Below are positions 1 to 64,000 of a DNA stretch of 64,000 bases, in pieces (the first letter of the stretch is position 1; every line of letters starts with the position of its first letter). The stretch is taken from contig JAKFXL010000023.1 of assembly GCA_021731365.1 (NCBI GenBank), positions 1 through 64,000 of the forward strand, written 5' to 3'. A program made the position numbers and the translations under genes. The notes below the pieces were generated by a model. It had not been told where the DNA came from and made no database searches. It saw only the letters and a program-made list of their open reading frames with translations. This stretch comes from Gammaproteobacteria bacterium (GTDB lineage: Bacteria > Pseudomonadota > Gammaproteobacteria > Tenderiales > Tenderiaceae).

Positions 1-296
1 CTACCCGTCGGGGCAACAGAGACACTGTTCAGCGCCACCCCCCCTATCGATTGACTGATCCAGTTTGTCCCGCCGTTAATCGTCTTAAGGATTGTGCCAC
101 TCTCACCCACCGCATAACCAACGTTAGCATTCACAAAATGGAGAGACTTTAAATTGCTCACGCTGCCGGAGGTGAGCTGGCTCCATCCGGCAACAGCCAC
201 GCCCGAAAAACCAACCCCTCCACCAACAATCAGAGCCATAGCCATAGCCAAAAGGAGCCTCTGCACCAACGTGCCTGCAGCCCTCACACCCCCCAT
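1..296 (-). CDS. Ycf48-like secreted beta-propeller protein, N-terminal part only
   Basis: The gene enters from the left edge and only its first ~98 codons are in the window, so the C-terminus is missing. Reading on the minus strand from ATG 296 gives a signal peptide with a hydrophobic run (LLLAMAMALIVGGG) and an AVA-G cleavage site, then WSQLTSGSVSNLKSLHFVNA and GYAVGESGTILKTINGGTNW. That repeat (change in line of SLHFVNANVGYAVG, then ILKT..GG..W) is the Ycf48/Hcf136-type BNR repeat, found in bacterial exported beta-propellers outside photosynthesis too. ATG 296 has GGGA about 7 bases upstream; an in-frame ATG at 320 is the alternative. Function in this organism is not known. Confidence 0.75.
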   Translation of the reverse strand, partial: MGGVRAAGTLVQRLLLAMAMALIVGGGVGFSGVAVAGWSQLTSGSVSNLKSLHFVNANVGYAVGESGTILKTINGGTNWISQSIGGVALNSVSVAPTG

Positions 297-528
297 AGAC
301 AAATCCCATAAAACATTCATTACAATAAAATCGGACACAATGCATCAAGACATTAATCACTGGCGAGCACAGAACAGGACCATTCTTAACAAAAAGGGGG
401 CAAGAGATGGGGACTCAAAAATGGAATGGTCGGTAAAAGAGCGGCGCAAGGCCACTGGCAGCATGGCCCATCATCAGCAGATAACAAAAATTTTTACGAT
501 AACTATTATATAGTTATAACAATCAACA

Positions 529-1167
529 TCATGCCCCGGCCAGCACCGGAAACAGCCCCTTCAGACCACTGGCTATAAACTCAATCGCAATCGCCGTCAG
601 TATCAGCCCCATAATACGGGTAAAAATGTTGATCCCGGTGGCACCAATACGCCCCTCTATCCAGGGGGACAACCGCAATACCCCCCATACCACTAGGCTC
701 AACATCACAACGCACAGTGCCACAATCAGGTAATGAGCCACGCCATTTGCCTTGTGTGCCGTCAAGATAACCGTACTAATCGCACCCGGCCCTGCCAACA
801 GCGGCATCGCCAGCGGCACGATGGCAACAGACTCTTTTTCTATCGACTCATGGGCTTCAGTATCGGTCTGTTTGATCGGACTGGTTTTTGCGTGCAACAT
901 GGCAATGGCCATCAATAACACCAGTATGCCGCCACCCACCCGAAACGAATCGATCGTAATGCCAAAAAAAGAGAGCAGATGTTCGCCAAAAAATAGCGCC
1001 ACCAATAAGATAACCGTTACACCAATGGCAACCATATTGATCGTCTTGCGGCGCTGCTGGCTATTTTCATCCGCTGTCATGCTAATAAACAGCGGTATCG
1101 CACCAAACGGGTTCACGATCGCCAACAGACCGATAAATATTTTGAAATACTGGGCAACATCGAGCAT
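529..1167 (-). CDS. MarC family integral membrane protein
   Basis: A 212-residue polytopic inner-membrane protein of the MarC/YchE (UPF0056) family. The N-terminus with FIGLLAIVNPFGAIPLFISM is the family hallmark, followed by about six hydrophobic helices (for example around residues 40-60, 75-90, 115-135, 145-165 and 185-205) and the conserved AMPLLAGPGAISTVI segment. Family length is usually 200-220, so it appears complete. The molecular function of MarC proteins is unsettled; the old link to multiple antibiotic resistance has not held up for E. coli MarC. It stands alone, about 100 bases downstream of the SpoU-type methyltransferase gene and in the same direction. Confidence 0.9.
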   Translation of the reverse strand: MLDVAQYFKIFIGLLAIVNPFGAIPLFISMTADENSQQRRKTINMVAIGVTVILLVALFFGEHLLSFFGITIDSFRVGGGILVLLMAIAMLHAKTSPIKQTDTEAHESIEKESVAIVPLAMPLLAGPGAISTVILTAHKANGVAHYLIVALCVVMLSLVVWGVLRLSPWIEGRIGATGINIFTRIMGLILTAIAIEFIASGLKGLFPVLAGA

Positions 1168-1266
1168 CTAATTCATTCTTTTATTGCGGGAGGGGGGTTA
1201 AATCAGTGACGGGAGTTTAACAGAATGGTCCACAATTCCCTAAACAGCCGGGGAAGCTGCCCCGGT

Positions 1267-1773
1267 TTAACGAACCTTTACCCGGTTATTGGTATCACGA
1301 CTTTGGCAGATCAATAGATCACTGGCTATATCCTGGTCCGACTTGGCCAGTCGATCGTAGAGCACGACGTTGACACTGGCGGCTAGGTTCATGCAGCCCA
1401 CTGTGGGTATATAAACCACATCATCAGCACGATCAATCAGCGTCTGGCTGATCGTGCCATCTTCCGGCCCAAACACATACACCGCGTTTTCCGGATGTTG
1501 ATAATCGGGCAGCGCTGTTGCCCCCTCAGCCAGCTCAACACAGACTATTTTGGCATTTGCAGGGATATGGGCAAGCAGATCATCCACACCTGTTAATGGA
1601 ATGGTTTGACGGCGATCCTTGGTATCGGTCTGCATTTTTGCAGCGCGGTCATAACGGGTACCCGTATAAACCACCGCATCTACGCGGTAACAACCGGCTG
1701 CACGCATCACTGCGCCAACGTTGGTCACCGTTTTCGGATTAATAAGGGCAATGGTGACGCGGGGTGTTTCCAC
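1267..1773 (-). CDS. SpoU/TrmH-family RNA 2'-O-methyltransferase
   Basis: A 168-residue SPOUT methyltransferase consisting of the catalytic knot domain only. The three SpoU motifs are visible: NVGAVMRAAGC (motif 1, near residue 18), VFGPEDGTIS (motif 2) and IPTVGCMNLAASVNVVLYD (motif 3), which together form the SAM-binding trefoil knot. It should transfer methyl from SAM to a ribose 2'-OH in tRNA or rRNA; the target cannot be read from the sequence. The start is GTG at 1773, with GAGG about 7 bases upstream. It follows holA in the same direction with a 33-base gap and may be co-transcribed with it. It is distinct from the longer YfiF-like protein at 47307-48104. Confidence 0.85.
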   Translation of the reverse strand: METPRVTIALINPKTVTNVGAVMRAAGCYRVDAVVYTGTRYDRAAKMQTDTKDRRQTIPLTGVDDLLAHIPANAKIVCVELAEGATALPDYQHPENAVYVFGPEDGTISQTLIDRADDVVYIPTVGCMNLAASVNVVLYDRLAKSDQDIASDLLICQSRDTNNRVKVR

Positions 1774-1806
1774 TATTTACCTCTACCCTTCGATAATCAC
1801 AGGCGC

Positions 1807-2830
1807 TTACGGCGCTCTGCGCAACCCAGGATGTAGTTGTACCCCACCCAACAACAGGCATAACTCCAACAGTTCATCCCAGACATTGCCTGCCCGCCCA
1901 CCCTTGACCATCAGATCCAGCTCACCACAACGGCGTAACAGCGCCTGCCAACGGGCCAGTGTGTGGCGCTGTAATCCCGTACGTACCAACGGTTTACGCT
2001 TTTCCCAAACATACTGTTTAGACATTGCCTGATCCACCGACGCCCCCTGCTTCATCATAAATGCCAACTGGGTCATGGCACGGATTTCGCGGGTGATGGC
2101 CCAGAGAATCAGTACCGGCTCCACCCCTTCGCCTTTGAGGCCGGTGATGATACGGCTAGTACGATTGGCATCGCCCTGCAACGCGCCATCCACCAGTTTG
2201 TAGATATCAAAACGGGAGCTGTCGGCGACGCTGTTGGCAACCTGTTCCAGGCTAATCGCACCGGGGCCAAACAGCAGCAGTAGTTTTTCGATCTCTTGGG
2301 AACAGGCCAGCAGATTGCCTTCAACACGTTCTACCAGCAGCGCCACCGCCTCTTGTGTTGGTTGCAGCCCTTTATCCCGCATGCGGCGCATCGTCCAGCC
2401 GGGCAGTTGATTCAGATCGATTGGCCAGACAGTCACAACAACACCTGCACTATCCAGCGCCTTATACCATTTACTGTTTTTAGCACTGCCTTCGAGCTTG
2501 CCCGATTCGATCAACAACACATTGTCGGGATTGGGCCGTTCGGCATAACGTTGCAACGCCTTGCTACCGGCATCGCCGGGTTTACCGCCTGGCATCCGTA
2601 ACTCAACCAACTTTCGATCAGAAAAAAGCGAGAGGGAGTCCCCCTCCTGCAAGAACCCCTGCCAATCAAAATTACCCTCCACATGGTGGACTTCACGCTC
2701 ACTGCAGCCCGATTGGCGGGCAGCGGCACGGATGAGATCACAACTCTCCTGCACCAGCAGTGGATCATCGCCCGTGACAAAATAGAGTGGCGCGACACCT
2801 TTGGCGAGATGTGTCTTGAGCTGCTCCGGT

Positions 2831-2841
<11 letters not shown>
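1807..2841 (-). CDS. holA: DNA polymerase III subunit delta
   Basis: HolA is the clamp-loader subunit that opens the beta sliding clamp during replication. The N-terminal QIKPEQLKTHLAKG..PLYFVTGDDPLLVQE segment is characteristic, followed by the AAA+-like body and C-terminal collar domain. I prefer GTG 2841, preceded by GGAG about 9 bases upstream: it gives 344 residues, matching the usual ~343, and places the family start QIKPEQL right after the initiator. The longer frame from 2874 would add 11 residues not typical of the family. The 5' end overlaps lptE by 11 bases. The order leuS-lptE-holA is conserved in gammaproteobacteria. Confidence 0.93.
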
Positions 2842-5918
<3,077 letters not shown>

Positions 5919-6032
5919 TCAAACGCTGACTATATAGTAGCCCTATAGGATACCCGAGCTACGCCGGGCTTGCACTTTTCCGCTATCGGCTCAACACTTA
6001 AGCCTACACAGTTAAACCCACACGGAGACGAG

Positions 6033-6551
6033 ATGATGCGTAATGATAGCCGTACCCACAACGAAAAGCTGGTTCATGCCTATAACGCCATGATGCTGCG
6101 TGTCAGTAAAAGCCTAGCCGACGTTACCGATGCCGCTGGCCCCAAAATCAGCCAGGCTATTAACGCTGCTGCGGACAAAGCGGTCGAGCTGGAGGAGCTA
6201 ACCCGTGAGGAGGCGCTAAAAATTGGTGACTATATACGCCGCGATCTGCAAGATGCTGGTGAGTATCTGGCCGGACCTGACAATGAAGAGCTGGGGGCTT
6301 GGTTACGTTTTGATATTGAACTGATCGAGAGAGAGATTCTCGATATGTTTCTCAGCACTGCCGACCAGACCAAACTCGACATGCTCAACTTCGAAGAGCA
6401 ACTCATTGAGTCAACCCAGTACCGCACTGGCGAAATCACCGGCCCCGGCACACTGGCCTGTGAATCATGCGGGGAGGTGATACATTTTCATAAAACCGGC
6501 CATATTCCTCCCTGCCCCAAGTGCAACGCCACGCACTACAGCCGAATCTGA
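6033..6551 (+). CDS. ybeL: YbeL-like zinc-ribbon protein (DUF1451)
   Basis: A 172-residue protein of the DUF1451/YbeL family. An acidic, helical N-terminal region is followed by a C-terminal zinc ribbon with two Cys pairs, CESCGEVIHF and CPKCNATHYSR. ATG 6033 is chosen because GGAGACGAG lies directly upstream; the longer reading from 5970 has no ribosome site. The position divergent from leuS is the same as in E. coli, which strengthens the assignment. The biochemical role of YbeL is not known. It ends against a hairpin shared with the convergent gene at 6595-7236. Confidence 0.85.
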   Translation: MMRNDSRTHNEKLVHAYNAMMLRVSKSLADVTDAAGPKISQAINAAADKAVELEELTREEALKIGDYIRRDLQDAGEYLAGPDNEELGAWLRFDIELIEREILDMFLSTADQTKLDMLNFEEQLIESTQYRTGEITGPGTLACESCGEVIHFHKTGHIPPCPKCNATHYSRI

Positions 6552-6567
6552 ACAGATCCAATACAAC

Positions 6568-6589
6568 AGGAGGCTGTCACCAGCCTCCT
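6568..6589. terminator. Hairpin between convergent genes
   Basis: AGGAGGCTG (6568-6576) and CAGCCTCCT (6581-6589) form a perfect 9-bp stem with a TCAC loop, in the 43-base gap between the ybeL stop and the stop of the convergent gene. No long U-tract follows on either strand, so termination would rely on the stem. Placement suggests a bidirectional terminator. Confidence 0.55.
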
Positions 6590-6594
6590 TCAAA

Positions 6595-7236
6595 TCAACG
6601 TACCGTACGTTCCACAAAAATCTCCGCCACAAACCCCGAGCTGCCTGACTGATCAACACGCACTTCTGATCGTCCCGCCCATGCCAAGGATGTGATTAAC
6701 TTTGAAGAGAGCTGCTCCAGCTGAAGAAACTCATTATGCTCAGCGCTCGCTCGGCATATCGCCCCGTAACATACAACATCAGCAATCTTCATTCCATAAA
6801 AATCAGACTCTTGGGAAACAGCATAAATATCGTTCCGCGCTAACAAATCAAGCTGCAATTCATCCTTATTTACTACCCCCCCCATCGCTGAAAGTTTAAA
6901 ACGTGCCGCCATCGACTCTGGCACAGCCATCAAGGCCTCATCTTTCACAACATCGCTGTTACCAGCACCACGCTGTAACGCAACATCAACACCAGACATA
7001 GCGTATTTTTTTTCAAAAAAATCTACTCGCCTATAGGCATCAGCCAAATTCGTCTTAACCTCAGCAAGCTCCTCTTCCAGACGCTGCATATGCGCATAGG
7101 AGATTTCCGACACACCACAATCCCTGCTCATCGAATTTACATAAGAAAACAGAAAGGCCGGCCTAACCATAAACAAAACAGCACCACACAATAAAACACC
7201 CAATAGGGCACTCATCATTTCCGTTTTGTATTTCAA
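6595..7236 (-). CDS. Membrane-anchored protein of unknown function
   Basis: I do not recognise this family. The protein has one N-terminal hydrophobic segment (SALLGVLLCGAVLFMV, about residues 9-24). Next comes a charged, heptad-like stretch (HMQRLEEELAEVKTNLADAY, ~49-68) likely to form a coiled coil, and then a soluble C-terminal region of about 140 residues with two Cys (VVCYGAICRAS) that could form a disulfide. This suggests an inner-membrane protein with its bulk in the periplasm. The frame begins with TTG 7236; ATG codons at 7218 and 7215 are alternative starts. It lies 43 bases downstream of another unknown exported protein in the same direction. Confidence 0.6.
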   Translation of the reverse strand: MKYKTEMMSALLGVLLCGAVLFMVRPAFLFSYVNSMSRDCGVSEISYAHMQRLEEELAEVKTNLADAYRRVDFFEKKYAMSGVDVALQRGAGNSDVVKDEALMAVPESMAARFKLSAMGGVVNKDELQLDLLARNDIYAVSQESDFYGMKIADVVCYGAICRASAEHNEFLQLEQLSSKLITSLAWAGRSEVRVDQSGSSGFVAEIFVERTVR

Positions 7237-7279
7237 TATGGATAGCCCGGCCAGACAGAGTACGATGCCATCCCGCTAA

Positions 7280-7807
7280 TTAATAGGTGGCGTAAAAACT
7301 CTTGATTAGAGGATACGTAAGACTGCTAACCGCTCTTTGTAATGTACATGACACATAGGCAGAACCACCCGCCCCCATAACAATAGATCCCAAATTAAGC
7401 TGCTGCATCGCTGATACTACAGTGGATGACACCGACGCACCATGGCTGTATCCACCATTCGCACCCCCTTGATAGGCATGCAACGTACAAGCGACCGCTC
7501 CCGTACTAACCGCCCACACCGTTATATAACCTGTGACTGTGGTCGCCGCAGTATTATTCATCTGCAAAGGACAAACGACCGTGACAGCCGTTGTAGTGTT
7601 TTTATTGGTAAAATAACCGTATGTTGTATCCAACACCCAACCTGTACTACTTTGCATCGCTGGTGAACAGGTCGCCCCAACCGCTTGAGCTTGAGCAGCC
7701 TGGCTAAGCGGTGCTGCCGCCAACATACACACGCCCAATATAGGTAATAAAAATTTCAATGTAAGCACAATTAAATTCCCCTGTATAAGTGAAGAATCTA
7801 TCAACAT
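7280..7807 (-). CDS. Small secreted protein of unknown function
   Basis: A 175-residue frame with a clear signal peptide (LKFLLPILGVCMLAAAPLSQA, cleavage near AQA-QA). The small mature part (~130 residues) is rich in Thr, Ser, Val and Gly and has four Cys (ATCSPAM, VVCPLQM, ACTLHAY, VSCTLQR), suggesting two disulfides in a beta-sandwich-like fold. The usual start would be ATG 7807. GTG 7768, preceded by GGGG at 9 bases and placing the start just before the signal core, is an attractive alternative. No family assigned. It may share a transcript with the unknown membrane protein that follows. Confidence 0.6.
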   Translation of the reverse strand: MLIDSSLIQGNLIVLTLKFLLPILGVCMLAAAPLSQAAQAQAVGATCSPAMQSSTGWVLDTTYGYFTNKNTTTAVTVVCPLQMNNTAATTVTGYITVWAVSTGAVACTLHAYQGGANGGYSHGASVSSTVVSAMQQLNLGSIVMGAGGSAYVSCTLQRAVSSLTYPLIKSFYATY

Positions 7808-7931
7808 CTAACCACTGCATTAAAACAACGCAGCGCGCGCTGATAATCCACCCGACCCCACCAAAAGTCAATAGATACTTTACCTAAAAAAACAGCCATT
7901 AAGACTGCTTAATAATTCATTCTGCGCCCCT

Positions 7932-7960
7932 AAAAAACCAGCACAGCAATGGTGTTTTTT
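7932..7960. terminator. Possible terminator downstream of the FkbM methyltransferase gene
   Basis: The ACCA/TGGT stem is extended by an A-run on one side and a T-run on the other, with a two-base bulge, in the AT-rich 240-base gap between 7808 and 8048. It lies about 90 bases past the methyltransferase stop codon on the minus strand. The bulge and the short GC core make it a weak call. Confidence 0.4.
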
Positions 7961-8048
7961 AAATCGACATTATTTATATAAAAATAACTACCATCGGCGT
8001 CAACTAAAACAGATAGATGCAACACCAAAAAACCCGTTTTTACATCTG

Positions 8049-8873
8049 CTAAGACCGAGGCACCATCGGGTGCAACCCTGCATCCACAACCTCCATAAAG
8101 CCATCTAAATTAACATCCGCACTTTTATGAAAGCAGAGCATATTAATCGAAACGATATTGGGATATATATTCTCACTGTCGCCAAAAAAATTATTCGGAT
8201 TAAAGAGCAATGGCTGATGCCAATACATACGATAATCCAACGAACGGATAAGCTCTATCAAATCCTTTGATTTTTCTGGCCGGTCATTTTCAACATAGAT
8301 AACTGGTTTGTGACGTGCAATTAATTTTTTTGCACCACGAATAACCTCACTCTCCATTCCCTCAACATCAATTTTAAGCAGTCTCAAACTTGGCACAGCG
8401 ATGTAGTTGTCAAGACGAACCCTGCGAATCTGATTCCCTTTCTTAAATTTATCCACCTCAACAGATCCATAATTTCCAGGCTCTTCATAATTAATATTGG
8501 GAATAAGAACAAACCCTTCGGCCGCCCCTGCTGCCAGATTTAAACAGTGAACATTATTTAAGCTGTTAATTGCCACATTCGCACACAACGTATAAAAAAT
8601 GATGGGTTGCGGTTCAAACGCATGCACAAGACCATGTTCACCCACAATATTTGACAGTGCAACTGTATGGGTACCGATATTTGCACCAACCTCTACCACC
8701 ACATCGCCGGGGCGACAGATCTGCCTGAACAGATCAACCTCAAACTCAGAAAACTCCCCATACTTTTCAACGGCCTTGCCAATATAAAGATCATTTTTAT
8801 TGTAGACCACATAACCATACTTCCACTGGGTTACTGCATTGTAACCTTCAGTATCAATCACCTTTTTAACCAT
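8049..8873 (-). CDS. FkbM family SAM-dependent methyltransferase
   Basis: A 274-residue class I methyltransferase of the FkbM type, a family that O-methylates sugars and other small or glycan substrates. SAM motif I is VVVEVGANIGTHTVALS (about residues 57-73), followed by HAFEPQP, and the family signature LLKIDVEGMESEVIRGA is at about 144-160. AGGGA lies 7 bases before the ATG. There is no signal peptide and no surrounding glycan synthesis cluster, so the acceptor cannot be guessed. It is in the same direction as the phosphoketolase gene, 65 bases downstream of it. Confidence 0.88.
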   Translation of the reverse strand: MVKKVIDTEGYNAVTQWKYGYVVYNKNDLYIGKAVEKYGEFSEFEVDLFRQICRPGDVVVEVGANIGTHTVALSNIVGEHGLVHAFEPQPIIFYTLCANVAINSLNNVHCLNLAAGAAEGFVLIPNINYEEPGNYGSVEVDKFKKGNQIRRVRLDNYIAVPSLRLLKIDVEGMESEVIRGAKKLIARHKPVIYVENDRPEKSKDLIELIRSLDYRMYWHQPLLFNPNNFFGDSENIYPNIVSINMLCFHKSADVNLDGFMEVVDAGLHPMVPRS

Positions 8874-8938
8874 ACATAGTCCCTAATATTTTTATTGAGC
8901 AATTTTCAACCGGCGGTTAACTATTCCGCCACGCAATA

Positions 8939-11317
8939 TTAACCGTGCCATTTCCACGCTTTGATCTCTGCCATATCTTCACCATGTTTAATAATGTACT
9001 GGTGATGCTCGGTGAGCTTGTCACGCAGAAACTGTTTAACATGGGCCGCATGGTAACCGAGCGATGGAACCCGATCGATCACATCCATCACCAGATGATA
9101 ACGGTCAAGGTCATTAAGAACGACCATATCAAACGGCGTGGTAGTTGTCCCCTCCTCTTTATACCCTCTTACATGCAGATTGGCGTGGTTGGTGCGGCGA
9201 TATGCAAGACGATGAATCAGTGTGGGATAACCATGGTAGGCAAATATGATCGGTTTATCAGTAGTAAAAAGCGAATCAAAATCTTGATTGGAGAGACCGT
9301 CTGGGTGCTCTTCCTTAGGCTGCAATGTCATCAAATCTACTACATTCACTACCCGCACTTTAATTGCTGGCAGATGCTCTCGCAACAGCTGCACAGCCGC
9401 AAGTGTTTCCAGCGTCGGCACATCACCCGCACATGCCAGCACCACATCAGGGTCACCATCGTTATCACTGCTGGCCCATTGCCATATTCCAATACCTGCG
9501 TTGCAATGTTTAATGGCGGCGTCCATGTCCAACCATTGCAAGGCTGGCTGCTTACCCGCCACAATCACATTAATGAGGTTGCGGCTACGCAGACATTTGT
9601 CGGTGATGTAGAGCAAGGTATTGGCATCCGGCGGCAGATAGACACGAATGACATCCGCTTTTTTATTCACCACATGGTCAATAAAGCCTGGGTCCTGATG
9701 GGAAAAACCATTGTGGTCCTGACGCCATACATGCGAAGTGAGCAGATATGTCAGTGAAGCAATCGGACGACGCCACGGGATCTCCTTACTTGTCACCTTA
9801 AGCCATTTGGCGTGCTGATTAAACATGGAGTCAATGATGTGAATAAAAGCCTCATAACAGGAGAAGAGTCCGTGACGCCCTGTGAGTAGATACCCTTCGA
9901 GCCACCCCTGGCAGGTGTGCTCGCTCAGAATCTCCATTACCCGACCATCAGCGGCAAGGTGTTCATCTTCCGGCTTGGTCTCAGCCATCCAGGTGCGACT
10001 GGTCACTTCAAAAAGCGCCCCTAAACGGTTGGACGCCGTCTCATCCGGCCCAAACACACGGAAGTTGCGACTCTCCAAGTTATTCCGCATCACATCACGC
10101 AGATAGCTCCCCATCACCCGTGTACTCTCTACAGTGACACTACCTGGCGTCGTTAATGGCACTGCATAATCACTATAATCAGGCAATCGTAAGTCACGCA
10201 GCAACTTGCCACCGTTGGCAACCGGATTGGCCCCCATACGGCGCTCCCCTTGTGGTGCCAATGCTGCCAGCTCTGGCAATAGCGTGCCATTGTCATCAAA
10301 CAACTCTTCAGGAGAATAACTTTTTAACCACTGCTCCAGCAGTTCAAGATGGCCGGGCTTTGTACCAATATCTGCAAACGGCACCTGATGGGAGCGCCAA
10401 TAATCCTCAGCCTTCAATCCATCAACCTCCCGCGGCCCCGTCCACCCCTTGGGGGAACGTAAAATAATGATGGGCCAACGCGGCCGCTCCGTTGCCCCGT
10501 TTTCACGGGCGTTACGCTGAATTTCATGAATGTGGGCCACAACAACATCCAGTGTCGTCGCCATTTTCTGATGCATCATTTCAGGGTCAGAGCCTTCAAC
10601 AAAGTAGGGGGTATAGCCATAACCATAAAAGAGCTGCTCAAGTTCGTCATGACTAATACGTGCCAGTAACGTTGGGTTGGCAATTTTATAGCCATTGAGA
10701 TGCAGGATCGGTAAGACCGCCCCATCGCTCTTCGGATTTAAAAATTTATTGGAGTGCCACGCCGCCGCAAGCGGTCCCGTCTCCGCCTCACCATCACCCA
10801 CAACACAGGCAGCAATCAGGTCGGGATTATCAAACACTGCTCCGTAGGCATGGGCAACTACATAACCTAGCTCGCCGCCTTCGTGAATGGAGCCAGGTGT
10901 CTCAGGAGCAACGTGGCTGGGGATTCCGCCAGGAAAGGAGAACTGCTTAAAAAGACGACGCATACCCTCCGCATCCTGAGAAATATTGGGATAGACCTCG
11001 CTATAACTCCCCTCCAGATAGGTATTGGCCACCAACGCTGGCCCCCCATGTCCCGGCCCTGCCAGGTAGATCATATTGAGATCATGGGATTTAATTACGC
11101 GGTTAAGATGTACATAGATAAAATTCAACCCTGGTGTTGTGCCCCAATGACCCAACAAACGAGGTTTAACATGCTCCAATGCCAACGGTTCTCGCAGTAG
11201 CGGATTGGCGAGCAGATAGATCTGCCCCACTGAAAGATAGTTGGCAGCACGCCAATAACCATTCATCTTCGTCAGTAACTCACTGGAAAGCGTATTGTTT
11301 AACTGGGGTGTTAGCAC
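8939..11317 (-). CDS. xfp: Phosphoketolase (xylulose-5-P/fructose-6-P)
   Basis: A thiamine-diphosphate enzyme that splits xylulose-5-phosphate (and in many members fructose-6-phosphate) with phosphate to acetyl-phosphate plus an aldose phosphate. Both family signatures are intact: [15 protein letters not shown] (about residues 145-159) and GDGEAETGP (about 174-182, ThDP/Mg binding). I place the start at GTG 11317, four bases after a perfect AGGAGG; the frame could open at GTG 11335. This gives 792 residues, normal for the family. Acetate kinase lies immediately upstream in the same direction, which would convert acetyl-phosphate to acetate and ATP. Sugar preference cannot be read from the sequence. 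Confidence 0.95.
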
Positions 11318-11482
11318 AAAACCTCCTGTATCCACTGTTAATAAACATATACATTGATCTCACCACTCAGCCCCACTAACAACGTAACAACAGACCATTA
11401 AGGTGACTATAGTGAATCATCATAAAATAACGAACCACATTTAAAACCGCTTTGATTAATCAACCCGCTTAACTCACTGCGG

Positions 11483-12658
11483 TTATGCAACCAGCAGTTT
11501 CTGGCCATGACCGGCAATAATATCCTCTTCATCCGTTGCTATTACCCAGACCGATACCGAACTCCCTGCCGTACTAATACAAGTCCCATTACCACAATTT
11601 ATATCATCCGATAACTGCACACCGAGCCACTGCAGCTTTTCACAAATCCGCTCACGAATAGCTGGTGAGTGTTCGCCAATACCACCCGTAAAAATAATAG
11701 CATCAAGGCCCGAGAGCGCCGCAACAAGAGAGCCTACCTCACGGGCAGCACGGTAACAGAACTGCTCTACGGCCAATATTGCCTGTTCATTCTCACTCGC
11801 CAGCAGTGTCTGCATATCGCCACTAATGCCCGAGAGTCCTAGCAGGCCCGAGTGTTGGTATAACAGCTCATCGAGCGCATCAATACTCATACCCTGACGC
11901 AACAGATAGAGCAATACACCAGGATCAATCGCACCACAGCGTGTCCCCATGATCAAGCCATCAAGCGGCGAAAACCCCATGGTTGTTGCCACACTTTTGC
12001 CATCAAGTAGTGCACACATACTGGCACCACTACCAAGATGGGCAACGATCACACGTCCACGGGCATGCTTCGCCAAATAGTCGGGCAATACACTCAAGAT
12101 ATATTCATAAGAGAGCCCATGAAACCCATATGCACGCACCCCTTGATCAAAAAACGCCTGTGGCAATGCATAACGTTGCGCCTCCATAGGCATGGCACGA
12201 TGAAAGCTGGTATCAAAACAGGCAATCTGTGGCAAGTCAGGCCGCAATAACCGCAACTCATCAATAGCATGAAGGTTGTGTGGCTGGTGCAACGGCGCAA
12301 ATGAAACCAGCCGTTTTAATTGCTGAAGCACCCGATCATCCACCAACACTGGCACGAGAAAGTCCATGCCACCATGCACCACACGGTGAGCTGCCGCCCG
12401 TAGATTCACACCTGACTGTTGATCATCAATCCATTGCAACAGCCGCTTCAGCGCGGTGGCATGGTCGGGAACAGTGTCCACCTCCTCCAATATCACAGCA
12501 CCCGTCGCATCACGGATGTAAAAATGGCTTCTTGTTGAGATAGCTGCAACTTGACCACGGCAGATACAGGAGCGCACGCCCCCATTGCCGAGTCGATAAA
12601 GTGCAAACTTAAGGCTGGATGAGCCGGAATTGAATACAACAATGGCTTGATCTGTCAT
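11483..12658 (-). CDS. ackA: Acetate kinase
   Basis: ASKHA-fold kinase interconverting acetyl-phosphate + ADP and acetate + ATP. Visible motifs are VFNSGSSSLKF at the N-terminus, HRVVHGG, FDTSFH, LGSGAS, GTRCGAIDPG and FTGGIGEHS. ATG 12658 gives 391 residues and puts the phosphate loop motif at its usual place; the longer frame from 12685 adds nine atypical residues. It is the first gene of a pair with phosphoketolase, 165 bases upstream of it. Together they form a complete phosphoketolase to acetate shunt with substrate-level ATP. No phosphotransacetylase gene is nearby. Confidence 0.95.
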   Translation of the reverse strand: MTDQAIVVFNSGSSSLKFALYRLGNGGVRSCICRGQVAAISTRSHFYIRDATGAVILEEVDTVPDHATALKRLLQWIDDQQSGVNLRAAAHRVVHGGMDFLVPVLVDDRVLQQLKRLVSFAPLHQPHNLHAIDELRLLRPDLPQIACFDTSFHRAMPMEAQRYALPQAFFDQGVRAYGFHGLSYEYILSVLPDYLAKHARGRVIVAHLGSGASMCALLDGKSVATTMGFSPLDGLIMGTRCGAIDPGVLLYLLRQGMSIDALDELLYQHSGLLGLSGISGDMQTLLASENEQAILAVEQFCYRAAREVGSLVAALSGLDAIIFTGGIGEHSPAIRERICEKLQWLGVQLSDDINCGNGTCISTAGSSVSVWVIATDEEDIIAGHGQKLLVA

Positions 12659-12779
12659 AACACCAGAATCCATATAGGGGATCACTCTACTCTACACTCT
12701 GTTGCAGAATAAAGTGAAGCGCATGACGCTTTGTTTTACAATGGCTGCTCAGCCATGTTAATTAATAGGTTCTAAAACG

Positions 12780-13628
12780 ATGAAATACTTCGGTGCCCAC
12801 GTCAGTGCCAGCGGCGGCGTTGAAAACGCCCCTCTTAATGCCATCGCTATTGGCGCCAAGGCATTTGCTCTTTTCACCAAAAACCAGCGTCAATGGGTTG
12901 CCAAACCATTAACGGATGCCAGCATCACTGCATTTAAAGAAAACATGAAAAAAGGTGGCTTTAGAGCGCAGGATGTTTTACCTCATGACAGCTACCTGAT
13001 CAATCTTGGCCATCCAGAAGTGGAGGCACGTGAAAAATCGCTACGCGCCTTTATCGATGAGCTGGAGCGCTGCCAACAGCTGGGGCTCTGCTATCTCAAC
13101 TTTCACCCTGGCAGCCATCTCAATCAGATTGACGAGGAGGCCTCGCTCAATCTGATTGCAGACTCCATTAACCATGCGTTAAGTTGCACTGAAGGGGTAA
13201 CCGCAGTAATCGAAAATACAGCGGGGCAAGGAACCAATCTTGGCCACCGGTTTGAACATCTGGCGCACATTATCGACAAGGTGGAGGATAAATCACGTAT
13301 CGGCATCTGTCTTGATACCTGCCACACCTTTGCGGCAGGTTACGATCTGCGTGATCGTAAAACCTATGATGAAACCATGGCGGAATTTGAACGTATTGTC
13401 GGCTTCAAGTACCTAAAAGCGATGCACATTAATGACTCAAAACCGAAACTTGGCAGCCGTGTCGATCGCCACCACAGCCTCGGCAAAGGTGAAATTGGAT
13501 TAGATACCTTTCGTTACATCGCCAATGATTCACGCCTGGAGGATATGCCGCTGGTGCTGGAGACTATCGATTCCGATATATGGGACAAAGAGATTGAACT
13601 GCTCTACAGCTTTATCGCTGACACCTGA
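12780..13628 (+). CDS. nfo: Endonuclease IV (AP endonuclease)
   Basis: Zinc-dependent TIM-barrel AP endonuclease of base-excision repair, 282 residues. Family motifs are GAHVSASGG at the N-terminus, [31 protein letters not shown] and [20 protein letters not shown], which contain the His/Asp/Glu zinc ligands. Complete. It is transcribed divergently from ackA across 121 bases, and its 3' end overlaps the convergent GGDEF-EAL gene by 17 bases, so mutual antisense read-through at the 3' ends is expected. Confidence 0.95.
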
Positions 13629-15810
13629 CACCTGACGTTAAATCAACCATCGGTCTGCGTGCCGCAACAAGCCTGTCTATATCAAGCAGCGCGGCAAACC
13701 GCTCTGCGGGGACCGGGCAGCTAAACAGATACCCTTGCGCTTCGCTGCAACCATCACGACGCAAGAACTCAAGCTGCTGAAAGGTCTCCACCCCCTCTGC
13801 CACCACTTTCAGTTCCAATGTATTGGCCATGGAAATAATGGCCGATACTATCGCCTCATCACCACCATCTCCACCAAGGTCTTTCACAAACGAGCTGTCA
13901 ATTTTAAGCGTCTGCAACGGCAGGCGTTTAAGGTAAGAGAGTGATGAATAGCCGGTACCAAAATCATCAACCGAGATGTGTACACCCAACTTACGTAGGT
14001 GCTCCAGTATCACAATCGCCCGATCCGCATCCCTCATCACCATGCTCTCTGTCACCTCCAGCTCCAGTAGCTCTGGTGGCAACCCTGTTTTCTGCAGTAC
14101 TGTCTCAATTTGATTCACGATATCCACCTGATCAAACTGTTTAATCGAAAGATTAACCGCCATTCGCAACTTATCAAATCCCGCATCGCGCCAAATCACC
14201 GCCTGGCGGCACGCCTCCTGCAATACCCACGCCCCCAACGGAATGATCAACCCCGTCTCTTCTGCCAAGGGAATAAAACTGTCAGGCATCACCATCACAC
14301 CATTCTCACCGGGCCAACGCAATAACGCCTCAACACCGCTAATTTTTCCGCTACGCAGATCAATCTTTGGTTGATAATAAAGCTCAAACGCCTCAAGCTC
14401 TATGGCATTACGCAGCTTTTTTTCCATATCAAGACGTTCAGACATCGCCATCTGAAGCTCACTTGTAAAAAACATAAAGGTATTACGCCCGGCATCTTTA
14501 GCCCGATACATCGCTGCATCAGCATTTTTAATCAGATCCTCACAGTTGAGGCCACTGTCAGGATAAAGGCTAATGCCAATACTCGCACCAATAACCACCT
14601 TATGTGTTTGCAATATGAACTGTTGAGAAAGCGCCCTAATTATTTTTTCCGCAAGTAACTTCACTGACTGCGCTGACGCCACGTCTGTCAATATCACCAT
14701 AAACTCGTCACCACCCAGACGAGCGACAGTATCGGTCTCTCTAACACACCCTAATATACGATGTGCCGCTTCGAGCAATAACAGATCACCCACAGAGTGG
14801 CCGAGTGTATCATTCACATATTTAAACCGATCAAGATCTAAAAACAGAACTGCCAATTGCTCGTGACGACGATGAGCTACCTTGATCTCGTGATTTAATC
14901 GATCTTTACACAGCGTACGATTAGGCAAGCTGGTCAACTCATCATAAAAGGCCAGTTTTTGTAGCTGCTTCTCAATTAATTTAGATTGTGTAATATCACT
15001 AAACACACCAATATAATAGCTCACTCTATCAAAACCGTTTTTCACCGCTCTAATAGTCAACGCCTTAGGAAAGACAACACCGTCTTTACGCCGCTCCCAA
15101 ATTTCACCACTCCAGCACCCCGCAAGCTCAACCTGCTGCCACAACTGAACGTAAAACTCATCACTATGCTGGTCTGATTTCAAAAAGCTGGGATAACGCC
15201 CCACCACCGCCTCCCGCTCATATCCAGTAATATGTGTAAATGCATCATTCACTTCAATGATTTCACCATTCACTGCGGTAATCACAATTGCCTCACCACT
15301 CTCCTTAAAGACATTCTCAAACAGAGACTGTTTATCAGTCACCCGACGACAATCAGTCACATCATGAAATGTGCCCATCAATTGCAATGGAGAGCCGTTA
15401 TTATCACGTATGATCTCGCCACACTCCACCACCAACCGCTCGGATCCGTCCACACGTATGATGCGATACTCTATCTCATAGGCATTACTGTCACCTGTTA
15501 AAACAGATGCTATTTTATCTTTAACTTTAAAATGGTCATCTCCGTGCAAACAACCATACTTCGCCTCATCGGTAATGATGAACTGTTGCGGAATGTATCC
15601 AAAGATCCGGTAGGCTTCATCAGACCACCAGAGCTTTTGGCTAATAACATTCCACTCCCAACTACCCATGTGAGTGTTTTTTTGCAATCTCAATAAAGCA
15701 CTGTTTTGAGTTCTAACCTTCATATACATACGATACGTTGATAACATCGCAACAGCAGCTAGAACAATAACCAACAAACCTCCTGCTATAAATAAAACTT
15801 CATTACCCAT
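13612..15810 (-). CDS. PAS-PAS-GGDEF-EAL c-di-GMP signalling protein
   Basis: A 732-residue inner-membrane protein. It has one N-terminal helix (residues ~5-25), two PAS domains (~45-155 and ~165-278), a GGDEF domain with intact GGDEF at 366-370, and an EAL domain with EAL at 494-496. An RxxD inhibitory site (RETD, 357-360) lies five residues before GGDEF, so product inhibition of cyclase activity is possible. Both catalytic signatures look intact (for example [17 protein letters not shown] in the EAL half), so net activity cannot be told from sequence. PAS domains suggest redox, gas or ligand sensing. The gene is divergent from the sigma-54 response regulator. Confidence 0.93.
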
Positions 15811-16080
15811 GACCTGACCCCTGAAAATAGCAACAACATCTATCCCCTAACAGTGCAGCTATCACGCCAGACTCTTAAAAACTCAAAACATATCTCGCAA
15901 CCCATTGTTTTAAAAAAACAGTTATATATTAACCACAAAATATTAGGATAATTAACTTCGTGCATACCCCCCTAAGAGAGCAACGCAATTTCAGAAAATT
16001 TTGCAAAAAACGGTTGGAAATATTGCAATTTACATAAATAGACACTGGAACAGTCGACAGAGAGATGCGACGATAGCGAC

Positions 16081-17502
16081 ATGAAAAACGAACCATCCCC
16101 AACATACTCATATCAGTTGCTGATCATTGAAGATGATCCGCTGCAAGCACAATATATGCTGCAGCTCGCAAACTCTGCGGGGTGGCACGCTGTCATCGCA
16201 AAAGATGGGGAGACAGCCAAAACAGTTATTTTGCAACAGCATTTTCAAGTGATATTGTTAGACATTTATCTGCCCGATATTAACGGCATTGATCTGCTCA
16301 AACAGTTCCGCAACCACAATATAGACAGCACCATTATTGCCATCACCAGCCAGAGCAGCACCGAGCTGGCTATTCAGGCCATGCGCCACGGAGCCTATGA
16401 CTTTATCGAAAAGCCCATAACTCTGGAACGATTGAGGGTGACACTTGATAACACATTAAAACATCTACAACTTACTGCCACCCTGCATAATTACGAAAAA
16501 AACTTCAAACGCGACCATTTTCATAACATGATTGGCTCATCGCTGCCGATGCATAACCTTTTTCACATAATAGAGAGTGCGGCACCAAGTAAAGCCACTG
16601 TGTTCATCACGGGCGAAAGTGGTACAGGTAAAGAGCTGTGTGCCGAGGCATTACACCACCATAGCCCACGCTGTGACGCCCCCTTTATCGCATTAAACTG
16701 TGCAGCCATTCCCCGCGAACTGATGGAGAGCGAAATCTTTGGCCACGTAAAAGGGGCTTTTACAGGTGCAAATCAAGACCGCGATGGTGCCGCCAGCCGT
16801 GCCAACGGCGGCACCCTTTTTCTCGATGAGATATGTGAGATGAATCTTGATCTGCAGAGTAAACTGCTGCGCTTTTTTCAGAGCCAACGGTTTCAAAGAG
16901 TTGGCGGAAAACAGGAGGAGAGTGTCGATATCCGGTTCATCTGTGCCACTAACAAAGACCCACAACAACAGGTCAAGCTGGGACTGTTTCGTGAAGATCT
17001 TTTCTATCGCCTGCACGTTATCCCCATCGAGTTACCACCATTACGAACCCGGGGTGATGACATACGGCTAATTGCCGAAGAGTTTCTTGAGCAGTTCACG
17101 TCAGAAGAGGGCAAGGAGTTCAGGCGTTTCTCCAGCAGTGTCGAACAGACCCTGCAGAACTACCCGTGGCCAGGGAATATCCGCGAGCTTCAAAACACCA
17201 TTCGCAATATTGTAGTACTACACAATGGCAACATAGTAACCCCGGCAATGTTGCCACCTCTATTAAGGGAGAACAGTCCCGACCCGCAGCAACCCACCAG
17301 TGAAGAGCCCCACAACAACACAGAGGGGCATCACAACCCCCCTCTTGAGAGTAATATCATCCCGCTCTGGCAGGTGGAGATGAATACAATTGAAAGCGCC
17401 ATCCAACACTGCGACGGCAATATTAACCGTGCCGCAGAGCTGCTGGATATCAACCCTTCCACTATTTACAGGAAACGTAAACTCTGGGATCCCGTGGAGT
17501 AG
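16081..17502 (+). CDS. Sigma-54-dependent response regulator
   Basis: A 473-residue NtrC-type regulator. The receiver domain has acidic pocket EDD (17-19), phospho-acceptor Asp61 (ILLDIYLPD) and Lys111. The AAA+ domain has Walker A GESGTGKE (178-185), an intact GAFTGA loop (225-230) for sigma-54 contact, and Walker B GGTLFLDEI (243-251). A Fis-type helix-turn-helix lies at the C-terminus (NINRAAELLDINPSTIYRKR). It should activate sigma-54 promoters on phosphorylation. No histidine kinase is adjacent, so it is an orphan here. The 270-base AT-rich gap upstream, shared with the divergent c-di-GMP gene, has no convincing -24/-12 element. Confidence 0.93.
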   Translation: MKNEPSPTYSYQLLIIEDDPLQAQYMLQLANSAGWHAVIAKDGETAKTVILQQHFQVILLDIYLPDINGIDLLKQFRNHNIDSTIIAITSQSSTELAIQAMRHGAYDFIEKPITLERLRVTLDNTLKHLQLTATLHNYEKNFKRDHFHNMIGSSLPMHNLFHIIESAAPSKATVFITGESGTGKELCAEALHHHSPRCDAPFIALNCAAIPRELMESEIFGHVKGAFTGANQDRDGAASRANGGTLFLDEICEMNLDLQSKLLRFFQSQRFQRVGGKQEESVDIRFICATNKDPQQQVKLGLFREDLFYRLHVIPIELPPLRTRGDDIRLIAEEFLEQFTSEEGKEFRRFSSSVEQTLQNYPWPGNIRELQNTIRNIVVLHNGNIVTPAMLPPLLRENSPDPQQPTSEEPHNNTEGHHNPPLESNIIPLWQVEMNTIESAIQHCDGNINRAAELLDINPSTIYRKRKLWDPVE

Positions 17503-17509
17503 CGCAAAA

Positions 17510-19294
17510 TCAAAAACTGCGATGCAAACGCCACCGACGGTATCTCACTCCTGCCAGCAACATCAGGAAAAAAAGCTCTTCATAAAACGCGCCGCCAGAG
17601 CCAAAGCCATCACTTTTGGCCACCGGGTCAACCGTCAAGCCAATGGCCAATCCATCAACGATCACGCCGTTGGCCACACCATCCTCATCAGACTCACCAC
17701 CATCCACCAAGACCAGCTCTATGGCATTACTGTTTTCAACCCTAATCCACTTTGTTTCATCAATCTTGGTATATTTACCAGCACTATCAACCTTATACAG
17801 TAATAGCCGATCAGACCAGGCAACAGTTGGTGTCACTCTGACCACAACACTTCCCGCAATTTTGGATGGAAGTGCCCGGTAATTAAACAGCCCCGCCGCA
17901 AACGCCACCGTTGTCGGCCCTTTTGGTGGAACAACACTGTTCTTAAATCCAAACAGTGTCCCATCCGTCACCTCGATATTCATGGATCCCCCAGACAACG
18001 CCACAAACCCATCAATCTTGCTGGCATTAGCAACACTGCTCGCCGCTTCACGGCTATCGGCAACACCATCACCATCGCTATCCAGTTCAAAACAGGGGGC
18101 GGGGAGACAGCCGGTTCTTAACACAAAATATGATTGAGTCTCCCTAGGCTTCGCAACGGTGGGGGCGTTCTCCTCATTATTTGCAGTCGTGGTGCTTTCG
18201 CTCGTCTCACCACTTGTACCACCTGTCGCCACCGGGGCCGCCTTATCAATCACCCTGAAACCGACAATCTCATCACCTGAAGAGGGGGCCGCTGTCGGCA
18301 CAACCACATTAACGGTGATCGTTTTTGACTGCTTTGGCTCAATTTTACCGGTCTTGGTGGGGGCCTCTACCTTCCATGAACTCCCTGGCAGCAGCTCCAC
18401 AGTAAAATCAGTGGCAACACTCTTGCCGTTGATCACCTCAACTTGATAACTCACCACCTGACCCAAACTGCCACTCTGCTGCTGCGGGCCAGAGACAATG
18501 CCAATATAGCCAGAGTTGATCGGGGCCAACCCAATCGCCAAGCCGTTTGTCAGCAGCGGCTGGCTCGCCGAGTAACTCATACCCCGGGTATCATCCGCCT
18601 GAATTCCCACCGTCGCACTGGCACCCTGACTCAAGGCAATGTTGGTAGAAGTGGTCTGTTTATACTGAAACAGCACCCGATTACTGCCCTGATAGAGGAT
18701 TGCCTGAAACTCAAATATCGCCGTCGGATCATCGTGATGGACAACCCGCCAATGGACAATCACCCGCCGGTTGGGGGCCGTGCCCTGCACCATCCAGTAG
18801 ACAGCCCCGCCAGCAGAGGGATTTAGATCATCAAACCACGGGGCAATAAAGGGGGGCGTCTGCCAGCCCGGCGTACCTGCAGGTTGAGGAATCGCCAACC
18901 CTGACGGGTTATAGTTGTTCTCGCTGTTACCAAAAGAGATGTAGCCGTTGGCAGAGACATGGGCGGTATAGTAGGTCTTGCCGTAAAACTCAAAACCAAA
19001 ACCAAAACGGATCTCTTCACTACCATCATCAGACAGGGCCAACCGCTGGCCTGTCTGGCTGATATCAATAAAGCTGAATGACGGGCCATTCAGCTCGGCA
19101 GAGTCTATCAACTGATAACCATCAGCATTGGGGGCCAGGGTCAACCGCGCCTGAAGCGGCGCACAATACAACATCACCACCAGAACAGCGGTGGCTAATA
19201 TAGTGTTACTTATCTGCTGGATACATATCGTCAATCTGGACTCCAGATATACCTGCCAACCCTCTCTTAGGGTTATCGCCACCATCCTGCACAA
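17510..19294 (-). CDS. Large secreted protein with Ca-binding repeat and C-terminal anchor tag
   Basis: A 594-residue exported protein. The signal region is ILATAVLVVMLYCAPLQA. Residues ~55-280 hold a lectin/NIDO-like beta domain (FYGKTYYTAHVSANGYISFG, IAPWFDDLNPSAGGAVYW). Next come an immunoglobulin-like segment, a Ser/Thr-rich linker, and a thrombospondin type-3-like calcium loop (DSDGDGVADSREA). The tail GFGSGGAFYEELFFLMLLAG, then an Arg-rich end (RYRRWRLHR), has the Gly-rich/hydrophobic/basic layout of GlyGly-CTERM sorting signals, though it is a divergent one. The protein is probably surface-exposed. Start could be 19294 or ATG 19285. Ligand unknown. It ends 7 bases from the response regulator stop. 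Confidence 0.75.
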   Translation of the reverse strand: MCRMVAITLREGWQVYLESRLTICIQQISNTILATAVLVVMLYCAPLQARLTLAPNADGYQLIDSAELNGPSFSFIDISQTGQRLALSDDGSEEIRFGFGFEFYGKTYYTAHVSANGYISFGNSENNYNPSGLAIPQPAGTPGWQTPPFIAPWFDDLNPSAGGAVYWMVQGTAPNRRVIVHWRVVHHDDPTAIFEFQAILYQGSNRVLFQYKQTTSTNIALSQGASATVGIQADDTRGMSYSASQPLLTNGLAIGLAPINSGYIGIVSGPQQQSGSLGQVVSYQVEVINGKSVATDFTVELLPGSSWKVEAPTKTGKIEPKQSKTITVNVVVPTAAPSSGDEIVGFRVIDKAAPVATGGTSGETSESTTTANNEENAPTVAKPRETQSYFVLRTGCLPAPCFELDSDGDGVADSREAASSVANASKIDGFVALSGGSMNIEVTDGTLFGFKNSVVPPKGPTTVAFAAGLFNYRALPSKIAGSVVVRVTPTVAWSDRLLLYKVDSAGKYTKIDETKWIRVENSNAIELVLVDGGESDEDGVANGVIVDGLAIGLTVDPVAKSDGFGSGGAFYEELFFLMLLAGVRYRRWRLHRSF

Positions 19295-19334
19295 AGCCCA
19301 GTCACCATAAGACGACCCGGCCGCTTTTTTTGGA

Positions 19335-20873
19335 TTATACGACGATCTGACGACGGCACCCTAATCGCCACGCAACCCCCAGCAAAATAGACATCAACGT
19401 CACAATCAGCCAGTTGCCCGTCACCGCATAAGGGGTCATGCCACTGCGTGGCTGAATCGTGGCAGTAGCCACGGCAATCTCAAACTGCGGCACCCGCGCC
19501 AAAAACTGCCCCTTGGCGTCGATCACTGCCGTAATTCCGGTATTGGTCCCCCGCAGCATCGGCCGCTCAGTCTCCAGCGCCCGCATCCGTGCCATCTGCA
19601 GATGTTGTGGCGGTGCCCAGCTATCATCAAACCAGGCATCGTTACTGACATTCACCAAAAAGGTCGCCTCCGGTAGGGCACGAATCATCTCCTCACCAAA
19701 CGCATCCTCAAAGCAGATAGCGATACCGGCACGTTGCCCCGCCACCCGTAGCGGCGTCTGCTCGGCCCCTCCGCGACTGAAATCGGACATCGGCACCTGC
19801 ATAAAATCGACAACCCCACCCAGCAACCACTTCATGGGGAGATACTCGGTAAAGGGCACCAGATGGTTTTTATGGTACATACCCCGCTCAGTGCCCGACC
19901 CCAGGCTGAGCATGGTGTTGTAGTAACGCCCCCCTTTTTCTTCATAGTTAAGCAGACCGATCAGCAGATCCGTATCGTGCTGGTCTGCCTCCTGCTCCAG
20001 ATCATCGAGGAAGGGCCTGACCTCATGATAAAAGGCCGGCAGTGCAGTCTCCGGCCAGATAATCAGGTCGGCATCCCAGTGCTGCCGGGTCAACTCAGTA
20101 TAGAGTTCGATGGTCGAAAGGCGGCTCTCGGGGCTCCACTTCACATCCTGCGATACATTCCCCTGCAACAGCGCCACCTTAATTGGTGCACCCTCCGGCT
20201 CAGTCCAGTAACCCTTCTGCATCGGCCACGCCAACGCCCATATAACAATCAATGCCAAACCATAGTAGCGACGCCAATCCCGGTCGAGCAGCAGCGCTAC
20301 CAGTAGCGCCGCATTCAGCGCCACCAACCAGGAGAGACCAAATACACCTATCCATGCCGCCCACCCGGCCAACAGCGTATCGGTCTGGCTGTAACCGAGA
20401 CTGATCCAGGGGAAGCCTGTCATAAACCAGCCACGCACCCACTCCACCAGGACCCAGGCGGCAGGCATCACCAGCAACAACTTAATCCGGGTGTAACGTT
20501 TTTCAAAGCGGGGCGGGAAAAAGCGGGCAATCAGATAACCCAGCAGTGTTGGGAAGAGGGCCATCACCAGCACCAGCAGCAAGGTCAAGAAGAGCGATAA
20601 CGGCAGGCTAACGTAGCCGTGGTAGTAGATGCTGACAAAAATCCAGCTGACACCCACACCAAAAAAACCGACACCAAACAGCGCGCCACGACGACAGGCA
20701 CCCCGCACATCCGCAAAGAGCCAGAGCGCAAACAGCAGCGCAATACCAAAAATTGCCACCGGCCACCACCCCAGTGGTGCAAATGCCAATGGCGTAGCTG
20801 CACCGGCCAGCAACGCCAACAGATCAGCACGCCAGCCGGCGCTATAGCGTTGCAATGTGGGAAGCGACTGCAT
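19335..20873 (-). CDS. lnt: Apolipoprotein N-acyltransferase
   Basis: Inner-membrane enzyme adding the third acyl chain to lipoproteins before Lol export. The N-terminal ~200 residues form multiple helices (PLAFAPLGWWPVAIFGIALL and following), and the periplasmic nitrilase domain carries the Glu-Lys-Cys triad in WPETALPAFYHE, HKNHLVPFTEYLP and ICFEDAFGEE. It has 512 residues, the normal length. It is the last gene of the miaB-phoH-ybeY-ybeX-lnt block. In related genomes leuS-lptE-holA often follows closely, while here 12.8 kb intervenes. LptE at 2831 and other lipoproteins would be its substrates. Confidence 0.95.
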   Translation of the reverse strand: MQSLPTLQRYSAGWRADLLALLAGAATPLAFAPLGWWPVAIFGIALLFALWLFADVRGACRRGALFGVGFFGVGVSWIFVSIYYHGYVSLPLSLFLTLLLVLVMALFPTLLGYLIARFFPPRFEKRYTRIKLLLVMPAAWVLVEWVRGWFMTGFPWISLGYSQTDTLLAGWAAWIGVFGLSWLVALNAALLVALLLDRDWRRYYGLALIVIWALAWPMQKGYWTEPEGAPIKVALLQGNVSQDVKWSPESRLSTIELYTELTRQHWDADLIIWPETALPAFYHEVRPFLDDLEQEADQHDTDLLIGLLNYEEKGGRYYNTMLSLGSGTERGMYHKNHLVPFTEYLPMKWLLGGVVDFMQVPMSDFSRGGAEQTPLRVAGQRAGIAICFEDAFGEEMIRALPEATFLVNVSNDAWFDDSWAPPQHLQMARMRALETERPMLRGTNTGITAVIDAKGQFLARVPQFEIAVATATIQPRSGMTPYAVTGNWLIVTLMSILLGVAWRLGCRRQIVV

Positions 20874-20890
20874 CGTTGTCCAATCGCTCC

Positions 20891-21772
20891 CTAGCGATCC
20901 TCATCCTCAACGTCGGGGAGTACATCCTCAGCCACCAGGCTCACCTCGAGCAGATGGATACGGCGGCTATCGGCACTCAATACCTTTATCTGGTAACAGC
21001 CAATCGTAATCTCCTCACCACGCTCCGGCATACGGCTGAACGCCTGCATCACCAGACCGCCAATCGTATCAAACTCCTCATCACTGAAATCACACTTGAA
21101 GTAGTCGTTAAACTCCTCAATAGGCGTCAATGCCTTGATAATAAAACGGTCGTCGTTCTGCTTTTTGATAAAGATATCTTCATCAATATCGTGTTCATCC
21201 TCAATCTCGCCGACAATCTGCTCCACCACATCCTCAATCGTCACCAGACCGGCAGCACTGCCAAACTCGTCCACCACAATCGCCATATGGTTACGGTTGG
21301 CGCGAAAATCCTTGAGCAGAATGTTGAGCCGTTTGCTCTCCGGCACAAAGACTGCGGGGCGCAACACGTCACGCACATTGAATTGAAGACGTCGGTCACC
21401 GATAAAATAGGGCAGCAGATCCTTCGCCAGGATCAACCCCACCACCTCATCGATATCCTCACCGATGACGGGGAAACGGGAGTGGCCCGACTCAGTAATC
21501 ACCGGCAGCAACTCATCCAGGGTGGCGTCCTGCTGCAATACCGCCATCTGCGCCCGTGGAATCATAATATCGCGCACCTGCATCTCGGAGACCTGCATCA
21601 CCCCCTCGATCATCATCAGCGCATCCACCTCCAGCAGGTCACGCTGCTGGGCATCACGCAACAGCCCCAGGAGTTCACTCTTGTCTCTCGGCTCCCCCCC
21701 CGACAGCACATGGGTCAAACGCTCCAGCCAGGAGCGTGGAACACCACCACTGCTCGTTCGATCTTCGCTCAT
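20891..21772 (-). CDS. ybeX: CorC/YbeX-type CBS and transporter-associated domain protein
   Basis: A 293-residue soluble protein. Two CBS domains lie at ~65-190 (start DIMIPRAQMAVL; GHSRFPVIGEDIDEVVGLI; VVDEFGSAAGLVTIEDVVEQ), and a C-terminal CorC_HlyC domain at ~205-290 (DEEFDTIGGLVMQAF). Homologues are linked to Mg/Co efflux and, through the conserved ybeY neighbour, to ribosome maturation. The VTIEDVVEQIVGEIEDE segment is a strong family marker. It lies between ybeY and lnt, 45 and 17 bases away respectively, in the conserved order. Confidence 0.93.
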   Translation of the reverse strand: MSEDRTSSGGVPRSWLERLTHVLSGGEPRDKSELLGLLRDAQQRDLLEVDALMMIEGVMQVSEMQVRDIMIPRAQMAVLQQDATLDELLPVITESGHSRFPVIGEDIDEVVGLILAKDLLPYFIGDRRLQFNVRDVLRPAVFVPESKRLNILLKDFRANRNHMAIVVDEFGSAAGLVTIEDVVEQIVGEIEDEHDIDEDIFIKKQNDDRFIIKALTPIEEFNDYFKCDFSDEEFDTIGGLVMQAFSRMPERGEEITIGCYQIKVLSADSRRIHLLEVSLVAEDVLPDVEDEDR

Positions 21773-21817
21773 TGCTCCTCGATCCTTTGATTACTCGTTT
21801 GCACGCTCTTCATATAC

Positions 21818-22270
21818 CTAAATTTCATAAGGGTTATTGATATTCAACTGCGCCAGAATCTCAACCTCAAGTCCTTCCATCTCATCCGCGTCTGCCTCTT
21901 CAATATGGTCATAACCGAGCAGATGCAACACCCCATGCACCACCATGTGGGCCCAGTGGGAGATAGCCGGTTTGCCTTGCTCCAGCGCCTCCACCTCCAC
22001 CACTGCGGCACAGATCACCACATCACCCAACAGCGGCAACTCAACCCCTGGGGGCGCTTCAAACGGAAAGGAGAGTACGTTGGTCGGTTTGTCCTGATGA
22101 CGATAGATACGATTAAGCTGCTGCATCTCATCACGGGTCACAATACGCACCGTCAGCTCCGCCGTCTCGACAAAACCGGCCAACGCCGCCTCCACCCAGC
22201 GCTGCACCGTATCAACACCCGGCAGTACGCCACCTTTGGTTGCGTACTGAACATCAAGATCAACCGTCAT
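21818..22270 (-). CDS. ybeY: Endoribonuclease YbeY, rRNA maturation
   Basis: A 150-residue zinc metalloprotein needed for 16S rRNA 3'-end processing and 70S quality control. The metal-binding [11 protein letters not shown] motif (HxxxHxxGxDH) is intact near residue 115, and the substrate-groove Arg lies in [20 protein letters not shown]. The start codon overlaps the phoH stop by four bases (ATGA), so the two are translationally coupled, as is usual for this pair. Confidence 0.95.
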
Positions 22271-23298
22271 GATTGTCGTTTGCCCAGGGGCTGACTCGAC
22301 GTCACACTCCCCTCAACTTCCGCCTCATGTGTCTCGTACGCCATCACAATGCGCTGCACCAGGGGATGGCGCACCACATCCCTGGCACTGAAAAAGGTAA
22401 AACTGATGCCGTTTACATCGCGCAAAATATCAATCACATGACGCAGTCCCGAGTCGCGACTGCTGGGCAGATCCACCTGGGTCACGTCACCCGTCACTAT
22501 CGCCTTCGAGTTAAAGCCGATACGGGTCAGGAACATCTTCATCTGCTCTTTGGTGGTGTTCTGCGCCTCATCGAGGATGATAAAGGCGTCGCTCAAGGTG
22601 CGGCCGCGCATGTAGGCCAGTGGCGCAATCTCAATCACCTGCCGCTCCATCAACTTCACTACCCGCTCAAAGCCGAGCATCTCATGCAGGGCATCGTAGA
22701 GTGGACGCAGATAAGGATCTATTTTTTGAACCAAGTCACCCGGCAGAAAACCGAGCCGCTCACCCGCCTCCACCGCTGGGCGGGTCAGGATGATGCGCTG
22801 CACCTTGTCCTGTTCCAGTGCTTCAACGGCGCAGGCCACCGCCAGATAGGTCTTGCCGGTTCCGGCGGGGCCAACACCAAAACTCAGGTCATGGGTACGG
22901 ACGGCTTGCAGGTAACGCACCTGATTGGCGCCGCGGCCTTTGACAAAGCCGTGGCGGGTCTTGATCACCGCCGGCTCGATCACCACCGCAGACTCTGCCT
23001 TGGTCACCGATTCACCCAGCTCACCCAGCCACTGCTGCAACAACAGATGTACAGACTCAGGCGTCACCGGCTCACGGTCAGCCGCCGCATACAGGATTTT
23101 AATCACCGTGGCAGCCGCAGTCACCCGCGCCTCATCGTCGCCGATGATGCGAAAAACATTAGCACGGTTGTTGATTTCGACCCCCAGACGCTGCTCTATC
23201 TGCCGCAAATGGTCATCAAACTGACCACACAGATGGGCCAGGCGCTGGTTATCGGCAGGCTCAAGAATAAAGTCGGAAGTTATCGGTTGACCGTTCAA
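22267..23298 (-). CDS. ybeZ: PhoH-family ATPase (YbeZ)
   Basis: A P-loop ATPase of the PhoH-like family, implicated with YbeY in RNA metabolism. Walker A is [13 protein letters not shown] and Walker [12 protein letters not shown]; the catalytic region RGRTLSDAF is present. No ATG is available at the right place. I prefer TTG 23298 because it leads straight into [12 protein letters not shown], which matches the family N-terminus; GTG 23340 would add 14 residues. Length is then 343, close to the E. coli protein. An antisense frame spans the whole gene but is a coding shadow. Confidence 0.9.
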
Positions 23299-23393
23299 AA
23301 TTATATATATCAGTATGGAGTGGGTGAAATTGAAACACACTCTGTCATTAAAGACTAGCCATAAGCGCTACGACTACCATTAACCCGCTGATT

Positions 23394-24731
23394 TTACTCA
23401 ACAAGCTCACCACGAAGCGAGTTAGGCTGGGCCTCGACGATACGCACAGTCACAAACTGCCCGATCATCTTGGTAACATCGCCACCCCGGCAATCAAAGT
23501 TGACCACGCGACTATTTTCAGTGCGCCCGGCCAGCTCAGAGGCGTCACGGGTTGAGGGACGCTCCACCAATATACATTGCAGTGTGCCCACCATCTGCTC
23601 GCTGATGGCCATCGTCATCTCATTGATACGCGCCTGAAGGCGGGCAAGACGGGCCTGCTTTACCGCCAGCGGCACATCATCCGGCAGTGAAGAGGCCGGT
23701 GTACCGGGACGCTGACTATATATAAAGCTAAACGAACGGTCGTAGCCAACATCCTCAATCAGCTGCATCGTCGCCTCAAAATCGGCGTCGGTCTCGCCGG
23801 GAAAACCGATAATAAAGTCAGACGACATCGCCAGATCCGGACGCACCTCACGCAAGCGCCGCACAATCGCCTTATACTCCAGCGCCGTATGGCCACGTTT
23901 CATCATGGCCAGAATCCGGTCGGAACCGCTCTGCACCGGCAGATGTAGGTGGCTCACCAGCTCCGGCACCTCGGCATAGGCGCGGATCAGACTGTCGTTC
24001 ATCTCGATCGGGTGGGAGGTGGTGAAACGGATACGCTCAATCCCCTCAATCGCCGCAACGTAGTGGATCAGCAGACCGAGATCAGCAATCTCGCCGTCAT
24101 GCATCACACCACGATAGGCGTTAACGTTCTGCCCCAGCAGATTGACCTCGCGCACCCCTTGGGCCGCCAGCTTGGCCACCTCGGCCAGCACATCGTCAAA
24201 CGGACGGTTGATCTCTTCACCACGGGTATAGGGAACCACACAGAAGGTGCAGTATTTAGAACACCCCTCCATGATCGAGACATAGGCCATGGGGCCATCG
24301 GCCCGTGGCTCCGGCAGGCGATCGAACTTTTCAATCTCTGGGAAAGAGATGTCGATCACCGGTGCCCGCTTAAGGCGAGCAGCACGAATCAGCTCCGGCA
24401 GGCGGTGCAACGTCTGCGGACCAAAGATCACATCCACATAGGGGGCACGAACACGAATCGCCTCCCCCTCCTGGCTGGCAACACACCCGCCGACGCCAAT
24501 CACCAGATGGGGCCGTTTTTTCTTCAACTCACGCCAGCGCCCGAGCTGCGAGAAGACCTTCTCCTGCGCCTTTTCACGCACCGAACAGGTATTCAGCAGC
24601 AGCACATCGGCCAGCTCGGCCTCTGTGGTCAACTCCAGACCATGGGACTCATTGAGCAGATCCGCCATCTTGGAGGAGTCGTACTCGTTCATCTGACAAC
24701 CGAAGGTTTTGATAAACAGTTTCTGGGCCAT
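23394..24731 (-). CDS. miaB: tRNA-2-methylthio-N6-isopentenyladenosine synthase
   Basis: Radical-SAM methylthiotransferase acting on i6A37 of tRNAs. The N-terminal MTTase domain has cluster-binding Cys12, Cys49 and Cys83. The radical SAM motif CSKYCTFC is at 157-164, and a C-terminal TRAM domain ([20 protein letters not shown]) is present. ATG 24731 gives 445 residues starting [18 protein letters not shown], the canonical start; the longer frame from 24809 is not conserved. It is the first gene of the miaB-phoH-ybeY-ybeX-lnt block, 95 bases ahead of phoH. Confidence 0.96.
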
Positions 24732-24860
24732 AAAAAACTCAGGTCTAATGCGGGGAAAAGGGGGCAAAGCATACCATTTCTGAAAGTACGCCGCCAAAGC
24801 ACATATCAAGCGCCGTCACCGCAACAGATGCCGCCTCGTTTGTTGAAGCAGAATCAAAGG

Positions 24861-25763
24861 CTAGTTATTCGCAGGGTTCAGTTTGAGCAAACTATCTGCC
24901 TGAGCCATTGGCAGCCATAAGGCAAGTTGAGCCAGTATGTCGTGGAGTGGACGATGGGTGCGCCGAGCGGCGGCGGTAACGCACTTTAGCAGACAGCGGT
25001 TTGTGGTTTTGGCCTTTGCTGCCAACAGAAAATAAAACTGCCAGTCGGTCAATTGCTCGCAGGAGACATGATAATGAGCGCGTTTCACGCAGAGGTAACT
25101 GATGCCAGTTTCAGGCGGTTCGGCAGGGACACTGCCACGGAGCAAGGCTTGAAAAGCGCCCAACGGGTGATGGGTAACCACCAGGCGAGTGGTTTCTGGA
25201 AGAACAACCTCAATGTTGCCGCCCAGTAACAGGTCAAAAGGGTCAACTATTTCAAAGTCACTGCTTTCGAACCCCGTTGCTCGTAACGACGCGGCCATGG
25301 CCCGCTCGATTTGGGCTAAATCAAGAGGAAAAACCAGCTTTCCATCATCTGCCGCTTTAACCGAAGCACTTTGAGAGCGGCGAAGAAACTGAGCAAATCC
25401 GTCACCGAGTTCATACAGTGAAAAGCCGCGGGGTGGGTGGCTGCTCAGATATGCACGGCAGAAAAACTCAAACAGCGATTCGCCAAGCAAACGTTGCAAT
25501 GCTGGGTAATCCGCCTTCAGGCAGGCAAACAGGCGTAACCAATACCCCTGGGCATAAATATCAAGGCGACTATGAGGTGAGATGCCCGGTGGCACTTCAA
25601 TAACATCCTCGATCATCCAGCTGCGGGTTTTCCGGGCGTGTGCCAAACCGTCCGGAAGCCCTTCAGGTGCCGTGATTGCGCTCATCATCCAGCGCTGCAG
25701 GGAGGCAAGATCGGGAGAGTCCGAGTGGTTATTTTGCGCCATTGTACGAGTTTTTATATCCAT
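24861..25763 (-). CDS. DUF2063 partner protein of the MNIO enzyme (BufC/HvfC-like)
   Basis: A 300-residue protein of the DUF2063 family. The N-terminal domain has the typical SRLDIYAQGYWLRLFACLKA, LGESLFEFFCRAYLSSHP and GFSLYELGDGFAQFLRRS signatures. The second half (~140-290) is less conserved. In bufferin and related pathways such proteins bind the precursor and assist the DUF692 oxidase. It overlaps the end of the DUF692 gene, so the two are translationally linked. ATG 25763 overlaps by 35 bases and ATG 25742 by 14; neither has a good ribosome site. It is the third gene of the ferritin-like/DUF692/DUF2063 operon. No DoxX-like BufD/HvfD gene accompanies it. Confidence 0.85.
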   Translation of the reverse strand: MDIKTRTMAQNNHSDSPDLASLQRWMMSAITAPEGLPDGLAHARKTRSWMIEDVIEVPPGISPHSRLDIYAQGYWLRLFACLKADYPALQRLLGESLFEFFCRAYLSSHPPRGFSLYELGDGFAQFLRRSQSASVKAADDGKLVFPLDLAQIERAMAASLRATGFESSDFEIVDPFDLLLGGNIEVVLPETTRLVVTHHPLGAFQALLRGSVPAEPPETGISYLCVKRAHYHVSCEQLTDWQFYFLLAAKAKTTNRCLLKCVTAAARRTHRPLHDILAQLALWLPMAQADSLLKLNPANN

Positions 25764-26694
25764 TACTGGGGATGTTGGTCAGTTGAAAATCGATAGGGGT
25801 AGAGAGCACTGTCTGTTTATCGACTGATGCAACAGGCGTAGATGTGAGTGTATCGGGCATGACGCCGTTCAACATTAAATGCCTAGCTTTGTTGAGTTCG
25901 GCGAGAAGATCGGGGTAGTTGGGTATCTTAGCATCCCACTCGAGCAGGGTAGAAACACCTCCCGTCAACGTTTGAGCAAGCGAATAGAGCTCCCAAACAG
26001 GTGCCGGAACGGGCGCATCGTGAGTGTCAACCATATACTCTTCGCAGAGGGTCGGCCCCGCCAGATGGATTTGCACCACATGGTCATGGGGTATTGAGCG
26101 GATGTAATGCTCCGCATCAAAACGGTGATTATGGGCGCTGACATAGACGTTGTTCACATCGAGTAACAGTCCGCACTGGGTTGCTTCAACCAGTTCCGTG
26201 ATGAACTCCCACTCAGTCATGGTAGAAGAACGGAATTGAACATAGCTGCTGGGGTTTTCTATGATCAGCGGACGTTCAAGAATCTCCTGAACCTCTCGCA
26301 CCCGTTGTGTTACATGTTTCAACGACGCTTCATTAAACGGGAGTGGTAAAAGGTCGTGGGAGTTGTGACTGCCCAGTCCTGTCCAACACAGATGGTCGGA
26401 TATCCAGGCGGCATTGACGCGCCCAGCAAGTTTTTTCAACTTGTCGAGGTAGTCTCGGTTCAAGGGTGACGCACTGCCAATCGAAAGGGATACGCCGTGC
26501 ATCACAATAGGAATATCTGTTGATAACCGCTCCACCACACTGTTGGTGTAACCCGAGTTATCCATAAAATTTTCAGAGATGATTTCGAACCAGTCAACAC
26601 GTAGCCCCCCGGACAAAATCTCCGGGAGGTGTTGTGTACGCAGGCCGACACCGAAACCCAGGTTAGGCAGACCCAAACGGCTCTTCTTTTGCAT
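25729..26694 (-). CDS. DUF692 multinuclear non-heme iron oxidase (MNIO, MbnB/BufB-like)
   Basis: A 321-residue TIM-barrel enzyme of DUF692. Members modify Cys or other residues in ribosomally made precursors, for example to oxazolone/thioamide (MbnB) or thiooxazole (BufB). Conserved metal-ligand candidates are visible: His66 (VMHGVSLSIG), Asp100-His101 (ISDHLCW), Glu146-Asn147 (IIENPSSY), Asp179/Asn181 (LLLDVNNVYV), His188/His190, His210 (QIHLAG), Asp223/His225 (VDTHD), and Glu252/Asp254 (LEWD). The N-terminal GFGVGLRTQHLPEIL is typical. The gene begins 11 bases after the ferritin-like gene and overlaps the DUF2063 gene. The usual short precursor peptide is absent; the likely substrate is the large protein upstream. 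Confidence 0.92.
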   Translation of the reverse strand: MQKKSRLGLPNLGFGVGLRTQHLPEILSGGLRVDWFEIISENFMDNSGYTNSVVERLSTDIPIVMHGVSLSIGSASPLNRDYLDKLKKLAGRVNAAWISDHLCWTGLGSHNSHDLLPLPFNEASLKHVTQRVREVQEILERPLIIENPSSYVQFRSSTMTEWEFITELVEATQCGLLLDVNNVYVSAHNHRFDAEHYIRSIPHDHVVQIHLAGPTLCEEYMVDTHDAPVPAPVWELYSLAQTLTGGVSTLLEWDAKIPNYPDLLAELNKARHLMLNGVMPDTLTSTPVASVDKQTVLSTPIDFQLTNIPSNGYKNSYNGAK

Positions 26695-26705
26695 CGTGGT
26701 TGCGA

Positions 26706-28637
26706 TTAGTTCGGCGGTATAACGGTACGCAGATCGTTTGCCGCAGGTTTGCTTGGGGCTGGGCTGCCGGGGTTTTTACTGGCATAGATCGCTGTATAAG
26801 CGGCCCATGCCGCGTCGTACACCTTCTCGTTACTGGTGAAGGAGAGCGTATTCGGCGGTATGGCTGCACCGGTATCAATGTCGATTACATCCATTGTTCC
26901 ACCGCCTGGCACACTGAGCAGCTGCCAATTTGAGATTGGCGCGCCGCACCCTCCTTTTTGGGCACAGGTATTGTCGCTGGGGGCAATATAGTTTCCAGTC
27001 GCATTTTTAACTGGATAGCCGCACCCGCCCTGCCCTTTGTGCAAATTAGAGCCGGAGCAGGTATGGAAGGCAGAGATATCTGCACAGTTGTTGCCGGGGT
27101 TGGTGATACTCAACCCCTGACAAGCGTGATACTCGTCTGTAGTGGTGGGGGTCGGAAGAGCCGCTGAAAGATCCGGGGCAGCACCCATCACTGCCCAATA
27201 CAACGACATGCGATCTCCTGATGCCCTCATTGCTTGGTTGGGGAATGCTTTTGTACTATCGCCCCAGGAGAGGGTCAGCGCACTATTGATGCCGTTGATA
27301 GCACCTACAATAAGGCTATTCAGGAGCTCTTCAGAGCCGGTTTTCAACCCATTAAGGGCATTAGCGACATCCGTCGGCGTAGGCAAAGCAGGATTAGGAA
27401 CATAATCACTGGTTTGAAGATCGGCCCCCGTCCAGGCATTGCCCGCTGCAAACCACTGCGTAAAGGTCATGAATCCATCTGTAGCGATCACATCGGTTAA
27501 GTTGTTGAAGCGCTCCCAATGGTCAATCTCATCTCCGGTAACACGTGCGTCAGCGTCGCCAGAGCCAGGATAATCGATGGCAAGCGCGGCTTTATCCGGT
27601 TGAAACTGCAATTGAACATCATTGGTTGCCACGTGATCGATAAAGGTTGTTTTGTTGTCAACAATGACGGCCCCGACGCGCTCCTGAAGATAGAGACGAA
27701 AACCCTTAAGGGCGTTTTTGATGCCGCCTTCGCCTTGATCGGAAATACCCCTGATCATATCTGCCGCCTGAATAATCGCCAGTGAAGGATCAGATGCACT
27801 AATCTGTGTAGGCATACGGGGATATTCAGGATTGTGGTATTTCGTCATCCCGTTAAACACATCTCGCTGCTTGCTTAAATTTGTAGCGTCGAACATTTTT
27901 GTCCATAAAGTCTCCCCATCGCTGTACTCAATGGTGATGTACTTGAGCAAACAGTTATACATCCAGCCGATGGTGCCAAAGAGTGGCAGATCCTTTTCTG
28001 TATTTGCACTTGCCCAGTTAACAAAAGGCACAGCCGGGAAATAGTTGTCACGCGCATCAGGCTTAATATCGGCAAGGGCGACCTCATGTGACTGCTCAAT
28101 GGCCAGAAACAGATTGATCTGCTCCTGATTCAATTCACCGATGTCGACATTGACCGAGGCGTAAGTCATCGTATCTGTCAGATCGAGGATATGGGGGATT
28201 ACGGTGTTAGTCGGCCCATAACAGCCCCAGCCACCCGCTGCGTTTTCCAGAAGAGAGCCGGTAAAAAACTTAGGCGTGACGCCCAGCACAACGGCCAGGT
28301 TAGCCGCCAATTGCAAATGCAGCATCTCCTGAATGAAGACACTAAACATGGTGTTGTACGCCTCTTGATTGGGCGTAAGCACTGTGCCAGGAGGTGTGGG
28401 TGTTGTCGACATGCCCGCCCAAAGACGACCCTTAGCAAGCGGGTTGCTAATTTTATGGGTGCCCTGAATTGATGACATGGCACACAGATAGAGTGGGATT
28501 GTGAAATTTTCCACATTGACGGCACCTTGGGCCAGTGCTGCTACCGCCGACTTGTCCAGATCAAGATTAGAGAGATCACGCTTTGTGATAGGCATAAAGT
28601 TTTTAGGGATAACACCTTTAAGCGCAGCTTCAGACAT
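26706..28637 (-). CDS. Ferritin-like (VioB-type) protein with C-terminal MNIO-type Cys motif region
   Basis: A 643-residue cytoplasmic-looking protein without signal peptide. ATG 28637 has AAGGA 8-9 bases upstream. The N-terminal half matches the ferritin-like domain seen in VioB/iminophenyl-pyruvate dimer synthases: VENFTIPLYLCAMSSI (Glu43), FIQEMLHLQLAANLAVVLG (Glu104, His107), then Glu181/Glu185 and GTIGWMYNCLL. These are plausible diiron ligands. The C-terminal part has six Cys at 506, 518, 527, 539, 558 and 564, in ACQGLS, NNCADI, HTCSGSNLHKGQGGCGYP and NTCAQKGGCGAP. The KGQGGCG repeats recall Cys motifs in DUF692 substrates. An 80-residue tail follows. It is the first gene of the DUF692/DUF2063 operon. 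I infer that it is both enzyme-like body and modified substrate; its reaction is unknown. Confidence 0.75.
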   Translation of the reverse strand: MSEAALKGVIPKNFMPITKRDLSNLDLDKSAVAALAQGAVNVENFTIPLYLCAMSSIQGTHKISNPLAKGRLWAGMSTTPTPPGTVLTPNQEAYNTMFSVFIQEMLHLQLAANLAVVLGVTPKFFTGSLLENAAGGWGCYGPTNTVIPHILDLTDTMTYASVNVDIGELNQEQINLFLAIEQSHEVALADIKPDARDNYFPAVPFVNWASANTEKDLPLFGTIGWMYNCLLKYITIEYSDGETLWTKMFDATNLSKQRDVFNGMTKYHNPEYPRMPTQISASDPSLAIIQAADMIRGISDQGEGGIKNALKGFRLYLQERVGAVIVDNKTTFIDHVATNDVQLQFQPDKAALAIDYPGSGDADARVTGDEIDHWERFNNLTDVIATDGFMTFTQWFAAGNAWTGADLQTSDYVPNPALPTPTDVANALNGLKTGSEELLNSLIVGAINGINSALTLSWGDSTKAFPNQAMRASGDRMSLYWAVMGAAPDLSAALPTPTTTDEYHACQGLSITNPGNNCADISAFHTCSGSNLHKGQGGCGYPVKNATGNYIAPSDNTCAQKGGCGAPISNWQLLSVPGGGTMDVIDIDTGAAIPPNTLSFTSNEKVYDAAWAAYTAIYASKNPGSPAPSKPAANDLRTVIPPN

Positions 28638-28763
28638 GTTTATGGTCCTTGTTAAATGAAATGAATACTTCACATGTTGTTTTCAAATGTAAGCCCTTGC
28701 ATCGGCAGCCCCATCATTTTCATTAACCTTTATTTTTATCCCCTAAACTGCCTCAACAGCCCC

Positions 28764-28949
28764 TGTAGCTACCCATACATGAAAGAGATGGTGGAAGCCC
28801 GTGGCGTTAACGCTGACCGCTCCAGCCTCAGCCGCTGGACATTCAAATAGACACCTGTTCTGGAAGGTGCATTTTGGCAAAGAAAATATTCCGTGGGTAC
28901 GCGCTGGCGCAGTGATGAGACTTAAGGAATCTCAGGGGCATTTGTAATG
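28764..28949 (+). pseudogene. IS6-family transposase relic
   Basis: The plus strand reads CSYPYMKEMVEARGVNADRS then SLSRW, followed by a stop, and further on in the next segment VGTRWRSDET, then a second disruption. These match two consecutive conserved pieces of IS6-type DDE transposases (LSYRDLxEMMxERGxxxDxSTIxRW and VGxxWRxDETY, the latter carrying the first catalytic Asp). The region between is shortened, and stops or frameshifts break it, so it cannot be functional. No terminal inverted repeats were found. It occupies most of the 358-base gap upstream of the ferritin-like gene (28638-28995); the rest shows nothing recognisable. Confidence 0.6.
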
Positions 28950-28995
28950 AACCCCATCGTTATTCACGTTTCATATTCATTCAAAAACAAAAACG

Positions 28996-29550
28996 TCATC
29001 TCTTAAGGCTATAGATATTGGCGCTCCAATAACTGCTTTTATGCTCAAGGGGTGCTACCCACCCTGCCGCCACCAGCGCCTTGGCGATCAAGCGATTCAT
29101 AATGCCGTGCCCCACCAGCAGTACCGGCCCTTTTTCCGCCAGAGTAATCAGCCGCAGGGCCGCTGCCTTGGCTCGCGATTTAGTCTCACCCAATGAATCA
29201 ACACCCCTGCTATAGCCACAAAGCCATAGCAGGCGGAACAGCACCACCCAGATACCCGGTGGAAGAGGCAAGAGTCGCCATTGGGCATACGGCAGTGGCG
29301 CTTCACAGAATAGTGGGTCAATCAGAGGATGGGCACACCCCAGCGCCTGTGCTGACGAAAGGGCTCGGGGCAGGGGGCTGGTGATAACGGTTGTCTCTGG
29401 GTCAATCAACGTCAACAGATTTTTGGGGGCACTCTCCATGGCCACCACGGCTTGGTTGTACTGATCGATCCACCTCCCCATCTCTGCCGCACGGCACCAG
29501 CCGGTTACAGGCAGCAGCGGCTTACCGTGGCGCATGAGGGTGATTTTCAT
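28996..29550 (-). CDS. Histidine phosphatase family protein
   Basis: A 184-residue member of the phosphoglycerate-mutase-like superfamily. The catalytic LMRHG motif lies at residues ~5-9, the second Arg in TSPLPRALSSAQAL, and the second catalytic His in LLVGHGIMNRLIAK. ATG 29550 is chosen because MKITLMRHGKP is the standard opening; the frame extends to 29601 without family support. The substrate is unknown: such proteins dephosphorylate sugar phosphates, nucleotides or proteins. A moderately hydrophobic segment (IWVVLFRLLWLCGYS) is unusual and could be a buried helix. It lies 63 bases downstream of the ammonium transporter in the same direction. Confidence 0.85.
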   Translation of the reverse strand: MKITLMRHGKPLLPVTGWCRAAEMGRWIDQYNQAVVAMESAPKNLLTLIDPETTVITSPLPRALSSAQALGCAHPLIDPLFCEAPLPYAQWRLLPLPPGIWVVLFRLLWLCGYSRGVDSLGETKSRAKAAALRLITLAEKGPVLLVGHGIMNRLIAKALVAAGWVAPLEHKSSYWSANIYSLKR

Positions 29551-29613
29551 GACAAAAGAGCCTGCCACCCCACACTGAAAGGAGAGGTAGCGTGACTCCA
29601 CCGCCTTGCAACA

Positions 29614-30807
29614 CTAATCACGCTGCGGCGTCGCCGCAATCTTGTGAATACTCAAGTCGGCCCCTTGGTACTCCTGCTCCTGAGTCAGGCGTAACCCAAC
29701 CATCTTTTTCAACAGGCCATAGACAATCAATCCACCGGCAAAGGCAATCAACACCCCCACCAGGGTACCGATCAGCTGCGACACAAAACTAACACCGCCC
29801 ATACCACCCAACGCCTCCAGTCCAAAAATCCCGGCGGCAATTCCGCCCCAGACACCACAGAGGCCGTGTAGTGGCCAGACACCCAAAACGTCGTCAATCT
29901 TCCAGCGGTTCTGTGTCTGGATAAAGGCCCAGACAAACAGCGCTCCCGCCACCACGCCGGTGAAGAGCGCTCCCAACGGATGCATTAAATCAGAACCGGC
30001 ACAGACCGCCACCAGACCGGCAAGTGGGCCGTTGTGCACAAAACCAGGGTCGTTACGCCCGATCACCAGCGCCGCCAGCACCCCGCCGACCATCGCCATC
30101 AATGAATTAACAGCCACCAGACCGCTGATGCCGACCACCGACTGCGCCGACATGACGTTGAAACCAAACCAGCCCACCGTCAGTATCCAGGCCCCCAGCG
30201 ACAGAAACGGAATACTGGAGGGTGGATGGGCGTACATCACCCCATCCTTACCGTAACGGCCATGGCGCGGCCCCAATAGCAACACTGCGGCCAGCGCAAT
30301 CCAGCCGCCAACGGCATGCACCACAATGGAACCGGCAAAATCATGGAACTTGGCACCAAAAGTCGTCTCCAGCCACGCCTGCATACCAAAGTTGCCGTTC
30401 CAGGCCATACCTTCAAAGAGTGGGTAGATCAGCCCCACCAGCGCAAAGGTGGCGGCCAGCTGTGGATTGAACTTGGCCCGCTCGGCAATGCCACCAGAGA
30501 CGATGGCCGGGATGGCGGCGGCGAAGGTGAGCAGGAAGAAGAACTTCACCAGCGCCAGACCGTTCTGCTCTGCCAATACCGGCGCGGCATCGAAAAACGA
30601 GACGCCATAGGCCACTGAGTAGCCGATAAAGAAATAGGCGATGGTGGAGACGGCAAAGTCAGCCAATATTTTCACCAGGGCGTTGACCTGGTTTTTATGC
30701 CGCACCGTGCCCATCTCAAGGAAGGCAAAACCGGCGTGCATGGCCAGAACCATCACTGCCCCCATCAATAACAGGAGCACATCACTCCCCGACTGCAAAG
30801 CTTCCAT
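29614..30807 (-). CDS. amtB: Ammonium transporter, Amt family
   Basis: A 397-residue inner-membrane channel with about 11 helices moving ammonia/ammonium. Family segments are AFLEMGTVRHKNQVNALVK, HDFAGSIVVHAVGGWIALA (first conserved pore His), WFGFNVMS, and HPLGALFTGVVAG/WPLHGLCGVWGGIAAG (second pore His). The C-terminal tail GADLSIHK is the remnant of the GlnK-contacting segment. ATG 30807 has GGGAG 7 bases upstream. No glnK gene is adjacent, unlike many amtB operons. A consensus-like promoter lies at 30893-30921, with a dyad just upstream of its -35 element. Confidence 0.95.
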   Translation of the reverse strand: MEALQSGSDVLLLLMGAVMVLAMHAGFAFLEMGTVRHKNQVNALVKILADFAVSTIAYFFIGYSVAYGVSFFDAAPVLAEQNGLALVKFFFLLTFAAAIPAIVSGGIAERAKFNPQLAATFALVGLIYPLFEGMAWNGNFGMQAWLETTFGAKFHDFAGSIVVHAVGGWIALAAVLLLGPRHGRYGKDGVMYAHPPSSIPFLSLGAWILTVGWFGFNVMSAQSVVGISGLVAVNSLMAMVGGVLAALVIGRNDPGFVHNGPLAGLVAVCAGSDLMHPLGALFTGVVAGALFVWAFIQTQNRWKIDDVLGVWPLHGLCGVWGGIAAGIFGLEALGGMGGVSFVSQLIGTLVGVLIAFAGGLIVYGLLKKMVGLRLTQEQEYQGADLSIHKIAATPQRD

Positions 30808-30892
30808 AACAACTCCCAGGATTATGATCACGACTGCCAGAGCGCTCACTCTCACACCCAAAGCAGGCTAGCTGAATATAAAAAATCAGTCC

Positions 30893-30921
30893 GTTATAAC
30901 CGACTATAAACGTGACTTCAA
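30893..30921 (-). promoter_or_regulatory. Sigma-70-type promoter for amtB
   Basis: On the minus strand a -35 TTGAAG (30916-30921) and a -10 TATAAC (30893-30898) are separated by exactly 17 bases. Transcription would start near 30886, giving an untranslated leader of about 80 bases before ATG 30807. Confidence 0.65.
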
Positions 30922-30925
30922 TACA

Positions 30926-30940
30926 CAACAGGCCCTGTTG
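30926..30940. promoter_or_regulatory. Dyad CAACAG-GCC-CTGTTG in the amtB upstream region
   Basis: A perfect 6-bp inverted repeat with a 3-base centre lies four bases upstream of the amtB -35 element, in the gap shared with the divergent cNMP-domain gene. Position fits an operator or activator site. The binding protein is unknown; it does not match the NtrC or CRP consensus. Confidence 0.4.
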
Positions 30941-31001
30941 GCCTCAAGCCCCAGCCATTTAGGCCGTGATAGTTGAGGTATACCCGTCATTGAGACCGCC
31001 C

Positions 31002-31694
31002 ATGAACATCTACGATTCGCAAAGCTCCATTTCAAGCACCTTGCGTCTCACCACTATCCGTTATCTGATGGATTTTGGTGAACGGGTCTCGTTTAAGGCG
31101 GGGGAGATGATCTTTCACGAGGGGGATACCTGCCAGCAGGTCTACATCATCCTCAGTGGTGAAGCTGATATCATCAAAAACGACGCCTATGGCAATGGTT
31201 CTGTCATTGCCACCGCGCAACAGGGCTCAGTGTTTGGTGAGATGGGGCTGTTCCTTGATCTACGCCGCTCTGGCAGCGTCATGGCCAAAACCCCGTTAAC
31301 GCTGATGGCACTGAAAAATGATGACTTTATCGGTGCCCTGCAACGGTTTCCCGATTTGAGCCTGCGGCTGTTCAAATCGCTCTCACTCAAACTCGACTCC
31401 GCCAACACCCGGTTTTCAGTCCTCAACAACTCCCTGCACATGGTTCAGCTGGGTACCTATATATTAGAGCGCCCGGTTGATGATACCGGCATGCAACACC
31501 ACGAGTTTTACGCCATCATGGCCGACAGCGAGCTGAAACGACATGAGATCACCAATGTACTGACGAACTTCAAACAGATGGCGATCATCGACGACCTTGA
31601 ACTCAGCGCCGATGGCCACATTGCTTTTCAGCTTAATGCCGAGCAGCTGCACCACTATCTGCAGCATGCATCCACCAGCACCACACAAGCCTGA
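31002..31694 (+). CDS. Cyclic-nucleotide-binding-domain protein, CRP/FNR-like
   Basis: A 230-residue protein (from ATG 31002). The cNMP-binding beta-roll covers residues ~20-140: FKAGEMIFHEGDTCQQVYII, LSGEADIIKND, GSVFGEMGLFLDLRRSGSV. GEMGLF...RRSGSV resembles a phosphate-binding cassette (GE...R..S/T), so cAMP/cGMP or another ligand is possible. The C-terminal region (~150-230) occupies the place of a winged helix, but I see no clear DNA-recognition helix; ELKRHEITNVLTNFKQM is the best candidate. An upstream in-frame GTG (30966) is less likely. It is divergent from amtB, with a palindrome in the shared region. Confidence 0.85.
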   Translation: MNIYDSQSSISSTLRLTTIRYLMDFGERVSFKAGEMIFHEGDTCQQVYIILSGEADIIKNDAYGNGSVIATAQQGSVFGEMGLFLDLRRSGSVMAKTPLTLMALKNDDFIGALQRFPDLSLRLFKSLSLKLDSANTRFSVLNNSLHMVQLGTYILERPVDDTGMQHHEFYAIMADSELKRHEITNVLTNFKQMAIIDDLELSADGHIAFQLNAEQLHHYLQHASTSTTQA

Positions 31695-31819
31695 CACCCC
31701 CTGCCCCACACCCCGAAAACTGGCCACTGATCCGACCAATCCCTCACTTCATCCATGGCAATCAGTTACAATCGCGCCGCTTCAGCAACTGTACTAACCC
31801 GCTCCACACAGGCAACCCC

Positions 31820-32737
31820 ATGTTTCAGGTTCTAATTCAGATGGCCGCGCTCATCCTCTGCGGCACCCTATGGCGCGCCGCCCGCCCCATGGGCATTGAT
31901 GCCGATGTGGCACGCCGGGTATTGACCGGGCTGGTCTACTCGCTGCTACTACCGGCGCTGGTGCTGGCTGTTTTGTGGCGCACGCCCCTGGGAATGGACA
32001 GTGGACGGATTGCCCTGGCGGCGGCCGCCGGCATACTGGGTACCCTGGCATTGGCGTGGGGGCTATTTCGTCTTACCGGGACCGCCCGCGCCAGTGCCGG
32101 GGCGTTGATCCTGGCGGGCTGTTTTCCCAATGCCACCTACATGGGGCTGCCGGTACTGGAACAGCTACTTGGCCCCACCGGACGCAGCATTGCACTGCAA
32201 TACGACCTGTTTGCCTGCACCCCGATTCTGCTGACGCTGGGCATTCTGCTGGCCGCCGCCTACGGTGATCACCAGGGGCAAGCCCATCCGCTCAAAACCC
32301 TGCTCAAGGTGCCACCACTCTGGGCGGCGCTGCTGGCGATCACCCTTAACCTATCCGGCGTACCCATGCCTCAGGCAGTGGAAAGCTGGCTGCAGATGCT
32401 CGGCAATGGCGTGATTCCACTGATGCTGATCTCACTGGGCATGGCGCTAAAGTGGTCGAGCTGGGAGCGGCGTTATCTGCCCCTGCTGCTACCCACGCTG
32501 CTGTTGCAATTGATGGTCATGCCGCTGATTGTCATGTCCGTGGCACAGTGGCTGGGACTGAGTGGCGAGCTATTGATGGGGGTGACGATGGAGGCCGCCA
32601 TGCCCAGTGTTGTCATCGGTCTGGTACTGTGCGACCGTTACGGCCTGAATACCGGACTCTATGTCATCGCCGTCACCGTAAGTACGGCGCTCACATTGGT
32701 AACACTACCCCTTTGGCACGGTTGGCTTGGTGGATGA
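31820..32737 (+). CDS. AEC family transporter
   Basis: A 305-residue membrane protein of the auxin efflux carrier (AEC) family, with ten hydrophobic segments in two halves. Visible family features are the N-terminal ALILCGTLWRAARPMG, ARRVLTGLVYSLLLPALVLA, the GCFPNATYMGLPVLEQLLGP segment (family NxxxxGLP motif), and the C-terminal AMPSVVIGLVLCDRYGLNTG. Bacterial members export malate, other small acids or unknown solutes. Its stop overlaps the start of the next gene by four bases (ATGA), indicating co-translation with an outer-membrane protein. Confidence 0.9.
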   Translation: MFQVLIQMAALILCGTLWRAARPMGIDADVARRVLTGLVYSLLLPALVLAVLWRTPLGMDSGRIALAAAAGILGTLALAWGLFRLTGTARASAGALILAGCFPNATYMGLPVLEQLLGPTGRSIALQYDLFACTPILLTLGILLAAAYGDHQGQAHPLKTLLKVPPLWAALLAITLNLSGVPMPQAVESWLQMLGNGVIPLMLISLGMALKWSSWERRYLPLLLPTLLLQLMVMPLIVMSVAQWLGLSGELLMGVTMEAAMPSVVIGLVLCDRYGLNTGLYVIAVTVSTALTLVTLPLWHGWLGG

Positions 32738-33384
32738 AACGGATAATCACTGCACTGCTGTTTGGCCTTCAGGGCACAACCTTAACCGCTGGCGAGATTG
32801 GGGCGTTGGCGCTGGAGTTTAACCACCATACCGTGCCGCTCAGTGATGGCAGCAGCCTTAACATTGATGGTCTGGGGATCCGCTACAGCGAAGTTACAAC
32901 ACTGCCGGTGCGGCTGGAGCTGGTACTGGGGCGTATCGGGGTGCGCCACGACGGTGACCCCGCCGCGCTCGGCTTTCAAACCGACGGTTACAGCGCCGGT
33001 CTTAACCTGACACTCGCCTCACCACGCTGGCACTCACTACAGATCGGTGCCGACGCGGGTTACCGTTACTACACTGCCGATCAACAGTTCGACCTGCAAC
33101 AGATGGATATTGACTGGCACCAGAGCGAGGCACGCGGCTGGCTGGCGCTGCATCTCAGCCCCCGGACAACGCTCTACGGTTGCACAGTCGTCACCTACAT
33201 CAGCGGCAGTCAGACAGTCAACAGCAGCAGCCCCTCACAGCGTGACTTTAACAACGACCAGCGCAACGGTTATTGCGCCGGACTCAGGATTGACGTGGGT
33301 GACGGTGGCTACATCGGCTTTGAATCAGAACAGCGCCACCAGCGGGGTGGGCGGCTCTATTTTGGCAGACACTACGATCTTTAA
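32734..33384 (+). CDS. Outer-membrane beta-barrel protein, unknown role
   Basis: A 216-residue exported protein with an N-terminal signal (MKRIITALLFGLQGTTLTA-GEI). The mature part shows alternating polar/hydrophobic strands (LNIDGLGIRYSEVTTLPVRL, SLQIGADAGYRYYTAD, YIGFESEQRHQRGG, RLYFGRHYDL) and a near-aromatic C-terminus, typical of a small beta-barrel. ATG 32734 overlaps the AEC transporter stop by four bases, so a much longer frame opening at 32452 inside the transporter is rejected. A link to solute export with the AEC carrier is inference from the coupling. It is convergent with another outer-membrane protein 13 bases away. Confidence 0.7.
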   Translation: MKRIITALLFGLQGTTLTAGEIGALALEFNHHTVPLSDGSSLNIDGLGIRYSEVTTLPVRLELVLGRIGVRHDGDPAALGFQTDGYSAGLNLTLASPRWHSLQIGADAGYRYYTADQQFDLQQMDIDWHQSEARGWLALHLSPRTTLYGCTVVTYISGSQTVNSSSPSQRDFNNDQRNGYCAGLRIDVGDGGYIGFESEQRHQRGGRLYFGRHYDL

Positions 33385-33397
33385 AACCCAAGGATCG

Positions 33398-34123
33398 TTA
33401 AAACCCAAGCCCCAGCTTAAGGTTGTAAGAGATAACCTCGCCCACCGTATCACGCTCCAGCGCCACCTGCAGGCCGCCAGGGGTAAAAGAGAGCCCGACA
33501 AAGGTCCGATCCTCCACCAGCTCCACCTTATCCAGCACCCCCTCTGCATTCCCCATGGGGGTGTTCACGGACCAGACCCGGCCAATGCCCGCATAAGGGG
33601 TTAGAAACAGCACCCGCTTGGAGATACCAACATCAACAGAGCGGGTATTGAGGGTGAACTGCTCCACACCAAACAGTGAGGTTGCCGCCAGCCGTATCGC
33701 CACAGCAGGGATCGAGATGCCACCATCAAGGATTGCATATTTAATCTCCCCCCCCCACGCCTGCAGATTGGAGCCTGGCAACGACAGATAATAGGCCCCC
33801 AGATCCACATCAAACGGCAGCCCCTTTTGCAGATAGAGCTTGGGCACCGCCAGTACCTTGGGCGGCTCACCACTCATCGCCTTATCCCAGGCGGCCTCGT
33901 GTTCAGGGGCAATCTCCGTCACCACCATCGAAACCCCCAGATCAAAACCGCTCGTCCCCAGCGGTGCGGATGATGCCCCCGCCTTGTAACTAAAAGCCGC
34001 GGCCAGATCCTGGGTAATCAGCTCAAACTCACTTTGCGACAAGGTGTTAACACCCTCCACACTGGCGGCCATACCTGCGCCCCACCAGCCACTCAGTAGC
34101 ATTGCTGCCAATACTCGCCTCAT
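33398..34123 (-). CDS. Outer-membrane protein, unknown role
   Basis: A 241-residue exported protein with signal peptide MRRVLAAMLLSGWWGAGMA-AS. The mature sequence has repeated amphipathic strands (SGFDLGVSMVVTEIAP, PFDVDLGAYYLSLPGSN, IRLAATSLFGVEQFTLNT, KRVLFLTPYAGIGRVWSVN, VGLSFTPGGLQVALE, YNLKLGLGF). It ends in Phe, the hallmark of BAM-inserted barrels. No named family recognised with certainty. GAGG lies ~11 bases ahead of the ATG. It is divergent from cysK (96 bases) and tail-to-tail with the barrel at 32734-33384. Confidence 0.65.
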   Translation of the reverse strand: MRRVLAAMLLSGWWGAGMAASVEGVNTLSQSEFELITQDLAAAFSYKAGASSAPLGTSGFDLGVSMVVTEIAPEHEAAWDKAMSGEPPKVLAVPKLYLQKGLPFDVDLGAYYLSLPGSNLQAWGGEIKYAILDGGISIPAVAIRLAATSLFGVEQFTLNTRSVDVGISKRVLFLTPYAGIGRVWSVNTPMGNAEGVLDKVELVEDRTFVGLSFTPGGLQVALERDTVGEVISYNLKLGLGF

Positions 34124-34219
34124 TTAGAACGTCCTCTCAGAACTATGGTCTTTCACAAACTGCTGCGTTAAGCTGCCCTGCACCACGCCACATTCACACT
34201 ACCAGGGAGAACAGCGCCA

Positions 34220-35176
34220 ATGAACTATTTCAAGGACAACACAGACTCTATCGGCAATACCCCATTAATCCGTATTAATCGAGTGCTCGGTACCACCACC
34301 GCCACAGTACTCGCCAAGATCGAGGGGCGCAATCCTGCCTATTCGGTAAAGTGCCGCATCGGCGCGGCCATGATCTGGGATGCAGAAAAACGCGGCGCGC
34401 TTAAGGCAGGCATGCATATTGTGGAGCCCACCAGCGGCAATACCGGCATTGCCCTGGCCTTTGTTGCCGCCGCACGGGGCTACCCCATCACCCTGACCAT
34501 GCCCGAAACCATGAGCATCGAACGACGCAAAGTGATGAAGGCGCTGGGGGCCAATCTGCTACTGACCGAAGGGGCCAAGGGGATGCCTGGTGCCATTGCC
34601 AAGGCTGAAGAGCTACGGGCGCAAGACCCAAATCACTACTTTATGCCGCAGCAGTTTGACAATCCCGCCAACCCGGCCATTCATGAGACCACCACCGGGC
34701 CTGAGATCTGGAACGATACCGATGGTCAGGTAGATGTCATCATCGCCGGGGTGGGGACCGGTGGCACCATTACCGGTGTCTCGCGCTACCTCAAAAAGAG
34801 CAAAGGCAGGACCATCACCGCCGTGGCGGTGGAGCCAGAGGCCAGCCCGGTGATCACTCAAACCATGGCCGGTGAAGCAGTTAAACCATCACCCCATAAA
34901 ATTCAGGGCATTGGTGCCGGTTTTGTCCCCGGCAATCTGGACCTGGAGCTGATCGACCGTGTTGAACGGATCAATAATGATGAGGCCATTGAGATGGCGC
35001 GCCGCCTGGCCGCCGAAGAGGGCATTCTCTGTGGCATCTCCAGCGGGGCCGCCATGGTCGCCGCCAAACGGCTCGCCAACGACCCTGACTTTGCTGGCAA
35101 AATCATCGTGGTCATCCTGCCCGACTCAGGGGAGCGTTACCTCTCCTCCATCCTGTTTGAGGATATCCCGGCATAG
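34220..35176 (+). CDS. cysK: Cysteine synthase A (O-acetylserine sulfhydrylase)
   Basis: PLP enzyme converting O-acetylserine and sulfide to cysteine. The Schiff-base lysine is Lys44 in [15 protein letters not shown], the substrate loop is [12 protein letters not shown], and the PLP phosphate-binding loop is [15 protein letters not shown]. The asparagine loop and the NPAYSVK sequence favour CysK over CysM. At 318 residues it is complete. It is monocistronic, ending 22 bases before a strong terminator hairpin. GGGAGAA lies ~9 bases before the ATG. Confidence 0.95.
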
Positions 35177-35198
35177 CCATTAATGTGCAACAGACAAT

Positions 35199-35229
35199 AA
35201 AAAAGGCCGGGGCAATCCCGGCCTTTTTT
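35199..35229. terminator. Strong bidirectional terminator between cysK and the HDOD gene
   Basis: The arms AAAAAAGGCCGGG (35199-35211) and CCCGGCCTTTTTT (35217-35229) pair over 13 bp around a five-base loop. A T-run ends the hairpin on both strands. It serves the convergent cysK (plus) and HDOD protein (minus) genes. Confidence 0.92.
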
Positions 35230-35251
35230 ATTTATCTCAATACTCAACCAC

Positions 35252-36115
35252 TCACTTGGCGTGGCGCACCAGCGGCTGAATCATCGCCCATGACTCTGCA
35301 AACATCGGTGCCGCCTCCTCCGAAATCTCCTCCAGCACCGACTCATCCAACGCCGTCAGCTCCCACGCCAGCGGGTCGACCTGCGGCAACGGGCCATCAT
35401 AATCAGCAGGCAGCTCCGCACGGCTGGCAATCACTGTAGCAAGATGCACAATCGCCGCATCCAGCCGCGCCTCATCCGCCGCCGCGATGTTATGGTGACA
35501 CCCCACCGTTTCACACAGTACCGGTGGCAGTTTCCACTGTTCCAGCAGTACCCTGCCAACCTCAGCGTGGTCACACCCGATCACCTCCTGCTCAGCCTCG
35601 TGCAGCGTCTCATGGCCATCGCTGGCACGCTGTAACGCAAGACGCGCCAGATCGGGGACTCGACTCATCATGACCAGCTGGCCAATATCGTGCAGCATCC
35701 CTGCTACAAACAGCCGTTCGCTATGCAGCACATGGCAGCGGTTGGCAATCAACCGCGCCAGTACCGCGCAATAGACGTTGTGACGCCAAAAGACCGCCAT
35801 ATTGGTCAGCTCAACCGGAATATTGGTAAACGTACGTACTGCCGAGAGTGCCAGCACCAGATAGCGCAACTCACGCTCACCAATAATCATGATCGCACGC
35901 GAGATGGTACTGATATTGGATGGAAAGTTATAAAACGAACTATTGGCCAACCGCAGCAGCTGCGCGGTAAGCGCCGTATCACGGCTGATCACCTTGCCAA
36001 TCGCCGCCGCCGATGAGCGTGGATCATCGACCATTTCATTCACTCGGACACACACTTCGGGCAATGAGGCCAGCTTGCCAACCCCTTTTACAAGTTCACG
36101 TGCTTCGATGGGCAT
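35252..36115 (-). CDS. HDOD domain protein
   Basis: A 287-residue cytoplasmic protein largely made of an HDOD domain (residues ~8-210), a non-enzymatic relative of HD phosphohydrolases used in bacterial signalling. Visible segments are LPEVCVRVNEMVDDP, ISRDTALTAQLLRLANSSFY and VAGMLHDIGQLVMM. The last retains an HD pair, and VIGCDHAEVGRVLLEQWKLP is also present. ATG 36115 is preceded by GGAGAAACAG, making it the clear start; the frame opening at 36148 lacks a site. The C-terminal ~70 residues have no recognised domain. It lies downstream of purT in the same direction. Confidence 0.88.
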   Translation of the reverse strand: MPIEARELVKGVGKLASLPEVCVRVNEMVDDPRSSAAAIGKVISRDTALTAQLLRLANSSFYNFPSNISTISRAIMIIGERELRYLVLALSAVRTFTNIPVELTNMAVFWRHNVYCAVLARLIANRCHVLHSERLFVAGMLHDIGQLVMMSRVPDLARLALQRASDGHETLHEAEQEVIGCDHAEVGRVLLEQWKLPPVLCETVGCHHNIAAADEARLDAAIVHLATVIASRAELPADYDGPLPQVDPLAWELTALDESVLEEISEEAAPMFAESWAMIQPLVRHAK

Positions 36116-36197
36116 AACTGTTTCTCCTGAGCCAGATGCCAACTCCATTTGCCATTCACTTGTTGGGTATCGGCCACTGGCCGGAATCTTTGACCCC

Positions 36198-37397
36198 TTA
36201 TTCAGCGACCGGTTTCACCAGGCCGGCAACTGTTTTGGCGCGACTGCGCGCCTCGTTGACATTGCTGGCCGAGGCCAACGCTACACCCATGCGGCGATGC
36301 TCAAATGATTCTGGTTTACCAAACAGCCGCACCTCACTCTCGGGCACACGCAACGCCTGCGCCACCCCCTCAAAGGCGATGCCCACCTGGTCCAGACCAC
36401 CATAGATCACGGCGCTGGCGCCCACGGATCGTAGCCGTGTATCCACCGGCAATCCCAATATGGCACGGGCATGCAAGGCAAACTCATTCTGGTATTGGGT
36501 GACCATGGTCACCATGCCGGTATCGTGGGGGCGCGGGCTGACCTCGCTGAACCAGACCTGATCGCCCTTCACAAAAAGCTCCACACCAAAGAGGCCACGC
36601 CCGCCCAGATTGTCGGTCACCGCCTTGGCAATCGCCTGTGACCGCTCCAGCGCCAGTGGGGTCATGCCTTGCGGCTGCCAGCTCTCCACATAGTCCCCCT
36701 TCACCTGCAGGTGGCCGACGGGGTCACAAAAATGGGTCTCTATCGCACCATCTGCACCCAGGGCGCGGACGGTCAGCAGGGTGATCTCAAAATCGAAGTC
36801 GATAAACGCCTCAACAATCACTCGCCCTCCCTTCACCCGCCCGGCACTCATGGCGCACTCCCAGGCGGCAGCCACTTCGTCAGCGGTTTTGATGAAGGAT
36901 TGCCCCTTGCCGGAGGAGGACATCACCGGTTTGACCAGACAGGGGTAACCCACACCCCCATCAATCGCCATCTTCAGTTCGTTCAGGCTACTGGCAAAGG
37001 CATAACCAGAGGTGGGCAGTGCCAGGGTCTCGGCCGCCAGCCGCCGAATCCCTTCACGATCCATGGTGAGCTGGGTGGCGCGGGCAGTGGGGATCACTTC
37101 GGCCAAGCCATCACGCTCAATCTCGGCCAGCATATCGGTGGCAATCGCCTCGATCTCCGGCACAATCAGGTGCGGCCGCTCCTGCTCCACCAGCCGCCGC
37201 AACGCCGCGCCGTCAGTCATATCAATCACGTGGGCACGGTGGGCCACCTGATGGCCGGGGGCGTTGGGGTAACGGTCAACGGCAATCACCTCGACCCCCA
37301 GTCGCTGCAGGGCGATGATCACCTCTTTGCCCAACTCGCCGCTGCCTAGCAACATGACCCGGGTGGCGTTGCTTGATAAAGGGGTACCAATCTTCAT
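36198..37397 (-). CDS. purT: Formate-dependent phosphoribosylglycinamide formyltransferase
   Basis: ATP-grasp enzyme of purine synthesis making formyl-GAR from GAR, formate and ATP. The N-terminal [20 protein letters not shown] is typical, followed by the ATP-grasp core ([38 protein letters not shown]) and the metal-binding [23 protein letters not shown] 37397 has GGAGAGAGTC immediately upstream and gives 399 residues, near the 392 of E. coli; the frame to 37451 is not used. The C-terminal [16 protein letters not shown] is conserved. Confidence 0.95.
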
Positions 37398-37488
37398 GAC
37401 TCTCTCCAGATGGCCACTGGCCAGAAAACAGCCCCTGACAGAACGGGGCACGGCACGGTTCTATTCAATTTAACTACAGTCAATTTAA

Positions 37489-37785
37489 CTACGGCTGTTG
37501 ATCACCCAGCCCTAGCAGTCCATCCAGGACACCACGCCGCTCCAGTTGATAGAGCTCATCACACCCACCAATGTGGCGGTCGGCAATAAATATCTGCGGC
37601 ACACTGCGCGCACCCTCGGCACGCTCAACCATCTCTGGCACCCGCTCGGGCTGATCATCTATATAGTATTCGATGTAGGCTACCCCTTTACGCTCAAGCA
37701 GCGCCTTGGCGCGAACACAATAACCACAGTAGTGGCTGGTATATAGCTCCACCTTGACGGTGGTGGTTGGGGTTGTCTTATTCAT
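37489..37785 (-). CDS. grxC: Glutaredoxin 3-like protein
   Basis: A ~98-residue thioltransferase that reduces disulfides with glutathione. The active site is CGYC in YTSHYCGYCVRAKALLERKG, where most GrxC proteins have CPYC. The glutathione-binding RSVPQIFIADRHIGGCDELY (cis-Pro and GG) is intact. The long frame to 37995 is rejected because 70 extra residues would be atypical. ATG 37785 or ATG 37791 (two codons earlier, GGTGA close upstream) are the likely starts. It is divergent from the PstS-like gene. Confidence 0.9.
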   Translation of the reverse strand: MNKTTPTTTVKVELYTSHYCGYCVRAKALLERKGVAYIEYYIDDQPERVPEMVERAEGARSVPQIFIADRHIGGCDELYQLERRGVLDGLLGLGDQQP

Positions 37786-37993
37786 GAGCATGGTCACCGG
37801 GTTTAACGTTAACCGATTGTAACAGCGGTGCCTCTCCCAGCGAAATCTGTAGGGAAAAGGGGGACGGCCCGACTCCGGCGCGCCCTGGGGCATGAAACCA
37901 CGAAAAGCATCAACATGCGCTGAATATCTTTTAATTACTCTCGGATTGGCCGTTACATCTTCCACGAACCATCTATATTTAGCGAGGAAGGTC

Positions 37994-38785
37994 ATGCGTT
38001 TTATCTATCTGGTGCTCCTGCTACTGCTAGGTGCGAACGGAGTGCGTGCAGAGACTCTGGTCATTGCCGGGACTGGCGATAGCCAGAACCTGCTGCGGCG
38101 GCTGGCGCCAACATTCGAAAGTCAACATCCGGGCGTCACGGTGAAGATCCCCGACAGCATCGGCTCAAGGGGCGGTATTAGAGCGGTTACTGCGGGCCAG
38201 GCGGATCTTGGGCGCACGTCACAACCCCTCCAGCCATCCGAAGCGACGGGGTTGGTGGAGTACCGTTTCGCCATTTCGCCAATCATCTTTGTGGCTCACC
38301 CCAGTGTTGAGAGGGTGACTAATATCACCTCTGCACAGATCGTTGATATCTACGCCGGGCGTATCGACAACTGGAGCCAGCTTAACGGTCCGCGCCACCG
38401 CCTCTATGCCGTGGACCGCGAACAGGGGGACTCCTCCCGTAGCGTTCTGGAGTCGAAACTGGCTGGCTTTGCAGTGCTCAAGTCCACAGCCAAGATTTTT
38501 TTCTCCACCCCGGAAACGGTGGAGGCGTTGGTGCACAACCCCTATGCCTTTGGCTACTTACCGCTCCCGGAGGTGGCTCAAACCGATATAAAACAGCTGT
38601 CGGTAGAGGGTGTCAACGCCAGCACCGAGAATGTCATCTCAGGCCGTTACCCCTATACCACCGATTTTTACATCGTCAGCAAAGGCGGTGCTGTCGGGAG
38701 CGCACAGGCTTTTATCAACTTCCTCTACTCCGAACCGGCTAAAAAAATCATGCGCGAGTTAGGCGCAGTGCCTGTAGACAAGTAG
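37994..38785 (+). CDS. Periplasmic substrate-binding protein, PstS-like
   Basis: A 263-residue exported protein from ATG 37994, preceded by AGGAAGG. The signal peptide is FIYLVLLLLLGANGVRA-ET. The mature domain is a PBP-like_2 fold of the phosphate-binding type: LVIAGTGDSQNLLRRLAPTF, DSIGSRGGIRAVTAGQADLG (anion-binding loop region), VYAGRIDNW-like IVDIYAGRIDNWSQL, and REQGDSSRSVLESKL. No pst transport genes are nearby. Instead it is followed two bases later by a membrane c-di-GMP protein, then a porin and a second small PstS-like protein, so it probably presents a ligand to the sensor. The ligand is inferred to be an anion such as phosphate; not shown. Confidence 0.87.
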   Translation: MRFIYLVLLLLLGANGVRAETLVIAGTGDSQNLLRRLAPTFESQHPGVTVKIPDSIGSRGGIRAVTAGQADLGRTSQPLQPSEATGLVEYRFAISPIIFVAHPSVERVTNITSAQIVDIYAGRIDNWSQLNGPRHRLYAVDREQGDSSRSVLESKLAGFAVLKSTAKIFFSTPETVEALVHNPYAFGYLPLPEVAQTDIKQLSVEGVNASTENVISGRYPYTTDFYIVSKGGAVGSAQAFINFLYSEPAKKIMRELGAVPVDK

Positions 38786-38786
38786 G

Positions 38787-41630
38787 ATGGGGGATTTAAG
38801 AGCCTCCACCACAACGGCCAGAGACAACGGCCCGGCCAGGCCGCGTCGCAAAGCCTCCATCACCCTGCGGTTGGTGATGATGCAAGGGATCATTGTGCTG
38901 ATGGTGGCGACGATCATCGGCGTGGCGAGTTACCGGGTGATGGTCTCCCACTTCAAGGTTGTTCAGGAGAGCGAGACTCGCGCCATAGCAAACTCCGTGG
39001 CCAGCCTGGTGGGTAACGATGTTAAGGGCATGGGAGAGGTCGTTGAGCAGCTCGCAAAAGGGGAGGCAGTCGCCAAATATTACAGATCATTCAGCCCGGC
39101 GACCCTGGCGCAGGCCTTCACAGTCCATAACAATCTCTTTCCAGAAATCACCTACGCCAATGCACTTGGCGAGGAGGAGGTGAAGCTTCGCCAAGGGGAC
39201 CTGAGCAGTGATCTGCGCGATATCGGAAGATCAGAGAGTTACAACCAGGCCGAGCGCACGCCGAATAAAGTCATCATCTCAACAGCGCAGATCTCATCTG
39301 TTCTTGGGCAGCCCATCATCACCCTGAGCTACCGCTATCACAACTATTTTGATCAGTTTCTCGGCCATATCCAGGCGAGCCTCCCCTTGAGCCACTTTGA
39401 CCAGGTGATTAAGGAGATCGAACTGGATAACAATGTTTATGTTGTGCTGGTCAATGCTGAAGGAGAGATCCTGCACGCCCCCGACGCCAGATGGCTCGGC
39501 AAACCATTTAAGACCACGGATACCGATCTGGCGCTGGTGGGGGCTGCACCAGCCACAACCACGGTGCTCGGGCGCTATCGACTGCTCGGCAGCGACACTG
39601 TTGTAACACGGGCCACTGTGCCAAACCTGGGCTGGAGCATCTTTGTGGCCATACCCGCCGCAACCTATTTTGGCCCGACAAAAGATTTGACCCATGCCAT
39701 GGTGGTTGTCGGGTTAATCGCCCTCCTGATCGGCCTTGTTGTGGCCTATCTGTTCGCCCACAGCCTTGCCCAGCCCATCAAACTGCTCACCCGGGCGACC
39801 AGTGAGATTTCCGCACAGGGGAGCCTCACAGAACGGGTTCAGTGGCAATCAGCGGACGAGCTGGGAGAGCTTGCCCACTCTTTTAACCAGATGCTTGACC
39901 AGCTGGCCCGCAGCCAGACAGATCTGCTCGACGCCCGCCACGAGGTGGAGGATATTCTGCGTTCCATGGCGGATTGCCTGATGGTTGTGCACCCAGACGC
40001 CACTATCATCAAAGTAAATGACGCCACCATCAGGCAGCTTGGGTACAGCGAAGAGGCGCTGATCGGTATGCCTCTCGACACCCTGATCGCCGACGACAAG
40101 GGGCTTTTCAGAGCTGTGCTGGCCTCGGATCTGGCGACTGACGACAGGATGAGCAGCATCGAAACCACGCTGATAACCAGGGATCAGCGCAGAATACCGG
40201 TGGTTTTTTCGCGCGCCCCGATGGTCGACAGCAACGGCAAAAAACGCGGGGTGGTCTTTGTCGCCAGAGATATTACTGATCGCAAGCGGGCTGAGGAGCA
40301 TCTTCACTACCTCGCCAACCACGATGCGCTGACCGGCCTGCCCAATCGCCTGCTGTTCCTTGACCGGCTGAGCCAGGCGATGTCACGCCTGCCCTGGCAC
40401 GACCGCACCGTGGCGCTCTTATACCTCGATCTGGATCGTTTCAAAACCATCAACGATACCCTCGGCCATGATATCGGCGACCTGTTGCTGATGGGGGTTG
40501 CGGAAAGGCTTAGCAAGTGCGTGCGCGACGGCGATACTGTGGCCCGTCTCGGTGGCGATGAGTTTGTCATCTTGCTCAACGACATCAACAAAAGGTCTGA
40601 CGTAGAGGTGGTGGCGGAGAAGATCATCAGGTCGCTCTCCGTGCCGTTTGAGCTGGCCGGGGAGGAGTTTGTCGCCACCACCAGCATCGGCATCAGCCAG
40701 TATCCGGAGGGTGGCGAAGATCCCCATATACTGCTGAAAAATGCCGATACCGCCATGTACCGCGCCAAGGAGTCCGGGCGCAATACCTTCAAGCTCTACG
40801 CCGCCGCCATGAACGAAAAAGCGATGGAGGCACTGAGGATGGAGTCCGCCATCCGTCACGGACTGGACCGCCACGAATTCATCCTTCATTACCAGCCCCA
40901 GGTCTCGCTGGAGTCGGGCCGAATCATCGCAGTGGAGGCGCTGATCCGCTGGCAGCACCCCGAGGAGGGGCTGGTCCCCCCCTTCAAATTCCTGCCGGTT
41001 GCCGAAGAGACCGGCTTGATTCTGCCAATGGGCGAGCAGGTGTTGTATATGGCCTGTCGTCAGGCGGCGCAGTGGCTCCAGGCTGGACGACCGCTCAAAG
41101 TCGCTGTCAACATCGCCAACCGCCAGTTCAAACATATCAACCTGCCCCAACTGGTGAGCAAGGTGCTGGACGAAACCGGCCTGCCACCGGAGCTGCTCGA
41201 CCTGGAGCTGACCGAAGGCATCCTGATGGATCAGGTTGATAAGGCGATCAAAACCCTCGAAAGCCTCCGGCAGATGGGGGTCTCCCTGTCGCTGGATGAT
41301 TTTGGCACAGGCTACTCATCACTCAGTTATCTGAAGAAATTTGCCCTGGATACCCTCAAGATCGACCGCTCATTTGTGATGGATATCCCCATAGACAGAG
41401 ATGATGTCGCCATCACCCGCGCAGTGGTCGAAATGGGGCGCTCTCTTGGGCTGGAGGTTGTTGCCGAAGGGGTGGAGAACGTGGAACAGCTACTGTTTCT
41501 GAAACAGCTTGGCTGCCAGTCGATGCAGGGGTTCTACTTCAGCAAACCCGTTGCTGCAGCTGAGATCGAAGAGATGCTCCGCACCGGCAGGGCAATCGAC
41601 ACCTCATCCGGCCAACTCATATTAATGTAG
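38787..41630 (+). CDS. dCache-HAMP-PAS-GGDEF-EAL c-di-GMP signalling protein
   Basis: A 947-residue inner-membrane receptor. TM1 is at ~28-48, a periplasmic double-Cache-like region at ~55-295, TM2 at ~303-325, and HAMP at ~326-378. PAS follows at ~385-498, GGDEF (589-593) with an RxxD inhibitory site five residues before it (RDGD), and EAL (717-719) with [16 protein letters not shown]. Both catalytic halves look intact, so it may synthesise and degrade c-di-GMP. The ATG is two bases after the PstS-like stop, implying co-translation with it. Its periplasmic region is a natural target for the substrate-binding protein, though this pairing is inferred. Confidence 0.93.
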   Translation: MGDLRASTTTARDNGPARPRRKASITLRLVMMQGIIVLMVATIIGVASYRVMVSHFKVVQESETRAIANSVASLVGNDVKGMGEVVEQLAKGEAVAKYYRSFSPATLAQAFTVHNNLFPEITYANALGEEEVKLRQGDLSSDLRDIGRSESYNQAERTPNKVIISTAQISSVLGQPIITLSYRYHNYFDQFLGHIQASLPLSHFDQVIKEIELDNNVYVVLVNAEGEILHAPDARWLGKPFKTTDTDLALVGAAPATTTVLGRYRLLGSDTVVTRATVPNLGWSIFVAIPAATYFGPTKDLTHAMVVVGLIALLIGLVVAYLFAHSLAQPIKLLTRATSEISAQGSLTERVQWQSADELGELAHSFNQMLDQLARSQTDLLDARHEVEDILRSMADCLMVVHPDATIIKVNDATIRQLGYSEEALIGMPLDTLIADDKGLFRAVLASDLATDDRMSSIETTLITRDQRRIPVVFSRAPMVDSNGKKRGVVFVARDITDRKRAEEHLHYLANHDALTGLPNRLLFLDRLSQAMSRLPWHDRTVALLYLDLDRFKTINDTLGHDIGDLLLMGVAERLSKCVRDGDTVARLGGDEFVILLNDINKRSDVEVVAEKIIRSLSVPFELAGEEFVATTSIGISQYPEGGEDPHILLKNADTAMYRAKESGRNTFKLYAAAMNEKAMEALRMESAIRHGLDRHEFILHYQPQVSLESGRIIAVEALIRWQHPEEGLVPPFKFLPVAEETGLILPMGEQVLYMACRQAAQWLQAGRPLKVAVNIANRQFKHINLPQLVSKVLDETGLPPELLDLELTEGILMDQVDKAIKTLESLRQMGVSLSLDDFGTGYSSLSYLKKFALDTLKIDRSFVMDIPIDRDDVAITRAVVEMGRSLGLEVVAEGVENVEQLLFLKQLGCQSMQGFYFSKPVAAAEIEEMLRTGRAIDTSSGQLILM

Positions 41631-41689
41631 TACCGGCCGATACAGCCAAAGGCAATGGCCAGACAGCGCGTTTATCAGGGAGAAAACAA

Positions 41690-42733
41690 ATGAGTAGATG
41701 GAGACTGCCACTGCTGCTGTCCACGGCGCTGGTCGGGGGCGGTGCCACTGCCGCCGAACTGAAGTGGGACGGTTTTTTCACCTCCACCTACTCGATCACC
41801 AATACCAAATCGACCTATCGTGACATTGTCCACGATGATGGTTCCTTTGACGACTCCCGCTTCGGTCTCCATGTAGTCTCCGATATCCACCCGCTGTGGA
41901 GACTGGAGGCGCAGCTCTTCGCCGCCGGCTATGAGGACAACTATGCAACCCGCCTCGACTGGGGCTTCGCCTCTTTCCATCTGTCGGAGCGGCTCAACCT
42001 CAAATTTGGCAAGCTCAAATACCCAAACAACCTGGTGTCAGAGTATTACGACGTGGGACTCGCCTACCCCTGGATCCGACCACCCCATGAGTACTACAGC
42101 CTGGAGGAGCCATCGGCCAGCATCACCTATGAGTCATTCAGTGGCGCCAGCGCCATTATCAACAGGCGCAGCGGCGATTGGGACCTTGTCGCACAACCCT
42201 TTTTCGGCGAGGTCGAGCTGGCTGAATCAGACGCCAATATATCCAAGTTCATAGGTATCAAACTCAGCGCCAGCAATGACCTCACCGAACTACAGGCCAG
42301 CGTGGCCCAGGGCCGCATAAATGCGGAGGGGCATGAGCTTGATGATCAGACAAAACGTATAGCCAGCCTCGGAATGCACACTGAGTGGGGCAGCCTGGTG
42401 AATTATCTGGAGTATGCCGTCACAACGTTCAGCGACAGCGAAGAGGCGCGCACCAAAGCGGGGTACATCACACTCGGGTACCACTTTGGCCACACCATGC
42501 CGCACATCACCTACGCCGGTTTCGACCAGGAGAGCGGCTGGGGGCAACAATCTGTCACCGTGGGGGTGAAGCAGATGCTAAACCCCAGCACGGCCCTGAA
42601 ACTGGAGATGCAACGCATTACCCCGCAGCTTAACCCGGAGGCGGGCGCTGAGATGGCCTCCGGGCTATTTATGGACGTCCCTGAAAAGACCCGGGTCAAC
42701 GCCTTCTCCATCGCCATCGATGTAGTCTTTTAG
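41690..42733 (+). CDS. Porin-like outer-membrane protein
   Basis: A 347-residue outer-membrane protein with signal peptide LPLLLSTALVGGGATA-AEL. It has a porin-like barrel with many alternating strands (WDGFFTSTYSITNTKSTYRD, RFGLHVVSDIHPLWRLEAQL, LNLKFGKLKYPNNLVSEYYD) and a terminal Phe (SIAIDVVF). The FGKLKYPNNLVSEYYDVGLAY stretch resembles porins of the gram-negative porin superfamily. GGGAGAAAACAA precedes the ATG. It lies between the c-di-GMP receptor and a small PstS-like protein, 59 and 12 bases apart, so the four genes are probably one transcript. Selectivity unknown. Confidence 0.83.
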   Translation: MSRWRLPLLLSTALVGGGATAAELKWDGFFTSTYSITNTKSTYRDIVHDDGSFDDSRFGLHVVSDIHPLWRLEAQLFAAGYEDNYATRLDWGFASFHLSERLNLKFGKLKYPNNLVSEYYDVGLAYPWIRPPHEYYSLEEPSASITYESFSGASAIINRRSGDWDLVAQPFFGEVELAESDANISKFIGIKLSASNDLTELQASVAQGRINAEGHELDDQTKRIASLGMHTEWGSLVNYLEYAVTTFSDSEEARTKAGYITLGYHFGHTMPHITYAGFDQESGWGQQSVTVGVKQMLNPSTALKLEMQRITPQLNPEAGAEMASGLFMDVPEKTRVNAFSIAIDVVF

Positions 42734-42745
42734 GGGGGCATAAAG

Positions 42746-43174
42746 ATGATAAAAATAAAGCTCCTCTTCGCCATATTTGCCCTGGCGACCGCATTCGCCT
42801 CCAGCGCCGCCGCCGACATGGCCATCATCGTCAACCCAAACAACGCCGTCACCAAAGTGAGCAGTGACGAGGTTAAGCGCCTTTATATGGGAAAGACCAA
42901 ATCGTTGGACGATGGGACCCGGCTGATACCAATCGACTATGTAGATGGCAGCGCCATCAAACAGGAGTTCTACGACAAAGTGGTGGGGAAACCGCTGGAT
43001 CGCATCAAGGTCTACTGGTCGCGGCTGACATTTTCCGGCCATGGACGGCCACCAGAAACACTGAGCGACAGCGCCAGGATCAAGGCCTGGGTCGCGGGTA
43101 ACAGCGACGCCATCGGCTATATCGATACCACCCTGCTGGACGGGAGCGTCAGGGCGGTGCTCATCGTAAAATAG
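42746..43174 (+). CDS. Small PstS-like periplasmic protein
   Basis: A 142-residue exported protein. The signal peptide KIKLLFAIFALATAFASSAA is followed by a half-size PBP-like domain: VNPNNAVTKVSSDEVKRLYM, the family's GKTKSLDDGTRLIPID, VYWSRLTFSGHGRPP and WVAGNSDAIGYID. Such short proteins match one lobe of phosphate-binding proteins and occur as stand-alone periplasmic proteins, often next to sensor genes. Here it closes the cluster of PstS-like protein, GGDEF-EAL receptor and porin, and is the second binding protein in it. Confidence 0.85.
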   Translation: MIKIKLLFAIFALATAFASSAAADMAIIVNPNNAVTKVSSDEVKRLYMGKTKSLDDGTRLIPIDYVDGSAIKQEFYDKVVGKPLDRIKVYWSRLTFSGHGRPPETLSDSARIKAWVAGNSDAIGYIDTTLLDGSVRAVLIVK

Positions 43175-43184
43175 CGTTTTGCAG

Positions 43185-43206
43185 AACCGGGCTTGCGGGT
43201 TTTTTA
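43185..43206 (+). terminator. Weak terminator after the PstS-like cluster
   Basis: AACC/GGTT arms with a GC-rich bulged centre are followed by a run of six T. It lies 11 bases past the stop of the small PstS-like gene and just before the stop of the convergent srkA. The stem is short, so the call is tentative. Confidence 0.42.
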
Positions 43207-43213
43207 AAAACGG

Positions 43214-44206
43214 CTACAGCAGCCGCAAGGCCGGTTCATCCAGCGCCCCCAGCTGTTCACGCAGCGCCAATATCTGATCTTCCCAGTAACGCGGGGTATT
43301 AAACCAGGGAAACGCGGTGGTAAACGCCGGGTCGTGCCAGCGCCGCGCCAGCCAGGCGGAGTAGTGCATCATGCGCATGGTGCGCAACGCTTCGACAAGC
43401 AGCAGCTCCATCGGGTCAAACTCAAAAAACTGCTCGTAACCACGCATCAGTACGCTTAACTGATGCTCCATCTCGTCACGATCACCGGCCAGCAGCATCC
43501 ATAGGTCTTGCACCACCGGGCCGGTCAGGCAGTCATCCAGATCAACAATGGCCGGTCCGTCGTCGGTCCAGAGCACATTGCCGGCGTGACAGTCGCCATG
43601 CAACCGCAAGGTACGCAATGGCCCCACCATCTCAAAACGGAACTTGACTGACTTCACCACATCTTCAGCAATGGTGCGGTAGGCGAGCATCAACTCCGGC
43701 GGCACAAACCCCTGCTCCAGCAGAAACTGGTAAGAGCCCACCGCCATGCTCTCAACATCCAGCCGTTGACGATGTTTAAATTGATGACGTCTGCCAACCC
43801 CGTGAATACGTCCCAGATAACGCCCCACCCACTCCAGGTGTTCATCACGATCCAGCTCAGGATGGCGGCCACCGGCACTGCGGAACAGGGCAAAACGGAA
43901 CCCCTGGAAATGGTGCAGTGTCTGTCCCTCCGCATTGGCCAGGGGCGCGATGACCGGGATCTCCTGCTCTACCAGCTCGGCGGCAAAGGCGTGCTCCTCC
44001 AGAATCGCGGCGTCGCTCCAGCGTTCGGGGCGATAAAACTTGGCGACCAGCGCCGGGGCATCTTCAATGCCGATTTGATAGACGCGGTTTTCGTAACTGT
44101 TAAGGGCGAGAAAGCGGCCGTTACAGTGCCACCCTTGCGACTCAACCGCATCAAGGATGAGGTCTGGCCCCAGTGCTTCGTAAGGTGGCGTGATTACTGT
44201 ACTCAT
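43214..44206 (-). CDS. srkA: Stress response kinase A (SrkA/YihE)
   Basis: A 330-residue aminoglycoside-phosphotransferase-fold protein kinase of the SrkA/YihE family, linked in E. coli to Cpx stress and protection from oxidative killing. Visible are the glycine-poor N-lobe (SYENRVYQIG, then the Lys in PALVAKFYRPERW), the catalytic loop LRLHGDCHAGNVLW (Asp) and the metal-binding AIVDLDDCLTGP. Length matches the family (328). It stands alone, convergent with the PstS-like cluster. Confidence 0.93.
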   Translation of the reverse strand: MSTVITPPYEALGPDLILDAVESQGWHCNGRFLALNSYENRVYQIGIEDAPALVAKFYRPERWSDAAILEEHAFAAELVEQEIPVIAPLANAEGQTLHHFQGFRFALFRSAGGRHPELDRDEHLEWVGRYLGRIHGVGRRHQFKHRQRLDVESMAVGSYQFLLEQGFVPPELMLAYRTIAEDVVKSVKFRFEMVGPLRTLRLHGDCHAGNVLWTDDGPAIVDLDDCLTGPVVQDLWMLLAGDRDEMEHQLSVLMRGYEQFFEFDPMELLLVEALRTMRMMHYSAWLARRWHDPAFTTAFPWFNTPRYWEDQILALREQLGALDEPALRLL

Positions 44207-44317
44207 CGTCCCATCAACTCCCGTAAAAATGGATTAAGCGGGCATCCACACCGTTGCGGGAGCCGTGCAAAAAGCCACCCCCGTATTCACCATAATACCA
44301 ATACTGTCAGTGCTGTT

Positions 44318-44665
44318 TTATAAAATATCCAATACCTGCTGCGGTGGACGACCGATCACCGCCTTGCCACCACTCACCACAATCGGGCGCTCTATCAGGA
44401 TAGGATGAGCCACCATGGCGTCCAGCAGCTGCTCACTACTTAAAGCAGAGTCACCCAGACCCAAGGTCTTATACAGAGACTCTGTCTTTCGCATCAGCTC
44501 ACGTGGCTGTAACCCCAACATCTTGAGCAGCTGCTTAAGTTGAGACTTGTTAGGCGACACCTTCAGATACTCTACCACCTCCGGCTCTACCCCCTGCTCC
44601 CTGACCAGTTGCAAGGTCTCCCGCGATTTTGAGCAGCGTGGATTGTGATAAATCAGTACACTCAT
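44318..44665 (-). CDS. arsC: Arsenate reductase-like thioredoxin-fold protein (ArsC family)
   Basis: A 115-residue protein of the ArsC/YffB/Spx family. The catalytic Cys11 lies in IYHNPRCSKSRETL, and the Arg-Pro loop LIERPIVVSGGKAVIGRPP matches glutaredoxin-linked arsenate reductases. GAGGAGAAG 5 bases before ATG 44665 makes the start secure; the frame to 44680 adds five residues. No other ars genes are nearby, so arsenate reduction is the family role rather than shown by context. Confidence 0.9.
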   Translation of the reverse strand: MSVLIYHNPRCSKSRETLQLVREQGVEPEVVEYLKVSPNKSQLKQLLKMLGLQPRELMRKTESLYKTLGLGDSALSSEQLLDAMVAHPILIERPIVVSGGKAVIGRPPQQVLDIL

Positions 44666-44779
44666 TGAACTTCTCCTCAATAACGGTGATCAGATCAGCA
44701 TGGCACACCACGTCACCATGAGTGATCAGCAACAAAGATCTCTTTATAAATAATATTATGGGAATCTTTATAGATTAAG

Positions 44780-44785
44780 TATAAT
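44780..44785 (+). promoter_or_regulatory. TATAAT -10 element very close to apaG
   Basis: A perfect TATAAT ends seven bases before the apaG ATG. No good -35 (TTATGG at best) and no ribosome-binding site lie between it and the ATG. If used, transcription would begin at or next to the start codon and yield a leaderless mRNA. Confidence 0.4.
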
Positions 44786-44792
44786 TGATACT

Positions 44793-45173
44793 ATGTCAGA
44801 CAATAACAAACAGATCCAGATCGAAACCAGCGCTTACTATCTACCGGAGCAGTCCGAACCAGAGAGTAATCGTTATGTCTTTGGCTATACCATCACCATC
44901 CGCAACACCGGTACCACTCCCGCTAAACTCACCCACCGCCACTGGCACATTACCGACGCCAACGGCAAGGTGGATGAGGTACACGGTGAGGGGGTGATTG
45001 GTGAACAGCCCCATTTCAATCCGGGTGACAGTTTTGAATATAGCAGCGGGGTGATGCTGGAAACGCCGGTGGGGGCCATGCAGGGTCACTACGATATGTT
45101 GAGCCCCTCCGGCGAGCTCTTCACCGCCAGAATCGCCCCTTTTGGGCTGGCTGTACCGGGAAGTCTTCACTAA
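44793..45173 (+). CDS. apaG: ApaG protein
   Basis: A 126-residue beta-sandwich protein of the ApaG family (DUF525). Family motifs are YVFGYTITIRNTG, AKLTHRHWHITDANGKVDEV, GEGVIGEQPHFNPGDSFEYS and TPVGAMQGHYDML. In enterobacteria it sits with apaH and ksgA and is linked to Co/Mg efflux by phenotype; its biochemical role is unclear. Here it stands apart from those genes. The start lacks a Shine-Dalgarno sequence, while a TATAAT lies only seven bases upstream. Confidence 0.95.
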   Translation: MSDNNKQIQIETSAYYLPEQSEPESNRYVFGYTITIRNTGTTPAKLTHRHWHITDANGKVDEVHGEGVIGEQPHFNPGDSFEYSSGVMLETPVGAMQGHYDMLSPSGELFTARIAPFGLAVPGSLH

Positions 45174-45234
45174 AAACAGCGCTGAATATTCGCTGCGGGG
45201 CCTTCAGACACCTAATGATAGGACCCAGAGTGTA

Positions 45235-47031
45235 TTACGTGGCATGGTAGCTGCCACGCCGCAGCAACGGTACAAGCAGCAGTAGTTGCCACAGATCCAG
45301 TATCCCTCCGCCACCGCCTGAGCTATTAGCCGCCGTTGTTGTAATGGTGAAGATGTCGGAAAGCCCACCTATATAGAGTGCCACATTCACCGGCTCACCT
45401 TTGAGTGATGCGGCGGTTGCACGTAGCTGCACCGTATCACCGTTTTTCACAAAACCAACAGCGGTGGTAAACGCCTCACCATTCACGCTGTACAGGCCAC
45501 CTACGATGCTGATTGAGGTATCAATATCGATGCCAGTCACTGTAATGGTGTTAGAAAACACAGTGCTACCCAACGCCACCCCAGTCTGATCTACAAAAAG
45601 AAAGGGGTCAGGCACCGAATCACCAAAGGTTCTTACGGTAAATGTATCCAACACCCCGCCAATCCGCATATCCACATTCACTGACGTATACCCCTGTGCA
45701 GAGGAGGTTACACGCAGTTTGATCTGATCACCTGCCGTCGCCGCCAGTGGATAGGCTGCTGACCATGGTGACCAAGTGACACCACTGTCTGTTGAAACCG
45801 AGTACTCTCCCTGGCTGATCACTATCTTGCCCCAGCCGGTCATACCGGTGAGCGTGACCACATTTGATACAACTACTGTGCCCACCGGGATATCTGTTTG
45901 ATCGGCAAACTGAAAGGGGGCCGGACGAAAATCGGTGTCATTCATCAACAGTGACAGATTACTGGACCCCGCATTGGAAATCACCAGATCACTATCACCA
46001 TCCACATCAAGATCGGCAGCCACAATTGATACCGGGGTGGTACCCACCGCCGCCATCTGCCCCAATACAAACGCACCCTTGCGGTTGTTTTCCAGCAGCG
46101 ATATCGTCCCTGAGCCGGTATTGGCCACCACCAGATCATCATAACCATCCCCATTCATATCAATCGCCAGCAGCGCACCAGGGTTTCCGCCCATGGAATA
46201 GGAGGCCACAAACGTAAAACCACCACTGCCGTTATTGCTCAACAGCGAAAGCGAGTCTGTCGCGGCGTGGGTGATCGCAAGGTCCAACGTCCCATTACGA
46301 TCCATATCCAGAACGGCAATTGCCGCTGGCGTACTGCCCAACAGATGGGTTAAAGGCGCAGCAAAGAGACCATTGCCCGTATTCAACAGCAGGGAAATAC
46401 TATTGCTCCCTTGATTGATCACCGCCAAATCAAGAGAACCATTGCCATCAAAGTCGGCGGCCACGATGGCCCGTGGAGATGAACCGACTCCATAACTGAC
46501 GGCTGTTGGAAAGGTCCCAGTACCGCTATTAATGAGCACAGTGACAGAGTTGCTGGCCTGATTAACCACCACCAGATCGTTATAAAGATCACCATTAAAC
46601 AGTCCAGCCACAATGGCGACCGGCCCACTGCCGGCGGCGTAGCTGGTGGCGGGGTTAAACTCAACCCCTGCCACCGCCCGGTTATTCAGGATAGAAACCG
46701 TGCCAGCCAGCTGATTCGCCACCGCGATGTCGACATAACCGTTACCTGAAAAATCTGCCAGTGCCACCGCAACCGGGCCGCTACCCACCGCATAATCGGT
46801 AGCCGACTCCATACCTGAAAAGGCGCTGACAGGGATCACCGTGATCGTATTGCTCGCCCCATTGGCCACCACCAGATCCGGGGTGAAATTCCAGTTCATA
46901 TCACGTGCAGCCACAACAGCAGGGGCGTTGCTCAGCGGGACAAGCGTCTGTGTACGTAACTCCACCGCCTGAGAAACACCGCCCCAGACCATACAGCCAC
47001 TACAAACAATCACCGGCAACCATCTAAACAC
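45235..47031 (-). CDS. VCBS/FG-GAP repeat secreted protein with GlyGly-CTERM tag
   Basis: A 598-residue exported protein. The signal is LPVIVCSGCMVWGGVSQA. Seven ~46-residue VCBS/FG-GAP repeats follow (for example DFSGNGYVDIAVANQ, DFDGNGSLDLAVINQ, DMNGDGYDDLVVANT), probably a seven-bladed Ca-binding propeller. Two tandem ~95-residue beta domains come next (each opening with PFxFxDQTxxxxGxxVxSN). The C-terminus SSGGGGGILDLWQLLLLVPL then Leu-Arg-Arg is a classic GlyGly-CTERM signal. In known systems rhombosortase cleaves it after type II export; no rhombosortase is in this window. The start codon is GTG. Function unknown; probably surface-bound. Confidence 0.88.
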   Translation of the reverse strand: MFRWLPVIVCSGCMVWGGVSQAVELRTQTLVPLSNAPAVVAARDMNWNFTPDLVVANGASNTITVIPVSAFSGMESATDYAVGSGPVAVALADFSGNGYVDIAVANQLAGTVSILNNRAVAGVEFNPATSYAAGSGPVAIVAGLFNGDLYNDLVVVNQASNSVTVLINSGTGTFPTAVSYGVGSSPRAIVAADFDGNGSLDLAVINQGSNSISLLLNTGNGLFAAPLTHLLGSTPAAIAVLDMDRNGTLDLAITHAATDSLSLLSNNGSGGFTFVASYSMGGNPGALLAIDMNGDGYDDLVVANTGSGTISLLENNRKGAFVLGQMAAVGTTPVSIVAADLDVDGDSDLVISNAGSSNLSLLMNDTDFRPAPFQFADQTDIPVGTVVVSNVVTLTGMTGWGKIVISQGEYSVSTDSGVTWSPWSAAYPLAATAGDQIKLRVTSSAQGYTSVNVDMRIGGVLDTFTVRTFGDSVPDPFLFVDQTGVALGSTVFSNTITVTGIDIDTSISIVGGLYSVNGEAFTTAVGFVKNGDTVQLRATAASLKGEPVNVALYIGGLSDIFTITTTAANSSGGGGGILDLWQLLLLVPLLRRGSYHAT

Positions 47032-47306
47032 TACCTAACACTCCACATCACAACACTTGTATATTGCCCAAACACACACCGTTGGCCATAAATAACCCAC
47101 TCTTACAGAGGTATCGACACAATAACCGCAAGAATTTAGATAAAACCCACAATACCTGATTGTTTTTACAATAAAATAGCGCCTTACGGCTGATGACGGC
47201 ATCAACAACCTGCTTATCAACTTACATAAGACCCGTCGGACTAAGTTCACAAACCCAGCAGAGGGCTGATGTATTCTATGCACACACCCATTTCGGATTT
47301 ATAGCT

Positions 47307-48104
47307 GTGACCAAAAAAAGATCCGCCCATCCAGACCGTAAACGCCCAGCTACAGACGCCTACAGCAACAGCCGCAAAGAGTTGAAGTATTACGGCAGCG
47401 CGGCCTGTCTGGCGTTATGGCAACAACGCCCAGACGACATCATCCGCATCTATGTGACGCAGGCACAACTCAAAACCCACAGCGCCATGTTGAAATGGGC
47501 CGCCGCCAGCCACCGTGCCTACCACATTGTTGATGATGCCGATCTAGAACGGCTCACCGAGTCCATACACCACCAGGGAGTCTGCCTGCTGGCACTAGAG
47601 CACACCCGCATAACCTTCATGCAGTTAAAGCAGTCACTCAGCCAACATGCAGATGGCACCCTGATTGGCTATCTCGACGGCGTTGAAAACCCACACAATT
47701 TAGGCGCTATAGTCCGCACCTGTGCCCACCTGGGTATCAAATACCTGCTCGGCGAGAGTGGCCGCCTGCCAAAACTATCCGCCTCCGCCTGCCGCGTAGC
47801 CGAAGGGGGGGCAGAACATGTCAAACTGATCGCCGTGAATGATCATCAGCGCGCCATCAATGAACTGAAAAAACTTGGCTTTGCAGTGCTCACCACCGCC
47901 GCACAGGGCGATTCGTTATACAGTGGCACGCTCCCTAAACGGACACTGCTAGTGATGGGTGCAGAACAGGCAGGTGTATCACCAGCACTTCAAAAGCTCG
48001 CCGATGTTAATATAAAGATTCCGGGCAGCGGCTTGGTCGAAAGCCTTAACGTCTCCGTCGCCTTCGCCATTATCGCCGCCGAATTTATCAGGCAACAGCG
48101 TTAA
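47307..48104 (+). CDS. TrmH-family RNA methyltransferase, YfiF-like
   Basis: A ~265-residue SPOUT protein. The N-terminal substrate-binding domain (ELKYYGSAACLALWQQRP, AYHIVDDADLERLTES, HHQGVCLLALE) precedes the SpoU knot with NPHNLGAIVRTCAHLG, VMGAEQAGVSPALQ and IPGSGLVESLNVSVAFAI. The order and the GAEHVKLI segment match E. coli YfiF, whose RNA target is unknown. The start is uncertain: I choose GTG 47307, before a basic stretch TKKRSAHPDRKR, because upstream codons to 47193 look non-coding. It is followed 48 bases later by the RIO kinase gene. Confidence 0.85.
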   Translation: MTKKRSAHPDRKRPATDAYSNSRKELKYYGSAACLALWQQRPDDIIRIYVTQAQLKTHSAMLKWAAASHRAYHIVDDADLERLTESIHHQGVCLLALEHTRITFMQLKQSLSQHADGTLIGYLDGVENPHNLGAIVRTCAHLGIKYLLGESGRLPKLSASACRVAEGGAEHVKLIAVNDHQRAINELKKLGFAVLTTAAQGDSLYSGTLPKRTLLVMGAEQAGVSPALQKLADVNIKIPGSGLVESLNVSVAFAIIAAEFIRQQR

Positions 48105-48151
48105 CAAAACGCTATTTGCCACAAAATAGACAACAACCGCTAAAGGGCCAC

Positions 48152-49009
48152 ATGAAAATTCCAAAGAGATTGCAACCCCTTCTTGAAGATGGATTAATAG
48201 ACGAAATCATATGCCAACTAAAAAGTGGTAAAGAGGCCCAGGTCTACACCGTTCGGTGCGGCGAAACCATTCGCTGCGCCAAAGTCTATAAAGAGGCCAA
48301 CAAACGCAGCTTCAAACAGGCCGTGCAGTACCAGGAAGGCAGAACGGTACGCAACAGCCGCCGTGCCCGTGCCATGCAAAAACGTACCAGCTATGGCCAG
48401 AAAGAGAGCGAAGAGGCGTGGCTCACTGCCGAAGTTGACGCACTCTACCGCCTTGCAGACGCTGGTGTACGGGTACCACAACCCTACAGTTTTATCGACG
48501 GCGTACTACTGATGGAGCTCATCACCGACGGCGACGGCCACGCCGCACCACGCCTGAGCGAAGTCAGCTTCACCCCTGAACTGGCGATTGAATACCACAA
48601 CCGCCTCATTAGCGAAATCGTCCGCATGCTCTGTGCCGGACTCGTGCATGGAGACCTTTCCGAATTTAACGTACTCATCGACCCCACCGGCCCCGTCATC
48701 ATCGACCTACCCCAGGCCGTCAACGCCGCTGGCAACAATAGCGCCAGAATGATGCTGACGCGTGATGTCAACAACATGAGCAACTACTTTGGCAACTTTG
48801 CCCCCGAGCTGCTCGCCACCACCTACGCCAATGAGATATGGGCCCATTACGAAAGTGGCAGCCTGACTCCTGATAGCATCCTCACAGGCTGTTTTGCCGA
48901 AAACAACACTGCTGCTGATATCGACGACGTCATGAAAGTTATCGATAACGCCAGAGAAGAAGAGATGGAACGCCGCCGCCGCGAACAAGAGGCCAACGAA
49001 GGAGAGTAG
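48152..49009 (+). CDS. RIO-type protein kinase
   Basis: A 285-residue atypical kinase of the RIO family found in proteobacteria. The nucleotide-binding region is LKSGKEAQVYTVRCG, the Lys lies in RCAKVYKEANKRSFK, the catalytic loop is LVHGDLSEFNVLID (Asp as base, Asn for metal) and the metal-binding Asp is in VIIDLPQAVNAAG. ATG 48152 is preferred because MKIPKRLQPLLEDGLID is the family opening. Substrates of bacterial RIO proteins are poorly known; ribosome biogenesis is a common guess. A good terminator follows 8 bases after the stop. Confidence 0.92.
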   Translation: MKIPKRLQPLLEDGLIDEIICQLKSGKEAQVYTVRCGETIRCAKVYKEANKRSFKQAVQYQEGRTVRNSRRARAMQKRTSYGQKESEEAWLTAEVDALYRLADAGVRVPQPYSFIDGVLLMELITDGDGHAAPRLSEVSFTPELAIEYHNRLISEIVRMLCAGLVHGDLSEFNVLIDPTGPVIIDLPQAVNAAGNNSARMMLTRDVNNMSNYFGNFAPELLATTYANEIWAHYESGSLTPDSILTGCFAENNTAADIDDVMKVIDNAREEEMERRRREQEANEGE

Positions 49010-49016
49010 AGGTAAC

Positions 49017-49049
49017 TGCTGGGCTAAAACATCAAGCCCAGCATTCTTT
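49017..49049 (+). terminator. Terminator of the RIO kinase gene
   Basis: TGCTGGGCT (49017-49025) and AGCCCAGCA (49035-49043) form a perfect 9-bp stem with a nine-base loop, followed by TTCTTT. It lies 8 bases after the stop codon. Confidence 0.8.
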
Positions 49050-49131
49050 ATCGGCCCGATTAAAAGTCAAAAATATGCCTCACTGTTTTGGCAAACACTT
49101 CGATAGCGATAAAAAATACAGGTTTAACAGA

Positions 49132-49779
49132 CTATAAATCCAGCAGTCGCACCACACTTCTATCAAGCTGTGCAACATAAGGAAAAAAGACCTCCCGCAA
49201 CTTGATATACGCATCAATACTGGAGAAAGCATCATCGCTGGCATACGCAATCTGCATGGGTGTCAGCGTGGGCGCAGCCCAATTAGAAGTGGTAACACTT
49301 TTACTTTTGCGCAGTTTTTTTTGTAATACCAAAGCCACCAGCTGTTTTGATCCCAGGCTGTTTCTACGACCAAAGGTTTTAAAAATAGTCCCCAAATCCA
49401 CAAAAGCAACCGGATGAAACTTACACTGCCCGCGCAACTTGCTAAGATCATCCTTAAGACCTACACCAATCTTGATGATATTTTGATTATTTACAACCTC
49501 ACCCAACAAGGCACTATCAGCAATGCTGTTCAATAAAAATATATAACAACAACTGACTGAGCTTATCTGAACAATAGAGATACCACTGCCTGCCGCACCC
49601 TTCTGGAACACCGGTTTTGACTCAGTATCAAAGCCGAGATACCGTTGTTTAAGTAGATCAGCTATCGCATGGTGAATATTTTCATCATCTACCAACACAA
49701 CATCCCGGCCATGATCTTCATAATTGGGCAACTCAGCAATCGCCATTTTATCAATCTGACCGGCATAGTATTTTACCAT
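49132..49779 (-). CDS. 3'-5' exonuclease, RNase D/Werner type
   Basis: A 215-residue DEDD-superfamily exonuclease domain protein. The first acidic pair is in LGFDTESKP (Asp and Glu), the second Asp in IKIGVGLKDDLSKLRGQ, and the last in YASDDAFSSIDAYIKLRE (YxxxD type). The region FVDLGTIFKTFGRRNSLGSK then Gln-Leu is typical of the Werner-like bacterial subgroup. I choose ATG 49779, which begins just before the conserved IAELPNYEDHGRDVVLV stretch; the frame to 49923 lies inside the upstream pseudouridine synthase gene. RNA or DNA preference cannot be told. It is downstream of the pseudouridine synthase gene by 29 bases. Confidence 0.85.
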   Translation of the reverse strand: MVKYYAGQIDKMAIAELPNYEDHGRDVVLVDDENIHHAIADLLKQRYLGFDTESKPVFQKGAAGSGISIVQISSVSCCYIFLLNSIADSALLGEVVNNQNIIKIGVGLKDDLSKLRGQCKFHPVAFVDLGTIFKTFGRRNSLGSKQLVALVLQKKLRKSKSVTTSNWAAPTLTPMQIAYASDDAFSSIDAYIKLREVFFPYVAQLDRSVVRLLDL

Positions 49780-49808
49780 CCCTCTATATTGATTATTTTT
49801 ATCCTCTA

Positions 49809-50525
49809 TCAAAACAATACACCATGGGGCAAATAGCGCCACTGCCCTGGCTGCAACGACATGGGCACACGCCCGATACGAATTCGTTTCATGCCTACTA
49901 CCTTTAATCCAACGCTCTGGCACATAAATTCAAACTGCCCAACGCGCATATTTTTTAGTGCAAACCGTAAACAGTGCTCATTCTGCCAACTGACCTTAGC
50001 AAGCGATAACGGCCAACCGTTTAATTTCATAGCACGGTTGAGTTTATCAAGCCCATCATCAGCGATCACACCCTCCACCTCAACATGATATTCCTGCTCA
50101 TTTTTTGCAGCATCATCCACCAACCGTTTAACCACACGATGATCTTGAGTAAATACCAGTAATCCTGTCGCCCCCACTTCAAGCGGCATCGTCGGCATCA
50201 GATGAGAAAAATGGCGACCAAGCGGACGAATGCCAGAGCTGTCATTTTCAGAACGACTGTCAGGCGTAATTAACTTAAGTGGCGCGGCAGGATCTTTCAC
50301 GTCAAATTCAGCCGGCAAATGCAACAATATCGTTGTCGGTTCAACCGGTGCCAATACCGCTTCAGGATGCAGCTCAACACACTGCTCATCCACTTTAAAC
50401 TGCGGCTGCTCCACCACCTCACCATCCACTAATACCCAACCACCCTGAATATATTGGTCAGCCTCGCTACGGGAACAATGAATCAGTTCAATCAACCGCT
50501 TTGAGAGGCGCACAGGCTCACCCAT
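49809..50525 (-). CDS. S4-domain pseudouridine synthase-like protein with Glu at the catalytic position
   Basis: A 238-residue protein. The N-terminal S4 RNA-binding domain (VRLSKRLIELIHCSRSEADQ) is followed by an RsuA/RluF-type pseudouridine synthase fold. RsuA-family enzymes carry a catalytic Asp in RLDxxTxGL; here the aligned segment reads PLEVGATGLLVFTQD, with Glu116 at the Asp position and the preceding Arg replaced by Pro. It may be an S4-fold RNA-binding relative without synthase activity, or Glu may serve. The rest (NEQEYHVEVEG, LKVVGMKRIRIGRV) fits the family. RluF or RsuA-like substrate not determinable. Confidence 0.85.
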   Translation of the reverse strand: MGEPVRLSKRLIELIHCSRSEADQYIQGGWVLVDGEVVEQPQFKVDEQCVELHPEAVLAPVEPTTILLHLPAEFDVKDPAAPLKLITPDSRSENDSSGIRPLGRHFSHLMPTMPLEVGATGLLVFTQDHRVVKRLVDDAAKNEQEYHVEVEGVIADDGLDKLNRAMKLNGWPLSLAKVSWQNEHCLRFALKNMRVGQFEFMCQSVGLKVVGMKRIRIGRVPMSLQPGQWRYLPHGVLF

Positions 50526-50622
50526 TTTAACAACTCCTGATTATCTATTAGTGGACGAGTTTACATCATCCATTAAACAACTGTTTTTAAAAGACACCCA
50601 TCCATAAAAAATATACAAGCCC

Positions 50623-53600
50623 CTAAATCACAAGCTCCATCTGCTTTTTTACACGCTTAACTGAAACAGGCATTTTTGTTTTCAGCTCTTGGGCAAAAAG
50701 CGAAACACGTAACTCTTCGACCATCCAACGATAAGTATCGAGTTCCACATCCACTACGCCTTGCTCTTCATGTCGTTTTTTTCGGTCCATGTAGAACTGC
50801 CATAACGGTCTAAGCTCAAGAGTATTCTGTTTATCACGCGCTTCACTGCCTGCAAGTTTTTCCAACCGCACATTGATTGCCTTGAAATAACGCGGATACT
50901 CCTTTAACCACTCTGCTGGAGTCTGATTAATAAAACGGCTATAGATAAGCTGACTGAGCTGCCCATTAATATCTGACACTGCATGCAACCAGGTAGGCGG
51001 AAGATTTCCCTTAAGCCGTTTGGCAAGCTGATGGTGCTGCACCAACGTTTCATGCACCATCGTGCAGAGTTCACTGGCAACCAGCAGCAATCTCTGTCTC
51101 CCTTCATTTACACAGCAATCAAACTCCTGAGCAGTGCGTGGTAGTACGCCAGATCCCAGAAACGCCTGATCAATAATGGTATCAACAAGATCCTGTTGCA
51201 ACTCGTCACTATGGCCAATGGTGGCATAATAAAGCGCCATCTGTTTAAAATCTGGCAACTGCTTATGCAGGTATTTAATTTTATCGGCAGCGGCAAAGCC
51301 AATCAGACGACGCAACGCAATGCGACTAAGACGCAGGGCCTCTCTCTCTGTATCACACAATTGGATCGCAACAGATTCCGTAGCATCGACCAATGCTGGA
51401 TACCCCCGCAGCTGTATACTATTGCGCACAAATTCAACACATTCCGGTAACTCACCAAAATCCCACTGAACCACACCTTGACGCTCACCATGCCAGGATG
51501 GAACAGCCGCAAAACTCTGCTGCGCCCTATCCCGCCATTGGTTTTGCAACCGCAATAGATCACGCCCCTTAGAAAGAGAAACACCCTTCTCATCCACCAC
51601 ATTAAAACGCATTAACATATGCGGTGAAAGTTTAGCGATATCCCAATCATCCGTATCAACCTTAATGCCCGTCATTCGTAAGAGATGTTGTTGCAACGAC
51701 TCCAACAAAGGATCATCACCAATTTTTATCGACTGCAAACAGGCATCAGCAAAGTTAGGAACCGGAACAAAGTTACGCCGTATCTGCTTAGGCAGTGATT
51801 TTATTAGCTGACATATTTTCTCATGCAATAGCCCAGGTACCAGCCACTCAAAACGTTGTGGCTTAAACAAATTAAGGGCAGGCAATGGAATTGTCACCGT
51901 CACACCATCATCTTCACTGCCCGGTTCAAAATGATAACCGAGCTGAAGCACCATACCATCAATCGTCAAGGCATCTGGAAACTGCACCTCCGTCACACCA
52001 CTGGAGTTATTTCGCATCAAATACTCTTGTGTCAAATAGAGAATTTTTGGCTGCTTCTGTTCTACCTGTTTACGCCAACTTTCAAAACGGCGTCCATCAA
52101 AAACGTCCTCTGGTATTATTTCATCATAAAAATCAAATAATACATGCTCATCCACTAGCAGATCACGACGACGTGATTTTGCCTCCAGCGCCTCAATCTC
52201 TAAAATCAAATCGGCATTGTGTTTAAAAAAAGGGGCACGGGTATTAAAATCCCCAACCACCAGCGCACCGCGAATAAATAGATTCCTAGATTCTATTGGG
52301 TCAATTTTTCCATATTGAGTTTTACGCTTTGGATTAATAATCAACCCATAAAGTGTTAGCCGCTCATAAGCAACCACTGCTGCCGTACGCTTTTCCCAAT
52401 GCGGATCAAAATAGCTTCTACGACAGAGATCACCCGCAACACGTTCTACCCACTCTGGCTCTATGCTGGCTACCGTGCGCGCATACATACGCTGCGTCTC
52501 CACCAACTCTGCCGCCATCAACCAACGTGGCTTTTTTTTAATTAGGGTAGAACCAGGGAAAATATGCAATTTTACTGAGCGGGCACCGTTATACTCATGG
52601 GCTTCACCTTTTGTAGCAATATTGCCTAACAAACCCGCCAGTAATGATCGATGTATCTGATCATATTCAGCGGGTTTGTCACTACCCCTCCACCCCATCT
52701 CTTTAATCACACTATTCAATTGGGCATGTACATCGTGCCATTCCCGCATACGTAAATAAGAGACAAAATTTTCACGGCACCATTGCCGCAATTTATTACT
52801 GCTCAGGTGCTGAGCCTGCTCATGATATATACGCCAGAGATTAAGATAAGCAAGAAAGTCGGAGCGTTCATCAGCAAAAATCTTGTGCTTCTCATCCGCA
52901 TGTTGTTGTTTCCCATGTGGCCGCTCACGCGCTTCTTGAACACTCAACGCGCTGGCAATAATCATCACCTCATTCAGGGCGAACTCATCTCTTGCCGCCA
53001 ACACCATACGAGCAATACGTGGATCCAGTGGCAGACGCGCTAACTGACGCCCTGTTTCTGTCAGAATAAAACGTGAATCAATCGCCCCTAACTCTTCAAG
53101 CAGTTTATAACCATCTCTGACCATACTATTATCAGGGGCGTCCACAAATGGAAACTGTTCAATATCACCTAGTTTTAATGACTTCATTTGTAAAATGACT
53201 GAAGCAAGATTGCTACGTTTTATCTCCGGATCAGTAAATTCCGATCTGGACATAAAATCATCCTCATCATAAAGCCGAATACAGAGGCCCGGGCCAGTAC
53301 GCCCACAACGCCCCGCACGTTGATTGGCGGATGCCTGAGATATTTTCTCAATCGGTAATCGCTGCACTTTAGTACGATGGCTATACCGGCTAATGCGCGC
53401 CATACCAGGATCAACTACATAACGAATACCAGGAACCGTCAATGACGTCTCAGCAACATTAGTTGACAGTACAATACGTCGTCCTTTATGTGGCTGAAAA
53501 ATTTTATTCTGATCAGTTGCACTCAAACGGGAGAACAGTGGCACAATTTCAGTGTGGGGGGGATGATGTTTGCGAAGACTCTCTGCGGTCTCACGGATGT

Positions 53601-54489
53601 CACGCTCGCCAGGCAAAAAAATCAGGATATCGCCTTGACCATATCGGGCCAGCTCATCCACCGCATCAAGAATACCTCGCTGCACATCACGATCCTGCTC
53701 ATCTTCATCGTCACTCTGTAGCGGACGATAACGCACCTCAACAGGATATGTACGCCCCTTTACAGTAATAACGGGGGCTCCATCAAAGTGTTGTGAGAAA
53801 CGTTCCGTATCAATAGTTGCCGAAGTAATAATAATTTTCAGGTCAGGACGTTGAGGCAAGAGCTGTTTCAGGTAGCCCAGCAGGAAATCGATATTGAGAC
53901 TACGCTCATGTGCTTCATCAATAATCAATGTGTCGTACTGATTAAGAAATCGATCACCCTGACTTTCGGCCAACAAAATGCCATCAGTCATCAGTTTTAT
54001 ATAACTTTCGGGACGAGTGTGGTCGCTAAAACGCACTTTATAACCAACATGACGCCCAATCTCACTTTGAAGTTCAGATGCAATGCGTGTTGCCACGCTG
54101 CGTGCAGCAATACGTCGTGGCTGGGTATGACCAATCATCCCGGCCACACCTCGCCCCACCTCCAAACAGATCTTAGGTAATTGAGTCGTTTTTCCAGACC
54201 CCGTCTCACCTGCCACGATCACTACCTGATGTTTACGAATAGCATCAGCAATCTCTTTACGCCGCTCACTAACCGGCAACTCTTCAGGGTAAAGGGGGAC
54301 CGGCAGGTTAATACGGCGTTGTTCCAACCGTTTTACAGATGCCTCAATTGCAGCACTCAACGCCACCATCTTCTCGGGCAAGTCATCGTGACGCAGCTGT
54401 TGCAACCGCCGACGCAGGCGGTGACGATCAAGCTGCATGCAACGATCTATCTCACTATTAAGCTTTTTCAATGAATCCGACACAGTCAC
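50623..54489 (-). CDS. hrpA: ATP-dependent RNA helicase HrpA
   Basis: A 1288-residue DEAH-box helicase of full HrpA length. Helicase motifs are GETGSGKTTQLPKI (I), TQPRRIAARSVATRI (Ia), LIIDEAHERSLNIDF (II, DEAH), ITSATIDTERFSQHF (III), LSTNVAETSLTVPGIRYV (V) and QRAGRCGRTGPG (VI). The HA2 and OB-fold regions follow, then the long C-terminal DUF3418 domain. HrpA in E. coli resolves stalled ribosomes and processes fimbrial daa mRNA. The start is GTG 54489 (a second GTG two codons on is possible), with no clear ribosome site. An extended -10 promoter lies ~30 bases upstream. Confidence 0.96.
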   Translation of the reverse strand: MTVSDSLKKLNSEIDRCMQLDRHRLRRRLQQLRHDDLPEKMVALSAAIEASVKRLEQRRINLPVPLYPEELPVSERRKEIADAIRKHQVVIVAGETGSGKTTQLPKICLEVGRGVAGMIGHTQPRRIAARSVATRIASELQSEIGRHVGYKVRFSDHTRPESYIKLMTDGILLAESQGDRFLNQYDTLIIDEAHERSLNIDFLLGYLKQLLPQRPDLKIIITSATIDTERFSQHFDGAPVITVKGRTYPVEVRYRPLQSDDEDEQDRDVQRGILDAVDELARYGQGDILIFLPGERDIRETAESLRKHHPPHTEIVPLFSRLSATDQNKIFQPHKGRRIVLSTNVAETSLTVPGIRYVVDPGMARISRYSHRTKVQRLPIEKISQASANQRAGRCGRTGPGLCIRLYDEDDFMSRSEFTDPEIKRSNLASVILQMKSLKLGDIEQFPFVDAPDNSMVRDGYKLLEELGAIDSRFILTETGRQLARLPLDPRIARMVLAARDEFALNEVMIIASALSVQEARERPHGKQQHADEKHKIFADERSDFLAYLNLWRIYHEQAQHLSSNKLRQWCRENFVSYLRMREWHDVHAQLNSVIKEMGWRGSDKPAEYDQIHRSLLAGLLGNIATKGEAHEYNGARSVKLHIFPGSTLIKKKPRWLMAAELVETQRMYARTVASIEPEWVERVAGDLCRRSYFDPHWEKRTAAVVAYERLTLYGLIINPKRKTQYGKIDPIESRNLFIRGALVVGDFNTRAPFFKHNADLILEIEALEAKSRRRDLLVDEHVLFDFYDEIIPEDVFDGRRFESWRKQVEQKQPKILYLTQEYLMRNNSSGVTEVQFPDALTIDGMVLQLGYHFEPGSEDDGVTVTIPLPALNLFKPQRFEWLVPGLLHEKICQLIKSLPKQIRRNFVPVPNFADACLQSIKIGDDPLLESLQQHLLRMTGIKVDTDDWDIAKLSPHMLMRFNVVDEKGVSLSKGRDLLRLQNQWRDRAQQSFAAVPSWHGERQGVVQWDFGELPECVEFVRNSIQLRGYPALVDATESVAIQLCDTEREALRLSRIALRRLIGFAAADKIKYLHKQLPDFKQMALYYATIGHSDELQQDLVDTIIDQAFLGSGVLPRTAQEFDCCVNEGRQRLLLVASELCTMVHETLVQHHQLAKRLKGNLPPTWLHAVSDINGQLSQLIYSRFINQTPAEWLKEYPRYFKAINVRLEKLAGSEARDKQNTLELRPLWQFYMDRKKRHEEQGVVDVELDTYRWMVEELRVSLFAQELKTKMPVSVKRVKKQMELVI

Positions 54490-54519
54490 AATATCAACAT
54501 AGAAATATAAAGGGTTACC

Positions 54520-54528
54520 ATTATATCA
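54520..54528 (-). promoter_or_regulatory. Extended -10 promoter for hrpA
   Basis: On the minus strand TGATATAAT (TG-N-TATAAT) lies 31 bases before the hrpA start codon, which would give a leader of about 24 bases. No matching -35 is seen, consistent with the extended -10 class. Confidence 0.55.
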
Positions 54529-54680
54529 GGCATGACCTCCGTATCCCCATTCTTAACACAGGCAGAGCCAGATTCTGGATATTTAGAATAGGGCCTTGTG
54601 ATTTTTAAACTGCTATGCTAAATAAAAAGTCACTGACTATAAGTGATCCATCAATAACTGTGCTGCTAAAAGACACCCAT

Positions 54681-54711
54681 AAAAAAAGCCCCGACCATAG
54701 CCGAGGCTTTT
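54681..54711 (-). terminator. Terminator at the end of the pilus operon
   Basis: Arms 54684-54693 and 54702-54711 pair with one mismatch (AAAAGCC/GGCTTTT plus CG/CG), with a T-run of seven on the minus strand after the stem. It lies 22 bases past the last prepilin stop. Confidence 0.8.
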
Positions 54712-54732
54712 AAAAATACTCTTACTATTATT

Positions 54733-55401
54733 CTAAAATTTTGTGCACACAGTGTAGACAGATCCATTTTCAAGATAAGCTGTTGAAGGTGTCGTTCCTG
54801 CTGGCTCAAAAGTAGAGGAGTCAGCTGCGGTGTTTAATAATGCACGCATCTGACCAGTATCTGATTTACCATCATCAAGTGAGGCATCAAGCGCTGCCGC
54901 TGCCTTCCCTGGAATACTGCTGGCACAAAGCACATTGCCATTTAAACCTAATCCCCATGCAGTTGTTGTATTGGTAAAACCAATTTTTCCACCAAAAGCA
55001 TTAATAGGATTGGCACGGCCACTCACGTTATTGGTGGTGCCCGCAGGGTCGCCTGTAATCAGACCAGAATAACGCAGGTGCTGCCACAGCTGTTGACTCT
55101 CATTGCCGTTGGCATTAAACGCATCATTATTATTTAATGAACCATTACCATTGCCAGCGGCAGAATCTGCCCAGCCACGACTGGCAAGATTAGCCCGATT
55201 ATCATCGCCAGGCAATGACCGATAACGGTCCTGATAGGCATAAATTGCCGCAGAGACCCCAGAAAAATCATTTCTCAGATTTGATATTTTGGCATTCTCA
55301 ATCATCTCCTGACCTTTAAGAACACCACCTAGCAATAGACCAATAACCACCATAACAATGGCAATTTCTATCAAGGTAAAACCCGCCTGATTACGTTTCA
55401 T
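54733..55401 (-). CDS. Type IV prepilin (MSHA-type), major-pilin candidate
   Basis: A 222-residue prepilin from ATG 55401 (AAGGATGG upstream). The leader MKRNQAG is short and basic, and the cleavage site G-FTLIE has Glu5, followed by the hydrophobic helix IAIVMVVIGLLLGGVLKGQE. The globular part has the SLPGDDNRA segment typical of MSHA-like pilins and two Cys, one in NVLCASS and one near the C-terminus (YTVCTKF), for the D-region disulfide. It is the last gene of the operon, separated from the previous prepilin by 265 bases holding a dyad, so it may have its own promoter and higher expression. Major or minor status is inferred. Confidence 0.88.
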   Translation of the reverse strand: MKRNQAGFTLIEIAIVMVVIGLLLGGVLKGQEMIENAKISNLRNDFSGVSAAIYAYQDRYRSLPGDDNRANLASRGWADSAAGNGNGSLNNNDAFNANGNESQQLWQHLRYSGLITGDPAGTTNNVSGRANPINAFGGKIGFTNTTTAWGLGLNGNVLCASSIPGKAAAALDASLDDGKSDTGQMRALLNTAADSSTFEPAGTTPSTAYLENGSVYTVCTKF

Positions 55402-55428
55402 CACGACCATCCTTTTTATAAACAGATC

Positions 55429-55450
55429 CGTAAGTAACCCATCACTTACG
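55429..55450. promoter_or_regulatory. Dyad CGTAAGT-N8-ACTTACG upstream of the last prepilin
   Basis: A perfect 7-bp inverted repeat with an eight-base spacer lies 28-49 bases before the prepilin ATG, next to a TTTATAAA stretch on the minus strand that could be a -10. It could be an operator or a 5'-leader hairpin. Confidence 0.35.
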
Positions 55451-55666
55451 CGCATAGCAGAGTGAAACATCAACACCTAACTTCTCACACTCATTGCTCT
55501 GCATTATCAATCGGCCTGAAGAGGTCATTCTTTAGCTTTTCAGGTAAAAAAACGGTCATCCTACTTATCAATACGATGGGATTAATATGCTTTTAAAAAA
55601 CATACTGGTTAAATCCGCGATGAAACAAAAAAGAGCGAGCCATTTTTATAAACGTATCGATGAAAA

Positions 55667-56305
55667 CTAAAGTGGAATTCCGAGACAGAGCGGAATTGTA
55701 CTGGTATACGCAGATGAGCCACGAATAGAGCCTGAATCAAACAATCCATCATCAAGTTTTGCATCTACCTCTGCGGCCGTCTCACCCGGAATATTGCTAA
55801 ATACCATCATATTATTGATAGAAGATGCTGGTGCCGTATTATTAACACCTGCACCACAGGGAGAGGCCCCCGTCACTGCAACGCTACGCTGGATCAACCA
55901 TACAGACCCATAAACTGTCTTAATAGGCGCTGTAGTTCCACCTTTAATAAAACCTGCTGAAAAAAGATGATTGGGGACATTTGCAGACTCAGCAGTGCTG
56001 ATCAATCCATCACCATTGCCATTTCCTGAAGCCCCTTGAATATCAGTGACTGCCGTTGGTGAGTCACCCGGCAACACCCCGTAGCGATCTTTAAATGCAA
56101 TAACCCCCGTACTAAGATCCGCTGCAGTGGTAATAATGTCTCGCACTTTAGCGGCACGAATAAGCGACTGTCCCTGCATAACACCACCAATCAACAAACC
56201 AATAATAACAAGAACCACTGCCATCTCGACAAGTGAAAATCCCCGCTGCTTAATTCGAGAGTTTATAAATTGATATGAAACTATTTTCATATCATGACTC
56301 TTCAT
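55667..56305 (-). CDS. Type IV prepilin-like protein
   Basis: A 212-residue prepilin. The leader ends in KQRG, cleaved before FSLVE (Glu5), and the helix MAVVLVIIGLLIGGVMQGQS follows. Paralogous to the 54733 pilin: both have AKVRDI/AKISNL after the helix, LPGD, and PGxxAAxxDAxLDDGxxDSG near the C-terminus, with two Cys (SPCGAG, PLCLGI). It begins inside the stop of the upstream prepilin gene (four-base overlap at 56302-56305), so the two are co-translated. Probably a minor pilin. Confidence 0.85.
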   Translation of the reverse strand: MKSHDMKIVSYQFINSRIKQRGFSLVEMAVVLVIIGLLIGGVMQGQSLIRAAKVRDIITTAADLSTGVIAFKDRYGVLPGDSPTAVTDIQGASGNGNGDGLISTAESANVPNHLFSAGFIKGGTTAPIKTVYGSVWLIQRSVAVTGASPCGAGVNNTAPASSINNMMVFSNIPGETAAEVDAKLDDGLFDSGSIRGSSAYTSTIPLCLGIPL

Positions 56306-57447
56306 GGGCAGCGCGCAGCATACGCAACTCCTAACAGACCACGCATCAAGCCAACTGTTTGAGCCAATATAATATCATCACCGCCACCCAGAACACGATT
56401 TGGACCAAATGACGTCAACGTAAATGCAGATGATGCAGCTGTTCCCAGTGGTATCAAATTAGCATTACTGGCAGTTAATGTTGTAACTGCGCCCGCACCA
56501 GGAAAACTTATCAAGCTTCCCCACGGGTCAGTCACATCACTGGCCGAAAGCCCCAGTGCCGTTGTGATGTTTGCGGGCATATTACAACCGGTGCCCATCA
56601 TAAATCCAATGATGGAGTTTTTAATATTCTCCTGCTGCTGAACCACCACTGCATTCATATTTTGCAGAGTACCATCGCGTCTTAGCGGGGCGATTAAATC
56701 CGCGGCAGTTATAAACATAACCAAATCATCAAACGAGCCACCACTTGCTGTTGTATTATCACTATACTCGCGCTTAAAGTAGGTTGTATTATTAACAATG
56801 TTGGTATTTTCACGTTCATCAGAATTTGTGGCTGCTGCCGGCTGTACCGCCTGGGTACCCTTAACAGTCCATGCCCCATTACCATTTTTTCCATGTGAAA
56901 CAATAACCATCACTACTGTTGATGTTAGTAATGACGCGGCACCTGCTGCAGTACGCTCATTAATGATTAACGCCCCACTATTAATATCCGCAAAACTCGC
57001 AGTCAGTCCCCAGTTACTTGGCACAGTAGAGAGATGATAAGAAAAAAGATTCCCCCAACCATCTACCGCCGCCTCACGTGCCAATCCCAAGGTTGCATAG
57101 GGGACAACACCAAATGTAGCCGCACAGTTTGTTGTCACATTGCCCGCCGTCGTACGGTTCTCTATACCATCAGGAGGTGCTGCAACAGTAAATGTTAAGG
57201 CACCTGGCCCATTTCCACTTCGGGTATCTGGACAAGGCAAGCGCCGATTGACACCTAGATAAGTAATCAACGCCTGTTTAATCATCTCCTGTTTTATTCG
57301 TGTTGCACTATATGAGGCACCATCTATCTGGGCAGTCAGTATCTTCACACCCGACACCATCAGTATGCCCGCTATCACGACCACCACAGCCATCTCCGCC
57401 AGTGTAAAACCACGCTGCTGATTTACACTCTTCGATGTCGACATCAT
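56302..57447 (-). CDS. Large prepilin-like protein
   Basis: A 381-residue protein with a prepilin signal (NQQRG-FTLAE, Glu5) and helix MAVVVVIAGILMVSGVKILT, much longer than a pilin. The body has an internal repeat-like layout: DGWGNLFSYH in the first half and DPWGSLISF in the second, each followed by a Thr/Ser-rich segment, suggesting two pilin-like modules. Such two-module prepilins occur as tip or minor components. ATG 57447 overlaps the previous gene stop by four bases. MshO/MshP-like roles are possible but not established. Confidence 0.82.
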   Translation of the reverse strand: MMSTSKSVNQQRGFTLAEMAVVVVIAGILMVSGVKILTAQIDGASYSATRIKQEMIKQALITYLGVNRRLPCPDTRSGNGPGALTFTVAAPPDGIENRTTAGNVTTNCAATFGVVPYATLGLAREAAVDGWGNLFSYHLSTVPSNWGLTASFADINSGALIINERTAAGAASLLTSTVVMVIVSHGKNGNGAWTVKGTQAVQPAAATNSDERENTNIVNNTTYFKREYSDNTTASGGSFDDLVMFITAADLIAPLRRDGTLQNMNAVVVQQQENIKNSIIGFMMGTGCNMPANITTALGLSASDVTDPWGSLISFPGAGAVTTLTASNANLIPLGTAASSAFTLTSFGPNRVLGGGDDIILAQTVGLMRGLLGVAYAARCP

Positions 57448-57944
57448 GGTTTGACCATAATATCAGTGGGATTTGCACCAGATTCATAACCCTCTTCGAC
57501 ACTACCGTCTGCTGTTTTCAGCCGCTGACCAGGCTTCAAAACAACCGCTCGATGATTCATCACTCCAACCACTACATTATTATCACGACCACTGTTTGAA
57601 TAAATACGTACATCGCCTGGTCCACTACTGCCATCAATACGCTCACCATTGATCCAAACAACACTTTGATTATTTCCTTTTTTAACAAACCCATTTATCA
57701 AAATTGGCGGCGGTTTTATTTCCGTTTTCATATCGGGTTCCACCAACCCCTGTGACACAGCTGATAACACGGGGATTGAATCACTTTCCTGTACTCGATT
57801 CTCAGCCCGCATACGGTTCAGAATTTGTCTCTCGTTACTATTACTAAAAAGACGCCCCAATTCCGGTGCCGCTGTTTGTGCTGAAGATAGATGAGAAAAA
57901 ATCAACAACAGTGAAAATATAACCAATTTCTTCACGATCATCAC
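57444..57944 (-). CDS. Exported MshK/PilP-like pilus protein
   Basis: A 166-residue exported protein with signal KKLVIFSLLLIFSHLSSAQ. After a polar linker comes ILINGFVKKGNNQSVVWING, the repeat-like core (NGxVxxxNxxxxVWINGE) shared by MshK, PilP and GspC homology domains, then VVVGVMNHRAVVLKPGQRL. By position, between the PilO/MshJ-like gene and the prepilins, it corresponds to MshK in Vibrio. It overlaps its upstream neighbour by four bases. Likely couples the inner-membrane platform to the secretin. Confidence 0.75.
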   Translation of the reverse strand: MMIVKKLVIFSLLLIFSHLSSAQTAAPELGRLFSNSNERQILNRMRAENRVQESDSIPVLSAVSQGLVEPDMKTEIKPPPILINGFVKKGNNQSVVWINGERIDGSSGPGDVRIYSNSGRDNNVVVGVMNHRAVVLKPGQRLKTADGSVEEGYESGANPTDIMVKP

Positions 57945-58561
57945 TGTTTTTCCTCCACTGTTAGTGGCAACATAGTCATCCAGTTAAAATCACAAATGAC
58001 ATTAAGATTTGGCCTATCCGCATAGTAACCAAAATACTGTTCTGTGCGACTCATTTCGCATTGTGATAGGTGTAATTGGCCGGGAACATAGCGCATCATC
58101 CAGGAGAACAGATCAATAAGATCACCTTCATGTAATAATCCCGCTTCAAACTTTACATGGCTAGACATAACAGCAACATGTTCATCTACTGGCATATATT
58201 CTGACTGAAAAATCGATTGCGGTGAAATTTGATAACGAACCATCGGCAGCCTCATCTCACTCCGGGCACTATTTACCGCATCAACCCAATCGATACGTTT
58301 TTTTTGGTCAAATAATCCTGCACGGGCCAGCACAGAAAATTTTTCAGCATACTCCTCAATGATCTGCCCATCTTCACGCAAAGTAGATAACTTAGCCTCG
58401 GCATCCGCATGTTCAACACTTTTTTCCTCATGGAGCAGCTGCATTTTTCCCACATAGTTATAACCAATCAGCTTCAATGCCCCCGAAAATAACAGCGCCA
58501 TCACCACCACCATCAACGCCGGACGCAGATAGTGCCAATCGGGGCTAAATTTCATTATCAC
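57941..58561 (-). CDS. PilO/MshJ-like inner-membrane pilus protein
   Basis: A 206-residue bitopic protein. It has a short cytoplasmic start, TM at ~14-30 (PALMVVVMALLFSGALKL), a coiled-coil stretch (EEKSVEHADAEAKLSTLRED) and a periplasmic domain. That layout matches PilO/GspM/MshJ. The sequence is divergent and the family is assigned mainly from topology and operon position after the PilM/PilN-like gene, whose end it overlaps by 17 bases. Confidence 0.7.
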   Translation of the reverse strand: MIMKFSPDWHYLRPALMVVVMALLFSGALKLIGYNYVGKMQLLHEEKSVEHADAEAKLSTLREDGQIIEEYAEKFSVLARAGLFDQKKRIDWVDAVNSARSEMRLPMVRYQISPQSIFQSEYMPVDEHVAVMSSHVKFEAGLLHEGDLIDLFSWMMRYVPGQLHLSQCEMSRTEQYFGYYADRPNLNVICDFNWMTMLPLTVEEKQ

Positions 58562-60083
58562 GCCCCTTTAACTTGGCTTCTAACTCAAAACTGGCCACAG
58601 GGGCCTCGCCGTTATAACGCGCCTCACCTACCAGAAGCGATGTTGGATCTGTATTCAATGGTAAACTTACAATTTTAACCTCCGCAACCAGAGGATCTTT
58701 TTTAAGAGTATTAACTAAGGCATCAACCTGTTTAAATGCTGCTTGATAATTAACAGGGAAATTTTTCAACCGTGCTTTAATGACCGCTATATCTATCCCT
58801 TCCGTCACTTCTGGATTGCCATTTTCATCAAGCGCACCCGTATCATGAAGAGGCCCCCAACGCACTTGATCAAGCTCAATATTGGGATGCAACACCAAGC
58901 TGTCACCAACCATCATCAACGCCTCTAAGGACCTCGGTTTATGTTCAATCAATTGCTGACTAGCTTCAACTGCAGCCCGCATAATACGAGGTGAATACTC
59001 AACTGATGGCAACTTTTCCATCTGTATTTTATATTCACTCTGCATCTGCAAGGATTCAGCGGCTATCAATCCTGCCTTAAGGGAAAGCTGCTGTCCCGCA
59101 TGTATATCTGCCATACTCCACAACACCGAAGCCGAAGCTAGCACGATACTCACAGCCACCATCCAGCGGCGCATCCGATACTGAAGATAGTAATGCCTCT
59201 CACTAGATTGAACGTAATTTACATCAGGTAGCTTGTGACTCAACAAATAGGAAAAATATTTTTCACACTCATTGGCAGCGGGAACCTCCTTTAGATTAAC
59301 GCCAGTAGATGCCTGTTTTAAATCGAAGAAATGGTAATTCAGCTGCCCATCATTACGGCACCCCTGCTGAAAACCTTGCAACTGCTCACCACCACTCAGA
59401 AGACAAACCTCCATTGGCTGTTTAAAGTTCAGCAATTGCAAACGGCCAAGATAACGTTTCATCCTGTCCACTTCATTAACTACACCAGTCACAATCTCTG
59501 CGACACCACCACCTGACAATGGCGTTAAACGACTTAGCTTCAGCTTCCCGTTACAAAAAAAACTCTGTCTTAAAAGACGCCCACTCTGGATGGTTAAGAG
59601 CAACGTATTATCATGTTTAATTCTGTATCTATTAACAAAAAACGCCCCTAACATCGCTACAGAATAGACGCCTGTCAGGGGCACCTTGGCAAGACGTAAC
59701 GCCTTAAGCCAGCGCTCTAGTACTTCCGGCTTATTGATAGCTGAAAAAAGGACCTTATCATCGCGCCTCCCTTCAGACTCACGCCCTATGACCTGGGCGC
59801 TCCTGTAGTTCAGCCCCCGGAACAGCGCTATCGCTTTTCTATCCAACAGGCGATGGCGGTCAGCACCCATCACGTGTGGTGCATTTTCTATACGGAACTC
59901 TTCTTCAATTACATCGACTAAAACAGCACTGGGATGGTCAGCATCCTGCTTGATGTAATCAGAAAAATCCTGCGTTCCCTCATCACTTAGCTCAAACTTG
60001 GCAAGCGGCAATACTACGCCTTGAGAACAGTGAAAAACACTCAGTTCTGATGCGGTTACATAGAATATTCTTTCGACTGCCAT
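58545..60083 (-). CDS. PilM-PilN fusion, MshI/GspL-like
   Basis: A 512-residue protein. Residues 1-300 form a cytoplasmic actin-like (PilM-like) domain, with LLLTIQSGRLLRQSFF and the VCLLSGGEQL segment as part of the nucleotide-binding fold. One TM helix lies at ~305-324 (RWMVAVSIVLASASVLWSMA), and a periplasmic PilN-like domain at ~325-510. This fused architecture is that of MshI and GspL rather than separate PilM and PilN. It would link the ATPase to the periplasmic platform. It starts one base after the GspF gene stop region. Confidence 0.78.
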   Translation of the reverse strand: MAVERIFYVTASELSVFHCSQGVVLPLAKFELSDEGTQDFSDYIKQDADHPSAVLVDVIEEEFRIENAPHVMGADRHRLLDRKAIALFRGLNYRSAQVIGRESEGRRDDKVLFSAINKPEVLERWLKALRLAKVPLTGVYSVAMLGAFFVNRYRIKHDNTLLLTIQSGRLLRQSFFCNGKLKLSRLTPLSGGGVAEIVTGVVNEVDRMKRYLGRLQLLNFKQPMEVCLLSGGEQLQGFQQGCRNDGQLNYHFFDLKQASTGVNLKEVPAANECEKYFSYLLSHKLPDVNYVQSSERHYYLQYRMRRWMVAVSIVLASASVLWSMADIHAGQQLSLKAGLIAAESLQMQSEYKIQMEKLPSVEYSPRIMRAAVEASQQLIEHKPRSLEALMMVGDSLVLHPNIELDQVRWGPLHDTGALDENGNPEVTEGIDIAVIKARLKNFPVNYQAAFKQVDALVNTLKKDPLVAEVKIVSLPLNTDPTSLLVGEARYNGEAPVASFELEAKLKGRDNEI

Positions 60084-60084
60084 G

Positions 60085-61293
60085 TCACATCTTTATCTTG
60101 CTGATGATGTCATATATCGGCCCAAGGACCGAGATCATAACCCAACCCAGAATCGCCCCCAAAACGACTGTCATCATTGGTTCAATCATGCTTTGTAACT
60201 TTTCAATCGCATCTTTAACATCACGATTATAGAAGTAGCTGACATTCAATAGTGCCGTATCAATACCACCAGTGCTTTCACCAATCTTTATCATACGTAG
60301 TACCAGCGGTGGGAAAAGATCAACACTGGCAAAACTATCACTCATATTTTTACCATCTGCGATTTGCTGTCCTACCTGTTTTAGAGCGGCTCCGACTACT
60401 TTATTGCCAACAATGTCCTCACTTATTTTCATGGCATCCAGGACTGTCACACCAGAAGCATAGAGCAATGAAAAATAGCTGGCAAAACGACTCAATATTA
60501 TTTTTCGTAAAATCGGTCCAATCAACCAGAGGCGCAGTTTAATACCATCTATTCTATAACGTACTGCTGGCTGTGTTCTTGACAGATAGCTAATAACAAA
60601 AAATATCAGCGGTGGTGTTAGCAGTAGCAGATACCAGTATTGTGTAAAAAAATCTGAAACCATGATTAATATTCGGGTATGCAGGGGGATTTGATGTCCC
60701 ATGTTCTGAATAAAACCGACCATCTGTGGCACAAGATAGATCATCAGGAAAAAAATCACACCCATCACGATAGAACCAACAAAAATCGGGTACATCACCA
60801 CTTTTTTTGCCTGTGATGCCAGCTCATCCTGCCACTTTAAAGTCTCAGTGATATTGAGCAACACTTTATTAAGCTCACCGCTATGTTCACCAACGCGGAC
60901 AAGATTGACAAAAACCTCATCAAAGGCACGTGGAAACTCTTCCATAGAACCAGAAAATGTTTTTCCTCCCTGTATGGAAGCAATCATTGCAGAGAGAATC
61001 TCTTTAAATCTGAGGTTATCTATACTGTCCCTAAGGTCGGTCAATGCTTCAATAATTGGCACCCCAACCCGTGCCATCTGCTCCATATGAAAGCAGAAGC
61101 CGATCAGATCTTTACGTGAAACTTTGCCTTTATTAAAGAATGATGTCGCGGCACGGACCTCCTTAGCACCCACCAGGTCGAGCTGCATAGTTGCAAGGCG
61201 ATGATCAAGATCTGATTCATTAACAGCATCAAGACGCCCTTTGGTCATCTTGCCATTTTCATTAATTGCTCGATATAAAAACACGGCCATCAC
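60085..61293 (-). CDS. mshG: GspF/PilC family platform protein (MshG-like)
   Basis: A 402-residue polytopic inner-membrane protein with two GspF domains (~60-190 and ~265-390), each preceding membrane helices. Signatures are FCFHMEQMARVGVPIIEALT, FVNLVRVGEHSGELNKVL, YFSLLYASGVTVLDAM and VLRMIKIGESTGGIDTALL, the two tandem copies of the family repeat. It organises pilus assembly at the inner membrane with the ATPase. The gene start overlaps the mshE-like stop by four bases. Confidence 0.92.
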   Translation of the reverse strand: MMAVFLYRAINENGKMTKGRLDAVNESDLDHRLATMQLDLVGAKEVRAATSFFNKGKVSRKDLIGFCFHMEQMARVGVPIIEALTDLRDSIDNLRFKEILSAMIASIQGGKTFSGSMEEFPRAFDEVFVNLVRVGEHSGELNKVLLNITETLKWQDELASQAKKVVMYPIFVGSIVMGVIFFLMIYLVPQMVGFIQNMGHQIPLHTRILIMVSDFFTQYWYLLLLTPPLIFFVISYLSRTQPAVRYRIDGIKLRLWLIGPILRKIILSRFASYFSLLYASGVTVLDAMKISEDIVGNKVVGAALKQVGQQIADGKNMSDSFASVDLFPPLVLRMIKIGESTGGIDTALLNVSYFYNRDVKDAIEKLQSMIEPMMTVVLGAILGWVMISVLGPIYDIISKIKM

Positions 61294-62981
61294 ATCACCC
61301 GATCGGTTAAATCAACAACACGGCTAACTTCATCAATACTGGTAATACCATTCAATACATAACGTATCCCATCTTCAGACAAGGGCCGGAACCCTTTTGA
61401 AACAGCCATCTCATGGAGTTCACGAATTGATGCACGACGTGATATTAGTTCGTCCAGCATCTTATCCATTTTTAAAACTTCCATCAGACTCAATCGACCT
61501 TTGTAGCCCCGATGATTACACTTTGGGCAACCGCTCGGTGTATAAATGGTCGTCAATGTATCAGCACCAATACCCAGTAACAGTTTTTCTATCTCATCAG
61601 GCTCTTTAGCCTCTTTACAGTGTGGGCAGAGACGCCGTATCAGGCGCTGGGCAACAATGCCAATAATATTACCCGCCATGATGTCCGGCTTAACGCCAAT
61701 ATCGAGCAACCTGGGTATAGCGCCAAGCGCCGAGTTAGTATGCAACGTTGTGAACACTTGGTGTCCCGTCATCGCTGCGCGAAAAGCCATGGTGGCTGTA
61801 TCCTCATCGCGCACCTCCCCCACTAAAATAATATCGGGATCCTGTCGCATCATCGAACGAATACCGTTGGCAAAATCAAGTTTCACAGCCTCATTCACTG
61901 CTGTTTGACGGATCATCACCATCGGATATTCAACTGGATCTTCAAGAGTCATAATATTAACCGACTCACTGTTCATGGAGTTCAGCATGGAATAGAGCGT
62001 AGTGGTTTTGCCACTGCCAGTTGGTCCGGTCACCATGATGATCCCTTCAGGACGTGCCATCATCAATCGCAATAGCATTAATGTATCGTCCGTCAGCCCC
62101 AGCTTATCAAGCGCAACGATACCTTTTTCACGATCAAGAACACGCAGGACTATATTTTCGCCATGGGTAGTTGGCTGTGAGGCCACGCGAAAATCGACCT
62201 CCTTACCCGCCAGACTCAGCGAAATACGCCCATCCTGTGGTGCACGTGTCTCCGCAATATCCATACCGGACATTACTTTCAGTCGCACTGCGATGCCTGA
62301 CCAATAGTTTTTATGCAGTGTCTGCACTTGCACCAAAACACCATCAATGCGATATCTGACACGCAGGAACCCCTCTTCTGGCTCGAAATGGATATCCGAT
62401 GCGCCATGTTTTACTGCATCCATCAACATTGCATTGACCAGCCGTACCAGCGGCTGGCTATATTCATCAGTATCAGCGCGTAGACTTTTGTAATCGATGA
62501 CACCGGTATCGAGCTCATTCAAAATACCGTCAACTGAAAGCTCATGACCATAGAACTGATCAATGGCGGTCTCAATCTCACTCTCCGATGCCAACATCGG
62601 CCTGATATCAATCAACTCGCCGATCAGTGCAACTGTTTGATCAAGCGCCACCACGTTAAAGGTGTCAGCCATTGCCACTGTCAGTACATTTTTTTCAGCA
62701 TCAAATGTTATGGGTAACAAGCGATAACGACGGGCGTGATCCATAGGGATCATTTTAATCGCTTCACGATCAGGTACCACCTTGGTCAGGTCTACGCTCT
62801 CCTGCCCTAACTGATCGCCCAGAGCATCGCGCATCATCGACTCGCTGATGAAGCCGATTTTAACCAGAATCTTGCCCAATGGCTGGTTTTGACGCTTCTG
62901 CTCCATTAACGCGATGCGTAACTGATCTTGGGTAATTAACCCTTTTTCAATCAGCAGATCCCCTAAACGCACGGCAGCCAT
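61290..62981 (-). CDS. mshE: Pilus assembly ATPase with c-di-GMP-binding MshEN domain (MshE-like)
   Basis: A 563-residue GspE/PilB-type hexameric ATPase. The N-terminus holds the MshEN motif pair: residues 5-28 (RLGDLLIEKGLITQDQL through Gln28) and 34-57 (PLGKILVKIGF through Gln57), separated by exactly five residues, as in the published c-di-GMP-binding MshE. Walker A GPTGSGKT is at 319-326, and the Asp box, Walker B GEVRDEDTA and His box (TTLHTNSALGAIPRLLD) are intact. Two Cys pairs (CPHC, CPKC) near 450-490 form the zinc site. Pilus extension is expected to respond to c-di-GMP levels. Confidence 0.93.
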   Translation of the reverse strand: MAAVRLGDLLIEKGLITQDQLRIALMEQKRQNQPLGKILVKIGFISESMMRDALGDQLGQESVDLTKVVPDREAIKMIPMDHARRYRLLPITFDAEKNVLTVAMADTFNVVALDQTVALIGELIDIRPMLASESEIETAIDQFYGHELSVDGILNELDTGVIDYKSLRADTDEYSQPLVRLVNAMLMDAVKHGASDIHFEPEEGFLRVRYRIDGVLVQVQTLHKNYWSGIAVRLKVMSGMDIAETRAPQDGRISLSLAGKEVDFRVASQPTTHGENIVLRVLDREKGIVALDKLGLTDDTLMLLRLMMARPEGIIMVTGPTGSGKTTTLYSMLNSMNSESVNIMTLEDPVEYPMVMIRQTAVNEAVKLDFANGIRSMMRQDPDIILVGEVRDEDTATMAFRAAMTGHQVFTTLHTNSALGAIPRLLDIGVKPDIMAGNIIGIVAQRLIRRLCPHCKEAKEPDEIEKLLLGIGADTLTTIYTPSGCPKCNHRGYKGRLSLMEVLKMDKMLDELISRRASIRELHEMAVSKGFRPLSEDGIRYVLNGITSIDEVSRVVDLTDRVM

Positions 62982-62984
62982 ATT

Positions 62985-64000
62985 TTATTGCCTCGCCGTC
63001 AACGTATCGATACGCTGAATCAGCCGCTGTGTATCAAATGATGGCGTACTTTTATCAGCAGCGATCAATGCACGCCGATAGTATTCCAACGCTACTTGTG
63101 GTTGCCCCAACTTTTCAAGACTCACCGCCAGATTAAAAGCATAGTCCGCCTGTGCCGGGGCATAGTGATACGCTTGGAAATAGGACTGTTGCGCCTCTGG
63201 CCAACGTGACTGTGCCGCATACTCATTCGCCAGGAAGAAGTGCAGATGCGCTGCTGCTGGCTCCTCCTGCAACAGTAGTTTCAAACGGCTAATCCCCTGA
63301 GTGGTCACGCTGCCATTATTCAGTGACACCATACCAGCGGCAGCAACGCTATCTTTCGGATTTAGTATCAACAGTCGTGCGTAAAAACTACCTGCACTAT
63401 CGGGCTTTCCTTGATGCTGGGCAATTACTGCCAAACCCAACAACGCATCACGATTATCTGCCTCACGACTCTGGACTTGGCGATAAAAATCTGATGCCGC
63501 AGCCAAGTCACCCGCTCCATATGCGTTATAAGCTGATTGCAATAACGCCTGAAGTGGATCGGCCACAACCACTTTATTAATCTGTAGTAACGATGGCTGT
63601 GCCACGGGTTCCACGTCAACGTCAGTTTTTAAAATGGCATTCTGTTTTTTATGACCAATGGTCATTGGAAATTGGCCGCGCTGCCGCACCCGTTCAGAGT
63701 CGCTGGCAACTGCTTTTTCTGTAAAACTATCCACCACAGCGGGTTCGATTTTTTTCACTACAGATGAAGGAATATTTGAGATTACCGCAACCTCAGCTAC
63801 TGAAGTTGATGATGCGCCTTCAGTAAGATCGGCAACAGTTTCAGTATTTTCATCATCAATGTGTACATCAGCATCGTTAACAACAGGTAGCACTGCTGTA
63901 TTTATCGAGCCAAAACTATTAAGGGCCTGAAAGTAATAACTGAGTCCAGCCAAAAAACAGAGGAGTAATAATCCAGCCCAAAGGTAACTACGATTAAATC
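62985..64000 (-). CDS. TPR-repeat pilus protein, MshN-like, N-terminus outside window
   Basis: The frame continues past the right edge, so the true start is not in the window. The first visible residues FNRSYLWAGLLLLCFLAGLS are a membrane helix. A Pro/Val/Asp-rich linker follows, then from ~residue 145 three or more tetratricopeptide-like units (AYNAYGAGDLAAASDFYRQV, DALLGLAVIAQHQGKPDSAG, DYAFNLAVSLEKLGQPQVAL). MshN in Vibrio has this N-terminal TM plus TPR layout and lies just before mshE, as here. The apparent TTG start at 63953 is an artefact of the edge. Confidence 0.8.
   Translation of the reverse strand, partial: FNRSYLWAGLLLLCFLAGLSYYFQALNSFGSINTAVLPVVNDADVHIDDENTETVADLTEGASSTSVAEVAVISNIPSSVVKKIEPAVVDSFTEKAVASDSERVRQRGQFPMTIGHKKQNAILKTDVDVEPVAQPSLLQINKVVVADPLQALLQSAYNAYGAGDLAAASDFYRQVQSREADNRDALLGLAVIAQHQGKPDSAGSFYARLLILNPKDSVAAAGMVSLNNGSVTTQGISRLKLLLQEEPAAAHLHFFLANEYAAQSRWPEAQQSYFQAYHYAPAQADYAFNLAVSLEKLGQPQVALEYYRRALIAADKSTPSFDTQRLIQRIDTLTARQ

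Follow-up and report, generated by a model that had tools for sequence, protein, structure and literature searches.

Among peptide-modifying enzymes, MNIOs with DUF2063-type partners make up one of the largest groups still uncharted. These iron-oxygen enzyme pairs normally convert Cys in small copper-binding peptides to thiooxazoles. For MNIOs with such partners, thiooxazole formation has a precedent (PMC12452194, PMC12668002). Captophorins are copper-associated thiooxazole metallophores, defined by 5-thiooxazole groups together with copper binding (PMC12668002). According to Antoine et al., partners of the DUF2063 type go with precursors carrying a signal peptide (PMC12452194). Large fusions with bufferin domains, namely MerC-Buf1, MerC-Buf2, and Buf1-cytochrome c-FGE sulfatase, were also reported by Antoine et al. 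in 2025, and the question of MNIO action on real proteins was raised in the same paper (PMC12452194), the main text of which makes no mention of ferritin or VioB. Our literature search found no paper describing a unit of a ferritin-like protein (FLP), an MNIO, and a DUF2063 protein, in agreement with the first-pass annotation, which was aware of no pathway modifying a protein of this kind. Here we describe such a unit in a 64,000-nucleotide stretch of contig JAKFXL010000023.1 from a Gammaproteobacteria bacterium, below called the window.

The FLP-MNIO-DUF2063 locus and its distribution

The three genes are found where the first-pass annotation had placed them, all on the minus strand (Table 1). 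The tight spacing was confirmed as well, with 11 bases between the FLP stop and the MNIO gene and a 35-base overlap of the MNIO and DUF2063 genes. A GTG further upstream would give the FLP an alternative length of 655 aa. As had been claimed, a short precursor is absent: there is no short Cys-containing ORF between or beside the genes, and neither a DUF2282 nor a BufA2-like precursor was matched in the genome, which contains a single MNIO. A hidden short precursor was therefore rejected. PADLOC gave no match at the locus, and an anti-phage defence reading was discarded on that ground. No conserved regulatory motif was evident upstream of the unit, and no plasmid sequence matched the upstream spacer in a similarity search.

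Table 1. Features of the FLP unit in the window.
Feature	Position	Strand	Remarks
FLP gene (predicted MNIO substrate)	26706..28637	-	643 aa; PF12902 match
MNIO (DUF692/PF05114) gene, BufB type	25729..26694	-	321 aa
DUF2063 (PF09836) partner gene, PME-type 1	24861..25763	-	300 aa
PF12902 ferritin-like domain (residues 37-307)	27717..28529	-	profile match; fold match to 3hl1
Cys-rich internal loop (about residues 504-570)	26928..27128	-	Cys 506, 518, 527, 539, 558, 564
C-terminal element past loop (residues 578-643)	26709..26906	-	ordered strands + helix

The MNIO matched PF05114 with 349 bits (cut-off 25) and the NCBIfam BufB model NF050167 with a score of 348.7 (cut-off 310). Residues H66, H101, E146, D179, N182, H210, D223, H225, E252, and D254 are invariant in all groups compared; the metal ligands and the catalytic base D254 are kept, with an EWDA signature at 252-255. 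The residue contacting the Cys-adjacent amino acid is Phe in Lys-Cys MNIOs and Asp in Cys-Lys/BufA2 MNIOs (PMC12668002). In the FLP-linked MNIOs it is Ala (76/79), in line with the absence of a general Cys-Lys motif from the FLP loop. These MNIOs form one clade (100/99), and the MNIO accompanying a divergent FLP is sister to it (99/96). A single origin thus suffices, and an independent second fusion was rejected. The DUF2063 partner reached 69 bits against PF09836 (cut-off 27.2), which all nine tested relatives also matched. As to the C-terminal RRE domain expected of PME-type 1 partners, its residues 58-275 gave a weak match to the HvfC model (28.6 bits against a cut-off of 142), and one relative showed a sub-threshold match to NGO1945_C.

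To find related loci, a query was built from MNIO-linked FLPs, with search peptides lying in the ferritin domain, and the best 80 of 157 were analyzed. Among these, an MNIO gene lay directly 3' of the FLP gene on the same strand in all 77 loci with downstream DNA, and a DUF2063 gene was present in all 76 with enough of it. The unit occurs in at least five phyla (Pseudomonadota, Bacteroidota, Actinomycetota, Acidobacteriota, and Ignavibacteriota), for example in Caulobacter, Janthinobacterium, Chromobacterium, and Mucilaginibacter. An unselected sample of 398 Pseudomonadota genomes, in which family membership was the only search criterion, contained 14 PF12902 genes, three with both the loop and the MNIO and 11 with neither, a coincidence expected by chance once in 364. 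The loop profile matched those three FLPs only in this sample. The recurrence of the FLP-MNIO-DUF2063 unit is far beyond chance.

The first-pass annotation had named as counter-evidence an MNIO-DUF2063 pair travelling without the FLP gene. On plasmids, where this was checkable, no such case was seen: both plasmid MNIOs at about 59% identity are FLP-linked, while the three next-nearest ones inspected (50-52% identity) lie behind small precursors. Across the FLP loci no neighbour gene recurs in general, and no copper-related one does. A DyP-type peroxidase gene lies directly 5' of the FLP gene in several Mucilaginibacter loci; as it was found in this genus only, conserved neighbours were rejected as a clue to function.

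The ferritin-like protein and its Cys-rich loop

The PF12902 match of the FLP (65.5 bits, residues 37-307, cut-off 22.3) upholds the ferritin-like domain of the first-pass annotation. TIGR04492 (VioB iminophenyl-pyruvate dimer synthase) did not match the window FLP and reached 14.4 bits with one relative, against a cut-off of 1250, and an identity with VioB was thus rejected. Candidate diiron-type ligands in the domain are E43, E104, H107, E181, and E303, with H373 as a further candidate just past the Pfam match. The set E43, E104, H107, E181, and H373 is common to the FLP and tail-less PF12902 proteins, and E303 is present in all compared tail-less proteins but one. Four of the ligands proposed earlier (E43, E104, H107, and E181) are retained, whereas Glu185 is not conserved and was dropped. 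The FLP has 706-775 aa in two relatives. No signal peptide is evident in the family, a hydropathy scan revealing no strongly hydrophobic N-terminal segment. Invariant residues are scattered over the whole fold rather than confined to the loop. In the structural model, the fold is predicted with confidence outside the Cys loop, and the loop is predicted to be disordered.

The KGQGGCG and QKGGCGAP motifs noted earlier are present in the FLP. The Cys region reported with them is real, but it is internal and not terminal, with about 65 more residues, most of them ordered, behind it. Five loop Cys (506, 527, 539, 558, and 564) are invariant in 82/82 FLPs and Cys518 is found in 79/82; position 533 is Cys in 81/82 and His in the window FLP. 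The C-terminal element past the loop is also conserved and is possibly a follower or recognition element.

A stretch of the loop at about residues 525-541 is BufA2-like. Against the BufA2 profile the loop scored 29.5, compared with a mean of 10.1 (sd 2.2, maximum 18.1) for 200 column shuffles and a maximum of 22.3 for shuffles with Cys fixed. The likeness is limited to this one stretch, and the FLP does not belong to BufA2: NF050166 (BufA2 bufferin) did not match the window FLP and gave 12 bits with the best relative (cut-off 60), and the FLP is a protein of 643 aa with no evident Sec signal peptide. Likeness to Buf1/DUF2282 was rejected, as the score of 14.4 gave no signal above the shuffles (mean 11.0).

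Proposed modification and alternative explanations

Gene order, the invariant Cys, the loop-MNIO linkage, the likeness to BufA2, and the dedicated MNIO clade with its altered contact residue support, at the sequence level and from independent directions, the earlier proposal that the MNIO acts on Cys of the FLP. The inference that the FLP is the MNIO substrate is strong, and its modification is very probable. We propose that the three genes form a self-contained MNIO modification system with a folded cytosolic protein as its substrate. The FLP would combine a ferritin-like fold of the CC_0557 type and intact ferritin-type ligands with a displayed flexible loop, about 65 residues long, in which the conserved Cys are similar to those of BufA2 bufferins. 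The DUF2063 protein would present this loop to the MNIO, which would remove four electrons from some of its Cys. The most likely products are 5-thiooxazoles, which would be expected to bring a loss of 4 H per site and absorbance near 305 nm. This product is fairly likely, by analogy, because it is the one that characterised MNIOs with a DUF2063-type partner make. The modified loop would most likely bind a soft metal, e.g., copper, beside the ferritin-like site, and the FLP would then handle metal or act as a metal-dependent redox protein in the cytosol; a role in metal binding or buffering is plausible, if slightly doubtful. As a whole, the probable explanation of the locus is that the MNIO and DUF2063 proteins equip the loop of a cytosolic FLP with thiooxazoles. 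Counting against it are the His at position 533 of the window FLP, the sub-threshold likeness to BufA2 over a single stretch, the FLP having no evident signal peptide, and the finding of no recurring copper-related neighbour; moreover, the related loci were the best 80 of 157 and came from a query of MNIO-linked FLPs, although its peptides lie in the ferritin domain.

The FLP could instead be a diiron-type oxidase in which the modified Cys is not part of a metal store but a catalytic or electron-relay group needed for turnover, like formylglycine or quinone cofactors. Conservation of the ferritin-type ligands, tail-less homologues included, and of residues well beyond the loop would fit such an enzyme, as would the peroxidase gene 5' of the FLP in several Mucilaginibacter loci and the fungal PF12902 genes that adjoin lodA/lodB genes for amino-acid oxidases (PMC4417212). 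On the other hand, the FLP neighbourhood shows no recurrent substrate or pathway partner, the loop is predicted to be disordered instead of packing at a site, and copper binding is a property of the characterised products of MNIOs that have a DUF2063 partner (PMC12452194, PMC12668002). We consider this oxidase reading unlikely.

It is very unlikely that the FLP is a tailoring enzyme acting with the MNIO and DUF2063 proteins on a small precursor encoded elsewhere, the loop not being a substrate. Extra enzymes can occur in MNIO clusters, and Antoine et al. judged the products of HExxH and peptidyl-tRNA-hydrolase genes adjoining MNIOs to be enzymes (PMC12452194). However, the genome search for a DUF2282/BufA2-like precursor and the locus search for a small Cys ORF were both negative, the BufA2-like loop with its invariant Cys is found, in the unselected sample, solely in MNIO-linked PF12902 proteins, and the FLP gene comes first in its unit, as the precursor gene bufA does ahead of bufB and bufC. 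Asp, Asn, and Phe are modified by MNIOs of other subfamilies, so the loop Cys might stay unmodified, as metal ligands or in disulphides, while the MNIO targets another FLP residue, e.g., in the likewise conserved C-terminal element. This is highly improbable, as the non-Cys MNIOs fall in other sequence clusters, the window MNIO, a BufB-type enzyme paired with a DUF2063 protein, belongs to a group that is known to act on Cys, and the FLP loop resembles a Cys substrate, BufA2.

An MNIO and a DUF2063 protein dedicated to an FLP with a bufferin-like loop suggest that the modification reaches whole folded proteins and not only small peptides. If the proposed explanation is true, thiooxazole chemistry would reach beyond secreted copper-binding peptides to a folded metalloprotein of the cytosol, the reported rule linking DUF2063 partners to signal-peptide precursors would be broken, and one branch of the ferritin-like PF12902 family would be given a role. 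With one substrate, one enzyme, and one partner, the family offers a clean conserved test case. We regard it as rather unlikely that a widespread family of ferritin-like diiron enzymes uses the thiooxazole loop made by the MNIO as an integral cofactor or an additional metal site; if it does, a modifying pair of the natural-product type would be dedicated to maturing a folded cytosolic metalloenzyme, and such protein-derived cofactor systems would make up a new class.

Relation to known systems

CC_0557 (PDB 3hl1, PF12902) shares with the modelled FLP the core fold (Foldseek E-value 6.9e-9, TM 0.66 by target) and the ferritin-type ligand motifs, but 3hl1 has 289 modelled residues compared with 643 in the FLP, and the sampled tail-less PF12902 genes have neither the Cys loop nor an MNIO neighbour. 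The TIGR04222 proteins adjoining MNIOs are likewise large proposed MNIO substrates with a C-proximal Cys segment; in contrast to the FLP, they are membrane proteins with no ferritin fold and with a PME-type 2 partner or none (PMC12452194).

The BufA2-BufB-BufC clusters (Buf2, Cys-Lys captophorin) have the same order of precursor, MNIO, and DUF2063 genes, an MNIO above the NF050167 cut-off, and a stretch like CKGQNxCKGQGF shared with the FLP loop. Their precursor is a secreted peptide of 80-100 aa, whereas the FLP is a large ferritin-like protein, and their MNIO contact residue is Asp instead of Ala. Bufferins are exported, while the FLP, having no evident signal peptide, is predicted to be cytosolic; the family thus departs from the rule of Antoine et al. 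on DUF2063 partners (PMC12452194). The fusions of Antoine et al. resemble the FLP unit in placing a bufferin-like module on a functional protein together with an MNIO, but they are few and match bufferin signatures (PMC12452194), whereas the FLP unit is conserved as a family, is built on a ferritin-like scaffold, and has an MNIO clade to itself.

The three-gene unit and its origin

The first-pass annotation had described a tightly spaced operon of a ferritin-like protein (FLP), a DUF692 oxidase (MNIO) and a DUF2063 partner, and this was borne out by the Pfam matches, with a gap of 11 bases between the first two genes and an overlap of 35 bases between the last two. The MNIO reached 348.7 bits against the NCBIfam bufferin maturase model NF050167 (cut-off 310). 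The absence of a short precursor also held, as no small Cys-rich ORF adjoins the operon. In the genome of the window, neither a second MNIO nor a protein of the DUF2282 (Buf1) precursor class was found, and our profile of the other bufferin precursor class, BufA2 (Buf2, Cys-Lys type), gave no match in this genome, which contains no positive control for it. A short plus-strand ORF just upstream of the FLP gene (28774-28850, YMKEMVEARGVNADRSSLSRWTFK) has no Pfam match and may resemble an IS6-type transposase fragment.

Genes of the operon and their Pfam matches
Gene	Position	Strand	Pfam match
FLP, 643 aa	28637-26706	minus	PF12902, 65.5 bits, residues 37-307
MNIO/DUF692	26694-25729	minus	PF05114, 349 bits
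DUF2063	25763-24861	minus	PF09836, 69 bits

The G+C content of the operon (24861-28637) is 0.50-0.53, versus 0.56-0.58 in the flanks (22267-24809 and 28996-30861), where the housekeeping genes miaB, phoH, a phosphatase gene and amt are located. No FLP was found among the searched genomes of the window's own family, and the closest MNIO is that of a Comamonadaceae bin (77% identity). Together, these observations suggest that the operon was acquired horizontally.

Anatomy of the ferritin-like protein

The only significant structural match of the FLP core was PDB 3hl1, a Caulobacter ferritin-like protein (E 6.9e-9, TM 0.66 by target length). Most of the diiron ligands proposed earlier stood: E43, E104, H107 and E181 are common to the FLPs and to PF12902 proteins lacking the Cys-rich part, as is H373 and, except in one such protein compared, E303. 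Judged by sequence, these four Glu and two His are candidate ligands, the combination that a ferritin-type diiron site should have. Glu185, also proposed, was rejected because the position is not conserved. The N-terminal part shows no segment of strong hydrophobicity, so the FLP is probably cytosolic.

A Cys region had been recognized correctly, but not its position as a C-terminal tail. In the AlphaFold2 model (mean pLDDT 84.8, pTM 0.88) it forms an internal loop with pLDDT below 50 at residues 500-509, 516-542 and 553-565, and ordered sequence follows; a Caulobacter relative shows the same predicted pattern. Cys 506, 527, 539, 558 and 564 are invariant in all 82 FLPs compared, and Cys 518 is present in 79. 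Position 533, in the motif GSNxC, is Cys in 81 of the 82 and His in the window protein, which also lacks a variable CG-rich stretch found between residues 541 and 553 in most relatives.

Linkage of the Cys loop to the MNIO

A profile made from three FLPs, with search peptides from the ferritin domain outside the loop, was run against 84,980 species and identified 157 relatives. Of these, the best 80 came from Pseudomonadota (alpha, beta and gamma), Bacteroidota, Actinomycetota, Acidobacteriota and Ignavibacteriota; three loci stop at a contig edge, at the FLP or just past it. In all 77 remaining loci the MNIO gene lies directly 3' of the FLP gene on the same strand, and a DUF2063 gene is present in all 76 with enough further sequence. 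Two Pseudoalteromonas replicons also carry FLP and MNIO. Outer neighbours vary, the only recurrent close one being a DyP-type peroxidase-like gene in several Mucilaginibacter loci, directly 5' of the FLP gene on the same strand (L067, L068, L070, L071, L074 and L077; in L077 its best PDB match is 7anv, E 3e-26, with no Pfam match).

As an unselected test, PF12902 alone was searched in 398 Pseudomonadota genomes, giving 14 clear genes. Three of them (in genomes G000, G613 and G457) have the Cys loop, and exactly these adjoin an MNIO gene, a coincidence with a chance of 1 in 364; a loop profile matched the same three genes only. By both searches, the loop was thus seen only beside an MNIO. The divergent FLP of G457 (742 aa, same three-gene order) is a second subfamily; its Cys loop differs (locus L135, 5806-8034: HACMGLNSCK...NDCKHQGGCGLY...NNECKSMGSCATPI). 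On plasmids, within limited sampling, both MNIOs of about 59% identity are FLP-linked, while three inspected among the nearest others (50-52% identity) come after small precursors.

Relation to bufferins and proposed role

Against a profile of 18 BufA2 precursors drawn from MNIO loci, the loop scored 29.5, its stretch HTC-R-GSN-x-C-x-x-QGGCGF aligning with NACKGQNACKGQGF. Two hundred column shuffles gave a mean of 10.1 (sd 2.2, maximum 18.1), and shuffles with fixed Cys columns a maximum of 22.3. There was no signal against Buf1/DUF2282. With the BufA2 model itself, the loop falls short of the cut-off; by sequence, the FLP is therefore not a BufA2 member, the likeness being confined to the aligned stretch.

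The 79 FLP-linked MNIOs form a single clade (support 100/99) within the bufferin-type enzymes, with the divergent G457 enzyme as its sister (joint group 99/96). MNIOs of BufA2 precursors with duplicated 6-Cys units (L106, L107 and L122) form a separate clade (100/98). The catalytic Asp and all checked metal ligands are kept, except at the H190 position, which varies in several groups. The residue after the catalytic Asp contacts amino acids beside the target Cys and is Phe in Lys-Cys and Asp in Cys-Lys/BufA2 enzymes (PMC12668002). It is Ala in 76 of the 79 FLP-linked enzymes, and the residue before the catalytic Asp is Trp in all 79, versus Arg in all sampled BufA2 enzymes. Lys does not generally follow Cys in the FLP loop, which these residues would suit.

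Bufferin 1, oxazolin, gonophorin and fontiphorin reportedly carry 5-thiooxazoles at Cys, made by MNIOs with DUF2063 partners; fontiphorin loses four hydrogens per modified Cys, and these products as a class have been connected with copper binding (PMC12452194, PMC12668002). Most likely, the DUF2063 protein would hand the flexible loop to the MNIO, which would turn some of the conserved Cys into thiooxazoles. The product would be a cytosolic protein that combines a ferritin-like site with a loop that may bind a soft metal. The main rival for the function of the FLP, which we consider less probable than metal binding by the loop, is that of a diiron oxidase whose modified Cys would act as a protein-derived cofactor.

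The first-pass annotation knew of no such pathway, and our search of the open literature for DUF692/MNIO together with ferritin terms agrees, having returned no relevant paper; a mention in subscription journals or supplementary tables is possible. The main text of Antoine et al. (2025) mentions neither ferritin nor VioB. These authors do suggest that MNIOs may modify proteins, list a few fusions of bufferin domains with MerC, cytochrome c and FGE-sulfatase, and report that DUF2063-type partners accompany signal-peptide precursors, a rule to which the FLP family is an exception. The enzymes and a related substrate motif are thus already known, and what is new is the predicted kind of substrate.

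Follow-up and report, generated by a model that had tools for sequence, protein, structure and literature searches.

A gene cassette from a member of the Tenderiaceae (Gammaproteobacteria) joins a ferritin-like protein with a conserved Cys-rich block to an MNIO (DUF692) enzyme and a DUF2063 partner, and we consider it fairly probable that the latter pair modifies the former, the Cys residues of its loop being converted to thiooxazoles that would bind Cu(I). Taken part by part, the block is very likely an MNIO substrate; by analogy with the bufferins, thiooxazole is probably the product on its Cys residues, and the chances that copper is the metal of the modified loop are about evenly balanced. 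The cassette lies in the first 64,000 nucleotides of contig JAKFXL010000023.1 (the whole stretch analysed, hereafter the window); its features are collected in Table 1.

Table 1. Features of the cassette in the window, with strand and main evidence.
Feature	Position	Strand	Evidence or remark
Gene of the 643-aa ferritin-like protein with Cys block	26706..28637	minus	ATG start; 73 homologues aligned
PF12902 ferritin-like domain	27717..28529	minus	Pfam E 8.4e-18, 65.5 bits (cut-off 22.3)
Six-Cys block, residues 506-564	26946..27122	minus	Cys kept in 72-74 of 74 sequences; low pLDDT
BufA2-like core motif HTCSGSNLHKGQGGCG, C-x5-[C/H]-x5-C	27018..27065	minus	Family: HTCRGSNxCKAQGGCG
His533 codon CAC	27039..27041	minus	73 of 74 sequences have Cys at this position
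Second conserved motif NTCAQKGGCGAP	26937..26972	minus	Family: DNKCxxFGGCAVP
Conserved C-terminal segment (residues 566-643), following the block	26709..26942	minus	Confident in models; outside the 3hl1 match
MNIO gene (DUF692/PF05114), bufferin-maturase type	25729..26694	minus	Pfam and NCBIfam models
DUF2063 gene, type 1 MNIO partner	24861..25763	minus	PF09836 match

The ferritin-like gene is contained in a minus-strand ORF (26706-28673) encoding 655 residues from a GTG start at 28673, or 643 residues from an ATG at 28637. Counted from this ATG as residue 1, six Cys are situated at 506, 518, 527, 539, 558 and 564 (spacing 12, 9, 12, 19, 6), exactly where a preliminary description of the DNA had placed them, and HTCSGSNLHKGQGGCGYP and NTCAQKGGCGAP were both confirmed in the block. 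The same description regarded Cys as sparse in the rest of the protein, which indeed contains only three more. At least six Cys in 59 residues occurred in 0.19% of 20,000 same-composition shuffles of the window protein; together with the conservation described below, this rules out chance clustering. No signal peptide was apparent at the N-terminus, inspected by eye and by hydropathy only. A phage origin of the cassette was discarded, with no PHROG match found. Elsewhere in the window, a 311-aa open frame on the plus strand (20855-21790) is antisense to a 293-aa minus-strand ORF (20891-21772), and most probably reflects a frame artefact rather than a gene.

A scan of GTDB genomes provided 73 homologous loci, from Pseudomonadota and one myxobacterium (Minicystis); since they were gathered with patterns from the whole protein, distant forms may be missed. 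C506, C527, C539, C558 and C564 are invariant in all 74 sequences (the homologues plus the window copy), C518 is kept in 72, and the window copy lacks two further linker Cys that are aligned in 67 and 63 sequences. The family block can be written as HACQG...C...YHTCRGSNxCKAQGGCGFVQ...GGGxCG...(variable Cys-containing linker)...SAPSDNKCxxFGGCAVPISASQ. The preliminary description had proposed aligning homologues as a check: the Cys and GGC motifs are kept, with a linker of variable length and Cys number between them; homologues devoid of the Cys and still linked to DUF692, the case it had set against its own idea, were not found. Its suggestion that the His of LHKG replaces an expected Cys also holds (Table 1), and one sequencing error does not explain this His, since its codon is two bases away from any Cys codon. 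Family proteins mostly contain 8-12 block Cys, as delimited by a regular expression, and the window copy 6; the latter is thus a Cys-poor member of the family with one Cys replaced by His. In the Sphingomonas loci L043, L047, L049 and L056, the linker is expanded to CGTPTPSPTP-like repeats, with about 20 Cys per whole protein.

The AlphaFold2 model of the window protein, built with 53 homologues, has a mean pLDDT of 84.7 and a pTM of 0.88, with pLDDT values below 50 at residues 500-508, 516-546 and 551-565. For a homologue from Massilia whose Cys set is fuller, the model again gives low block values (means of about 31-65). In these models, the Cys block is predicted as a disordered loop that separates the confident ferritin-like fold from a small C-terminal segment, which comprises about 79 residues, is conserved to the last ones, and may represent a docking element for the modifying enzymes. 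The six-Cys block of the preliminary description stands, and its placement "near the C-terminus" of an "enzyme-like" protein is refined: this conserved segment follows the block, and the rest corresponds to a ferritin-like PF12902 protein.

By fold, residues 15-491 match 3hl1_A (Caulobacter CC_0557) with a Z of 27.8 and an rmsd of 2.9 over 281 residues; the block and the C-terminal segment fall outside this match. Mn catalases come next at about Z 7; together with other four-helix folds (about Z 7 and below), they were set aside as weak, the lack of further folds proving nothing in itself, and a PDB sequence search with the ferritin-like protein gave insignificant matches only. The 3hl1/PF12902 proteins and the block family share a common fold with five conserved columns (E43, E104, H107, E181 and, downstream of the PF12902 domain, H373). 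These are five positions of the Glu, ExxH, Glu, ExxH set that a dinuclear (diiron or dimanganese) ferritin-like enzyme would use; the Glu of the last ExxH is lost in most family members. The Glu located three residues before H373 is present in the window protein; it occurs in 6 of 53 family members vs. 8 of 10 unlinked PF12902 proteins. By their fold and conserved Glu/His residues, PF12902 proteins look like metalloenzymes. Mn catalases possess a similar five-ligand set, which we take as a lead only.

The ferritin-like gene lies directly before the MNIO gene and then the DUF2063 gene in the window and in 72 of the 72 loci with readable downstream sequence (the contig of the 73rd ends early); in the window, the MNIO gene begins about 12 bp downstream of the ferritin-like gene, and the MNIO and DUF2063 genes share 35 bp. 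The full-length PF12902 proteins in 398 Pseudomonadota genomes are of two kinds: MNIO and DUF2063 genes adjoin those bearing the block, whereas the block-less relatives lack the C-terminal segment as well and no MNIO adjoins them (0 of 11 in the surrounding 6-17 kb or so, two of these regions being cut by contig ends). The three-gene order was found in further cassettes (G141, G606 and Pseudoalteromonas), and also in a divergent second lineage (G450/L142) whose ferritin-like protein gets a score of just 50 bits from the family model. The latter (L142, G450:C10:1000-11166) encodes a 744-aa PF12902 protein with 21 Cys in the frame, its own block (HACMGLNSCK...HHCHVLNDCKHQGGC...NNECKSMGSCATP) and extra GGC-type Cys at the extreme C-terminus.

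No other conserved neighbour gene of the cassette was found in the compared loci. DoxX, sigma-factor and NrsF genes, often accompanying bufferins, do not appear as recurring cassette neighbours, and SigF promoter boxes such as those of Caulobacter copper-response operons were absent from the 72 loci. A wider conserved cluster was rejected: with flanking genes picked mechanically, the neighbours differ among genomes, and the recurring ones look like clade synteny. Among 369 same-class genomes, one credible standalone copy of the block was detected (L079/L143), other weak matches resembling chance frames. In this locus (G063:C67), the tail HSCKGMNSCKGMPGKSKRRRRR of a frame whose start is cut off by the contig end lies right before MNIO and DUF2063 genes, an apparent occurrence of the block motif on what looks like a small MNIO precursor peptide.

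The neighbour that the preliminary description took for a DUF692 gene is confirmed as such, its product matching PF05114 with 349.2 bits (cut-off 25; E 1.7e-104). Its best NCBIfam model is NF050167 (MNIO_BufB; 348.7 bits, above the cut-off of 310), it falls under the cut-off of the HvfB model, and it can be aligned with 3bww and 8hci, MNIO-family proteins of solved structure. The DUF2063 protein matches PF09836 with 69 bits (cut-off 27.2; E 4.4e-19) and does not pass the cut-off of the HvfC model. In the window's genome, a single MNIO and a single PF12902 protein, the ferritin-like one, were found.

The block motif had been proposed as typical of DUF692 substrates, and it matches the cores of BufA2 bufferins. 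BufA2 peptides from other genomes read HCYGVNxCKGQxDCK...CKGQNACKGQGF, and a CxGxNxCKGQxxC core with C-x5-C-x5-C spacing is common to them and the block (family consensus CRGSNxCKAQGGC, the middle Cys being His in the window). When 34 family blocks were scanned against NCBIfam, 15 matched BufA2 (NF050166) weakly (best E 0.008), and only one other model was matched, once; none of the 34 reached the NF050166 cut-off (60 bits), the window block gave no match, and NF050166 has zero matches in the window's genome. With hhalign, the block scored 28.3 against the BufA2 profile, beating 60 of 60 column-shuffled controls (19.6 or lower). Furthermore, MNIO and DUF2063 genes follow in BufA2 systems as they do in the window cassette, and the MNIOs belong to the same larger group. 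On the other hand, BufA2 precursors are peptides of about 80-170 aa with signal peptides, and the block family comprises proteins of about 640-790 aa with none apparent; by size, lack of a signal peptide and a score below the BufA2 cut-off, the ferritin-like protein is not a bufferin by membership. Besides these comparisons, tandem BufA2 units with two HCYGVNxCKGHNDCK repeats per precursor were observed in L114, L118 and L120, and a BufA2-like match in a 397-aa frame (G392) was rejected, being an ordinary peptide of the BufA1-like type whose frame stays open upstream.

In the MNIO tree, which has long branches and an arbitrary root, the cassette enzymes form one clade (support 98/88), adjoined by that of L142 (100/92), and group with the BufA2-linked MNIOs (100/100) to the exclusion of all sampled BufA1-like enzymes but one. 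FonBC, a Lys-Cys type enzyme, does not process NACKG motifs (PMC13097082), so Cys-Lys motifs such as those of the block would need a BufA2-type MNIO, in agreement with the tree.

Under the explanation we favour, the DUF2063 protein would dock the ferritin-like substrate, as DUF2063 partners present precursors to MNIOs, and the MNIO would oxidise loop Cys to 5-thiooxazoles in the cytoplasm, with about 4 H lost from each, by analogy with the thiooxazoles that bufferin MNIOs make on Cys (PMC12452194) and with a related system in which each Cys loses 4 H (PMC12538549). The modified loop and the remaining thiols would then bind a soft metal in the cytoplasm, most likely Cu(I); thiooxazole-type bufferin peptides bind copper (PMC13097082). 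The ferritin-like domain would act as folded carrier, and a dinuclear metal site of its own may be present in it. Modification need not reach every block Cys, and conservation at some block positions could reflect metal binding by unmodified residues.

An alternative that we regard as unlikely is that the MNIO pair converts the block into a product other than thiooxazole, i.e., a redox or catalytic group for use by the ferritin-like protein instead of a copper site. Several MNIO chemistries exist (Table 1 of PMC12452194), the cassette MNIOs make up a clade of their own, the substrate is enzyme-like with no apparent signal peptide, and the window carries His in place of one Cys; nonetheless, the nearest motif and the nearest MNIO model are both of the bufferin type, whose reported product is thiooxazole. 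It seems distinctly improbable that the MNIO pair has a different substrate and the block binds metal in unmodified form, as a zinc, iron-sulphur or metallothionein-like element. Metal binding by the thiols of the paired Cys and GGC motifs is conceivable, and the change from Cys to His fits a ligand swap, but block and MNIO pair always occur together, block-less relatives are without MNIO, the gap between the ferritin-like and MNIO genes is usually too short for a further precursor gene, the window's genome has one MNIO only, and the block is predicted to be disordered. Finally, the metalloenzyme-like appearance of PF12902 proteins would suit a tailoring enzyme acting on a small precursor encoded elsewhere, a very remote prospect given that the bufferin motif sits in the ferritin-like protein itself and that the upstream stretch checked in the window contains no Cys-rich small ORF save frames overlapping the neighbouring gene (28996-29601), which were rejected as a hidden precursor.

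Besides the BufA2 systems, the ferritin-like protein has a close parallel in the long or fused MNIO precursors (Buf_EGKCG/EF-hand and TIGR04222) described by Antoine et al. (2025; PMC12452194), where, as here, a Cys-containing, partly unstructured region belongs to a larger protein adjoined by an MNIO. Those precursors carry signal peptides or membrane segments, whereas the block family is a soluble ferritin-like protein, and TIGR04222 systems rather have type 2 partners, in contrast to the type 1 (DUF2063) partner of the block family. According to the same survey, some MNIO precursors are proteins, and type 1 partners correlate with Sec export of the precursor (PMC12452194); the block family, in which the partner is of type 1 and no signal peptide is apparent, is an exception to this correlation. 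The survey makes no mention of ferritin, its supplementary files possibly listing the family. In the papers searched, the family was not described, and no study connected MNIOs with PF12902 or ferritin-like proteins.

The MNIO substrates described are mostly small peptides, and the action of these enzymes on proteins is a standing question in the literature. The cassette suggests that small peptides are not the only targets of MNIO enzymes, which would also act on a loop within a big folded protein; over 70 natural examples place the motif in a large folded protein with an invariant gene order, so that the protein-substrate question becomes directly testable. More tentatively, the MNIO-made loop may constitute a second site in a widespread cytoplasmic ferritin-like family, combining a dinuclear Fe- or Mn-type centre and thiooxazole-bound Cu(I) in one polypeptide; if true, such a two-site ferritin-like protein would be a metalloenzyme built post-translationally rather than a peptide metallophore. 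The block family points to a cytoplasmic role for MNIO chemistry and, if our reading is true, would give PF12902 proteins a functional link.
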